A stretch of 64,000 nucleotides of DNA from Melampsora larici-populina 98AG31 (lineage: Eukaryota > Basidiomycota > Pucciniomycetes > Pucciniales > Melampsoraceae). The notes below the pieces were generated by a model. It saw only the letters and a list, made by a program, of their open reading frames with translations. It did not search any database and was not told where the DNA came from. Below are positions 1 through 64,000 of the stretch, one piece after another. The first letter of the stretch is position 1, and each line of letters starts with the position of its first letter. Where the stretch lies: NCBI RefSeq assembly GCF_000204055.1, contig NW_006768767.1, positions 1,594,498 to 1,658,497 of the forward strand. Direction: 5' to 3'. The position numbers and the translations under genes are program-made.

Positions 1-715
1 CCACTGCGGCACATTATATCTGACATTACTACCTCCACTGCCATTCAACACAAGCATCGTCACATGATGGCATTCAACCGGAAATGCAAAGCAGCTCGTG
101 AAAACGGAAGCAGTCCGCCTCTGTGGGTAGAACCGCCCCCATCAGAGAAAACTTTAGAATGGCTGCCTCGTGGAGGATCCCAAAATCTGCCATCACCTCA
201 TCATTTCAAACGTAAGGTCACACCAGGCTGTTTGTATTGGACCGAGAGGGGTGAGAGCCTAACCTCCCACGCAGCAATATGCACCAAAGAATTAGTGGCG
301 GAAAAGTTAAAACCTGGACCATTTGAATGCGACTACAAGGACTGCAAAAAAAACGTTTATGAAAGCGAGGGCCCTGAGGATTCACCATTGGGATTCGCAT
401 GAATTTGAACCAAAGAGATGCCCGTTCCCCGACTGCGTCAACATGTATGTGTGGACATACAGAACTAGCCTTGCCAAGCATCTCAGATACTGTCATCGAT
501 TGCAAGACTTTTGCAATTGTCGACATTGCCATGAGCCTATACCTGGCCCGGTTGCCAATGATGTAACCTTCACGGCTCATTCAGTGGCTAACCAGCTTGG
601 AGGAAAAAAGAATTCCGAGTTTTGGCCGGCTCCAAGAGAAGCAACAAAGGAAATGAGGGAACAGTACTTGGCAAGCGAAGCTCGAATGATGCAGGGTTTG
701 CCATTCAACACGTAA
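1..715 (+). pseudogene. C2H2 zinc-finger protein, 3' part, frameshifted
   Basis: The reading frame is open from base 1, so the gene starts upstream of the window. Two consecutive C2H2 fingers are visible. The first has C-x4-C before an A8 run at about 346-353; its H-x4-H half follows in a different frame. The second (RCPFPDC ... HLRYCH) has C-x4-C-x14-H-x4-H spacing. One A fewer in the run joins the halves into a canonical C-x4-C-x12-H-x4-H finger, so I read this as one gene with a one-base homopolymer insertion, or a sequencing error. The stop is at 713-715. C2H2 fingers usually bind DNA or RNA; the specific role is unknown. Finger assignment is secure; the gene's status is not. Confidence 0.6.
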
Positions 716-3700
716 GATGACGTCGTACATTCTTCTTTACCAAATTTTTGTTCATTTTACCAAAAATGCTTCTTTACCACATCTACATTTCAATAGTTCC
801 ATTTTTTAGTTCTTCAAATATACATTAGTTGATCGCATTCTAAGGTATCAATTTTTGAAGCCTGCCCTCCCACCCTGTTGTCGCTGTTGTTTGTTTATTT
901 TTGGTCTTCTTCATTTGCCTCTGAGAAAGTTTGCTATCACATAAAAAAATGTTTATTTGCGGAAAGATTTTACTTTTCATTTGTTATGTTATTTTATTCT
1001 TCTTTGTGTATTTCAATTGTTCTTTCCTTCATATTCATTAGTGTACAAATGGTATTCTCCGTTTAGTGTTACATTTTTGATGTTATTGTAGTATATGTAC
1101 CACTTGCTGCCCTGTAGGGTGTTGTGGTTGTTGTTGTTGTTGTGGTGGTGGTGGTGGACATGTTTAATTCACAAGTTTTAGCCCAGTTAGGTGCAAGGTT
1201 GACCGGTTTAGCTGCATTCTACCTGCCTGCTGCCATGAACTTGGTTTCGAAAACTCTATCGATTTGATTCAATTCATTTTTTGTTCTTTTACTCTCTAGC
1301 TTATTTTATTCACTAAATTATTATATGCGTTCACTTAAAGTAGAAAATGACAAACACATCATTGTGATGTTTTAAAAATGAAACATCAATCAATATTGAA
1401 TCAAGGTGAACGGCTGGGCCAACCGGCCAGGTTGATGGGAACCGAACTGGAGCGGTTGTCCAAAGAAAGATCTCCTATAGCTGCCATCGAGAAACCAAAT
1501 TCAGAAGTCGTGGAGATGCTGAAGTGATCTGATTCCTGCAAGATGGAAGTTGTACTAGGGAAGCCTCAGTTGCTGATCTGCAGGTGGATCGAGGCTAGTT
1601 TCCCACACTATGTGTGAGTATCTCCAAATTTCCCATGCTTGTCTGTCTTCCAGTCGGAACCTCATACCGCTCCCAAACTCCACTCTGAATTATATTTCAA
1701 AACTCACATGCCTTTGCCATGAAGGAATATGTAGATCTTGGAATTCATCCTAATTCATCAATAATCCAGCTGTGGCAAGATATTATGAAAAAAGTTGTTT
1801 GGTTCCAACAATAGTCACCAAAGGAGATATCAGATGGCAACAATGACGTTGGAGAGAGAGTTTAGGATCTTTGTAACCATTTGTTGTGTTTTGTCTATTG
1901 GTTTGTATACAAACAGGGAAGAAGTTTGTGATGAGGATCATGGGTTCATTGAAACATTAGCAGAGCTTCCAAATCAATTTTCACTGGCCGATCCTTGGAA
2001 ACAACCAAAGACTAATCAAGAAAGACTCCCTGAAGACGATTCAATCCCCGACATCAATAGTAGATCAAGGATACTATTGTTCGATATGTTTTTCTTAGTC
2101 CTTTCTCCCAGCCGGACCTAGTAACTGCTTTTTGTCCAATCGTACCTTCAGTGATTGCATCAGCTACAAGTAGTTCCCAATCTTCAGTTTTCTTCAGTTT
2201 TTATAGATTTGTCTCTAAGAATTTTGATTTCCCACCCTCCCTCACCCAAAAAAAACCTACAATCTTAGGAGGCATTCAAAAAATTCTATTCTTTTCCCTA
2301 TTTTTTTTCCTTTTTTCGCTTATTCATTTCAACATTAATGGTCAAGAACAAGATGCAAGAACTCAAACAAGTACTTTCTAATATTCTCCATTCAAATCTA
2401 TTTTATCTCTTCTCACTATTTTTTTTTCAATTTTTTTATAACACTAGAGAACCCGTGGGTATTCCCGCCACAGTTACCAATTTCAAAACTCTAGGAGCAG
2501 CATACCAACCACCACTGTACATCTAATGCTCCTATATGTACTGAAAAGGTCCACAAAGATAGTCTACTGATACAAATGTATCAATCCTATGCAGGCCTAC
2601 AAAAACACTTAGTCTACGCTACTGGTCCATTTGTCCCTACAAGTCCATTTCAGTATCCATTTCTATACACAAGCCTTCTTGTATCTCATACCGCAACATT
2701 ATAACAGACTGTATCATTTGTTTTCCAAATTGGTTATGACAGAAAGTTAATGACGTAATGGTTTAGCTGTTGAAGATTTCGCCAGCTTTCCGGCTATCAT
2801 GATTACAAGTGTACATTCATGAAATCGCAAATGAAGAACTCATTGGAAATCAGCCAAACTTGGTAACAATCTTGAGTTCAAAATAGAATGGCAGCGTACC
2901 AAGGCAGGCCACTGCTTGCAAAAGATACTAAAAGATACTGAAGCCTTTGATGGATTCTGTCAGCCCTTGAGCTTTCATGGAGCAAAAGCCAAAAGAAGTT
3001 CAAATAAAAAACATATATAAAAATTACAAAAATACAAATGTCACCTTGTGTCAAGTTTCAAAGACAAAAACAATAAAACTTAGATATTTAGCTACCTTTG
3101 AACATAGAAAAATAGTGACACATCATTAGTAACTACCACTGATAGTTAGTTTGTAATACAGGATTCCCAAAAGGGAATCACTCAAATGACCTCAAGGTTG
3201 GTGTTTGATTAACGGAGTGGAATAAGTCAGGATGGACTTACAAGACAAACGACAACTGGAAGTCGCCGAATGATTTGTTATAATATGTTGAGAGCGGATT
3301 GGGGAAACTTCAAGGTACGGCATGTAGACTTGTACCCCAATGAGCTGGGTTTGAAGCTGTGGTTGAAGTCTCAATAATGTAGGATAGTTCCAAGAATACT
3401 CGCGGTCCAACTTTCCTCTTCCCAGTAGTTGTACGCTCAGTCTCAATAACCACAACTCCATATTCACACACTCATTTCAAGCTCTGTTACAACAAATCCA
3501 TTCTACAGCGTGTGCAGACTTTCCATCATTGGCGCTTGTCATTTTTTTTCTTCCCAGCCACCCACCCACCCATCAGAGAAGAAAAAAAAAGAACCGGCAG
3601 GTTTCCTATCAATAATTTACTTATTTACATTTATTTAGACTGTTTTTTTTTAAGTTTTGTTTATATTTCTCTATGTTTCAGTTTAATATTTAGGAGGGAT

Positions 3701-4454
3701 GGAGTAAATGTGTTTTCTCTTTTTAGTTATACGTTTTAAGCCAATTATTTTTTTACAGTAGACAGTTGTAAGGCCTCAGGCCTCCCCAACAGGGGTCTTT
3801 CTCTTGCTCAAGTTTCAAGTTAGCAGCAATACAGAAGACTTTGTTTGTGCGTGCCAATGGCACCACTCCGCGTACTTCCAATAGTCCCGAGCGTCCAGTG
3901 AGAGAGTCGAATCCATCTGTACTCATTTCAAAGCATTGAAAAATGATGTACATAGAGGAATATGAGCGGGAGCCAAGAGGATTGAATGGTGCCAAGCGGT
4001 ACTTTATGCGAGTTGCTTCTACGTTTTTATATTTTAGATTTGCAAGGTCTGAGCAGTATCTGACGTGGAGTGCAGATGCACACAATATCTCGCAAGACAT
4101 TCTTGATACTATTTGCACAGAGGAAACAAAGAAGGGTTGTTGATGTGTACGAAATAATTTGGTCATGTTTGAATGATAGGACTTGGAAAAATACAATAGA
4201 AGCCACACGGGATTGGGTCGAAGAACGAGAACAAAATGACAATATGAATTGCAAAAGAAAAATAGAGGAAAGTCAACATGTGTGAATGAATGGAGTGAGG
4301 TCCCATGTTGCCTTTTTATAGCATGAAAATTAGGCTTTACAAATCTGCTTGCATGATCTTGTTCCACGGTTCTGCTCTGGAGTTGCTGAATGTGAAACAC
4401 AAGCATGAGCAAATCAACACCTCAAAGGGAAAACAAATCTAGCTGCTGACTTTA
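716..4454. other. Gene-poor stretch, no supported gene
   Basis: Mostly AT-rich DNA with homopolymer runs. Possible but unsupported coding pieces are a 35-codon frame at 1160-1267 (+), a 108-codon frame at 1795-2121 (+), and overlapping frames on both strands at 3753-4412 and 3943-4285. None shows a domain I recognise. A TTG/TGG microsatellite lies at about 1118-1158. Confidence 0.5.
1118..1158. repeat. TTG/TGG trinucleotide microsatellite
   Basis: A run of TTG triplets changes into TGG triplets. It lies outside any supported gene. Confidence 0.75.
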
Positions 4455-7134
4455 CTATGGTTGAGCTTGATCAGTATTGGCCAAGCTGCTACCTTCTCTG
4501 ATCTTGCTTCTTTGTTGTTCACCACAATTCTTGGAAGCTGACGGAGGCTTGGCGCCTACGTCACCAAAGTAACCACCATCACTGGGTCCCGCCAAGCCTG
4601 GCCCTGATTAGACATTATACTTTTTCTCTTGTTCATGCAAGAGCATGTCCGCAGTGCAATCCGCCAACTTAGCCGTGGTCTTCTTGGCTGTTGTACGTGT
4701 CAAAGCGCGTCTGATGAACTGAGAAGAACTGCTTGCTGGAATCGGGGTGTCAGAGAGATGTCATTGGTGCGCTTTCTGTGCATGAGATGTACGTGATTGA
4801 TGGCTAGTGTCCTTGCTGTTGACCCATTTGGGGGTGCTGGCCACGGCCTTTGAGGCATTCATTTTGCTGATATCATCAAGTGAGGGACCTTTGGCATTCA
4901 TTTTGTCCGTTTTGTTTGAACTCCTTTCTTTTCTCAAGTGTTCAAGACCCACCCTCAAGTCCTTGCGGGGCCGGTGAGCTTCCCCATCATTTTCTCCAGA
5001 CTTACTCACACCCATTTCGGAAGTTTTTCTGGAGCAATCGGTTGGTTCGGTAGCACTAAGAACAACTCAACCATCAGGACCAACGCTCTGATCAGGGTCA
5101 GGCATGCCTACAGAAGAGCAAGGAGGCCCTGGTTTGGAGGGAGCAGATGGGGCTGACAAGTGGCCGTTTTCTTTGGGAAACTCGTGTGCACTTGTGAAAG
5201 CACCCGACGTTAAGGGGCTAGGCAATCGGTTCCTACTCTGGTCGTCAGATGTGTCACGCAAAGCCGCCTTTTTGAGCTTGGTGTTGTTCTTGGGCACAGG
5301 CTTCTCAGACATTGCAAGATTGGAAAGAGGCTTTGTGTGATCATCTGGGTTGATGTGGTCCGATTCGTCCGTGATGGTCACCTCTTGCAATGAATGAGAC
5401 TCAAATTTATTGTGGGCGGCATTGATATTGCAAGACCAATGATATTCTTGCAAAACAGACTTTCTTTCCTCTTTAGCAGCTGATGTTTGGGACCATCTCT
5501 GGATGGTCTCAATTGTGTAACCAGAATTGTAAGTTGGCTGAAGCAAATCACCATCTTTAGGGTAGCTTGTATGAATCAACTTGACCTCCAACTTTGACCA
5601 ACTCCGGAAACAATCCTCGAGGTAAAGATGATTAACGGTGGGAATGCCCAATTCAGATGCCCACTCTACCTTTTTTCCACTTTTGCTGTGTTGTGCAGGA
5701 TTAGGGTAATGCAAAATATACATGTCAGTCAAAGTAGTCAAAGTTGAACTTGATGTCGAAGAAGAAACAAGACCCACTTTGCAGCCAAGAGAAGGGATGT
5801 GCTACAATCCAACGGCCCGCTGTACTTGAGTCCCATTTTTTCAATCAGTCGGATTAGCCAAGCTCGAGAAAAGCCAGTGTAGTTGGTGATTGAGACCACA
5901 TTTTTACTAGGATCCCATCCGGAAATCATCCCAGGCGGTATCGGGTAGTCAAAGAGTCTGGCCAAAGGGGATTGGATTCGACAATGGAGAGGGTTCGTAA
6001 TGTTGAGGAGAGCAGTGATCCATTGGAATGTTCCAATAGACTTCTCCGACTCCCAGGCCAGCCAAAACTCCCATCCTGAGCAAGAATCACATATCACGAA
6101 ATCAGCGGCTGAAAGGGCGGTTCCTGGAACTGTATCTGATGCATCACGATCCCCTTCCCAGCTTGGATCCGGCGCTTGTGTGTCATAGACATCTGCACCC
6201 ATTTGCTTTATATGTCCAACAAACGTCTTGCGGCTGGGTGAGCTCATTTCCAGAGAGGCAACCAGATAGATCCGTTTGCCATTGAGCTTGGGATGAACAC
6301 ACTCTATAGCATTGGCGAATGGAGAAGCCTTTGAGTCGACCGATGCCTCCATTGGCTTGGCAAAGAGGCGAGGCTTTTTTGCACCTGGCAGCGGGAAATA
6401 GACGTCGTCCACCAAGTCGTCACCGTCAGAGGAGTCATGTGGTGAAGGAGGAGGGGGAATTGACTTCTTCTTAGCTGATCTCGGAGCTGGGGAGGGCGAA
6501 AAGTAATGTCCCTTCCCTGTAGATCTAGAAGCCGCTGGTTGTTCGTCAACAGGAGGCCTCCTAGGAGAACCCACTTGTTCCCGGATGGGACGAGCTTCAA
6601 AGTTGATTTCTTCTTGACGAAAAATCGGAGGTCGTTCCTCAGAACCACCCCGAGAGCACCGACTTCTGGAGGGACTTGTCCAAAACATCCTACGAGGAGG
6701 GCTCCTGTTTTGAGGCACATTGAGCTCTTGGACCAATTCTGTCGGCCAACGGAATAGGTGACCTTGGCCTTCTCAAAACCAATCGAGACCTGGCAGGATT
6801 TCCAGTGCTAAAGGCCTCAGTGAGTCTGCTCCCGGAGGCAGTAGGTTGTGGGGGAAGAGAAGGTGTTCTGATATGTAGATCTGATGGCATCTGATAAAAA
6901 CGGATCCCTTCAGTTGGGACCCTATAAGAGGAGTCCAGGACAACTGGTAAGCAAGAGAGTGCTTTGCCGGGAGGAGGTGGGGCACCGCCAATGTGGTAAG
7001 CAAGGCGTCCCGCCGCTTCATCAATGCCAATTGCAATACGAGCGATGTTGGAGAAGTGAAAAATGAAGTTGGGGTCTGAAGGTGAGAAGACACCAGCGAT
7101 GACATTACGGAATTGGCGCATGGTAACCCAATGA
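4455..7134 (-). pseudogene. BRCT-repeat protein, possibly Brc1/Rtt107-like (main part)
   Basis: Two tandem BRCT-like segments are visible. The first contains LNGKRIYLVASLE and an ADFVICDS strand; the second contains ITNYTGFSRAWL (about 5880-5910) and ends in VEWASELGIPTVNHLYLED (about 5600-5670). A 92-bp intron at 5777-5686 (donor GTGGGT, acceptor CACAG) interrupts the second, and splicing it restores the BRCT core. The frame then continues through TGA at 5067-5069, TGA at 4761-4763 and TAA at 4608-4610 to TAG at 4455-4457. A helix reading ADMLLHEQEKK (about 4615-4650) recalls the segment before the C-terminal BRCT pair in fungal Brc1/Rtt107 proteins, which are replication-stress scaffolds. 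That C-terminal pair is absent here. The 5' end lies beyond a 7.5-kb transposon, at 14625-14707. BRCT is confident; the subfamily is moderate. The N-terminal 160 residues match nothing I know and could be a separate fused exon. Confidence 0.65.
5686..5777 (-). other. Predicted 92-bp intron in the BRCT gene
   Basis: On the minus strand it starts GTGGGT and ends CACAG, with a CTGAC-type branch site about 40 bases before the acceptor. Removing it joins LLLAA to KSGKKVEW in frame, exactly where a BRCT domain needs continuity. Confidence 0.7.
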
Positions 7135-7142
7135 CACCCACC
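7135..7142. repeat. hAT-1 target-site duplication, left copy
   Basis: CACCCACC directly abuts the left terminus of hAT-1 and is repeated exactly at 14625-14632. Eight-base duplications are characteristic of hAT elements. Confidence 0.8.
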
Positions 7143-7449
7143 AATCCCTGACGTCACCACAGTGCACCGCACTTTTGCGCATTACTGTGATGCGCTGACA
7201 CTACAAAAACTATCTGATTTTCCGCGGGGATTTTTGATTTCCCATAAGCGGAAAATCACGTGACATATGTACACCGTGTACAGAGGTTACGCGGTTTGAT
7301 GTACTGTACACCGCTGTACACACATCCACCCATACATCGCCACTCTGACGATGCGCGACTGCAGCGTCTGTACACCGACCAAAAACGGACGACGCCGTCG
7401 TCAAACGTTCCCAATCAAGTCAAAACGATCTCTTCGTCTGAAACCACCA

Positions 7450-7590
7450 CGAACCTTGGTCTCTTCGCCGGCAACCATCACGAACGTGGTCTCTTTGCCG
7501 GCAACCATCACGAACGTGGTCTCTTTGCCGGCAACCATCACGAACGTGGTCTCTTTGCCGGCAACCATCACGAACGCTGCCTCTGCATCG
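7450..7590 (+). repeat. 30-bp minisatellite, about 4.7 units
   Basis: A 30-bp unit recurs with GCAACCATCA starting at 7471, 7501, 7531 and 7561. In one plus frame each unit encodes the decapeptide LFAGNHHERG; the other strand also stays open. There are no spacers, so it is not a CRISPR array. It lies near the left end of CACTA-1. Confidence 0.9.
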
Positions 7591-7764
7591 GCAATCGTAC
7601 GAACACGATCCCTTCACCTGAAACAATTGCCAACCACTGTTTCTATCACCCCCCTCGACGGTGTCGTACGGTGTACCTCTCTCAAGCAGCCTTCCAGCAC
7701 TCACCGCCTGTGCACAAACACAGCACCCGCAGCTCTCTTTTACACAAAATATGTGAATAATATC

Positions 7765-8060
7765 TAATAAGGCAGGCGCAATTTGCTTGGCAGATGTTGG
7801 AGCGGATTGGTTTGGAATCACAGCATTCGAGGTCTTGGATGCACTGGAATTGAGAGAATTATTAGAACAGGTATGAAAACAATCTGTGAAGGGAAAACAA
7901 TGCCTTACCAGCTCTTTCCAGTTTCACCTTCAGCAATTTTCCTATCAGAGAGTTTTTAATAGCTTGTGCAACTTTTGAGACCGCGTGTCCGTCGACTGAG
8001 ATGTGTGAAGTGCTGTAACACCGACCCAAAACGGACTGATTCGCCTTCGACGTTTCCACA
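7765..8060. other. Coding-like fragments inside CACTA-1
   Basis: The plus strand reads GAICLADVGADWFGITAF and onward to a GTATGA donor-like site. The minus strand reads VAQAIKNSLIGKLLKVKLER followed by GTAAGG and, 65 bases on, a TTCCAG acceptor with a CTAAT branch-like site. Both look more gene-like than the rest of the element, but I cannot decide the strand or name the gene. A captured host gene fragment is plausible. Confidence 0.3.
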
Positions 8061-9540
8061 ACTCAAAATGGACGGCTGAAACCATCAAAAACGGCCGAAT
8101 GGATTGGGTCCCCGTTGTCCTCACACTTCTCTCAATCTGTCGTCAGCCCAAGCTGGTCCATCTCGTTCTCTTGGTAAACTGTGGCAAGGTCAGTCAGCCT
8201 TTGACCTCAAGTATGCATCACGAGTTACCTGCTGACTATATAAATATGTACATTGATCAGCACATTACAATTGTCGATCCGCATCTCGAACATCCTCCAA
8301 ATTAGTATATCTACAGGGAAGCTGTTGAGCACGCTACATTCTTGTGAAGCTGCCAGATGATTAGATCACAAAGGATGGTGTTGGACCGGATTGTCAAGTT
8401 GGACTGACTACTTCAAGCCCAAGACATGCAAGTGTTCAAATTCAATAAGTACACTAAGATGAAGTTGGTTGGTGCATGAGAAAGAAAAACATGTGCAAGC
8501 TGCAGGAAATACTCAGCCTCAGGTGCTGGTTTTGATTGCTGACAGGTGTGGTTTAAGCTATGTATCTAGAAGCATATGGCTATCCACACACGGAAGCGTC
8601 AAGGAAATTAGCAAACAAATATTCAGTCAGTCATCATAGTAGACACTCAAGATGGTCAAAAGAAGCTGTTCTTAACTTCTAGCTTGACTTACTTGATTGT
8701 GGGTTGAATGCCTTGTATTTTCATGGCATTGTAGTGTTGTAAACATTGTTGGGCAAGTATCATGTATCACTGTTCGATTCTTAACATTTGACAAGGGACA
8801 GTTTGTATTCAATGATCGCTTTTGAAAACTGGTGGCTTGCATCAGACAAACCATAAGAAATAAGAGTAATAAGGAAAAGGTTGCAAAGTAAGGCAAGAGA
8901 GGATGAGATTAAACTTGAAGTACAAAATAAGATCACTCCAAACGTTCATCAAGTAAACTAAGATTGAAATGACCAGTCTCAGTAGAACGTGAACAGTCAC
9001 TGAAACATTGGCATCAACGGGGATGTTGTGTTTGCCAACAAGTACAGTTGCTCGGCATTGTCAATATCTAGAACCATGTTGGTGATCATGCCAGCCGTCT
9101 CTGGTTGCTTTTTGGCGATCTGTGGGTAAGGGGCCCCACCAAGCATTTCTGTGGATTGTGAACACAAGAAAGTTATACTTGTGCATTTCCAACGTGAACG
9201 CAAGGGTTTGATGCAGACGTTCGTGATGTTGGATCAGAGAGGGAGGAGGATCACGATAGACTTGACGGAAACGGCCGTTTGCAATGGTTTCAGCCAAGAA
9301 TGCTGTTTTGAGTCGTCGAAATTACTGTTGGCTCCGTCCGTTTTTGGTCGGTGTACAGACGCCACCGTTGTGAGTCGTCAGGGGTTGTCTTGCGGAAGAT
9401 TTACAGCTGGTTGCGTGTACAGAGGTGTACCGTACATCATGAGCTACCCGACCCATGAACACGCTGTACGCCAGTCACGTGATTTTCCGCTGTTTCAGAA
9501 TCGAAATTCCCTGGGGAAAATCAGTTTTTGTTTGTAGTGT

Positions 9541-9665
9541 GACAAATAACGCACTGAGCCTATGCTGCGGTGCGCAGGACGTGCAGTGTGCTCAAAAGGG
9601 CTCTTCCCCTGCAAAGCGCTATAACGCAGTGTGCACAGCGCAGTGGCGCAGTGGAGTGCACACAT
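9541..9665. repeat. hAT-1 subterminal GCGCAG-type repeats, left side
   Basis: Dense GTGCGCAG, GCGCAGTGG and CAGTGTGC motifs occur just inside the CACTA-1 insertion point. Similar motifs cluster at the opposite end of hAT-1 (14425-14612). Subterminal short repeats are typical transposase-binding sites in hAT elements; that role is inferred here. Confidence 0.5.
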
Positions 9666-9849
9666 ATTTGTAAATCACGGTAAAAAAAACGGCCATATTT
9701 GTCTATTAACAAAGCAAGATAAAAACAGACTATAACCACAAACATTTGAGAGCAAAAAGACCACAGACTTAAGAGAATATATAAGGAGGAAAGAAACAAA
9801 ATAAAACACTATAGTCTACAGTGTTCGATTTCAATAGAGGGTAAAAAAA

Positions 9850-12800
9850 TTAAACTGCAGCTACCTTTTTCTTCTTAGCTATACCTGCCACCAGCTGTTC
9901 CACCGCCGCCACAGCCTTTCCTAGTTCCCCATCAGGCACAAACTTTTGTTTTAGCCATTGGCAGATGCCAACAGCTCTCTCAATGGATCAAGAAGTGAGT
10001 CCACTACGTCAATTAGAGCAGACAATAGCTGCAGTCAAGAAAGTTCGTTCCACAGCGCAGGAAGATCCTACACAGCATAGGAAATTGCGGGCCAATTTCG
10101 CAAGTTTTGGGAACCTTTTTTCATTAAGCTTTCAATTAATGAAGGAGCCAAGTCAGTCACTACCTAAATAAATCGAAAGAAAAAAAGGAAAGGAGACTTA
10201 CACGCCACCAGTGACACTACAAGAAAGATAATATTTTCTGGGCAGAAAATTAAATTATTGATACACAAAAATATTGAGAGGCCAGGAGGAGAGCAAAAAA
10301 TGAATAAAAATATGCATCTTGTTCCCTGCGTTGAGAACTTCACTCCGCATGTTTTTCCGTATCTTTACAATCCCTATTGATAAGTGTACTAACAATCAAC
10401 CTTCACAATCATCCAATTACAACCTGTAACAAGCACTGAAATTTGGCTCATTAGTGTTTAGAGAAACTTTTGATTTCTGAAAATACTCATAACTTTTTCA
10501 ATTCCGGTCCAAAACGCTCGATTTTGAGTGCATTGGTAAGCTGGAATTGTCCTCCAAATAGTTCATAATAGGACCACACAGCATGCTGGTCTTCTAAAAA
10601 AGATATCATCTTTTTTATACATTTGTACATACAGATCCATAGAATGATTGTCATACTAGCTACATAGTTCTTGATCTTATGAAAGTTCGAGAGGAAGAGT
10701 TCAGCTTTCTAATGCACTTAAAATCGAGTGTTTTGAGGCCGATTTGACAAAGTTATAGGTGTTTTCAGAAATCAAAAGTTTCTCTAAACACTAATGAGCC
10801 AAATTTCAGTGCTTGTTACAGGTTGTAATTGGATGATTATGAAGGTTTATTGTTAGTACACTTATTGATACGGACTGTAAAAATATGGAAAAATATGGAG
10901 AGTGAAGCTCTCACCGCAGGGAACAAGATGCATATTTTTATTTATTTTTTGCCCTTCTCCTGGCCTCTCAATATTTTTGTGTATCAATAATTTAATTTTC
11001 TGCCCAGAAAACATTATATTTCGTGTAGTGTGAAGTAGTTCCGTGTCACACTCACACGGACAAATACCTGAAAGGTACTGATCAAGCTCTTCATCGCTTG
11101 TCAGAGCCTTGGTAGCAGAGCCACCAAACACGTTGGTTTCATCGAGTGGATCAACATCTTGTTTAGCTTCATCAGCCTCAGAGGTCGGCCTTGAGTCAAA
11201 ATGAGGGTTGTTCTGTTTGTACTCAGAAAACTTGCGGCGAAACAATTCATCGGCTCGAATTGCGTAATCAGGATACTTGTTCTTGAAGTACTCCAATCGA
11301 AGCCTAGGGTTCAGAATAGTTGCCATGATGATCGGATCACAGTGAAGTGCCTCTGTCTGATATTCTCACAGTTGTTTGATCATACCAGTGATCATATCAG
11401 ATAAGCCGTCATGTAAAGTCTTCTCTTTAATATCGGCCAGGACAGAAATCAAGCCAGAATACTGGAATAGGACAGAGGCCCCAGTAGGACCATCACCTTC
11501 CATTTTCTTGGTTGATCTTAGAAAACACTGGACAGAAACGAGATGAAAAGACAATACTGAGTCGAGGCAATTGTAAATAGAACAGACCATAGAGAACAAC
11601 TCACAACAAGGACATCATTCAAAGCCTCGATCGCTTTCCATTCGTCAGGAGTGATGGTGATACCTTCGTAAAAACCCTCTTGATGTTCGTTTATCATGAA
11701 GTTTATAACCTGAGAAAGATTGGTAATATTAGTAGTAGTTCATGAAGAGAGAAACATAATTCCAAGAGGATAAAACTCACAGATTTAGCCTTATACAGTC
11801 GTGTTTGAGCATCGGGCCAGATGTTCCATCTTTGTCCATGAGCAGCTATAAGTCCTCCACCCACAAATCCGAGTTGAGTTGCACAATTCTTGAAATGGTT
11901 TAGTCAAGGTGCGCTTGATGTAATCAACTTGTTAATTCTTTGTACCTTTGGGAAAAGATAGAGACAAAGGGTCAGTTATGTCTAAAGAATTATATCAAAA
12001 CAATACTTACTTTAGTTACTGCTTGGGGTAAGAGAGCAGCGTCAGGCTTCTGTAACTTGTAGTCAGGGGCCTTATCTTCATCCTCCGAGTCGTCGCTAGC
12101 CTCAACATCCTTACCCACTTCACCTTCCTGAGAATCCAGCTCATTGTCTGTCTCACTGACACCATCGAGTTCTTGCCCATCTTCATCAACAACTCTTCCA
12201 TCTGCCATCACGATCTTGGGTGGTGGAAGATGATCATCTGGAAGGAGTAGTCGGAGCCGCTTTCCAGAAGGAACAGTGGGCTTGATTTGACCGTGATCAC
12301 CTAGTCCAATCGATGAAAGTCCGGATTTTACTGTCAAAGCCAACTTGTGACAGTAACACCGGATTTGGTTGCAAGATGAGTTCCAAAAGACCGGGTTGTC
12401 ACAATCCATGAACATGATCTGAAGTTGACGTGCTAAGATAGGGTTGCTGGAACCTGAGTCTGTTGTCTGTGCTACCAGTAAGAACATTAAACAAAGTAAT
12501 TAGCATAGATAACATATGAAACAAGGAAAAAAAGATCAAAACTTATCTTTTTTTGAATTCCATGGCGAATCAGAAAGTTCCCTACCGGTCGAGCTAACAA
12601 AGCACTGTAGTGATTCCATGCAGTAAGTTTCAATGTCAAGTGGGTGACATGAAACTCCCAATTGTTGTCTATATAAGATACAGCAACCCCGATAAAGGCA
12701 CGTTTACCTCCTTTCGTGGTCCATACATTGTGTATGACACACACTTTTGAGTCAAGAGCCTATGAATATGTGATTCAGGAATGAGTTGTAGAAGGGAAAG

Positions 12801-13976
12801 AATATACAAGAAACAAATAGAAGAGACCAACCTGGAGAGTTTTAACCAAGTTCCCATGAAAATCCTGAAAGTACTCCATTGCACGCCGAGCCGACCACAA
12901 TGCTGACCAAAGAGTAGCGTTTGGATTGCATAAAATGAATGCAGCTTGAAGGCAGGGGTCTTCCATAGGGAGCCAAGGGATACAGTTACGAAGAAGCCAA
13001 AGAACGAGTATCATATTTAATAAAGAAACAGAGAATTTTGGTAAATTCAAGAAGTTGTGGAGGGTTGTCTTCTCGTGACAATACTTCTTAGCATCTTCTG
13101 CAGCCGCTCTTTGAGCTGCTTCTTCCTGATAAGTTGGAGGAAGATTTGCACCAGCTGTGATTGCTTCGTAACGCCCTTCGCAAGGTTTCCGACCAAGGTC
13201 ACCATCACGGTGTCCCTTCAAGTTAAATTTGCTTCTGGCATTGATCTTATATTCCCTGTCACACCATAAGCAAGTGTGATACCATGGCTTTTCGCCAGGT
13301 ATCTAAAATTCCGATATTTATCAAACATCATTATAATGAAATCTGATAAAAAAGTGGATTGAATAAAAATAAGGAAACCACTTTACCGGATCTCTTAGAT
13401 TCCCATCTTCATCTTTCCCATAATGCACAGGAGAGAAGTATGACTTCGGCTGGTTGTAGACAATCTTGGGCTTTGCAGTAGGAGGCGGTATCTCTTCAAT
13501 ATCTGAGTCTTGATCAGGGTTGACATTGTCGGGCAATTTGAAGTTCTTTGACTTTGACTTTGGCTAAGAGACAGGAAGAAACAAATTAGAAGGGAATCGA
13601 AACAAAGCAGGTTAAAGAAATGATTTACTCGTGTATTATGCTTAACTACAGCGGGTTTCTTTTGAACCAAAGATTTGCCTGGGACTTTTCGAGTGCGCTT
13701 GCCATTTGCGGGATTGACAGTGCTTTCGGAAGAGTTATCTTCAGGTTTGTCTACCTGAGGATCGTCCTCCTCATCTTCATCTTTGGTGACACAATTGGGA
13801 TCTTGCTCATCTTCGGGTTCACATTCAATGGGTGTGACTTTTGACTTAGCCTTAATGGCAGTGTTACGGAAATTGGAAGATGACTTGGAAGATGATGTGG
13901 ATTGAGAAGGACCTTTGGATGAACCTTTTGACTTGGATTTGACGGAAGAGCTTATTTTGTTTGTGTTTTGTTTCAT
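9850..13976 (-). pseudogene. hAT transposase of hAT-1, disrupted
   Basis: The likely start is ATG at 13976, giving a Ser/Lys-rich then acidic N-terminus. A BED-like zinc motif (TCLWCDREYK ... H) lies near 13200-13300. The RNase H-like core follows: NVWTTKGGKRAFIGVAV with NNWEF (12540-12740), then RCYCHKLALTVK (12320-12370). The hATC dimerisation domain is split by the foldback MITE at the LLHWW motif: the part before it is at 11031-11330, and the part after (LARNFLCCVGSSCAVERTF) is at about 10030-10110. Several short introns separate the exons. TGA codons at 10009-10011 and 9988-9990 interrupt the last exon. The stop is TAA at 9850-9852. hAT transposases cut and paste DNA; this copy should be inactive. 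Confidence 0.8.
10215..11030. mobile_element. Foldback MITE, CACTACA-ended, copy 1
   Basis: It begins CACTACAAGAAA and ends with the inverse TCGTGTAGTG, with a 3-bp duplication TGA at 10212-10214 and 11031-11033. Inverted arms of about 340 bases, including TTTTCTGGGCAGAAAATT, leave a centre of about 140 bases, so nearly the whole element can fold back. It has no coding capacity. The ends and 3-bp duplication suggest mobilisation by a CACTA-type transposase. Copy 2 is at 53959-54791. It sits in the last coding exons of the hAT-1 transposase. Confidence 0.85.
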
Positions 13977-14424
13977 TTTGTATGAATAGAAATGAGATGA
14001 TTTGTGCAATTGAGATAAGTTGAATGATAAGTAAAAGCAGAAATTGAAACAACTGTTGTGAGCTTTTGATGATTTGAAAGATAAGTAAAAGTAACAATTG
14101 TGATAAGACTGAGATACGCTCAGGTGGTGTAATAAGGAAGTATAACAGTTTTGAGCGGTCCTGTTTGACTGATGGATTGGTTTTAGAGAATTCAAGGCAT
14201 TGGCGCCGTCGTTCAACCGATTGAGCGGTTGCTGAAGATTGTAAATGACTATCCGTAAGTCCATGATGATGATTGAGGATTGTTCGAGTTGAAATCCTAG
14301 ATTGACAGCAGGCAATCGTGGTGCCAGTGGTGGTGACATATTGGCTCGGCCATATATGGATGCAAGGGGAAGTGACATCCCTGCTTTGGCTGAAGTGGAG
14401 GCAGGGTATCTGCCTGTATCTGCT

Positions 14425-14612
14425 TGGAGCTGCGCAGGGCCACACAGTTTGCGCAGTTTGCGCACATTGCGCTGTGCTGCGGTGTGAAAGTGCGCACTGG
14501 GTGACAAACCACCAAGCCCCGGTGGTGCTAAATGGCGCAGTGGGGTTTGGAGACAATCCCGCTGCAGTGAGGCGCCTCCCAGTGCATTTTTCGCGCAGGG
14601 TAGTGCGCTGCG
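14425..14612. repeat. hAT-1 subterminal GCGCAG-type repeats, right side
   Basis: Repeated TGCGCAG, TTGCGCA and GGCGCAGTGG motifs make this stretch much more GC-rich than its surroundings and mirror those at 9541-9665. They are likely transposase-binding repeats; this is an inference. Confidence 0.5.
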
Positions 14613-14624
14613 CGTCAGGGATTG

Positions 14625-14707
14625 CACCCACCAATCCTCCTGTACTCAATAAGAATCTCATCAATTCTTTTAAAATGATCAATGTGATCAACGACAATAC
14701 TGATCAT
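14625..14707 (-). pseudogene. BRCT gene, detached 5' fragment
   Basis: ATG at 14707 opens 27 codons plus two bases, reading from MISIVVDHIDHF to RRIGG. It stops exactly at the hAT-1 target duplication. Continuing from 7134 on the other side of the transposon completes a Cys codon and keeps the frame (CHWVTMRQF), so the two pieces were once one exon. The 8-bp duplication CACCCACC occupies 14625-14632. The start is the first ATG in frame; no domain is visible in this piece. Confidence 0.65.
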
Positions 14708-17299
14708 ATTTAAAAAAGAGATAAATTTTGATTTAGTAGATTAAAACTAAAATTTGTGATCACAAACAGAGAACACCAAGAGAATTTGTTGATAACACTA
14801 TGGATGAAACAAAATTGGTAAAGAAGAATCCAATAAGTGGGACAAATAAATCTTGAAAATCGTTAGAGAAGAGTAAACGAGATTTTTAAAAATGCTTGAA
14901 AACCATTACTCACCTCTTTGGCCAATTTGATACACTACTCTTCAAAGATGAGTAAGAATAAAATAAGACTCTTCGTTATGGATTTCACAACTCCCTAAGA
15001 GCACCCACTATGGTTGCGGTAAAGAGGTGATTTATTGTAACTTTACTGCTAAATTGCACACAGGTCCACTATGGGCCTGTTTTACACTTGCCGCCCCTGC
15101 AATAAATCAAATCTTGCATCACACTTGCTCAAATCTACCAAAGCTTAAAACTTGATTTATCATAGGATTTGACGCATCCAATCAGTCAACAACTGCATTA
15201 TTCAAAACCTCACTTCAACTTCAACTTCAAAACTCACACTTTGAAACTCAAACTTCAAACTTCAAAGCACAACTTCGAGTGTTCTTTACAACATTCAATT
15301 GATGTTTCAATTTGAATCATAGTTCTTTTGATCGGTGCTCTCAAAACCATTCCTAAACCAGTAAAATCTTCAGAATCTTCATTAATCAATACGACTAATT
15401 CAAATTTAAAACCATTAAATAGGTTCTCAATTTGGTTTTTCAAAGATGTATGTTGTTCATCTGTATCCATACAGGACAAGAAAGAAGAGGTGTGATAGAC
15501 AGATTGAATGACACAATGAATGATGTAAATATATAACTTGCTCAATGTTACAAATAGATCAAATCTAAGAGAAAATCAAACTTGGTGGAACACTGGTCAT
15601 AAGGACCTAAAGAGAACTGGTGCCAGTGATTTGCACAACCCATTTTGAGCCATAGATCAATCTATGAAACATTGCATTAAAAAGGCTGATAACAGAGTGT
15701 GTCTCTGGTGTATTGAATTTGATTATTGAGGAGGTCATCAAATCATGAACTTGATGACACCCAATTCTGCATCCCACTTATCAGGATGAACTGACTCAAT
15801 GCTTGAGACTGCATCAACATATGTAGATGAATCATTGGATGCAGTACCCATTTGGCCTGGTGTGCTAATTAGATGTGATGTTGCCTATGTTAGCTGGATA
15901 AAAGTGGCAAAGGCCTTCCAATCCTCATTGATTAGTAGTCACAGCAGATCTGATCTTTAGGTCCAACTATTGATCCTGAAATCCTGTTCAACTTGGACTT
16001 TTGGACTGGATTAGGGTCAATCTTTCCATTGAGATTGAGATTAATAATTCTTTCATTTGCTGAATGAGATACTCATCCCAATGCATTCTTCATTGATTGA
16101 TTTGTAAAATTTCCAAAGGCACCATACATTGTATAAATAATATAGCCAAAAAGGGCATCTAAAAACAACATTCAATTCAAAAGCTTCCTTTGCAAAACCT
16201 GTTTAGATTTGACCCAAGAAGATACAACATCAACAACCCCCAAAAGCTCTTGAACCCCCAGGCATAATCCCAAGAACAAAGATTAAGATTTATCATTTGA
16301 TAAGTAGTGAGTATATCCATCAACTACACCACAGGGTAAATCTCCTCGGCCTCGGTCGGTCATGGAGAGGTTTCCAGATGAGACCAAGCAAGAATCGTGA
16401 TCTGAACGGTTCCAGTCCCGTGATCTGTGTAAACAGTGACTGGAGCCGAGTTCAAACGGGAAAAGTCACCGTGCCACACGGTTCCCACTTTAACCGTGTC
16501 CAAACCAGCCTTCCCCTGGTCCCAGGGACATTTCGGATGTCAGAGACGGCTTGAACTGCGTTTCTGACACCGGATGGATGGCGTCACTTCTTTCCGATCG
16601 CATCCGGTGACTCATCATCACCGTGCAAAGGCGGTCTCCAATAGTGCATCGATTGCGGCGGTGTAAAACATGTTGCATGGCTTTGATTGTGGTGTGATCG
16701 ATCCATAACAACATGTTGCATCGGTTCGATTGCGGTGTAATCGATGCTTACTAACATGTTTTACACCGCAATCAATGTGATTAAAAATTCTACACTGTGG
16801 TCATTTGAGTATAAAAAGGTAAAAAGCCTCTATCAAAAGAAGAATTGTCGAGTACCCACTGAGCAGTTACTTCCAAGTTTTCTACTGGAATATTATCACA
16901 AAATATCCATTTATCCCAAGATTAAATCTTGTGAAGCATAATACTTACAACAATCCCAGAACCCCAATTCTAAACTGTTATCTCGAGTTTCCACTGTTGA
17001 GAATTTAAAAGATCTCCCAATTATCGCAAAATCATCTTGAAGTCTTCATTTTAATCCAGACAAATTTGTCTTAACATAATATTTTTTGTTATTTCTTCAT
17101 CAGAGCAAAACAAAACATTCACGAGACATGGTGGAGGAGCTTCCTGAGTGTGAGTTCATTCTGTAATTTTGCATCTCAAAGATGCGCAGCTTTCTGACAC
17201 CAAATCTTAGTCATCAGCTCATATAGGGGAGCAAATAATGTTCCCCGGTATAGCTGTGCTCTTTTTCGTAACAGAACAATTGCAGAATATGCAAAACTC
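14708..17299. other. Intergenic AT-rich stretch with weak ORFs
   Basis: A 71-residue frame starting MDTDEQHTSLKNQ ends at 15255 (minus) but has no recognisable domain. 15130-15280 is rich in AACTTCAA-type simple repeats. A GC-richer island lies at 16340-16640. A 17-base string of unknown function, GCGGTGTAAAACATGTT (16657-16673), is nearly inverted at 16755-16770. Confidence 0.5.
16640..16780. repeat. Cluster of direct and inverted ACATGTT / GCGGTGTAA repeats
   Basis: ACATGTTGCAT appears twice in direct orientation, and ACATGTTTTACACCGCAATC appears once inverted relative to the first GCGGTGTAAAACATGTT. The inner arms could form a hairpin. There is no clear duplication flank, so I do not call it a MITE. 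Confidence 0.5.
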
Positions 17300-20200
17300 T
17301 TGACGTTAGTTACCCACATGAAAAAAATGGCCACCTGCAAGGCTCTATTGGAAAAAAGAGCAGCCAGTAGTCATACCACAAGGCAATCATTGGTCCCCTC
17401 AACTCCTCAAAGAATAGAGACACCACCACAACAACTTCCAGGGCCTTCATCTTTAATCAGAGAGAGATCCTTATCTATCTCAAGGCAGAGAGATCCCTTT
17501 GTTTCCGGGCATCATCCAGCCGTTGTCCAATATCATTCCAGATCTTCCTCAGCTGAAATGGAGTCACCTGGTATTCCAGGCCCCTCAACTATGAACAGAG
17601 AAAGATCTTTATCTATTCCAAGGCAGGGAGATACTTTGGGTTCTGTGGATTCTCCAGCTGGTCTTCAATATCATTCAAGATCTACCTTGGTGGAAATGGA
17701 ATCACCTGGGAAGTTATCCATTACAAGGCAGAGAGCTTCCTCAGGTTCTGGAAATTCTTCAGCCTCAGGTCAACATCATTCCAGATCTTCATCTGTCAAA
17801 ATGCAATCACCTGGGCCCTCATTTATTTCAAGGAAAAGATCAACATCAATTTCCCCCAGGTCACTCTACAGTATGAGTCATATTGACATTGCTCATTTAG
17901 ATAAGTCCAGGCCTTCTTCAGTTGGAACGCAATCACCACCCTCATTTATTCCACGTCAAAGGTCCACCTTAAATTCACCCACATCACTCTACAACATGCC
18001 AAGGCAAAGCTCTACACGTATTTCACCTGTCTCACCCTACAATACAACGCCAGCAGGAATGGACAATTCAAATATATCACTGGAAAATAGTCTCAATCAG
18101 ACTGGTTCATCAGTGTCTGATGGACCCTCATCAGAAGCTGAAAACTTTGAAAATATGATGGAGCAAGTCATTAATGATGAACTTGGAGATGATGAAGAGA
18201 ACTGGGAGGATGTGGTGTATTACGGACCAAGTACCAAATACACCTCATCTTTTAAACAAGGCACCAGCAAAAAAGGGTTTCAAATAAATGATGATTTGTA
18301 CCCATTTGAAACATTGGAGGTATGTACCAAGTACAGAATGACCCCTGAAGCAAAGGTCATGATTTTTGATACTTTGAATTATCCTCTTCTTCAGAACATC
18401 ATTTCTGTGATGTGTTATGGTAAAGCACACAACTTGCTTTCTCAAACACAACATGAGACAGTACGCAGCGCAGTGAGTCTAGCTGGCCTCAAACTACCAT
18501 CTTACAAAACAATGAAGGGGCTATTGCGCAGAGTCAAAGATAAAATGGGGTTGAAAGTGGTATCAAAAATCAGTCCTCTGAACAATCCTTGCTATTCTTT
18601 GCCCCTGAAGGTACATTTAAAATTGGTATGTTGCTGTCAATTAATATAACATAATAGGTTCTGCTCCGATTGATGATTTTGTTGATGTCTCCAAATGCAG
18701 GATTTAGCAAAACCACATGTTGCGTGTGCTTTGGATTTTTACCCTGTGGTATCAAAGGATGGCCTGGTCAAATAATTTTGCCATAGTGACAAATGGCTGA
18801 ATGGTTTGGCAGCTCATCTGCGGGCCCCAATGGTGTACAGCTCTTTTGGCAATTTTTGCCTTTATGAGCCAGTCCAGCTAAGCTCAGGACAGGTAGTGGT
18901 ACCCACTCATTTTTATTATTTGGGTGATGATTTGGTAGCAGAATGTTTGCAACTGAAACTAGTGGATTATGAGCACCCAAGAGATTCATGTATGGAGATA
19001 ATGAAGGAGGGAAGAGTTGATTACAATGAAGTTGCAGTGTTTAACATTCTGGAATTTAGGAAGACCTTTGAAAACATAATTCTGCCAAATGGAGATCCTT
19101 CAAAAGTATTGTATGGTCATACTCTTTTTCGTGAGTATCTTTGAGATTTGGAGATTTAAATTTTTTCTACACATTGAACAAATGGACTATTGTTGATAGA
19201 ATGCATGGGCAATGGAACTGTGGTTCCAATCCCATTACCCAACCCGTGGAGAGCTAGAGCACAGGGCAAAATTGTTAGGGATATCCCATTAACAATGTAT
19301 AGTGATGACACTTCTGGTTCAACTTCCAAGAGGTTTAACAAGCACATGTGCTACTACTTTACTTACTCGGGCCTACCTTCAAAGCTAGCCAACTTGGAGT
19401 ACAACATACACTCGCTTGTCGCTTCTATCACTGCACATGCTCTGGAGTTGGGAGACAATATCGTAGACCAGTTAAAGTGAGTACACAAAACTTACTGCAA
19501 AGACTGTAACTAATATATAACTCTTTGATATGGGATAGCTTCTTGTCAAGAGAGGGTGTCTCTGCATACAATTCCAGTATCAAACAAGATGTATTAGTGA
19601 TTGCTGTTCAGCTGGTGCACCTGGGTGACTCCCCAATGCATGCTGAAATCACCAATACTAATATACCAGGCACTAGTCTGCACCCTTGTAGACAATGTCA
19701 TCTGGGGGTGGATTCAAAGGATTTGAGGCAGAGCAAAGAGTACATACGTGCTTTTGGAATCAACTCAGATGGCAAAATGGTATATTATTTTTCTACCTGG
19801 AAATAGTTATAGTTGTTGACTGACTTCTCTTGTATTCTTAGATTAGTGGTCAGTCCCGAGATTGGAGTGAAACAAAAAGGGTGTCCGAGCAGGTCTGGAA
19901 TGACTCACTGAAACCAAATATGATTTCCAAAGTGGATGCTTTGCAAAAGTCTTATGGTTTAAAAGACACAATGTTACAGCCGTTCATTGATAAATACAGA
20001 AAACTTTATCGTGAGGAAGGTCCAGCTAAGGCAAAAACTTTTGCTATGCAGTGTCAGAGTAGGCTTGGTGACAGGATGTGGAATCCATATTTCAAACTGG
20101 ATGGTATGTAGTTATGTCACATCATTTTGTGTTTCATTTGGATAGAACTCTTGGCTAAGCTTGAACATTTGCCAGGTTTTGATGGGCACTTAGATACACC

Positions 20201-21695
20201 CGTTGAGGTGCTACATGTGATCTTATTAGGAGTAGTCAAATATTTGTACAGGGATGCTCTTCAAAAGATACCAAAGACACATTTAGCTAGAGTGGTGGCT
20301 AAATGGAAAGCATTCAACATATCCGGACTAAAAATCCAGTAGTTGCAACCCTCAAGGCTTGTTCATTGCGCACTTTCTCTGACTGGTAAAGAATTTTGTA
20401 TTGTGGTCCAGGGTGCCCCTTTTGTACTTTTTGAATGGCTCAACGCAGATGAGAGGGCTGTATGGACTCATCTTGGTCATATGACGTCAAAGATATATCA
20501 ACTGGAAATCAAAAACATGGACAAGCATTGTCATCAATTGGACCAACCCATCAACCTTTTTCTGTGTGGTATGATCAAATTGAACGCAAGATGGGTGAAC
20601 AAACCTAAACTACACATGCTAACTCATCTGACTGCTGCAATCAGGCGTCATAGACCTCCATTACTGTACAACACAGACTCTTTTGAAAGTGAAAACATAC
20701 TTACCCCAACTGCATCTATTCATTCCAGCCGCATGACCATGGTTCACACCTGGCTGAGAATTTCCTAAATGTGGAAGTCTCACGGCATGATTTTGGTGGA
20801 GGCCTGGTTTGGAATGAAACCCATGGAAAGTGGACCAAAGGCGGATCCAAATTGGAGGCTCTCCAGCAGGATGGAAAGGTGATTGATAATACATTTGGGT
20901 TCAAGCTTTGCCAGTGGGAAGAAATTATGAATTCAAACTTGACATACTATGAGCCAGGGTTTAAAACACACCAGAAATTTACAACCGCTCAGAATTTCCT
21001 TTCTTTGCATGGGGATATTTTGGAGGTTGTCCCCTCTACTCTTCTAAAAAAAGGACAACAAGTGGAAAATGGGGACTTTGTGAGCGTATGTGACAAAATT
21101 TCCTTGCTACATGTATCATATCCAGTGTATTGACATTATTTTGACAATTAGCTAATGACTCCATACATGAACCCTCCAAAATGGACTGGGCAGATACGCA
21201 CAATATGGTCACCAAAGTATTCCACAGAGGATCACACTTCTCCAATCATTTCACTTGAATGGGGTTCAATGTCAAATGGCTACCATTCTTTCTATGGCAT
21301 GCAATCGCTCAAGATTGATCCCAATTATGTGGTCTCTCTATACCTTGATGTGAGTCAGCTTTCAAATATTTGTTTTGTAATGAGACCTGATGTGTTTGCG
21401 CCTGCAGGAAGTGAGGTGTTCAATCAATGTTCAGCATAATTGTTATGACTCCCAGTGTCAGACAGGAAGAGCACAGGACATCACAGAACATCAAATCTGT
21501 GAACCAGCAGCACCTTTGCAAACACTTGTTCACAAGAACTCATATCTTTTTATTGTAAACAGTGGCACCCTGTACAACAGTCAGGCACACTATGAATGGG
21601 CTCATATTGAACCAGAACAAGTCACTCCGGAAGCTTGGTCTCAAGCAATACATTGTGGGATAAGACGTTGGAAAGAAGAAGGGAAAAAAAGCTAG
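17300..21695 (+). pseudogene. High-copy basidiomycete family protein, probably transposon-derived, decayed
   Basis: This is a large multi-exon gene; the open frame extends upstream of 17300, so the start is uncertain. A Ser-rich repeat region is followed by a conserved body with landmarks YSDDTSGSTSKRFNKHMCYY, PCRQCHLG (Cys pair), DTPVEVLHVILLGVVKYLY, KPKLHMLTHLTAAIRRHRPP and INVQHNCY near the C-terminus. I associate this series with an abundant uncharacterised family in Agaricomycetes and rusts, probably the transposase of a CACTA/KDZ/Plavaka-like element; the exact class is unsure. Damage: TAA at 18773-18775, TAG at 20340-20342, and a one-base deletion near 20730 that shifts the frame after IHSSR. 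Introns such as 18611-18702 have good GT-AG ends. The end is the stop at 21693-21695. I found no terminal repeats. Confidence 0.6.
17440..17990 (+). repeat. Degenerate Ser-rich protein repeats
   Basis: About 40-45-residue units recur around RERSLSI-RQ followed by QYHSRSS and MESPG or MQSPG, giving roughly four diverged copies in the N-terminal part of the gene at 17300-21695. The region looks disordered. Confidence 0.6.
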
Positions 21696-23282
21696 GGTGC
21701 TTATACTGCTTTAGCCTCCAAAAAAGAGAAATTGTGATTTTTTTGAATTCATTCTGTCATTCTACCTTGAGGCTGCAGAACACTCAGACTGCCTCTGCAG
21801 ATCTCAAAGATGTGAAATCAATTTGTTTGGTATTCTTAGGTTTTTTTCTCATAAAAGATGTTCACTCAATTACCTACATAAAAAGTTCATGAGACAGAAG
21901 CAACAGCAACTCCTTTCCTCTATAAGGCAAGCTTTTTCATGAAGTAGATAATTCATAGACATACATATTGTATCTACTTTCATTCAACAGTCTTATGATT
22001 TGTGCATTGTGCAAAAAAAGGAGACTTGATCATGTAGTTGATGATGGCAATGGATGATGTTTAAAACATCAAGATTGAAATTTCAAAATCAATTCTTATG
22101 CGATCTATGTACAATTTACCAAACAGCGGAACATTCCAGAAGAGGTCTTCATAGTTTTTTGATGACTGTTTTTGATGACTGTTCAGTCAATTGTATCACC
22201 GAATAAACGCTTTTTCAATCTGCCCCTCCTTGAATAAGGGGCAGATCAAACATGTTTTTGTGTAACAGTTTTTGGCGGGCCCTAATGTTGGACGACATCA
22301 ACCACTCTCAAGTTATGAATCTGAAGTTTTTTACTTTGAAAGATATCAATCAAGCCAAAAGTTGTGCTTTGGAAAAGTTAAGACGGAAAGAAAGAAATTG
22401 CAATACAACTAATGTTGGACAACATCAACCACTATCAAGTTTTGAATCTGAAGTGTTTAGTTTTGAAAGATATCAATTGATCAAAAACCCTTTGAGCAGA
22501 TTGAATCATTGGATTTAAGATCAATGACCAACTAAGACTGAAATAAAGAAATTTAAGACCAAAACGAAGAAATCGAGATTGTAGTAGAATCATTGTAGTT
22601 TCTGTGTGAATTTGTAACTTCAATTTTTGATCGATCCATTGAATGGAATAAGATGTTATAGGTTAAAAATGGAAAGCTTATTGATGAATGTGGTGGCGAA
22701 TGAGTTTGAGAGATATGTAAGTCATCACTCTTTGCCTTTGATATGGATTCAGACTAAGAATCGGTAGTAAGCACGAGCTTTAGATGAAGCTTGATATCAT
22801 CCAGCGATGTGTTGCTGATATCAATAGAATGTTCAGATTGAGGAAGATTAAAGTGCCAGTTATAAGTCATTTCAGAACCTTGAGGCCCCTTCTTTTTCTT
22901 TGGCGAGTACAAGTTGAAATCGAGTTTCATAGGCATGTCGTCTTGGTGATAGTTGATGCAGCTCTTGCATCTTTGACTTGGAGATGTGAGACAAGTGTTT
23001 GAAGGGGACATCTTAAAAAATCAAAAGACAAAGTTAAAAATTTATAAGTTCTTTTTGCACTGGTTCCACGTGGAAAGAGTTCAAAGAGCGGAATCAAAAT
23101 ACCAATAAACCTGCCTGTTCAAATCCTTTTGAATCTGCTCTTTGCACTCTTTCCGTTTTGACATGGAACCAACCAGAAAGGAAAGACACCCGGTGAGTTC
23201 TGTCCTGTTCGGTCCGCACTTCCCTTTTTTCTTCAAGTTCCACCTTTCCATACAACTTTCATCATGCTTCCTTCAGCTCAAT
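21696..23282. other. Intergenic stretch with a short direct duplication
   Basis: No supported gene. It holds the 127-bp-spaced direct repeat at 22284-22480 and a possible short first exon at 23163-23192 (ATG, then GTGAGT). I could not join that exon in frame to the gene that follows. Confidence 0.5.
22284..22480 (+). repeat. Two direct repeats of about 70 bp, offset 127 bp
   Basis: The blocks starting AATGTTGGAC at 22284 and 22411 both continue through CATCAACCACT and GAAAGATATCAAT with a few mismatches. This is a local tandem duplication; both copies keep the reading frame open. Confidence 0.75.
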
Positions 23283-24918
23283 TTTATCATATCCTCCATC
23301 AAACTATGACCGATTGTCATCATCCAACGTAACCGGTGTCCGCTCAGCTTATTCTGCGTTTGGGATGGACAGTAGACACCAAAACACCCCCAATGTTTGC
23401 CCCCGCATATCACAAACGTTCGGTCACAGTGTGTTGGGTGAAGAGCCAGATTATCAATCTGGTCTAGATCATAATCTGGGCACTCCTTCCACAATGCAAT
23501 CTGGCCTGCATGCTGGACAGTCAAGTTTCAATTCTCAAGAGGAAGTGAGTGACCCATGTGCATTGTCCAACATGATTGACAACATACGACAACAATTTGG
23601 CCTCTCCCAAAGTGAATACTCAGAAGTTGAGAAAGTGTATAAGGTAAGTTCATCATTTTTTGAATCTCACCCAGTAGTTTTACTGACTGTTTGTAGCAGC
23701 AACCAAACAATCAAGCACGTCAGATCGCAATGATATGCTTTTTGAGATCACAGTTTCTTGAACTTAACAAAGAAATCAGTGAAACCGTCATCACCGCCAC
23801 TGATAATATTTGCATCAGACTCTCTAGTGAGAAAGTCAGTTGGAAAGCAAATGAAAATGTTCAAGTAAGTCAATACTTCAAAAAAGTAGCATCTGGGATA
23901 AAACTGACCCAATTTAAACAAACAGAGTTTGATCAGGAACTTGATCAAAGAAATTCTGATTGGAAGCTCAGTATAAGCTTACTCAAATGCCTACAACACC
24001 AAAAACGAGCCGATTGTGGATTCACTTGAGAATATGCTCATAGTGAGATTTTTACTTCATTTTAGTTTCTACATCAACCAAAAAAAATCAGCTAATGATA
24101 TGGACACGTAGCATTTGCTTCTTAGTGAGGAAGACAGTAAGATTGAGGATGCCAACTTACCTGAAGACTTTCGACGTGAAGATACGGCAGCAGACAATCA
24201 AGTCAGACGACTTATCAAGGAAATTGCCAAGTCTGAGAAAAACAAATACCAAAATCTAGTGAGTAATTTCAAAGGTAAGCTCAAGAAACAATAGGCTTAC
24301 AGGGACAAATGATGTTACTCAGATCCTTGATAATATCAAAGACCCCCCAGTTGGCTCCTTAGTTCCCCAGTTGAACGAACTGTTAGTTCAAGTGTTTTGC
24401 AAGCAAACTGATGTGGGCCTGAAGAAAAGCAACGCGCAATTGTGGCATAGCGCCTCAATCAGTGATAAAAGTCGAATGGCTCTTCTGGTGAGCTTTTCTC
24501 TACCTTCTCGACGCAGCTGATCACCACACCAATCACTACATATGTACTGTAGCGTCTCGAAGGTGCTATCTTCCAATCAGAATCAAAGGAGACCACCCGT
24601 CCAAGAAGCGGAAACACAAAAGGCAATTGTGACCAATCAATGTGGGATTGTGTTGACAAGCGACTGGCTTGGGTTGCGACTCTTTCCCCATCTTCTCAAA
24701 AATTGTCAGTACATACATATCTTGCTTTCTACAGTACTTTCTGCACTCACGCACATCATTTGTTACACAGTTTTTACCAATGGATAATGCAATATGACAG
24801 CAAAGTTTTCACAGGCAAACAAAGCTTTGAAGTAATCAAACAATCACACAGCTTAAGTATCATTACCCCAGCCGAGTTGGAACAGTGGGTCCTTGAAGGT
24901 GAACCAAGCCTTGTATGA
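23283..24918 (+). CDS. Intron-rich hypothetical protein, apparently intact
   Basis: Coding exons with good splice signals follow one another. The first ends at 23643 before GTAAGT; the second (23697-23864) reads ARQIAMICFLRSQFLELNKE. Later exons read EDANLPEDFRREDTA (about 24130), PPVGSLVPQLNELLVQVF (about 24350), then an acidic-basic stretch near 24555, and FYQWIMQYDSKVFTGKQSF to the stop at 24916-24918. Polar helices predominate, with no catalytic motif and no signal peptide visible. I recall similar uncharacterised proteins in rust genomes but cannot name the family. The start is uncertain; the exon near 23880-24030 is also unclear. The frame has no obvious nonsense codon. Confidence 0.5.
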
Positions 24919-25952
24919 TCGAAGGATTACATCAATAGTGAGCAGCTTTCAATAGCAATTGAGATTGCCATCAGGTTTCATCTTTTTTTTTTCCAATATT
25001 ATATCCAGGAATATAATAATCCTTGTTACATTTCATTACCCTTGTTACCCTTTTTATTGAAGACTCACACTATGAAAGCCTCATACTTGTCTAGTTCATT
25101 TCAATACATGCGACTTTTCTTTCACCTGCCTTTTTTTAAACAATTCATTTTCCTTTCATAAAGCAACTTATTTTTTGTTTGATTCCAACTTTGAAATACT
25201 TTTGGAATCATGAGAAGCCAAGACGCCTGCCTTGCTAATACATGAAAACCAATTGCTCAAGATGCTTCAATCAATATGAAACTATATTGATAAATCTTGA
25301 AAACGCAGAAGTCATGAGGCCCCAAATCGAAGACAGTGTTGCTGTCGCCCCTCTCATCCTTGGTATTCTTGGGTCTGGTGACCGCGAGGCCACCGGGAAC
25401 GGAACGTCCCACTATGGAACCGTATCAAGTACATTTTCCAACACACCGTTCCAGGGACGTGTCAGCACGTCCTTGGGGCGGTGCGAAGGCCGGTCATATT
25501 CCAATGCCAGCCTCGGCAACTTCTCTGTGACAGGAGCGAGTTTGAATTGGTCCCATCTGGGAACCTCTCTGGGGCCGTTTCTTTTGAATGAAAAACGAGA
25601 CCGTTTCAAAAACAAGTCTCACCCAGTTTGTGCCACGTCACACTTACCCCGTGGTGTAAGATACCCCCTAAATGAACTTCCAGAACAATGATTTGCTTGA
25701 AGTGAATTCACTTGCTTCAAGTGTGGAATTGGGTAAGTGCAAAACTGGAACCTGTTGTATCCAGCGGAAGAAGGAACACTTTAGCATTTGGTCATGCCTT
25801 TATTATTCATTGAGCAAGAAAAACAATTCAACATTCCTATTGTGTCTGTTGCCTCCAGCTGTTATGAAGAAACAGGTGTATAGTTTGCAGAGTACCCTAA
25901 TATGAACAGTTAATGTCCAGTTGCAATCAAGTTTTGATAAATATGGTTGGGT
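24919..25952. other. Intergenic, with a GC-richer island
   Basis: T-rich DNA to 25240, then a frame of 149 codons (25242-25691) covering a GC-richer island with no domain. A perfect 7-bp-stem hairpin (GGACGTG/CACGTCC) lies at 25455-25472. No supported gene. Confidence 0.45.
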
Positions 25953-26117
25953 TGAGTTGGTCTCACGGGGCAGTCAAGAGTATTGTGAGTCGAGGGCAAC
26001 ATGTTTATGTAGAGTTTGTCAGTTGCCAATGTCCAAGGCAGCTGCAACACTGAGAAGGCGCTCCTTATTATTACCAATTGAGCTTTTTGATTTATAATGA
26101 ATTTTTTCCTGTCATTT
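25953..26117. repeat. 165-bp direct repeat flanking the LINE, left copy
   Basis: It begins TGAGTTGGTCTCACGGGG and matches 32147-32311 with about six substitutions in 165 bases. The two copies lie exactly at the LINE's ends, so they behave like a very long target-site duplication. Confidence 0.85.
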
Positions 26118-26303
26118 TTATTTTTTTATTTTTTTTTATTTCATTGTTTAAAGTTCCCCCTGAGCTAAAGGCTATCAGGCACTACGGCTACTTTATTTTG
26201 CTCCGCTCCAGTGAAAACCTCTGTGGGGAAAAGGAAACGGGCTGGCTGTTTCAACGTTTTAACTACATGGTATGGACTACTAGTGGCGCTAAAGGAGGGA
26301 TGA

Positions 26304-29300
26304 TTACAAAAGAGGTTCTTGTGCCCCTCTCGGGGGGTCTTTGTTCATGATATTGCCCCAGACCCAGCGATTTTTAAACCTCCAGGTGCTGTTACAGAAC
26401 ACGGCAATGCTCTTGAAGGCCTTGGGATGTCTGAGGATGTCTGTTGATTCCTGAAGTTGAAGTTCAAGTATGGCATTGGTGAGGTTCCTTCTATGGCGTT
26501 TGAATCTCTGGCATATGAATAAAAAGTGGTCAATGGTTTCAACTCCCTCTCCACAATCGCAGAGGGGGTCAAATTGTTGTTTATGTTTGAAGAGGTATGA
26601 GTTGAGATACACATGATTAGCCCTGAGTTGGGTAATTGTGGTGCACTCGTGTTTCGTGAGGTCGCGTAGGGCGTCGAGGTGTTTTTTGAGTGATGGTTTA
26701 TGTCCCAGTTGTTTAGAGTCCTTATTGTTGTAGTTGTTTTGTTCAAGTTTTGTCCATTCTTTGATTGCTGTTAAGAAACTGGAGAGGCTTGGAGTTGATG
26801 TGAATGTGCTGGGGAGGTTGTGTTTTGCTAGCTTGTTAGCTATATTGTCAACAATTTCGTTACCTTTGACGCCCTGATGGCCTGGGCGTATTGTGACTTG
26901 TGCGTTGCAGAATGCTGCCGAAATATACTTGAGTAGTTTGAAGGCTTCTTTCCTATCCTGAAGCAATGTGATGGAAGTTGGGCAATTTCCCATGTCCTTG
27001 ATGACCGACTGGTTGTCGAGGATGATGGTTATTCGTCTCGTTTGTTCCGTGGTGTATCGCAGTGCAAGGGTCAGTCCCATATGGACCCCTTTGTATTCTG
27101 CTTGGTAGATACCGTGAAGTCGTGCTTTCCCTAGGTGTCGTGCAATTGATTTGTTAGTGTTTTGGCACCACGCTGCCGCAGCGGTGTTTTTGATTGGGAT
27201 ACGGGACCCATCTGAATATACAATCAGGTGTTCTCGTGACGGTTTGAGGCCTTTCGTCCCTAAGATCGCTGTTGACTCTCGTTCTTGGATGATTGTTGAG
27301 TAGTTGTTTGGTCTCTGCAAAACTGCCGAAGGGTCTATTGGTAGCTGAGTGGTAAAGTCTTCGAATTCCTTGCCCAGTTCGTGTTGAAAGAACTGGTGGA
27401 AGACGTTGCGGTGAGTTTTCGGATTAGAGTTTTGTGCTTGTTGGATGAATGGGAATAATGGGTGATGAGCTGGCTTAGTCAGGGCTTTAGCTATAAAGCC
27501 TATGACCTTGGATTTGAGCCTGGTCACTGGACGGGTGAGATTCATATTGTGTTGGAGGAAGACGTTTGGTGTTGTGTTGAGGGCGCCTAGGGCAGCTCTC
27601 GCGCTCGTGTTGTCTATAGTTGTAAGGTGCGCTAGGAAATATTTTGGTGGGTCAAAGTTCAGCCATGCGGCTAACCCGTAATGGGTTGCTGTGTGAACTG
27701 TGGTAGTCAGCAGGATCTTCATCATATGTGGTTGAATCCCCCACTCCGACTTAGCTAAAGAGGCTATGAAGCCTGATTGTTGTTTGCCTTTGGCTTCGAC
27801 TTCTCGGCGATGTTGGGAGAACTTGAGTTGGTGGTCAAACGTGACTCCTAGCCAGCGCGCGGTTTCCTGTGGTATGAGTTTCTTTCGATTTCCAAAGTCA
27901 ATGGTAGGCGGATTGTTGTACGTTCTGGGGCTGAAGAGTACCCAATGGCTCTTTTTTGTGTCGAATATTGCTCCGTGTTGTTCAGCCCACTTGGTTTGTC
28001 TGAACGTCAGTGTCTGCATCTTGGATTGCAGTTGTGATGCTAGAAGAATCACGTCGTCTACAAAACCCAGGGCTTCGGCCCACTGTAGAGGTTTTTCGAT
28101 TTCTAGGAGAGAGGAGTTGTAAATTAAGTATAGGAGTGGGGATAAAGGCAAACCTTGTGGTAGGCCATGGGTAAGATCAAAAGAGGTGGACTCGAACCCG
28201 TTGAAGGCAAGTCGTATGGATCTGTTTGTTAGGAAGTCCATAATGAGGTTTAGCGTTTGAGAATGTAGTCCCATCCTCTCCAACATATCCATTAGCCTTG
28301 GGTGGTGTACAGACGGAAACACTGATTTCACGTATGCAAAAATAGCACCTACTATGTTGCCCTTGGTCCATCCTTGGCGTATGTACGATACTAGGTGTAC
28401 CAGTGCTTCATGCCTTGAGCGGTTTGGTCTACCACCATAGTGGCCTTGATTCAGGAGTTGGCAGTGTTTGATATGTTGGGATAAATGGGATGTGAGTAGT
28501 TTTTCATATAGCTTGCTAATAGTATTCAATAGGGCAATTGGACGGAAAGAAGAGGGTGACATGTAGTCTGACTTTCCGGGTTTTGGGATCATGACTGTTT
28601 TTGCCTCTTTCCACCTCGTTGGGAAGATGCCCGTGATGGTAATACATTTGAAGAGGGCCAGAACGTGGTGTTTGACTACACTCCATACCTCCTTCCATAC
28701 CCAATTTTGGATGCCGTCGCTCCCAGGTGCCTTGAGAGGTGGACTGTTGTTGATTGCTGCTCCTAATGATTCCTTCGTGATTGAGTCAATAAATTTTGGC
28801 AATATTGTGTTCGTGATTTTCGTTTCTTCGTTAAGCGGAAAGGAAAGTTGGTTGGTGTCGGTGAGGTCGCACGGGGCCGTGGCCACACATGTTGCGTTGA
28901 ATGGATCACTGGCCTTCTCTTTGTTGGAAGAGCACGTCTTGCCTTTGTTAGTGATCAGTGTGTTGATCAATGGTGATTGTTGTCGGCCAGAAGCAAACTT
29001 TTTTGCCTGAAAAAGAGTATCGTGAGTGAGAGTAGACAAGTATACCCTCCAACTGTCTTCTTTAGCTTTTTGCACAGCCTTGTTGAATCTGTTGCGGGCA
29101 TTCTTGAAGGACTTGCGGTCCTCCTCAGTTCTTGATTTCTTCATTTTTTGTTCGTTTCGGAGTGCTTCCTTCCTAAGGGGTTCTAGGATCATAGGATTCC
29201 ACCACCTCTTGTGTTTGCCAGGTGGTGGTTTCCGTGGTGAGTTCTCATTCATCGCATCTGTTATAGCGGTGATGAGGTCTTTGTCAAAGGCGTCAATTGT

Positions 29301-30180
29301 GTTTTTGTTTGTTAGCGGCTCAATTTTTGGTAAGTTTTTTGCAACCTGGCAACGCATTGCTAGCTTGTCTACCTTTGTCCAGTTTTTCTTTGTTCGTTGT
29401 TGATCCGAGGTAGGGGGGTCGGTGTCGTATCTGATGTTGAAAGAGGTGATAAGCGCTTGATGGTCCGAAAAGTGACTTGTCAGGTTGTTTTCGTCAATAA
29501 TACATTGTTGTATGACGTCATCCAGCGCGTCATTTACCCACACTTGGTCGATTGAGGTGCCCTTAGTTCTTTTTGAACCAACACCAAAGGTGGCAATACC
29601 CCGTGGTGATCAAAGGTGTAGATCCCAATCAGACATGAGGTCAGTGAGTCTTTCGGCGGCTCTATCTTGAGTGTTGATGTGGCTTGGGTTCCATAGGTTT
29701 GAATGTAAGTTACAGTCGGTGGTCAGGATTGTTGGGAGGGTTTGGATCCCCGTGGGTAGTTTCTTCATGAGTTCCTCGTACGCAATAAAACCTAAAAAAA
29801 CTGCTGGGTTGTTGTAGACGTTCACCACTAGGAGCTTGAAGCCGCTCAAGTACGTTATTGTACAGGCTGCTATGTCTCGTGACGGGGATTGAAGCGGGTT
29901 GATTTTGGCTTGGATGTCTTTGTGTATATACAAGCAAGCTCGCGGTCTTGCACCCGTGTTGCGCTTGTTTGGAGTGGGGCTTATAAGAATCCAGTTCTGA
30001 TGGGCATTTGGGAGATAGTCAAACCTGTTGACTGCTGGTTCTTGGATTGCTAGGATAGAGAATGAATTAGTGAGTTCAGAATTAAAGAGAGAGGGCTGTG
30101 TCTGTTGAATGTTGGCAATTCAGCTGTAGAATTGACTCTGTGTCAGGTAAGTTGAGTTTTTGTTGAAGCTGCTCTAACAT
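26304..30180 (-). pseudogene. LINE ORF2: endonuclease, reverse transcriptase, RNase H
   Basis: ATG at 30180-30178 overlaps the ORF1 stop. A frameshift near 30090 and a TGA at 29610-29612 break the endonuclease, whose remains include TTDCNLHS and SDHQA. From 29543 a 1079-residue frame runs open. RT motifs: FAYVKSVFPSV (motif A, about residue 399), GLPQGLPLSPLLY (motif B) and FVDD (motif C, about residue 493). Motif A has Tyr where the first catalytic Asp belongs, and motif B has Leu where Ser is usual. RNase H shows YSDGSR, AEYKGVHMGL, DNQSV and GHQGVKGNEIVD, so its acidic residues are present. A CDCGEGVETIDHFLFIC zinc-like motif closes the protein. It would copy LINE RNA at a nicked target if intact. 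Confidence 0.85.
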
Positions 30181-31970
30181 TGCATGTTATAGGCTTCCTC
30201 TGCTGGTAGCACTATCACCTTAGGCGACACGCTGGGGTTGTGGGGTGGCATGTCAGCTGCTATGCGTGCTGCACACTGGGGATTGAATGGCGAGTGGAGT
30301 AGATTGTTATTGTCCGCTTGGAACAATGACTTGACCGATTTTGTTGGGTCTAGTTTAACGAGCCCGCGGACACATGCGGTGCATTTCATAGGCACAGTGC
30401 CTTTCTTGGCACACGCATGAGCATGATGCTCTTTGCCACAGTACCGCCACATAGCTCTATCAGGGCATGACGGCGCTGTGTGGCCTGTTTTTCTGCAGTT
30501 GTAGCACCGCTTCGGCGGTTCCCTACCTGCTTCAGTCTTATGTAGGCCTCGTCCGAACCATATCTTGTTTTCCACACATTTGTCGGCCTGAGCTTGTGTG
30601 CTGAGACCAATCAATAGCATTGAGTAGCGTTTTGATGGGTCGTCTTTTAATTTGGGGTTGAGCCATCTTATAAAGCTCACACCCTGTAGTAGGTCGGGGT
30701 TGGAGGCGAGGAGTTCCTCTCTGTGGTTGTTGACTTCTGGGTCAAAGGTGGTTGGGATGGCGTGGACTAGTATTGTGAAGTGCTCAGTTTTGATGTTCAG
30801 GGACGTTGAGATGCCTGGCAGCCAGGTCTTTTCGGTCTCTCTGACCTTCTCAGCACGGGTCGCTGTCTCAAAGTGTAGCACCAAGTCGTTCAAAGGGTGA
30901 CGTTGAACCGTCTTTACCGTAATGGGCGACTCAGATGTGTTCTCAATTTTTATTGAGTGAGTTTTGAAGGCATTATTAAAGCCTTGTATTAACGGTGTTA
31001 CTGATCAGCTCCCAAGGCGACCGTGGTCTTGTCTGACTGTGCAAGGGTTACAGTGTTTGCTTGCCGCTTTCGAGCTACCGGCTTGGGGGCTGTCCTTTGC
31101 TTCTGGCTCGGGCCCGATGTGGTTGTGTTAGCTATCAGCCCGCGTGGACCAGGCTAGTTTCGCCGGGGCCTTTCCTCNNNNNNNNNNNNNNNNNNNNNNN
31201 NNNNNNNNNNNNNNNNNNNNNNNNNNNNNNNNNNNNNNNNNNNNNNNNNNNNNNNNNNNNNNNNNNNNNNNNNNNNNACCTTCTTGGACTGTGATTGTAA
31301 TAGAGCTATTTGCTCGGTTAGAACGTCAAGCTTTTTGCTTATCGCGCTAGCTTGGAAATCAAAAGTTAGCCCGTAGCCTGATTGGGGGTTCAGCAACGGT
31401 TCCGACGCTCTTTTGGAGCCTGCAAGGTTGGAGGCCGGTCTACGGAAGAGTGTTTTCTTCGATTGTTCAAAGTGGTGTTGGTCGTATGCCGCATTGGTCA
31501 ATACTAAGATGTCGGCACATGTGTCCGTGTTGATATGCACTTGTTTAGCAATACGGCCTTTAGCCGGGAGTTGCATAGAATGGTTGGCGACCGCCACCAG
31601 TTTTGCCAGTAGGGTTGAGAGAGATCGATCCTCCTCGCAACCTGGAATCAGACGCGCCATTCTCTCGGTTCTGGGAGTTCCGGTGACGTTTTGAACATGA
31701 TCCTGAGCCGTGAGACCTGGCGTACTGGCTCTTGCTCTTTTCCTTGCAAATTCGGTGAGATGTGGGACTTCTGTTTGCTTAGGAGTGGCTCCTAAGTTGT
31801 TGGATGTGATTTCAACCTGTGGTAAACCCTTGTCTGGACCCTTCAAGAACGCCGCAATCACGTCGTCGTTTTCGCTAGAGGCGGTCGGGTTGGTCCAGCC
31901 GCCTGTCAATCCAGAGGTGAGGCCATCCTCCACGTTCTGTCCCGTGTCGGACGCGTTGGGCGGCATTGCA
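30174..31970 (-). pseudogene. LINE ORF1, gag-like RNA-binding protein, interrupted by a gap
   Basis: The likely start is MPPNASDTGQNVED near 31968. The C-terminal half (30174-30893 and upstream) has CCHC-type zinc knuckles beginning CYNCRKTGHTAPSC, followed by a second Cys/His cluster (YCGKEHHAHAC). The family role is to coat LINE RNA. The N gap at 31178-31277 breaks the frame, so I cannot tell whether ORF1 itself is intact. The TAG at 30176-30174 overlaps the ORF2 start in ATGTTAG. Confidence 0.7.
31178..31277. other. Assembly gap, 100 N
   Basis: Exactly 100 Ns, a conventional unknown-size gap, inside LINE ORF1. Confidence 1.
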
Positions 31971-32146
31971 CACAAGATATCGAGGGAGAGGGGTGATGGT
32001 GGTGGTTGAAAAAGTTGTTGAGAATGAGATGGATGAGCGAAATTTTGGGTCACGTGACCTCAGAAAAAAGCTGTACAAAGTCCCGAAGTTGCGCGCCTCT
32101 ATCACCGGCTGAAGTCGCCAAGCTCAAGCCTCGGATTAGATTTAGA

Positions 32147-32311
32147 TGAGTTGGTCTCACGGGGCAGTCAAGAGTATTCTGAGTCGAGGGCGACATGTTT
32201 ATCTAGAGTTTGTCAGTTGCCAATGTCCAAGGCAGCTGCAACACTGAGAAGGCGCTCCTCATTATTACCAATTGAGCTTTTTGATTTCTAATGAATTTTT
32301 TCCTGTTATTT
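32147..32311. repeat. 165-bp direct repeat flanking the LINE, right copy
   Basis: Partner of 25953-26117. It lies immediately 5' of the minus-strand LINE and continues into the unique flank TGTATCACCTATG. Confidence 0.85.
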
Positions 32312-32574
32312 GTATCACCTATGAAGACAGGTTGTGTTGGTTTTGTTCATAAAACCCAAAGCATCTGACGTCATTTATCTACATAGTTCATCTTGTATAA
32401 TTTTTCTTATAAAAACAAGAAGATCAAAGTCAAGAATCAATTATTTTCCTTGTTTGTCACACTTGACAATCCAATCATCATACAACCTCAACAAAATCGA
32501 GATATGAAGACACCCTTTGAATATTTCTGATTGGTATTGTTTAAAAATCCTCTATGAAAGAAAAGACAGTCAAA

Positions 32575-35500
32575 TCAGCCTGAGCCCCCCCCTAAAAACG
32601 CGGTTCTTCGCAATCCCGCACCCCGCACCGAAGTTTCAACTGCCTCCCCGCCCCTAAACTGCCCCGCCCCGTTTATTTTCTTAGGGGCTTGCCCCTACCC
32701 GCAACTCGAGTGAGTTGCAACTACCGTCTGTGATGCCGTTGACCGATGTCAGAAGACGAGCACGCATTGCAATGCGTCGCGCGATTAAGTATCAAGTAAT
32801 GTCAAATATGAGTTGAGAAAGAGAGAAAGCAACTGATTTGACTATACTCAACATATAAGGGAAGAGGTATGATTCATGAACTCAAAAAAAACTTGAACAC
32901 TTTGCTCCCATTTAAATTATTTACATCAACATCTAGTGATCTCGTAACTTACATATTTGTTATCTTCAATCGTCATGACTTTGAGTACTTCTGGTACTTC
33001 TGCGCAAGCTTCCACCCCACATGACACAAGCGATCAGTCCGACGATGATATCCTTACATCATCTACAACTATGGCAAGTAAACGCAGTCGTCGAGTCAGC
33101 TACATTTGGCATTACTTTACAAAATTTCCAGGGGCAAAAAGGGGAGAAGGCAAGAACCGTTGTGATGTAGTTGACCCCGCCACTGGTAACCCTTGTGGCA
33201 AAAGATACAAGGAAGATGCAACTGGAAGCACCAAGTCAATGTCTAACCATCTAAAAAGGAAACATCGAATTGGTCAAGATAATGATGTGAACAATGAATC
33301 AATTTGTTCTGGATGCTTCAGGAAACCAAATACTGAACATGTGGTAGGTTTTTCAAGTCTACTTAAGTACCCCACTACACTAATGACCATATCTTCACAT
33401 GACTTTGTAACGCGGTTTTTTATGACTTTCTCTTTATGTTATGCTGGACAGGAACTCAATGGTCAGACTCTTAAAACAGCGATCACATACTTGATGGCCG
33501 AATGCGACCTTGCATATTCCCTGGTTGACAAGGATTCTTTTAGAGAATTACTTGTACTTGTTAATCCCGAAACTAATAGTATGCTTGTAAAGCGACATGC
33601 AATGGCTCAACACTCTTACAAGGTCTACGATATGTACGAGAATTGGATGAAGACTGTCTGCTTTGCTTATGTGCCGTATGTGGCTTTCACCCAAGACGCC
33701 TGGACCTCACCAAATAATCGTGCATTTCTAGGGATCACGAGTCACTACATCACTGATGATTGGAAGTTGATGGATGTAGTGATTGGAATGCCAGAAATCA
33801 AAGGTTTGTTTTTTCAGGTTCTTCTTGATGATATTGGTTTCTTGATTAAAAGTTGACACAATTTGTCTATCTACTCAAACCCAGGTTCTCATGATGCTAA
33901 AAACTTCACAAAAATTTTTCTCAAATACTTGAGAAAGTATAATCTATGTTCAAAGATATCAGGCTTGACTGCGGACAATGCAAGTGTGAATCTGACGATG
34001 GGATGTTTGCTTTCCAAAATTCCGGATGTATATTTTGAAGAGTATCAGCTTCTTGGATGCTGTGGTGACGTAATCAATCTAGTTGCTAAGGAGGGCTTGA
34101 AGGTCTTTGGCAATGAAACAGCTTTGGATGAAGACCAGGACGGTAAAGCACCATCAACATTGTCTTTACTCATTGATCCCCCTGACAATGCATTGGTCAA
34201 GCTAAGTACAATCTACGCGCGCATCCACAGCCTGGCAATCTTCACTCGAAAGACTCCACAATGAAGCCAGGCTTTTGCAAGGGTAATAGAACGTCTTTGT
34301 TCTGCCAATTATGAAGATGGATATGGTGATGCGACTTCTGAAAATGAAAATGGTGATGGTGACCAAGAGGAGAATGGAAAGAGTGAGGACAAGGATGACG
34401 ATGACAATGACAATGAGGATAGTGCGACTGCCTTGCAAGATGAAGCGTTTGAATGCTTCCGGCATCAGGAACCAATTAACCCAGACGAGCAAGAACCAGT
34501 ACCTCAGCACAACAAATCAGTGGATCACATTGACCGACTCACTGCTAATGTTCCTACTCGATGGAACTCATCTTACTTGATGCTCAAGCAATCTATTCAT
34601 CTGAAAGATGCATGTATAAAGTATTGTGAACATCAAGAAGCGCGTAAATTTGCGCTCAGCCCACTTGAGTGGAAGTATGTTGAACAGATGTGCGACTTTC
34701 TTGAACCGCTCAGTGAAGCGACTGATATCCTCTGTAAAAGAAAGTTCCCAACAATGCAAGAAGTCATACCAATTTACACCGTTATCATCCAGGATTTAAT
34801 CAAGGTACAATCAGTCTTAGTACCCCTTTCTGTTGGTCTCTGATGTAATTCCCACATTGCTCATGATGATCTTTTCTTGCTTTAGGTCGAGGAAAAGTAC
34901 GCCCACGATCAACTGATGCCAGCTTCAGAAGAGATGCTCGTCAAACTCGAGCAATACTTCCAAGATGCACTGCAAAAGCCAGCACCAATCTGTGCAACAA
35001 TCCTTGATCTATCCCTCAAGATCAAATTTTTCGAAGTAAGTTGTTTCTCTTTACAATTGTTACAGCATATTAATCTTTGAAATTATGTGTGAAACTAGGA
35101 TCATGCTCCATTCTTCTTTATGCAATATGGCATGACCCCAGATGATTTCAAGTCCCACTTCATCAGGAGAGCTTCAACATTTACAACAACTTCAACTACA
35201 AAAAGTAAGAAGAAGAAGAAGGCTAAATCATCTCACTTTGCTGATGCAATCTACGGAACCGGAGAGAACACAGAAGATTTGCCCATTGAATTTACTCCCC
35301 ATGATGCAAGCTTTCTTTTGCTTTCTTTTCAACCAGTGCCAGACTAGAAGCAGTCAAAATTGAATTAGAATGTGCATTAGCGCTAATCCAACCAAGAGAT
35401 TGATATTAATTCAAGTCTTCATTGAAACTATAATTAATGAAACTGATTTCAATTTACATTTCATTATACTTCCTAAATCTGGTATATTACTCAAATTATC

Positions 35501-36602
35501 TTTGATATTTTCTTGTCTTTCTTCAGCCCATAAAACATTTGATTAGTTAATAAGAGTAGGTTCCCAACGGATTTAATGTTGTATTGAGAATCGATATGAT
35601 GAGGTGTGAAAAGTATCGATCCTGTTGAAATAGAATCTAATTTGGATTCGTGTCAGATGTTTGCTGATGTTTAAAAGGATGATTTGACAGATTCGGGTCT
35701 TGACCATGTTAGATTTTTTCATTTCTAGGATTTGGATTGAATGTGGAAGTTGGATTTGAATTAGTATTAGATCTAGGTCTCTTTGGATTAGCATGAGCCT
35801 TCATTACCTTTGATCAACTTTCAAACAAATCTGTGTCCTTTAATCCTACAGCTTTTGATTCTTTTTGATGAGTTTGTTGTTTTCTGAGTTTTGATTTCGC
35901 TTTCTTTTCTTTGGAACCTTCTTTTCAATTTGCAAATTCCCCTTGTTTGGCGACTTCAATCTACAATAGAAGGTAAAAAGGTGATTAGCAAGATGATGTG
36001 AACCAGTTGAAGAATCGAATCAAAAATGAACTTGAAGATGACCTTTGAAGCCAGCGATTGATGAATTCACTTTTGAGATGGGAGGTGAATCCGAGAATAA
36101 TTAAATCAATCAATCACAAAGCTACTGATATAACTTTGCAATCAACAAACAAAGCAGATCAGTTGAAAACAAATGTATCAACATTGACAATCTTAAAATT
36201 GGATAAGAAGTGAAGTCGTCAAAAGAGAGTGAAAAATAGTAAAAAAGCCACAAGAAGCAAGCAAGGAATGGGTTTGAACCTGTCAATCCCCATCGTTGCT
36301 TAGAAAAATTGTGGATCTTGAGCAGCCTGAACCTGTCAGTCCTGCACCACGCAAAGCGATTGAAAGGCATAGATATGTAGTGAAGGCAAGAGATGGAAAG
36401 TGAAAGAAACGATTGATCCTGCCTTGGGTGAACTTCACCCGCGGGGAGACCGCGGTTCGGGGAAGTTTTTTAGGGGGGGTTCCACACCCCTAACCGCGGG
36501 GTGGCACACATTCCCGAGGACCTAAAAGGTCACCCCGCAACCAAACTGAGCGGGTAGGGGCGCGGGGACCCCGAGGGGCGTCGGTTTTGGGGCTCAGGCT
36601 GA
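32575..36602 (+). mobile_element. hAT-2 DNA transposon
   Basis: The termini are TCAGCCTGAGCCCC (from 32575) and its inverse GGGGCTCAGGCTGA (to 36602). A perfect 8-bp duplication CAGTCAAA sits at 32567-32574 and 36603-36610. GC-rich subterminal regions (32580-32780 and 36410-36600) frame an AT-rich centre, and a plus-strand hAT transposase lies inside. hAT-1 has different termini, so this is another family. Total 4028 bp. Confidence 0.9.
32957..35347 (+). pseudogene. hAT transposase of hAT-2, nonsense and C-terminally short
   Basis: A BED-type zinc finger is near 33100-33270 (WHYFTKF, Cys pair, then SMSNHLKRKH). The core shows TQDAWTSPNNRAFLGITSHY and DDWKL, then ISGLTADNASVN and LGCCGDVINLVAKEGL. 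After an acidic linker comes VDHIDRLTANVPTRWNSSY. An intron at about 33341-33450 separates the first exons. TGA at 34262-34264 interrupts one otherwise continuous exon (33863-34843). The protein ends at 35347 after a Lys-rich stretch, without a visible hATC dimerisation domain, which active hAT transposases need. The start among nearby ATGs (32957, 32963, 33071) is open. Confidence 0.8.
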
Positions 36603-37234
36603 CAGTCAAACTCAAACCTAGAATCAGAGCTGAATGAATGGGTGACGACTGATGTATGATGATCATGTGAGTGTGTATCATAGACTCTCCTCAATGTGTT
36701 TTCTGAGATTGAATGAAATCAGCTGATGATTATCTTTTGAACTGGAATAAACAAAAACAAAGACATCTTTTTCCTGTTGAATTTTTGTTAGTGACTTGAC
36801 TTTTTGAGCATTTACCTTTTAAGCTTTTGTTTCTTTAAGATTTTGTTTATTTGAGATTTTGTTTCTTTAACCTTTTGTTATCTTCTTGCTTCATGACTTG
36901 TTGGTATGTGTCCATTTTTTATTGTACTTGTCTTTCACACTTTTTGCGCCAAGCTCTTGTAAAATCACATGTTTTGCCTAACTTTCCTTCCCCATGTAGT
37001 TGTTGATACACTGAGTGTATCATGAACAATACTCGTTAACTTTATGCGTTGTCTCTTTTGCCTAAGCTCACCATTACGCCTGAAGCACAATTGAAGTTCT
37101 TTATTTTGAGTTCTTTATTGATGGTGGGGTTGTGACAAAGGCACTAGGAATGAGCCCAGTCCATTTTGAAAGAAGGACGTGGTCTGCTCAGCAAGACCTA
37201 ACCTTTAGGTTTGGGCGCTGAGCAGTCGAGATGA
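36603..37234. other. Intergenic, T-rich simple repeats
   Basis: Repeats of the form TTTTGTTTCTTTAAG occur at 36820-36885. No gene is supported. Confidence 0.5.
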
Positions 37235-37930
37235 GTGAACCCGTCTAACAGTGACGTCGCCTCCCTGATTAGACGTGAGTTCAACCCAGTGAACTTCAGT
37301 TCCCTGATTCGGAAACTTGTTCCTCTGTTTTCCACTATTGTTGGAGCAGACAAGTTTTCCTCTCTCCTCATCTCCTCCTATTGTTCACGCTCCTTCACCA
37401 TGTTCCCCGTTCCGCACGGAACTTTTTTGAACCTTCAATCAACATGAGATCCAGTAGACAAAACTTAGGTTTAGGCCCAGAGATAACACCAGAACCAACT
37501 CCTCCGAATTCAGAAGATCCACTGCTGAACTCGGATGAATTTGAGATTGAAAACACATCTGAGGAAGAACAACGCATATTAAGAGAAGACAAAGAGGAAA
37601 ACAGATCGAATGAATTATGAAGAGAGCAATGATTACAAGATGAAAGTGATGATGAAATTGAAGTTCAAAAATCACCGCAATCAAATGATTAAAAGGCACC
37701 ACATGATTGACTCTGTTTGAAATACATATCCTTCCAAAAATAACATGATTTGTTCCGTAATAACATTGATATGGGAAATAATCTTGTGATATATTCCAAG
37801 TATATACTATAATTGTGATATATTCCAAAAACAAAGTGGTACATTTGAATTGACTGTAATGTGATTTATTATTTCTATTACCATAGCTGCTTTAATTGAC
37901 AAAGCCTATAAGCAGTTAGATTTAGGTGAC

Positions 37931-38314
37931 TTGAAATTAGCGAAAAGACTGTTGCTAAAAATGAAGATGGAAGAAATGAGTAAAACAGAAGTAACCATAA
38001 CACCAAAGATAAATCCGTTGATGAATTACAAGTCGGGTAAAACTTCCAAGAATAGTTTAAGAAGATTCATGGAGTATTGGGACAACCATCTTGGTAAACT
38101 AGACATTCATTTCCCGCTATCTATGTTTAATGCTGAATGGATAGAGTTAGACAGTTTAGTGGCAGGAAAGAATACCTCCAAGAAAAGAGATCGACCTACT
38201 GGCCAAATTCCAAAAAACAAGTGGTGGATGTCCTTCGCTGATTGGACAAGAGCCAGAATACTTATGGTGAATTTAAAAACCCAATATTTTCACGTAGCAT
38301 TTGCAAATGAGTAA
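37931..38314 (+). pseudogene. Gag-like fragment of the retroelement
   Basis: Frame with SLRRFMEYWDNHLGKLDIHF and later KNKWWMSFADWTRARILM, ending in a stop at 38312-38314. In rust retroelements of this type a similar Trp-rich segment precedes the RT. A following frame with ARTAFLQDCRCLPRDNPYA (about 38425-38480) and a basic, Asn/Gly/Lys-rich tail (38475-38765) are in other frames, so the region is broken or contains short introns. An acidic N-terminal frame lies at 37441-37620. Confidence 0.5.
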
Positions 38315-39030
38315 GACACATTTGTAATTCTAATTGATTGATTACTTGATATGTGAGTTAACATAACACGTGCACCGGGAGATCCAGGTGAACAGAGACA
38401 AGAGTTTTCACACAAAGCTTTAGCTAGAACGGCATTCCTCCAAGATTGTCGATGTTTACCAAGGGACAACCCTTATGCAAAAGATCAAGCAAGAAAGAGA
38501 ACGTTACAGCCCAATTAATGGTTTACGTTACCCACCAGGAAAGAATCATGACTCTACCACTTTAGATGTTGAGAGTGATGATGAAGACTCAAAGTTCTTA
38601 AAGGTTCCAAGAAATCAAAGAGGCATAGATTATAAAAATAATAGAAGGAATGATCAGGGGAAAGGATTCAGAATGGATAGGTCGACTTCACCTTACCAGA
38701 GACCTGATAAAGGAAAAGGGAAAGCTAATCCAAATCCTAATCCTAATTACAAAGGGAGTAATTAGTAAGTTGCATAACTTTTATAAAGAGATAAAGATGC
38801 TAATGATTTGGTGTATTAATTTCTGAACGGCGTTGAAAATTATGTACCTGGGAAGAAGAAGTTTGGTTTTGAGCCAAAACAGTCAACTTCAAAGGAGACA
38901 GAGACGTAAGCGGGGGTAGCTTTTAAAATGTTTTCCTTTCCTTTGAAAATTTATAGAGAGTGTTGCATTTTCTTTCCAATGTGTATATAAATATGTTATG
39001 AAATTCTGATTCGTTTGGTTGTAATGAAAA

Positions 39031-39384
39031 TTGTTTAGAATGAGTATTAAAAGGAAAAGATCCAATACGGAAGAGACTTTCAAAGTTTTTGAAGAGGGAA
39101 GTGACATAACTTGGCCAACAATCGTCAAGTGTGAGATGAATGCCTTAGAGTGGGAAAGACAATTGAAAATATTTGGTTTAATTGACAAATATCAATACCT
39201 TTTAGATGGGTTTTTAGAGGGTTTTCATCAAGGTGTCCCAAAGCACGGATTGAAAGGAGCAAAGTGGTTTTGCCCGCCAAATCACTCATCAGCAGAAAAC
39301 ACAAAAGGGAAAAATTGAAGAAAACATAAAGAAAGAAGTAAAGCTCGGTAGAATGTACGGTCCTTATTCCAAAGAAGATGTTTA
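39031..39384 (+). pseudogene. Reverse transcriptase, 5' piece before CACTA-2
   Basis: From ATG at 39040 the frame reads through EWERQLKIFGLIDKYQYLLDG and WFCPPNHSSAENTK to a TGA at 39316-39318. A shifted frame continues as KKEVKLGRMYGPYSKEDVY up to the CACTA-2 insertion. The pattern is the N-terminal extension and first fingers of a retroelement RT. The change of frame near 39300 looks like a small indel. Confidence 0.6.
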
Positions 39385-40586
39385 CACTACAAAAATAAAC
39401 TGATTTCCCCCGGGGAATTTTGATTTTGAAACAGGGGAAAATCACATGACTCCTGTACAGGAAGTACACAACCCCTCCTTCGAACCCTCCATGACGGCAG
39501 CATCTGTACACCGACCACAGACGGAGTCTGTACATCAACCGTCGTTCGACCAACAACCCCAGTGAGCCTCAGTGTCTGTGTGTACATAGGCCGTCCAAAA
39601 ACGGCAAGGGCATCGCTGGGCATTCCGTCGATTCGAAACGGCAACTGCTGAAACGTCTAGCCATCCCTCATCGTTTTACTCCTTGCTCGATTTGTTGACA
39701 AACTTTTCACTTCCACAGGACTCTTACTTCCAGGCTAGACACAGCCGTATGATATTGCCAGGTTTGGATTACAAGCATCCAACGTTTTGGTATTTCTTTG
39801 AATCAAACCCGCAAAACCGTCATATCGCACAGCATCCCACGAGTCCTCCACCATTCAACCCAACGATTCCAAGTCAACTACAGCTTTGAGGAACACTGTT
39901 ATCTTTGTCATCTTTGTGCCTCACAAAAATGAGCAAAGTAATCTATACATTAAATTGGACAGGCCGTTTGGAAGATCAATTAAAGCAGATTAAAGCAGTA
40001 TAGTAAGTTTTTGCACATCATCATTTAGCTTGCAAACCCCGTTATTAACTAGTATTTCCCTTCCAGTGATCTTGTGAAATGCTTCACCGCTCCGACACGG
40101 TCCATCCTCCGTTCAACAAACCATGGAATGCATCATCTGTACACCATCCAAAAACAAGGCCGGTGTTGCTGAACATTTGATCGACTCAACAATTCCCAAT
40201 CTGCAACAGCTGATGCTCATGCTGAAATTATCAATTGATTGAGAGAGGAATGTGTTGTTGAATATACTTCCAAGATGAGTCAAACATTTTCATGTATGCA
40301 ATTCTTGCTATTCTCATCTATTGTCAACACAGAATGTGGGTTTTTACTTATTTGCCTTCATTGTGTACAGAGATGTCATCATGCAAAGATTTGAACAATC
40401 AGTACGAGGAAGATGACACAGACGCATGATGTAAATGATCTATCACGCGAGTCGCCAAGCCAATGCCAAATTACAATAGAAAAGCTTTCTATTCAAAATA
40501 CACCACTCATTTTTGTCTGTCTATGTCATATTTATCATTATATATATATATATATCCTTTTTTAGAAAATCACTGCATCACTTGGC

Positions 40587-41204
40587 ATGGCTTCAAAGGC
40601 ATTAGAATATTTATCACCTCCTTCACCTTCAGCTAAACTTGAAGATTCCGAATCGATCCAAGAATACTTTACCACACTCAATGTAAGTCAAGTCAACCTA
40701 TCATCTTTTTCAAACTTTTTCCGAATCACTCCAAGAATACTTTACCACACTGAATGTAGATTGAGTCAACCAATCATCTTTTTCAAACTTTTTCCGGATC
40801 GATCCAAGAATACTTCACCACACTCAACGTAAGTCGAGTCAACGGATCATCTTTTTGAAATTACCGATCATTACTCATTCTCCGATTTTGTTCAAACTGC
40901 AGAAATAATAACCATATGAAGCTTTTGAATCATACAGAACATCCAACTAGGTCTACATACTTCGATCTCTCATTTACAAGGAGCTTGTATCTCTGCCCGA
41001 CTTCTCTATGAACCACCACACAGTAATGTTCCAGGAAGTTCAGTAGGTCTTGGAAAGTTGAATGCAATAAGTTATCTTGCAGATTATCATGAAGCTAAGT
41101 CTGATGATGGATCTTCAATTGCTGAAAGAGATGGATGGAAAGATTTCCTAGAAGCTTTAAGAGCCTTGAGTAAACAGAAAGATCGGAAAGGAAAGGAACC
41201 ATGA
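40587..41204 (+). CDS. Two-exon gene inside CACTA-2, 120-residue protein, unknown function
   Basis: Exon 1 (40587-40682, 32 codons) starts MASKALEYLSPPSPSAKLED and ends at GTAAGT. Exon 2 (40938-41204) starts NIQLGLHTSISHLQGACI after CATACAG and ends in a Lys-rich tail (SKQKDRKGKEP) at TGA 41202-41204. Splicing is in phase 0 and both exons are free of stops. The protein is helical and polar, with no signal peptide, membrane segment or catalytic motif. It does not resemble a transposase. The likeliest reading is a host gene, or part of one, captured by the transposon and kept intact, implying recent capture or selection. The intron contains a 73-bp triplication. I could not name the parent gene. 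Confidence 0.6.
40650..40868 (+). repeat. 73-bp tandem triplication across a splice donor
   Basis: CCAAGAATAC recurs at 40658, 40731 and 40804, a period of 73. Each unit covers the 3' end of exon 1 and its donor: GTAAGT in copies 1 and 3, GTAGAT in copy 2. The extra copies sit within the predicted intron. Confidence 0.9.
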
Positions 41205-42480
41205 ATGTTTACGTTTTTCAATGGAAGCTCTTTAACGTGTCATGTATATGCATATCCTTCATGTATGTGTCATGAACCAACGTAAGCGCTGCTTGAGGTT
41301 TTGGTTCATAGTCATACCTCTCTTTTGTATAATCTGTAACTCTGAGATTGTGTTACCAAAAAATCTGGATTTGATTCATTGAAATTGTTCTTAATACTAT
41401 TGCTTTCATCCTCACTATTTTCAAACAAATTTCGAGCAAAGAGGTACAAAATATTGGTTCACAAAGATGTGACAAGTGGTCAACATAAGTCAAGATCCAT
41501 TGATCACTCATGGAAGCTTCAGTCTTTCGCAGTACATAAAATGGATGTTTCTTCTCGGAATGAGTTATGTGTGGCGTGGCTCAATGGTCCCGAGCTTTTG
41601 TCGGCGTCCAAGCTCATGATCCCCCTAGTTCGGCTCCTCTGCTTGATTCACTCGACGCGCACCAACAAGACAATAGCTTACGTCCAAATACCGGCCTCTA
41701 GATTATAGCTTTGTTTCAACTTCAAGAAAGATGGTATGAGTAAAACTTTAACGAAAAAGTGCGACTTGAGTTAAACAAAGACAAAAGGGATGATTGGCAA
41801 GTCAATTATCAATCAGTTTTTCCATCCTTCAGTTCATACTTTTCCAAGACTTGAACAGCCTCATCTGACGTGTTCTTCAACAAGCAAATTAGCTGATGGT
41901 TGCGGGTGTGTTCAGCCTGGAAGTAAGAGGACCGCAGAAGCGAGAAGTTCGTCAGCAAATCGAAAAAGCTGTAAGACAATGAGGGTGGCCCTGCGTTTCA
42001 GCAGTCGCCGTTCTGAATCGATGAAATGCCCGGCGATGGCATCGCCGTTTTTGGACGGTGTACAGACGCTGAAGTGGTTCGTCGAACGAGGGGCGATGTA
42101 CATAGGACTCCGTCGTGTAGGGATGCTGCCGTTGCTTGCCGTCACCAGTGCTGGCAAAAGGGTGACACACAAATTGCGATCGACAGATGATTGAGAGAGA
42201 GAAGATGACGCAATTGATGAAAGCGGCCGTTGGCGATGGTTTCAGCCAAAAATCTTGCTTCGAGTTGTCGGAAATGTTTAATGGCTCAGCAGGCTCAGCC
42301 TGTTTTGGTCGGTGTACAGACTCTGCTGCCGTGGTCCGGCTGACCGAAAGCGTACAGGATCCGGTGTTCAGTACAAGGACCACCTGACGCAATCAATGTA
42401 CACGCTGTACGCAGGTCACGTGATTTTCCCCTCATTTGAAATCAAAAATCCCCGGGGAAAATCAATTTTTTTCTGTAGTG

Positions 42481-42658
42481 TTATGCTAGATTAGGATTTT
42501 TTAGGACCAGCCCCTTAGGTGCAGTAGAAAACGGTGATGGCACGTTCAGACCAATAAATGATATGTCCTATCCAAAATTTGATTCTGAAATCCCTTCCGT
42601 AAATTCCTCTGTTGACAAGCAAGACTATGAAACCACTTGGGACGTGTTCTTTTATTAA
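42481..42658 (+). pseudogene. Reverse transcriptase, piece after CACTA-2
   Basis: Resumes after the TTA duplication: LGFFRTSPLGAV, GDGTFRPINDMSYP and PSVNSSVDKQDYETTWD, then a stop at about 42656. Removing CACTA-2 and one TTA restores GPYSKEDVYARLGFFRTS in a single frame. The catalytic motifs (palm domain) that should follow are missing, so the element is truncated here. Confidence 0.65.
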
Positions 42659-44631
42659 AAGCATTTCCTTTTGCAATTCATCTGTTACTTTACTTATCCA
42701 TGTTTCAACCTTAATCTTATTTATCTACTGCATCATAGGAGCCTAGCCCCCAACAGGTTAAGATTTAAGATCCATGTACTTCCAATTAAAGAGAACAACA
42801 GTGCCAGAAAGATGAGAACATTAATGTCAGAAGGAGAATGGTGGTCAAGAAATCAAACTGGTGATCAAACTAAAACAATTAGAAAATGCAGGCTTCCAAT
42901 AAGCCATAAAATTGCAATGATGTCATTTTCAAGGAAGATCAATAATAAAAAGATATGCCTGATTATTAAAGTGGAATGGGGTCTGATTTAATTGGTGTCT
43001 GATAGATGACCCCTTGTAAGAATCCATTTATTCAAGGGCAGATGTTGTTTTGAATACTGAAGTGGGAGGCATCTAATGAGATGGTGTGGGTCACCTGGGA
43101 TGGCTGGATGTGGTTTGGAGTAGAGTCGGGGCTTGACACATGGTGGGGGGCATCAATTTTCCCTCTTGACTCACTTTGCTTCATTATATAAGGGTATAAA
43201 TCTTCAAGCCATTTCATGGGAGTTTGAGAATTTCTGATCAACACCTTGGATCCTTCCAAAAAAATATGTAATACCCAAATGATCCTTTTTGATGATTGGA
43301 TAGGCAATGGTCAAAAAAAGTGATTCATAATCTTCAAAGGACTATTCTAATATCTTAGTGTCTTGATGATACCCTAAATATATACTCAGGACCGTCTTGT
43401 GGTCATTTTGATAGTGTTTTTCATGTCTGAATTCATTGTACAGGGACAGGAACCAGACAAGAATCAGATTATGGTGCATATCTTAATAAGGGAAACATGA
43501 TTTTTATGAAGCACCAAGAGAAACTGGAGAGAAAAACAATGTTCCAGTCCAATCTGCAACTCAATTTTGTGCAAAGGAGTGCAACAGTATTCTTTTTTGT
43601 TTATGGTAATATTAATACCGAGATTTGCTTGATCCTCATATGCATAAAAATTGGAAGAGATGAGCTTCAGTCTGGCTTTCTCATGTGTGCCCCTGCTGCA
43701 AGTAAGCAGAAGTCAAAATCTTGACCTTCCTTCAACACCTGTGGGTCAGATTCAGTGAATCTTGTGGTTTAACTATCTGGATTAATGAGAACAGATTGCA
43801 CACACTTGGGTAGGCTTGAAGATTGTATCCCTATTGATCCAAGGACCTACACCCCCTGATTCATACTACATATCTTTGTGGCACATATACAAGTATATCT
43901 TCTTGCCAAACTTACACTGAGACATACAGGCTGCATATATACTAGTCAACTATTATGGAGTACAGTCATATGACATTAATTATAGGACATTATACTAGGT
44001 ATGTGTACACTGTACTGCATTGATTAATGTGATACATATGATAAATATAACCTGATGCAACACACAACTTTGTTTCTAGTTTTAAAATCAAACTTGCTAT
44101 CAACTCTCTCAACTTTCCTTCAATCAATCAATCAACATGACACATTGTGAGGATGTCTAGTTTTTTTTTCTGGTGGGTCACATTGGATCAAAGTCTACAT
44201 TCAAAGATTGAAGCACTGTTGAAATTCACAAACAAATCATTTATTTTTTGACCTTCCCTATGAGGCCATGTCACAGCATTTTTGAACCCACTTGTGTTTG
44301 TGTCATGTTATTTTCAAGCCAGTACCCATGGGATATCCAAAGTCAAAGGTACAATGGCTGTCATTTTATGACCATAAGTTAAATATCTTCACAAAATCAA
44401 ACAAAAGGGGCGGACAGAGTTTCACAAACTTTGAATACTGGTACTTGGAGGGGTGTGTAAACATCCTTTTACACGTCCGTCAATCATGCAGCCTTAAGTA
44501 TTGAGCTGTATGTAGTTTACACCCAAAAAAATATCCTTCAATACAGATCTCTCCAACCGACTTCAGATTTCTCTCCATCCTTCTCGGACTGTCTGCCATC
44601 AAAGAACAACCCTTCAATCAGTCCTCCCACC
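42659..44631. other. Intergenic stretch, no supported gene
   Basis: Short frames on both strands only (for example 42671-42991 plus and 43032-43307 minus), with no domain. There is no visible continuation of the upstream RT. Confidence 0.5.
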
Positions 44632-46660
44632 ATGCCAGCCAAGAAACAACCTGCATTCAGGTGGGCAACAAGAGGGAACTCAATCGCACCTAGTTTACCT
44701 ACACCCGAGGGAACTCAGTCAACCAGTCTCATACAGACAAATTTAGAGCTAGTCAGTCAGGAGCTTGTGAGTCATCTCACTAGGTTGCAATGAAGGCCAA
44801 GGTGGTGGAAACACTAAATTGAAGCTGGTTTATTTAGCTGCAAAACTATCTTGATCTCAAAGCAAGTCGTTCTCCAATGCTTCATGGTTACTTGATAAGT
44901 TGTATGGCTGATGATCCTATTCAATCATGAAAGAGACGATGTGCCCTTGCTTTATTGCAAATAGGCACATGACTTTCCCAAGAGCATGCCACAGTGGATA
45001 TCCTCCAAGGCACTCTGGACTCGCTCGGAGTGAGTCCCTGAATACCTTGTGGACCCAAGACTTACAATACCCCTTTGCCCTACTAGCTGGCTTCCAATTG
45101 TACCATGAACACAGCCGTGTTCACTCAAAGTGGTGAAGATAGCACACAATCACAACTTTCAGCTCATGCTTGGTCTCAGTCAGTCATACGTGCTGACATG
45201 GCAAAGACAATTGAGATGATTCAAAGCAAGGTCAGGTTTGGCACAATAGTATTTGTGATGCTTGATTAAACTTGATTATTTTGTAGATGCATGAATTACA
45301 TGAATCTGCTCAATTAGTGGTTTCCTCACAACTGAAGCTTGAATTCCCAAAGATAGTACGGGCAGTCGTCCAGAATCTGAAGGAGAATGGCAATTTGGAG
45401 AATGCACTTCAAAAATCTGAGAATGAAATCTGTGAAAATGTGAGACTTACTTGCTTGAAGGTTTGTAAACCCAGCTTGTCTCAGATGAACAGGTACTGAC
45501 CAAAATTTAATGCATCTGAGCCCATCCATATTATTTTAGATTGAGAAAACCAGTGAAGAATATACCCACATCAACACCAAAAAGTACCAAGAACACTGCA
45601 CCAAAGACCTTGTAGCTCAGATGGTCAAAATCCGCACTACAGTGACTGAAAATCATCAACTGGAAAAAAAGTGGCATGACGAGGTATTTCCATTGTATGT
45701 TACCTCACCTGATGGGCCATTCAATGCGTACTCAGCATCATTGTTTTATTCTCAAGTTAGTTGGCCCAGGAAATCAAACTCCAGCTTGAAAGCCATTGCA
45801 ATTCTGAATTTAGAACACTGGAGAGTCATTGCAATGAAAACTATCTGAAAGTAAGTTTTATCCATGATAGAAAAACACTTTGATCATACAATCCTAATTC
45901 ATCCCATTTCTAATGGAACCCTACTTTAACCAGTTTCAGGCGCAAGTAGATAAAGTCCAAAAAAAGTTGATCAGCATCAAGTCAATGTAGAATCCACTGC
46001 GGAGAATACTATTAAACGGTTTGAAGAAGAAGTGAGGTCGAGTTTTCTATCACATTACCAACAAGCTGTAGACAGACTAGGGCAAAATGTAATGTGACTT
46101 TTCTTTATTGTTGCCCCTACATACACTGCCAAAGATCCACAGTATTCATTATTTGTCCTTCAGCTGAAATCAATACAGCAAGATCTGTTATCAACTGCGG
46201 AGATGGTGGAGAAAAATGAGAATGAAATCCAAAAGATGGATTTTTTTGCTTTGGGACAAAAGTTCTTTTTGAACTCTTCTCACTTACACTGATTTTTGAA
46301 TGCTAGGCAAAAATGCAAATACAGAAGATACAGAATTCAATCTCCTCATCTGACACCAAAAATCAACACGAGTTAAGTGAAGTCCAAATGGAAACACTGC
46401 GTAATGTATGCGTGGCCAGTTGCTATCACATTGGCACCACACCACAACCAGCTGCATGTACTCATTTTTGATTTTTGTTATGCGTGACGTAGTACATCAA
46501 ACGTGAGGTGAATGCAATTTTAAAGTCGCATCAATGGCCTTCAGCTGGTGGTCAAAACTCTGAAGGCTCAAACCTTTCTAGCAATGTTGACCAAACTGCC
46601 ATTGTGGTGGAGAAACTTTCCAACATTCTTGCTACATGCTACAACCTTGCGCAAAGCTGA
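44632..46660 (+). CDS. Multi-exon coiled-coil protein, unknown function
   Basis: Exon 1 (44632-44766, 45 codons, MPAKKQPAFRWATRG...) ends at GTGAGT. Clear later exons are about 45090-45230, 45287-45439 (51 codons) and 45540-45683 (48 codons), all phase 0 with standard splice sites. Further exons read EIKLQLESHCNSEFRTLESH (about 45762), LKSIQQDLLSTAEMVEKN (about 46165) and YIKREVNAILKSHQ (about 46494), and the last ends at TGA 46658-46660. Nearly all exons are Glu/Lys/Gln-rich helices, suggesting long coiled coils. Near 45958 an A7 run shifts the frame, so one base may be missing or a different splice site is used. No membrane segment. A rust-specific family is likely; no function can be given. 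Confidence 0.5.
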
Positions 46661-48164
46661 GAGATTGCTGTAACTTTAGATAAAAATTGTCCTGGTTTTG
46701 TAAGATATGGTACCATCAAATGGATATTAAATTATCCCGGATCACTTGTTTGGAGTTAGCTTTAATTTCATCGCGCTGCACACAAAATAGGCTTCAGGAT
46801 TTCCCTGAGGCCTGTATGACTCAAGCACGGTCTTTTTTTGATGTCGGCCAACGGATGCAGTTCCCAATGGATGACCGACGAGTTCCATTTATGATGTTGA
46901 TACTTCAACTCAAACTTGCGCAAAGAATCATTGAGTGAATCTCCTGCTGATCAATGTGTTCAGAGATTTCAGATTTAGAATACGAAAGGTGAAAAGTATC
47001 AGGAACATTTGATGAAATGGCAAGAGCTGTGATTGCAAAATGGGGAGGAACCAAACAAAGCCCGGAAATAGGATAACCTATAAGCCGAGATTGACCGGCT
47101 TCATTCTTAGCACCTTTACCTAGTGCAACATCATTAAGAACCAGGCCTAATAATAGGAGAAAATAGGTAATACAATAGCCAAATTGCCACCAGTTGTGGT
47201 TTCATCTGATTTGGAAACAATAGGCAAATCATCCCTGGCACATTCTAATTGCATGTTCAGGGACCATTCACAATATTTTGCAAAACAAAAGGGTGGCCAC
47301 TGAGGGTTGAACCAGGAGCTCCAACGCAATTTCACATCTGAGCGCCAAACTGTTTGACCAAGTGACCACGGTTTTTAAGCCTCTTGGAGTATTTATAATA
47401 TTACGTAGCAACACACTCGGTACATGCAACGATAGCCCAAGAATACTTAGAATACATTGACCTATTGGCTCTGGTTGGCCCTGAGCAGTCATCAGAGGTC
47501 ATGAGGTTCAAAACCGACATTCTAATTCAACACAGCAAGCAACACACAGCCTCATCTAAGTTTTTACATAGCATCTTGAGCTTTTTCATTGTGTTTTTCA
47601 GTTGAACTTGAGGTTTTTGATGGGTCATGCAATTTGGTTTAACTTCAGTTCTTCTATGTTACACGCGCCTTTGTAGTCAAGATGCATGTTTCAGAACCAT
47701 GCAAATTTCTGAACTGAGTCACTTCAACAAACTGTGTGTAAAGTGGTGCGTGCTTCCACATGAAAATTTCAGATTTTGCAATTATTCAGAGTTATCCTTG
47801 CTGACAATTGATGGTACAATTTCAAAACAATCAAAAAGTTTGACTGTGCCCAAAAAAAGAAAAATGTCAAAAGGAAGGGATATATTGGTTTGGTCAATCC
47901 GGGAAACAGATCTCATCTTTCAATTGGAAATAGGATTTCTTTGAATTCTTATCTCAACATTGCGGCATGGTTGTTCTATCTATGATGTTTTACTCTATAA
48001 ACAACAAAGTAATCTATAAATAATCATTCCCAAAAAGAACCAGAAGCCAAGGGATTCATACATCAAAAATTACATTCAGAATTCTGTGACAGGATTTGTT
48101 CCGGCTGGAATGAAAAAAATGAAATGGGATTCAGTTAATTACAACCTTGGTTCAACACTCTTGG
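46661..48164. other. Intergenic stretch
   Basis: A plus frame at 46687-46938 ends in FMMLILQLKLAQRIIE and could be a degraded exon of the upstream gene's family. Otherwise only short frames. No supported gene. Confidence 0.4.
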
Positions 48165-48434
48165 TCATAAACCATAACCGCCATTTTCCAATGATTGACG
48201 CTCATCCGCATATCTTTCCAAGAGATACTGTTTCCACACTTGATAGTTCTCTTCAAGATTCTTCTCAGCTTCAATATTCATTGCAGCAGGATCCACCTCA
48301 GGTAGGGTCTTTAGGATACTTTTGCAATACCAACCCAACTTGTCCATCTTTTTCTGCTGGGTTAGTTTGTATTTTGACTTGTTTTCCATTGATTTTTCCG
48401 TGTCAAAAAACATATAATAATCATAATTTGTCAA
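48165..48434 (-). CDS. Possible exon of a polar helical protein
   Basis: 89-codon frame, rich in Glu, Lys and Gln (KTLPEVDPAAMNIEAEKNLE, then VWKQYLLERYADERQSLEN). Its composition resembles the neighbouring coiled-coil genes more than random frames do. The opposite strand is also open (48086-48448), so the assignment is weak. No start or splice context is proven. Confidence 0.3.
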   Translation of the reverse strand: MTNYDYYMFFDTEKSMENKSKYKLTQQKKMDKLGWYCKSILKTLPEVDPAAMNIEAEKNLEENYQVWKQYLLERYADERQSLENGGYGL

Positions 48435-49122
48435 CTCATTATGTTTGAATTGTTTGACTTAGGTTTATTTTGACATACCCATGATAGGTTTGATTCCAGA
48501 AAGCTTGATCAAGGTTTGCTGGTAAAATTTTGGTAATGTGAGGCAAGATTTTTGTGAAGATTTGTCAGATTGAGCGTGATTTTCTTGTTGAATGAATCAG
48601 GAAGACATCCATATCAGACTTCGCATCACTGGTTCCAAAGTTGTAAGACTCACAAAAGTTGGATCATATAGATACCATCTCCACCTTCACTGGCTTCTGA
48701 TCAATCTCCTCAACTTCTGTCTTAGCCGTAACTTGTATTCATTGATTGTTTTTTGTATCAACATCTGTAATAAAGTGGCTTCACACTCAATCTTCACAGG
48801 TTTTATATCAACTTGCTGAGCTGAACTACTGCTAGTTTGATTGAGTTGAATGGGGGAATACAATATGTGCTCATCATCATGTCATCATTGAGTAGAATTA
48901 GGTTTTCAAAACAAGAGAAAAGGAGTTGATTGGTTGAGTGAGGTTGAGTGTCATCACACAGATCAATGACCACTGATTTACTAGCGCTTATCTTTGGTTT
49001 GGTTACCACATCAAAGGATTAACCCCTTCTCCCAGCTCAGAGTCATCACAATAGTGTTTGGCCCACTCTGTGAAGCCCCGCGGAGGACAAAAATTTGTTG
49101 GGCTGTGTCACAGCATTGAGCT

Positions 49123-49455
49123 TCAGGCCCAAAAGGAATCGACGATTTGATCAGACCCTGTTGTGTAATCAGCAGAGATATAGGTGTTGGAGGCTGGATT
49201 GTAAATTTTACCCACATTTTTGAGACACTCTTCCCTCATCAAAGTGTAGGTATTGGCAGCACTACATCCCCTTTGCTCTGATGATGCAGATACTTGATAG
49301 GAGTCCCTGTGCACCGTTACCCACCAAATAAAACACCTCTGGACCAAAGAAATGAAATGTGTGCCAGCCTTACAAGCATACTGCATACAACTCTGTTTTG
49401 TCCACAAAAAAGGTGTTCCGCACCTTTTTCCGTCTTCCCTCACTCCATATCGCAA
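49123..49455 (-). CDS. Cys-containing open frame, unknown
   Basis: 110 codons with several Cys (RCGTPF, SCMQYACKAG, QRCFIWW, RGCSAAN, REECLKN) and no strong signal peptide at this start. An overlapping frame upstream reads VDCGFKTISKPDTARLAIWS, so a spliced or frameshifted small Cys-rich protein is possible. Little else can be said. Confidence 0.25.
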   Translation of the reverse strand: MRYGVREDGKRCGTPFLWTKQSCMQYACKAGTHFISLVQRCFIWWVTVHRDSYQVSASSEQRGCSAANTYTLMREECLKNVGKIYNPASNTYISADYTTGSDQIVDSFWA

Positions 49456-49808
49456 GCCTTGCAGTATCTGGTTTGCTGATAGTCTTGAAACCGCAGTCTA
49501 CCCACAATGAGTTGTTTCAGAGCATCCCAGAGTGCTTGGATTCAGCTTTTGTAACTACAAAGGTTCTTTTCTCCTAGTTACTCGTTAGTCCAAAGACTTT
49601 GAAAGCCTTCCTTTCAACACAATGTGCTTCAAATAAGTTGTATAGTAATTCACCTTGTTAGTCCCAATCCAACAAATACCACAACATCAAACATCTCAAG
49701 TTTGAAATTATAGTGTTGCAGAGGACTCTTTTCATGATGGTCGGTACACAGATCTCCAACTCAATGTAAACAACATCTTAACTGCTACTGACTAATCAAC
49801 GGTGTGTA

Positions 49809-50698
49809 TCAAACCTGGTGTGGAGTTCTTTTGTGAACATCAGCAGACAATCCTACAGATAAAACCATGAAGCTCCACAGTAAAAAGCAGCACAGCTCAT
49901 GTATTCCAGAGTAGTCACCTACAAAGTAGATCACAGGAAGATTCAAACTACCAGAAAAATGTAATGAGAGCTTCTGGATAAGGAAACCTACCCAGTCTTT
50001 CATCAATCCGTGTCTTCATATCCATGCACAGCTCTAGAATTTTTTCAAGTTTGGAAGCTTCCCTATGTTGGTAGTTGTGGAAGTTACTTTTATCCTGGGA
50101 AAAAACAGCACAAAGCTCTTGCAATTCTGAAAGTTGCCTCTTCTGGTTTTGATCATATTCATGTATAGAAGACTCAATTCTTTTGTTTTTTCCCTGCAGA
50201 TCTTCAATATTCTTCTTCAAGCTGGCCTGTTCACTCTGAATCATCCCCAATGTTTTTGCAAGTGCTTGCCAGTTTCCTTGAAATTCCCAAATTCCATTGG
50301 TCAGTGCAAGATATTGAAGATTCAAAGTTCATTAAACACCAACAATGTCAACTGACCTTCATTGGCTTGCAATTCAACTTGCACCTTTGAGTTAATAAGT
50401 GATGTCCCCAACCGTAATTCCTCCATAGATCTATCAACAGACTCTTGGTCTTCATTAGCTTTTTTCAATAAATTCACTACCAAAAGGAAAACATGACCAC
50501 ACCATCAAAAATGAGCATAGAAATTGAATGAGGCTGAGATTGAATCCATAGTATGATCAGACCTTTGACAGAGTGTAACTCTTTCTGAATATCATACGCA
50601 ATCTTGAACTTGATGTGCTCCTCTAGTCTCCCAAAATTTTTAGTGATCAAACAAGTTCGTGGTGTTCCATCCAGAAGCTCTGAAAGGTTAATCGGCAT
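49809..50698 (-). CDS. Four-exon coiled-coil protein, intact, unknown function
   Basis: ATG at 50698. Exons 50698-50563, 50476-50357, 50276-49992 and 49918-49809 join in phase through GT-AG introns and encode about 216 residues ending at TGA 49811-49809. The middle exons are strongly coiled-coil (for example SEQASLKKNIEDLQGKNKR and KLEKILELCMDMKTRIDERL). The C-terminal exon has a hydrophobic stretch (LCCFLLWSFMVLSVGL) that could be a tail membrane segment, or it could be partly intronic, since a second acceptor lies inside it. No family recognised. Compare the plus-strand coiled-coil gene at 44632-46660. Confidence 0.5.
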
Positions 50699-52077
50699 CT
50701 TGATGTAGGATTATTGAGCTATGGATGCTTATGGGCTGCTGAATACAATGAATTATTGGTAGAATATTGACTGATCTTCTTATCATCACTGCAGTGAGTA
50801 TAGAACAGATATGAAAGGGGGACCGTTTGCCTTTGCCAGAATCCCCACGGGCTTGGGCACCCACCAACAACAGTGGGTCTACCTAGGGTGTGCAAGCAAC
50901 AAATTCAAGTTCAGAATGTGTGCTTTGTTCAGAAGTTGGTTGATCTGAGTTTCCTGCAGCATGTATAAGACTAGGATATGATAGAGGGAGTTTGTGACTC
51001 TTCCAGAATCCCATTCAGCTTGGGCAGTCGGGACCCAGCAACAAAGGTCAGTCTATCATGGTTCTGCAGGTTACACCGCAAGTTCAGCAGTTTATTAGAA
51101 GATCTGAGTTCCCATGATACTTTCGGATAACAGTATCAATAGTTAGAAGAATTGCAGATATCCAAGGATTTTGTGTTGTCTTGCACCACCTGAAAATTGT
51201 GGTTTGACTTGTGGTCACCACGTGCAAGTCTGAGGCTGGGATTTTGGTTTGGGACCCACACCACAATATTAGTAGGTACCTCTCTCACCAAAGGTGCCCC
51301 TGAGGTTCTGGATGACTCATTCCACATGATTGACCCTGTTAGACAGCTCAACACCCTAGGAGGCTTCCACCAAACAAGCATTTATATTACTTTAGCTGGA
51401 AATCCTTGAAATTTCACAAAGTCCTACAACTACGTTTTGTTTGCTTTTGAGTGACAAACATTTTTGAATATTCATATAGTGAGAGTTTCCACCGGGGATT
51501 GGAGCATTGGAGAATCTTAAATATGGAACTCAAACTCAAACTTGAATTCAACTAACTGAAATGGCAAAAGGACTGCATTTCAAATCAAAAAACCACTGTG
51601 GTTGATTCACAAGGGCTCACAAGGGATAACAATGCATGATTGAGACAGTTGTATATATGTTCAACTGATTCCTGAAATTGATGTCTGATGAGCACTAGAT
51701 AATTTTTGATCCTGAAATTCATGTCTGATGAACACTAGATAATGCTTGAGATCCTTTTTGTACATTTCTCACAAATTACTAATGTGGATAGATTATTCAA
51801 GCATTTTCTTCACACATATTGTCATGTGAATGATTTGTCCAAAAGAATTGAAACATCCTTTTAAGTGATAATGTTGCCCAAGATAGTTCCTTACCACATG
51901 GCATTGCCACACCCCATGATTGTAACATCTCATTTAAAACATGACCAATGTGAACTATGCAATATACAGTCAAAATTTATTAAAGCCATACCCTTCTCTG
52001 GAACTAGAGGCTGAGCCATAGTCCACTGGGCAGGTTGACACATGATTATAGATTTGCTAGAAAAACTCTCTACATAC
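50699..52077. other. Intergenic, with a diverged direct duplication
   Basis: Two related blocks at about 50835-50950 and 51000-51115 share CCAGAATCCC, a GCTTGGGCA block and a GTTGATCTGAG or GATCTGAG motif. No supported gene; a 70-codon frame at 51197-51409 is open on both strands. Confidence 0.4.
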
Positions 52078-52080
52078 TCT

Positions 52081-52263
52081 CACTGCAAAGACGATGTATT
52101 TCTCCAAGGTGAAAAATAATTAAATTTAATGCACAAAATGATTAATAATGCAGAATTAGTGGAGAACAATGCCAACTTAATGCAGACTTAATGCACTTTT
52201 GATCATTTTGTACATTAAAGGTAATAATTTTTCACCTCAGAGAAATACATTATCTTTGCAGTG
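52081..52263. mobile_element. CACTG-ended MITE, 183 bp
   Basis: Terminal inverted repeats of about 64 bases (52081-52144 and 52200-52263), starting CACTGCAAAGA and containing ATGTATTTCTC and AGGTGAAAAAT. A 3-bp duplication TCT lies at 52078-52080 and 52264-52266. No coding capacity. Ends and duplication size suit mobilisation by a CACTA-related transposase. Confidence 0.8.
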
Positions 52264-52794
52264 TCTAAGACCATGAATTTTATGACTCTTTTGAAAAACA
52301 CATCTAATATCATGAAGTTGTGGCTCTGTGTTGATCGCATCAAAGGATGCCATTTGGAAATCTGATGTGACCAACATCATTGGAATTCAACATAAATTGA
52401 TAACTGTAATAGACCATGATTCCCTCTTTCGAATTCATCTACAATTTTAAGATAATTTGATTCAAAGCAATAATCAATTTAGAAAATGCATAACGGGTAC
52501 TTTGGAGAGTCACTAGCTATTACTCAGCATTGATAATATAAACTACCTTATATTTCAATCAGTCAACTTTAAAGTTTGGTTCTTAACATGTCTGTGTCTT
52601 CACCATGTGTTTACAACTTGTTCAAAAGAGATATTACATACGTGCATATGTACGGATGACTTGAAAGACTAAAGGTTATCCGGAGTATGACATATGTTAT
52701 GTACATAAGAGTTTGTGATGATGGGCCAGCCAGTGGTTGATGATCCAAACTTTTCACTTTGGGATTGAATTCAAAAACCCATCTTTTACTTTGA

Positions 52795-52980
52795 ACTCCA
52801 ACATTTGAGGGTGGGACCTGCTCTAGATCATTCTGAGGCAGGCCCCCTTCCAGAAACAACCTTCATTGGCTTTCCTCCAACAATACAGCTCAACTATTTC
52901 AACATCTTCGACTTCGAACTCCAACATTCGAGGGTGGGACCTGCTCTAGATCATTCTGAGGCAGGCCCCCTTCTGAAACA
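52795..52980 (+). repeat. Direct repeat, offset 123 bp
   Basis: CTCCAACATT-GAGGGTGGGACC and the following GCTCTAGATCATTCTGAGGC block occur at about 52797 and 52920, nearly identical over about 60 bases. Confidence 0.85.
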
Positions 52981-53685
52981 ACCTTGCTTGCCTTTCAACC
53001 ATGAATGCTCTATGATGCGCATTTTGACCTTCTGGTGCCTGGAAAAGGTATCAGCTTTATGGTTACCTTGTCCCCTCCTTCTCATTGGTTGTACAATTTC
53101 ATCTCTAGTACGTTTCTCAACATACTAGATGGGAACAGGAAAGCTGGTAAGGTGACTGGATCTCATAGTTTATGATTCTTTCTATGCCAAAAACTGACTC
53201 AAGACAATAATTCCACAATAGATTGACAAGGCATTGATTTGATCCCTCAAAATCGCTCTGCCCTTCATCTGGGTTCTGCATCAAAGTGTACGTGAGCTCA
53301 AACCAGTGCCATTGTTCCTATAGTCAATTCCATAACATGTGTCAATTACCTATTGTATCCTATCTGATGTCATCATTGATTGTCTTTCTGATCAAGCATT
53401 GTATCATTTACTTTGAGCTATTTGTCAACTCAACCTGATCATTTTTGATTTCACACAAAACAGGATTACTCTTGCTTCAATTTGACTGTAACTTGCATCC
53501 TTCTCACCTCATTAAATCTTAGCAATCACAATTCCTACTAACATTCCATTAACTGGATCTCCAAACGGACACCAAATCTAGCCAATCTGCCTTTTGGAAT
53601 CATCAAAACCATCTTTGAACTCAAACCAGAATTGGTACCATTGTTCCTTGTCGGTTTACGGTCCAAATGCCTCCACATCACCTCT

Positions 53686-53745
53686 CGAGAACTAGTCTAA
53701 GAGAACCAGTCTACAAGAACCAGTCTACGAGAACTTGACTACTGA
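53686..53745 (+). repeat. Short tandem array of GAGAACCAGTCTAC
   Basis: About four diverged units of 14-15 bases. Confidence 0.75.
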
Positions 53746-53958
53746 GGATGATCTACTTTTATTGTATCATCTCTGACCTTAACACCACCCTCATCAAAGC
53801 TTATGATCATCTTATATGGTCCTTCCGAATATGCAGACTGCGTCAAAACCCTGATCATGATCCCATCAGCTCTGTCTAGTGATCATCAAGCTCATCAAGA
53901 TTGCTGGAAATCTCCCAGGATGTTTGAAATGGATGATATGATCACAGAAGAGTCCACA

Positions 53959-54791
53959 CACTACAAGAAACATAACATTTTCTGGGCAGAAAATTAAATT
54001 ATTTGTATACAAAAATCTGGAAAGGTCAGAAACAGAGCAAAAAATATGAAAAAATATGCATCCTGTTCCTTGATTTGAGATCTCCAATCTGCATATTTTT
54101 CCGTATTTTTAGGGTTCATATTGGTGAGCGTACTAACAATAAACCCTCATAATCATCAAATTACCACCTGCAACAGATACTGGAATTTGGCTGATCAGTG
54201 TTGAGAGAAAATTAATNNNNNNNNNNNNNNNNNNNNNNNNNNNNNNNNNNNNNNNNNNNNNNNNNNNNNNNNNNNNNNNNNNNNNNNNNNNNNNNNNNNN
54301 NNNNNNNNNNNNNNNNACTTTTATTGTGACACAAAATGTGTAATTTCAATGCCTGACATTCTATTTGATGATATGTACTGGAATTTGATTTCATCAGGGA
54401 TATCTTTCTTTGCAGGCCCACCACACATTTGCTTCATTTATGAACTATCTTCAGGCAAATACCGGCTTTCCGATGCACTCGAAATCGAGTGTTTTGAGCC
54501 ATAATTGACAAAGGTATGGGGTTTTGTAGTAATCAAAATTTTCTCTCAGCACTGATCAGCCAAATTCCAGTATCTGTTGCAGGTGGTAATCTGATGATTA
54601 TGAGGGTTTATTGTTAGTACACTCACCAATATGAACCCCAAAAATACGGAAAAATATGCAGATTGGAGATCTCAAACCAAGGCACAGGATGCATATTTTT
54701 TCATATTTTTTGCTCTGTTTCTGACCTTTCCAGATTTTTGTATACAAATAATTTAATTTTCTGCCCAGAAAATGTTATGTTTCTTGTAGTG
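53959..54791. mobile_element. Foldback MITE, CACTACA-ended, copy 2
   Basis: Starts CACTACAAGAAACATAACAT and ends with its inverse, with a 3-bp duplication ACA (53956-53958 and 54792-54794). The terminal TTTTCTGGGCAGAAAATT block and arm content match copy 1 at 10215-11030. The centre is lost in a 100-N gap, probably because the inverted arms hindered assembly. Confidence 0.85.
54217..54316. other. Assembly gap, 100 N
   Basis: Exactly 100 Ns, inside the MITE at 53959-54791. Confidence 1.
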
Positions 54792-54851
54792 ACAGAATCT
54801 TTCGGACCTGATGAAGATCACTCTACTACATCATCTGACTCATTTCCCTGA

Positions 54852-57195
54852 ACTAGAACCACCTCATCACATCCACCTACACACCACTTTAAGCAAACTT
54901 TGTCTCACAATGACTCTTATGAGATCTATGATTGATCAGCAGAGACTGATCAAAACCTTGTTAACTTACTGTCCCAAATTACCAACCTAAGAAATTTTGA
55001 ATGGGCCACTGACCGTTCACGGATGAAGGATCTTTCGTGGATCTTGGTACACATTGTCCAAATTTGGAGTGTTTTACTCTCAACCTTCCCAATTTTAAAG
55101 AGTCTTGTTGATCTCTTCATTCAACGGTGTAACAAAATAGCTCAATCCTAGGCCCAATCCCCACCGTGGCTACTCATGACCATGGCCCACAACTGATCCT
55201 TTGGACACAAAGATGGACACAGACAACATCTACGCTAGATGAGATGGATTCTGATTCAGGAAATGGGATGATTCAGACTACACCCATTTGATGGGATGTT
55301 GATTTGGTTGACAGTTTAGCGTCAAATCCACCGACATATATCTTCCCTCTCTAGCATTGGGTCCAAGAACCTATTCAGGGCGTTTGAGGGCATGCCATGC
55401 ATCTCATTGACTGAGGTAAAGTTGAATAACAATCTTTTTGTTGACAATGAGCTCATGGAATCTGTTGCAAAGGGTTTGAAACACATCAAGATCTTCAAAA
55501 TTGGGAGCATGAGTGGGACCAAGTTGACTGAACAGGGTGAAGAAGTTCTCTTCAACAACCCGGATGACTTGCAGGAGATTGGAATCCTTGATGTAAAAGG
55601 TAATTGCTTTTGCTTTATCACTGATATCTCTAAGTTCTTGAGTTGAGTTGGTTTCAAATGTGATCATCTAGAACTAGCTGCTGACCTTGCTGGTCTAATC
55701 TTCTGTCTTTCTCTTTGCCCTAATAAACTTGAACAACTCTCTATTAAACGTTTTTTTCCTTATCCCGCTCTGATTCCCGGTCGGCATGCAATGTACCCAG
55801 AGTTGTGTGCACAAAGTTGCACAAGTCCTAAGAAGGTGATCAAAGAACAAATCGTGGCTATAGTAGAAGAAGGAAAAAGTTCGAAGGAATTGGATATCAA
55901 TTGGTGATTGATCAGAGTGAAAGGATTGGAAGCGATTCTTAAAGGTTTACCAGATCTAGTCAAGTCCTTTCCAAAGAATTGTAAGTCGTATTGTCTTGAC
56001 AAGTTTTGAGAAGTCAAAGATGTGGTCTGATACACTTTCCTTTTCAGATTGGATCTACCTCCTTTGTGCACAGAAAACTGCAAGTCCTGACTGTCTCAAT
56101 TCCTCCAGAACACATACCTTGTTAGTTTGATATTGTTTGTGTAGCTGAAAATACCAAGTTCAAGAAGACTCGTATGCTGATGAACATCTCTGATTTTTAA
56201 CTTCTTTTACTAATCAAACTGAATCATTCTACTCCTTTTCCATTGAATGTGTTAAACCAAACAATTTGGGCTTGGTCTCTGAGTTCTCTTAGGGGATTGT
56301 TGAATGACTCATTGTCTGTGGGGATTTTACTTCTCAATCTTCTTCAAGGTTGTATCCTACATTGTGAACAACACCTTAAAATGTGTTTTTTTCTTTTCCA
56401 AATTGTTCTGATCATGCAATGCATATCTGATTTGAAGCTGAAGTAGAAACTTCAGAAGAAAGTCTACATGATTGAGAGTCAAGCTGAGGACGCTCAAGTG
56501 TCAAATCGATTGATGAAGTGTGGGGATCAGAAAGACCAATCTTATCACAAAACACAATTTATTTACATCCACTTGATTATTGTGGTGAGTAACATCAAAT
56601 TTCATCATCACTAACAACCTTTAGTGATGAATTGATCCAATCTGTTTACAGGTCAATCATTGCAAGAAAAATTAGAAAAGTTGAACCTTACACAATGGAA
56701 TATAAAGCCGGAGGTTACTTAATTATATCATTATCACAACTATGTTAGATCTTAAATATCAAAGGTTCAGATGTACCTAAAAATTCTTTTCTGTTTGCTT
56801 ATTTATTAATTTCAATTACAATTGTTAAGCCTAAAACACTTTTTTTACATAACCCAAAATGTTGAAATTGAGAAGTTCAATAATACTTGAAAGAATTAGA
56901 CATTGAATTGGAAGATTATGATAAGATTGGTGAATTTATGACATCAACGAAAATTCAAAATTATAATATAAATGAAGGATTACCCAAAGCCTGAGAAGAT
57001 AGGCCCATAGTCCATTACAAGAGGTAGTCAAGTAGAAAGTGAGGAAAGAAGAGACCGGGGCTGAACCAAGGGAGAAAAATTTTCCACCCTTCCAAATTCA
57101 GAGTAGGAAAATCTTTCCTCCTCTTCTCACTTTGCTGCAGCGGTTTCTCTCTGAACCTCGCTTCACAAAATTCATTCTTCAATTTTCTATCCTAA
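54852..57195. other. Intergenic, unassigned coding-like scraps
   Basis: A plus frame continues past 54852 with MRSMIDQQRLIKTLLTYC (about 54920-54980). Frames on both strands overlap at 55322-55667, and a minus frame lies at 55760-56083. No domain that I can defend. Confidence 0.4.
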
Positions 57196-57648
57196 TTGCT
57201 CAGCATATTGCAGCAGAAAACATTTTTGTCAGATCTATACATTCTAAAATTATATGTGATGAACAGGGCTACAAGAGAACATATTTTTGCAGCTAAGGAG
57301 GAATTACATCAATTAGCAGAAATAGCTTGTGAAGAAGAAGCAAGGAAGGCAGCTCAGGCCAACTGGAAGAAGGCTCAAGCTCAGGATTGCGCACAGGAAG
57401 CGGCAAAGATATTATATCATCAGAAGCAAGCAAAGATGCTATCTGAAAGAGAGAAGGCTAGATCACAAGCAAGAGCTCAAGAAGACTTACTTCAGCATAA
57501 CAAGACTGTCAAACAGGTCCTTAATCAAGCTGCAAAATTGAACCATAAGGAAGAAGTTGACGGAGAGGATGGAGACAGCCGAAGTGAAGAAGACGACAAA
57601 AATGAAGATAATTCTGTCTCTGAAGGACAAGTTGAGATGCAAATATAA
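57196..57648 (+). CDS. Charged coiled-coil ORF
   Basis: From the inner ATG at 57259 the frame reads MNRATREHIFAAKEELHQLA, then a long Ala/Gln/Lys/Glu-rich helix and an acidic tail (EEVDGEDGDSRSEEDDKNED), ending at 57648. Such helix-plus-acidic tails occur at the C-terminus of some fungal pogo-like transposases, but no DDE or HTH domain is visible nearby, so this is only a suggestion. It is probably the last exon of a longer or decayed gene. Confidence 0.4.
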   Translation: MLSILQQKTFLSDLYILKLYVMNRATREHIFAAKEELHQLAEIACEEEARKAAQANWKKAQAQDCAQEAAKILYHQKQAKMLSEREKARSQARAQEDLLQHNKTVKQVLNQAAKLNHKEEVDGEDGDSRSEEDDKNEDNSVSEGQVEMQI

Positions 57649-58480
57649 TTTGGCTATTCAAATTTGATTTCAAAGTAGGGCCGTGACCCAAGGCTGTGAG
57701 TTCAGGGCCAGTCCTGGGGCCAAATTCAGCCCTGCATGAACCCAATCCCCTTTTTCTGTTTTTATAGGTGAGTTGTGAAAAAGCAAATCAAACTGATATC
57801 CCAACAATTGACAAGAAAAAAATATTTAGTTCCATCTGATTTAACGGTTGGACTCGTACAAGAATTCAATTGGCACCTGAGAAGGTGATTTTCATTTTTG
57901 TGGATGAGGTTTTGCCTCCTACTGCTGCTCTTATGAGTGCGATTAATGAAGAACATAAGTTGAGTTTCTTCAAATTTTTTCTTTCTTTTGATTGGAGGTT
58001 CTTCTTTGGGGGATTGTCAAATGAGTTTTGGGGTTCTGACTTTTCTTTAGTTTTTTGAATTCAGTATGTGCATTGGCTTTTCTAGACAAGTGTTGTATTT
58101 TGCCTGTATAGCATCTGCATTTCACTTTCTTTTGGTTTTATTTCACTTTGTTCCATATTTTCTCATTTGGTCCCCTTGAATTCGTATGGAATTAAATTGT
58201 TTGAAGGAACCTGAATCCAATATTGTGACATTTAATTTCAAGAAGAGACCAATTTTGGGCAAGCAGTACGCGCACATTCATCACAAGCACACATGAACTA
58301 TAGAGAAATGAAGAAGCAACATGAACAGAGATTGAGAATGGACATTTTTAGCAATTTTTTTAAGATGACCAAACTGATGACCACACTAAAGAAAAATCAA
58401 GACATTTTGTAATGGGATGGATTTCAACATGAACAAACTGAGGAAAGAACAAGAAAAAAGATCAAGAGACTAAGAGTCTT
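57649..58480. other. Intergenic, T-rich
   Basis: Short frames only; no supported gene. Confidence 0.5.
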
Positions 58481-59880
58481 TCATTCTTGCATGGCTTGAT
58501 CACCAACACTATCAAAGGCTTTGTCAGAGGCTACACTGGCGTCATCATCTGGGGTGTAATCACCATCCTCATCACTTTTGTCATAAAGACCCCCAAAATC
58601 ACCATCATCAAAGTAAACATTGTTAGAAGCATTGTCCTCTGCATCACTTCCATCACTGGGAGCCATTAGGTCTATGGAATTGTCCATGTCTTCATCATTC
58701 ACCGGTCTGTTACCAAATGCCAGACCATCGGTTTCATCTTCATCAGAATCGCCAGCACATGAGTTGATTTGGTAGGAAAGAGTTATGAAATCACGACCGG
58801 ACATACTCTCCGCCAGATGAGTGTTGGGAGTGGGAATGGAAGACTTGGCGGCATGAGGTAGAAGTGCCACCTGGGTGTGCTTGACAATTTCTTCTTTCTG
58901 TGACGGTGACAGACTGTTGAACCACTTAGACTTGTAGTAATCAATAGGAAGTTGAATTGGGGGTTTCTTGAACTTAGAAGGAAGAGGCACCATTGGTAGT
59001 CTGCGAGGATGTGCCTGAAGAGCTTTGCCAGAGGTAACCACTTTGCGAGCCATCATAGAGTCTAGTCTTGGAATCCACTTGTTGGCATTGGCCAAGCGGT
59101 AGCCAAACGTCTTGATTGTGTAGACATTGTTTTCAACATCAAGCTCGTCTTCGCTGTGTGCGTAAGGTTGCTCTAATATGGGCTGGTAACGTTGGGAGAA
59201 GTTGTTTTGTTCGGCAAAAAGGGATCGAGTTTTGGTGAGCTGAGAATTTGTAAAATTGATTTGATGTAAGTGGGAATGTGATTAACGGGAGTGTTGTGAT
59301 ATAATTGAAGAGACTTGCCATTCTACAACATTGAGACATAGTCTTGAGCTCTTCAGCCACAGCCAATCACCCTGGACGGTTGAGCTCCATCTTGTACTTG
59401 GAGGCCAAAAGGTAATGGACATAATGATCATATGCCTTGGTAAGAACATCAATTTTGTTCACAAAATCAGGGTTAACTTGAAGGTATTGGTAACAAGGGC
59501 CAACTGCGACATCTTGGAAGGTTGCATGTTACCTTAGTCTTCTCAAATTCCGGCGGATATTTGGCACTAAAGACTTGATGAGGTCGTCTTTGAGGAGGAC
59601 TAGTAGTAGGCTTAGCCGGAGGCGGCCTGGCATGTGGTGGTAACTTGGATGAACTGCTGAGAGGCTCCGAAGCCAACCTGGTGGGAGCTCGAGCCGGTGT
59701 ACTAGTACTAGGATTTTGAGCAGCTGATTTCTTTGATGAATTGGGTTTGGTTTGAGAGGTGCTGGTAGGTTTATTGATGTCTACGCCTCCCAGCTTAGGC
59801 AGCAGCTTCTTGATAACTAGGTCTCGGGGATGGCCATCACAAAAGGAGTTCTATCACTGCCACACAAAGGTTTCATTTCA
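58481..59880 (-). pseudogene. Rust-type hypothetical gene with acidic tail, nonsense-bearing
   Basis: Exon pieces on the minus strand: a Pro/Ser-rich N-terminal part (about 59830-59540) ending RRPHQVFSAKYPPEFEKTK; a helical part VNPDFVNKIDVLTKAYDHYV and YKMELNRPG, interrupted by TGA at 59367-59369 and followed by LAVAEELKTMSQCC; and a C-terminal part (59095-58481) starting ANANKWIPRLDSMMARK and ending in a strongly acidic region with stop at 58481. A short frame (ENNVYTIKTFGYRLANAN) links into the last exon. No enzyme motif. The premature stop suggests decay. Confidence 0.45.
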
Positions 59881-60486
59881 ACATACCCTGATCTGATCTG
59901 ACTGTGAATGGTGTGGGACATTGACAGACAATGAAGAAAATTCAATGATAACATGCAAAATCCAAAGGCATATGGCAATTTGGTTGTATTAGGAGACCTG
60001 TCACTTTGAGCCTGCTTTAACTAGTTTTTGACTTTTAGATTAAGTTTGGATGCAACACACTGATGAAGAATTCTGTTGTGAACTGTTGCAACGGCTGTGC
60101 TTTGGACAATTCCGCGAAAAATTGTCAACAATAATCCTGCCAATCATGTCTGTAAGAAGAGAGCTGTGTGCATAGGCGTGCATATCCTAGCGGCTGAAGT
60201 GCTAGCCGCTAGAAAATTTTGCAACCCTTTGAATGCTCCCCAAGTGTTTCAGCACAAGAAATCAAAACTTTGATTGTGGGAATTTTGATTAGAATTTAGA
60301 CTGATTACACAAGAAATAAGCACATATCAAGATCTTGAAAAGGTTATAGTTGAAGATCAATTGTTTGAATGAAATGACTCAAATTGGTTATTTACCAATG
60401 GGGTCGAGGTGAATGACCAATTGACCTTGAAAGTTTGAGAACTCAGTCAATAACTGCAAGAGATCCATTGAAATATGTGTGTGTGT
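59881..60486. other. Intergenic
   Basis: No frame over 60 codons and no repeats worth listing. Confidence 0.5.
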
Positions 60487-61625
60487 TCATTTTGAGTTTG
60501 AGCCTTGTGTTTGAGAGGAATTGATGTCAGGTAAACAACGCAAAGCCATCTCTTTTGTGGCAGTTGGGTCCATATTTCTGCGTAAGAGATCTACAATCAC
60601 CGCCTTGAGTTCTTCATACCAAGGACGCTTACGTAGAATTTTCTCTGTTGAAGTAAAGTCAGACAGATGGTAATGATAATCAAACTCATCATTGAAGGCA
60701 CATACCCTGAAGACTACCCTGATTAACACCTTTGTTATTACGTCCTTCTTCCTTAGCTGATTTAAATCTGTCAATTACATCCTTTGATAGTGTAGATTCA
60801 AACTTTTCACCATTGTGATTATCCTTCCCAGTTCCCTCTCTCAAGTCATGAGCATCTTTGAACCACCCTTCAAGCTCCTTGATCTATGTAACAAGATGAA
60901 AGTAACAAAAAGATGATTAGAATAGGAATTTCAATACTTCATCAAAGCCACACTCACCTTCCCTATGCACTCTTGACCGGGTCTGTTTGGATGATGCTTG
61001 CTTGCAAGTTACTCTGCCACCTTCTCACAAAGCACAGCCTGCTTCTATGTGCGCCAAGCATTGTAGTTTTTGTATACACTGCACCACTCCACAATAATAT
61101 CATATCCGACATGCCATTGTTACTTTGAGGTATCAACCAGCTTCTTTGATTGGTTTCCTGATTGATTTGCTGGTCATCTCGAGTTTGAAGTTCATTTTGA
61201 TTTTCACAATCAGAATCAGGTTGAGATAGACAACGCAAATTTCCAATTTTGAGAGTTGTTTCCTTTGGAGGTTGTTCTTGAGGCTTCTTGCGTGGGTTAG
61301 GGGTGGCTGTACAAGTTATAGCTTGGTTGGTTGATTCTGGTGTCAGAGAATGTGAGACGGTATTGAGTTGTTGCAGGTGAAACCAGTCCGACGGCGAGAG
61401 GGTTGGGACTGTGACAGCTGCTGGACTTCCACTGATGTTTGCTTCAATTGCATGCAATTGATTTCCTTCTTTTGTAGCTGGGTCAACATTTGATGTTGTT
61501 ACAGTGTTGAGGGGATCATCCATGGAAAAGTGTGATAATTTTGGAAACACCAAGGGGTAGTAGTCAGTAGTGTTGGTCTGAGCAGCTGCGCCTTCAACAA
61601 GTCTATCCGCCAAGGAGTCCAACAC
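60487..61625 (-). pseudogene. Myb/SANT-like DNA-binding family gene, nonsense-bearing
   Basis: One minus frame reads GYDIIVEWCSVYKNYNAWRT, TAG (61045-61047), KQAVLCEKVAE, TAA (61009-61011), LASKHHPNRPGQECIGK, then a GTGAGT donor. The next exon (about 60884-60736) reads IKELEGWFKDAHDLREGTG; the last (about 60642-60487) reads KILRKRPWYEELKAVIVDLL and ends at 60487. Trp spacing plus the K-I-x-x-L-E-x-x-F-K-x-A pattern resembles the Myb/SANT-like proteins common beside transposons in rusts. Another frame (60963-61625) is open for 220 codons, Ser/Thr/Pro-rich, and may supply the N-terminus before a shift. Both stops are one C-to-T change from Gln. Confidence 0.45.
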
Positions 61626-63348
61626 GTTGTAGAACTCCTACGCAGTGTAGCGTAGGCTGAGCCGGAGAAGGTAAGAATCACCGCTTAAGAGAGCGGATGA
61701 AACTACGGGTGCTGTTACGCTGCCTTCAACCTTAAATCTAGTTGCAGTTCGAAAAGAACTAGAACAACTCTTAACAATTTCCTGTCCCTACAATTTTCTC
61801 CTGTAACACTTTTTAAAGTTTATAGCCAGATTTGCAAGGTTTGCCGGACTCCAATGATACCACTCACAACTCTACACAACATTGTGGTGTGAAACTATGT
61901 TGATTTCGATGTAAACACGGCTTCAAACGCACATGTAACATGTACAGGGCCAAAAATGAAGTTTTGGACCCCGACTTGACCCGGCCTTGACTTGGATCAA
62001 GAGGCGGGTTATTGGTTTTTGTTTTAGTCCTGCATCTGACGACTTCACGACTAGTTTGCAACACAGCTCAGCAACAAGCAAAATTAAAGACATGAACAAA
62101 TCAACACTCTACACCGAGTACTCTAAACAACACTTTAACACTACAATTCTCTCTTTTAATAAGGTAAGCTCCTATTCTTTCTTTTCTTCTTTTCCCTTTC
62201 CTTCAAACTGATTCTTGACTGAACTAACTAAAACCCTTTCTTTTCTTCTAACTCTTTGAAACTAGGTTGCTCGTGCACAATCTCTTTTTCAAACACAATA
62301 CACTCAAATCAAAACACTCAAACACTTTTACTCGATCACAAGAACATTCACACTTCGATGCGAACACCAAGACACTTTTAAGAAACACACACACCCCCTC
62401 AGACACGAACACTCAGATGTGATCCAATCCGATACCCTCCTTCTTATATCTTTCAACTGCCCAAGCTCCGACCGATTCCTCCTATTCCACCTGATTGATT
62501 CTGACCGATTGCTTTCTTTTACTTCGCTCCGACCGATTCTGTTTTAACTCCTTCCCTTGTTACACCTCTAATCGACGGATATGTTTGTTAATTTAGCCCC
62601 TATTTGACTTGATTGTTTGGTTTCAAACCCAGGTATGTTTATTTTGTTTGGTTTCCTGTTCTTCTTTTGTTTTGTTTACTTCTGATTCAACTAATCAATA
62701 CCTTTCTTCTGATACCCGTATGCTGATTGCTTTGCTTTTGATCAATCACCGAGATCTTTTTGATTTGGTTCCGTTACCTCCGATTGCTACAGATCGATTG
62801 TTGTTTATCTTTCTCTTAGTGTTCACCTGACTGCTTTCTTTGTCTCCATTTTGTTTTCTTCTCTTTTTTTACTTATCTTATGTTTTGTTTTGTTTCCTAT
62901 ACTTTTTTTATTTTGTTTACTTTATTACTTTGGCTTTGATGTAGGACAGTTGTCTCTGTAGATTTTGAATGAAATGATAAAATAAAATGAATTAAATTTA
63001 ACTAAAAAATTTCTCTGCTCTGATTCAGAACAAGCTATTGCGAGTGATTGTGAGTAAAAAAATTGAACTCTTTGAGCAAAATCAAATGTATAAAAAGGAT
63101 GAGTTTGGAGGAAGTTTTGCTTTCCACAACGTCATCTGTTAAGGAGTCCAATGCATCATCCACAGCTTTCCGTTCCCAGTTTGAATCATCTGATACATCA
63201 TCCACAAATGCATCTAACACAGCATCCACTGATTGTGTCATTGTTAGGAAATTGTAAGTGTACCCGTTGTTGGAGATAATTTTGATGTACTATGGAGGAA
63301 AAAAGAGGCAGGGGAAAGATGTTGTTGTTTTCCACATGGCTTACCCTT
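61626..63348. other. Pyrimidine-rich intergenic stretch
   Basis: 62160-62960 is CT/T-rich with low complexity. A minus frame at 63035-63241 encodes Asp-rich repeats (VDAVLDAFVDDVSDD, VDDALDSLTDDV) but has no context. No supported gene. Confidence 0.45.
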
Positions 63349-63760
63349 TGAATACACAGTTCCTTTCTCTAGGACAAAAATTGATTTTGTCAGTGGGTAT
63401 GTCATGAGGGTCACTGTGCATCATCTCACCATCAATATTCCAAAGTTGCCGTGGGCCAAAGATCACTAAACTTTTGGAATACTGATCAGGATGATTGATT
63501 GGTCCATAGTCAATAATATGAATTTCCGAGACCTAAGATTTACCGTTGGTCAGAGTAAATGATTGAGACCATGGAACTTGAAGGATCTTTTGCACGACAT
63601 CTTTCATACATCTTTAAATTTGTCATGCCTTTGACCTTAAAGAGATTCCCATAAATGCTGCATACTCAGTCGGAGTGGAAGTCAAAGTAAATTTCTTTGA
63701 AGGTCTCACCTTTGGAAGAGCTTTGAATCTGGAGTCATTTCGATTGGGTATTTTGTCTTG
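63349..63760 (-). pseudogene. Conserved-looking coding remnant, unidentified
   Basis: A minus frame reads VSEIHIIDYGPINHPDQY, SLVIFGPRQLWNIDGEMMH and DPHDIPTDKINFCPRERN, ending in TAA near 63343. Upstream, in another frame, KFTLTSTPTEYAAFMGI recalls the S-T-x-T/A-E-Y motif of Ty1/copia RNase H. Composition and length suggest genuine former coding sequence. The link between the two parts and the family are unproven. Confidence 0.35.
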
Positions 63761-64000
63761 ATTTCTATTTTCATCTTTCATTCAAATTTTTCATTTTTTG
63801 TTTTTGAAGTTTCAGTTTAGGTTTTGATTTTTGATCTGATTTTGATTTTTCAATTTTGGTTTTTACAAATTTTTGACTAATTTTCAATTTTTAATTTTTG
63901 GGTTATCATCATTTTTGATTCCTGATTTCTATATCAACTTATTTTTTCCCTTCTTATTTCTTAATTCATGTTCTTTTGTTGGGATATTTCAATTTTGAAT
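63761..64000. other. T-rich low-complexity end
   Basis: Repeated TTTTTGATTTT and TTTCAATTTT words with no coding frame. Confidence 0.6.

What the first reader, a model, noticed from the sequence alone, without database searches (positions are those of the whole stretch)
39385..42480. CACTA-2 transports an intact spliced gene and no transposase
Ends, 3-bp TSD and subterminal motifs define the element. The 120-residue gene at 40587-41204 has a clean intron and no stop, amid otherwise decayed elements, which suggests recent capture of a host gene or a function selected within the element.
Basis: partly seen in the sequence, partly recalled or inferred. Interest (0 to 1): 0.75.

Follow-up and report, generated by a model that had tools for sequence, protein, structure and literature searches.

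The report
Fungal transposon carrying four gene pieces
A 3.1-kb jumping-gene relic in a fungal genome has picked up pieces of four unrelated housekeeping genes, and the seemingly intact gene inside it is a copy of a transcription-machinery gene (MED11) without its first exon; such patchwork elements are well known in plants but little known in fungi.

Summary
The element at 39385-42480 is real: CACTAC...GTAGTG ends, about 85-bp inverted repeats (80%), TTA target duplications, TGTACA-rich subterminal ends, no transposase. About 62% of it is DNA copied from four loci elsewhere in the same genome: RPN5, a CUL1-like cullin, MED11 and PAB1. Introns are kept, so capture was at DNA level. The 120-residue "gene" is MED11 exons 2-3. 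Capture starts 15 nt inside MED11 intron 1, so exon 1 and the start codon are missing and the ATG at 40587 is an internal Met codon. The full three-exon parent (198 aa) lies on another contig, outside such ends. Noncoding divergence of about 15% speaks against recent capture. Selection on the open frame is undecided: pairwise dN/dS is 0.30, which a neutrally drifting element does not clearly exclude, and conserved residues are lost. Five of seven examined elements with the same ends carry host-gene pieces, among them the window's other one (7199-9539: GH31 and another part of PAB1). This fits a Pack-CACTA family like soybean Tgm-Express. Eight library searches showed me no fungal example. Transcription could not be tested.

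The parts
39382..39384 (.). left target-site duplication TTA
39385..39468 (+). left terminal inverted repeat (CACTAC...)
   Evidence: inverted pair with 42397-42480, 80%; same ends in sister elements
39473..39836 (.). left subterminal region with TGTACA motifs, inverted copies on the right side
39837..40093 (+). captured piece of RPN5 (exon-intron-exon), frame shifted by a 4-nt insertion
   Evidence: 77% to C9:606671-606924; donor has PSMD12-CSN4_N, PCI, RPN5_C domains and matches PSMD12/RPN5 structures
40192..40494 (+). captured piece of a CUL1-like cullin (exon-intron-exon), with a stop and a frameshift
   Evidence: 72% to C49:213278-213605; donor Cullin and Cullin_Nedd8 domains, best structure match cullin-1
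40493..41635 (+). captured piece of MED11: most of intron 1, exons 2-3 and 3' flank
   Evidence: 74-75% with gaps to C5:969984-971036
40587..40682 (+). first part of the 120-codon frame (MED11 exon 2 from an internal Met codon)
40646..40864 (+). 73-bp unit, three tandem copies over the exon 2/intron border
40938..41204 (+). second part of the frame (MED11 exon 3)
41640..41862 (-). captured 3' end of PAB1 (last codons and 3' region), reverse orientation
   Evidence: 77% to C49:609870-610105; donor has RRM and MLLE domains
41888..42396 (.). right subterminal region
42397..42480 (-). right terminal inverted repeat (...GTAGTG)
42481..42483 (.). right target-site duplication TTA
7199..9539 (.). sister element with TGA duplications, carrying a GH31 piece (8177-8453), a PAB1 piece (8987-9173) and a piece of an unidentified repeated family (7724-7978)

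Best explanation
39385-42480 is a non-autonomous CACTA/EnSpm element that works as a carrier of host-gene pieces (a Pack-CACTA). Shown: its ends enclose copies of four host segments from four separate loci, introns included, while the larger donor genes remain in place. Inferred: a TNP2-like transposase made elsewhere moves it in trans; host DNA entered by copying another locus during repair or replication of the element, or by neighbouring copies being moved as one. The 120-residue frame is MED11 exons 2-3 without exon 1: most likely an ageing passenger that still happens to be open and would at most give a truncated or chimeric transcript.
For: Ends, duplications, motifs. Four donors, each a larger gene. 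Introns kept in three pieces. Equal-length neighbouring stretch has no such piece (one control). Sister elements with other host pieces: five of seven. At least 150 Transposase_21 matches in the genome.
Against: No transposase gene was tied to these ends. Two of seven sister spans gave no host gene. The MED11 frame is open and both coding deletions are in frame, which a pure passenger need not show; post hoc combination p 0.03-0.07.
Confidence: 0.86

Rival explanations
1. The captured MED11 frame is used: it makes an N-terminally truncated Med11, perhaps a competitor of the cellular subunit, and selection keeps it open.
For: 120 codons without stop, two of two coding deletions in frame, pairwise dN/dS 0.30 (0.15-0.60); with calibration on dS a neutral element gives so low a dN in 0-2% of 600 runs per setting. 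RPN5, cullin and PAB1 pieces in the same element are broken or cut short.
Against: With calibration on noncoding divergence the same dN arises in 17-28% of runs, and the pairwise ratio in 7-12% in all settings. Eight changes at sites conserved in both outgroups lie on the element, two on the parent. Exon 1 and a conserved stretch near the end are missing. No transcript evidence available.
Confidence: 0.1
2. The direction is reversed: the C5, C9 and C49 sequences came from the element.
For: Similarity alone has no direction.
Against: The donors extend beyond the shared pieces as larger genes with further exons and domains, and the C5 exon 1 is shared with rust Med11 proteins.
Confidence: 0.01
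3. The mosaic is an assembly artefact or chance similarity.
For: Only one assembly was seen and reads are not available here.
Against: The pieces differ from their donors by 14-22% of aligned bases, so they are not misjoined donor DNA; E-values 1e-37 or lower; matching 3-bp duplications; the same pattern in sister elements.
Confidence: 0.02

Closest known systems
Tgm-Express1, soybean CACTA element (PMC1947982, abstract seen)
   Same: CACTA ends around several unrelated host-gene pieces with introns kept (five there, four here)
   Different: Plant host; sits in a gene and its pieces are shown to be spliced into transcripts; transcription here is untested
Pack-CACTA / Pack-TYPE elements of plants (PMC8903248, abstract start and passages seen)
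   Same: CACTA-type ends, short duplications, no transposase, coding DNA from several loci
   Different: Described there as found in plants; 'fung' does not occur in its held text
Pack-TIRs of animals (PMC8277862, passages seen)
   Same: host DNA between DNA-transposon ends
   Different: Other hosts; mechanisms proposed there (gap filling, template switching) are not tested here
Histone H3 transduplication by hAT elements in ascomycetes (PMC3538342, PMC6710886, passages seen)
   Same: a DNA transposon carrying a housekeeping gene in a fungus
   Different: hAT, one gene, many copies; in PMC6710886 an intronless transcript copy; here CACTA, four pieces, introns kept, one copy
EnSpm families of Pucciniales (PMC12730594, passages seen)
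   Same: CAC..GTG termini and 3-bp duplications in rust fungi
   Different: Families named by their transposases, some with a TET/JBP gene; this element has only host-gene pieces

Membership tests
CACTA/EnSpm element | CAC...GTG terminal inverted repeats | tested here: met
CACTA/EnSpm element | 3-bp target-site duplication | tested here: met
   TTA here; 3-bp duplications also read at the six sister spans
CACTA/EnSpm element | repeated subterminal motifs | tested here: met
   TGTACA, 8 against 0.2 expected
CACTA/EnSpm element | moved by a TNP2-like transposase | tested here: inconclusive
   150 Transposase_21 matches listed in the genome, none within the spans examined
Pack-CACTA | no transposase inside | tested here: met
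Pack-CACTA | coding host DNA inside, parent copy elsewhere | tested here: met
   four donors
Pack-CACTA | mobilised, with further copies of the same element | tested here: not met
   one copy of this mosaic in the own genome; sister elements share ends, not contents
Med11 (PF10280) | score over the curated cut-off | tested here: not met
   element frame 22 bits against 26.9; the C5 parent 53.5 bits
hAT-type transduplication of a transcript copy | captured sequence without introns | tested here: not met
   introns kept in RPN5, cullin and MED11 pieces

The most novel reading that the evidence does not exclude
A fungal Pack-CACTA expresses a selected, N-terminally truncated Med11 that competes with the cellular Mediator subunit, so that a transposon tunes its host's transcription machinery.
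Probability: 0.06. Interest if true: 0.85.

Novelty: new member of a known kind. Interest (0 to 1): 0.52.

Why it matters
Patchwork gene capture by CACTA elements is a recognised source of new exon combinations in plants. If rust-type fungi have it too, with housekeeping genes cut and joined several at a time, exon shuffling by DNA transposons becomes testable in large repeat-rich fungal genomes, and gene annotation there needs a filter for such copies. Two sister elements 30 kb apart that carry neighbouring parts of one PAB1 gene are a natural test of how capture happens.

Tried and rejected
Intact gene: rejected, exon 1 missing. Recent capture: rejected, about 15% noncoding divergence. A MED11 family spread by this element: rejected, one copy of the mosaic; protein search finds only C3 and C5. 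Family PF10280 in the own genome gave nothing, but its 14 control genomes gave nothing either, so that search says nothing. First protein-database search with the element frame: none of 14 candidates passed. Autonomous partner: Plavaka and Transposase_21 profiles and two long spans gave no link. C119 (L027) holds a copia gag copy; C18 (L025) a 98% segment of C14 with no Pfam hit in the one ORF scanned.

Left out of the 5-of-7 count: spans on C30 and C140 were looked at for long ORFs only (C30: MULE transposase domain; C140: no Pfam run), and the further places with one end were not followed.

Full report
What was checked. The stretch 39385-42480 begins CACTAC and ends GTAGTG, with inverted arms of about 85 bp at 80% and further inverted subterminal blocks. 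It is flanked by TTA on both sides. TGTACA occurs 8 times in the 1,045 bp of the two ends and twice in the 2,026 bp from 39837 to 41862; in 2,000 first-order Markov sequences the mean was 0.2 and the maximum 3. The frame 40587-40682 + 40938-41204 encodes 120 residues without a stop around a GT...AG intron. No start-to-stop ORF inside exceeds 146 aa, and none of the 150 listed Transposase_21 matches lies in it (150 of 195 candidates were scored).

What the gene is. Pfam gives Med11, a Mediator subunit, at 22 bits against a cut-off of 26.9. In this genome (98.3 Mb, 243 contigs) the protein search finds two places, the element and contig C5. The corresponding 142-residue part of C5 scores 33.6 bits. 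Upstream at C5 an exon ends ...QRIRELGLVDE, followed by a 74-nt intron. Joined, the three exons (C5:969823-969969, 970044-970181, 970259-970570) give 198 residues scoring 53.5 bits from profile position 1. The protein matches P0001 at 47% (residues 1-191) and the Austropuccinia psidii Med11 P0002 at 43% (residues 20-194), exon 1 included. The start codon of C5 is inferred from P0001; a longer N-terminus is also open. The similarity of the element to C5 starts at nucleotide 15 of intron 1 and ends 466 nt after the stop codon. The element therefore lacks exon 1, and its ATG at 40587 is an internal Met codon. In the 9.9 kb held around the C5 gene, blastn found no element sequence beyond the MED11 piece, and four CACTAC-like words there are not followed by the family's terminal sequence as judged by eye.

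Four genes, not one. One search also matched 39837-40093 to C9, 40192-40494 to C49 and 41640-41862 to a second place on C49, 397 kb away. Each was the only match outside the element for that part among the 32 candidates scored. The donors are RPN5 (PSMD12-CSN4_N, PCI and RPN5_C domains; best structure match PSMD12), a CUL1-like cullin (three Cullin stretches and the neddylation domain) and PAB1 (three RRM stretches and the MLLE domain). Introns are kept in the RPN5, cullin and MED11 pieces, so DNA was copied, not mRNA. The PAB1 piece is in reverse orientation and holds its last codons and 3' region. The cullin and MED11 alignments overlap by two bases at 40493-40494, and four bases separate MED11 from PAB1. 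Together the pieces cover 1,924 of 3,096 bases (62%). A stretch of the same length just to the right gave one dispersed repeat of about 150 bp and no gene piece (a single control, not a survey).

Age and selection. Of aligned bases the MED11 3' flank differs from C5 in 66 of 426, intron 2 in 11 of 77, and the 5' piece (intron 1 with the start of exon 2) in 14 of 81. RPN5 differs in 55 of 253, cullin in 59 of 301 and PAB1 in 37 of 222, coding parts included. This is not recent. Pairwise dN/dS for MED11 is 0.30 (bootstrap 0.15-0.60; dS 0.25, dN 0.08). Of 19 residue differences, 9 point to the element, 4 to the parent and 6 are unresolved; where both outgroups agree it is 8 against 2 (one-sided p 0.055). 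If the element were neutral and the parent constrained, a pairwise dN/dS of 0.30 or less arises in 7-12% of 600 runs per setting and no stop in 11-22%. A simpler simulation gave no stop in 26% at 8% divergence and 8% at 16%. For dN alone the answer depends on the clock: 17-28% with noncoding divergence, 0-2% with dS. Both coding deletions (21 and 45 nt) are in frame, a one-in-nine chance. Combined after the fact these give p 0.03-0.07. The frame may be decaying more slowly than chance; this is not established. The RPN5 piece has a 4-nt insertion in its coding part, the cullin piece a stop and a frameshift, and the PAB1 piece ends one codon early (read from the alignments).

The family. Six further spans with the same ends were read, with these duplications: window 7199-9539 TGA, C16 TTA, C18 TGA, C119 ATT, C43 TGT, C4 TAT. 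Window 7199-9539 carries a GH31 piece, a piece of an unidentified repeated family and a PAB1 piece that adjoins the other element's PAB1 piece, overlapping by 14 bp in the donor. C43 carries PAM17 and C4 a glycerol-3-phosphate dehydrogenase piece; C4 also has two short unidentified matches elsewhere. C16 carries a CSN2-like piece, named by PCI and PDB matches; its donor was not seen because an 817-bp dispersed repeat filled the search, 40 of 774 candidates being scored. C18 and C119 gave no host gene. With the element studied here that is five of seven. Transposase_21 genes are plentiful (150 listed) and could act in trans, but none lies in the spans examined.

How it most likely works. Shown: the ends, the host segments, their donors and the kept introns. 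Inferred: trans movement, and capture by repair copying or by joint movement of neighbouring copies. The latter is proposed for Pack-TYPE elements in plants (PMC8903248, passages); template switching with short shared sequence is proposed for animal Pack-TIRs (PMC8277862, passages). Two sister elements 29.8 kb apart with neighbouring parts of one PAB1 gene fit either.

What is known. Soybean Tgm-Express1 is the nearest likeness: a CACTA element with five host-gene pieces whose exons are spliced into many transcripts (PMC1947982, abstract). In ascomycetes, hAT and Tc1/mariner elements carry captured genes (PMC3538342, PMC6710886, passages), and Helitrons capture genes in Pleurotus (PMC4289320, search listing with start of abstract). 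EnSpm families are described from rusts (PMC12730594, passages), and CACTA is named among rust superfamilies in a passage that does not speak of gene pieces (PMC12210899, two passages). I saw no fungal Pack-CACTA in eight searches. The library holds open-licence papers only, so this does not show absence from print.

Limits. One unnamed assembly, no reads, no transcripts, no relatives in the genome tool. The genome searches score best candidates only, so 'single copy' is a lower bound on copies. Only one control stretch was searched.

Noticed in passing
L020:4528-4677 and the matching places of L021-L024: A different repeat family (ends CACAAG...CTTGTG, five copies 98-99.8% alike, CAT on both sides in L020) carries a 157-bp piece of MED11 exon 3 at 79%: a second, separately amplified capture of the same gene.
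   Followed up: partly
L019:4540-5002 (C5:2060539-2061001): A third partial MED11 copy, with upstream sequence, exon 1 remains and the start of exon 2, broken by stops.
   Followed up: partly
window 8987-9173 and 41640-41862: Two sister elements in this window carry neighbouring pieces of the same PAB1 gene, in the same reverse orientation, overlapping by 14 bp in the donor.
   Followed up: partly
L026:5302-6111: The long span between family ends on C30 contains a MULE transposase domain and a weak OTU match.
   Followed up: partly
window 42488-42650: A dispersed repeat of about 150 bp, 68-80% identical to 23 other listed places, lies just right of the element.
   Followed up: no
L025:5170-6334: A 1.15-kb segment of the C18 element is 98% identical to C14:295481-296630; what it is remains unknown.
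   Followed up: partly
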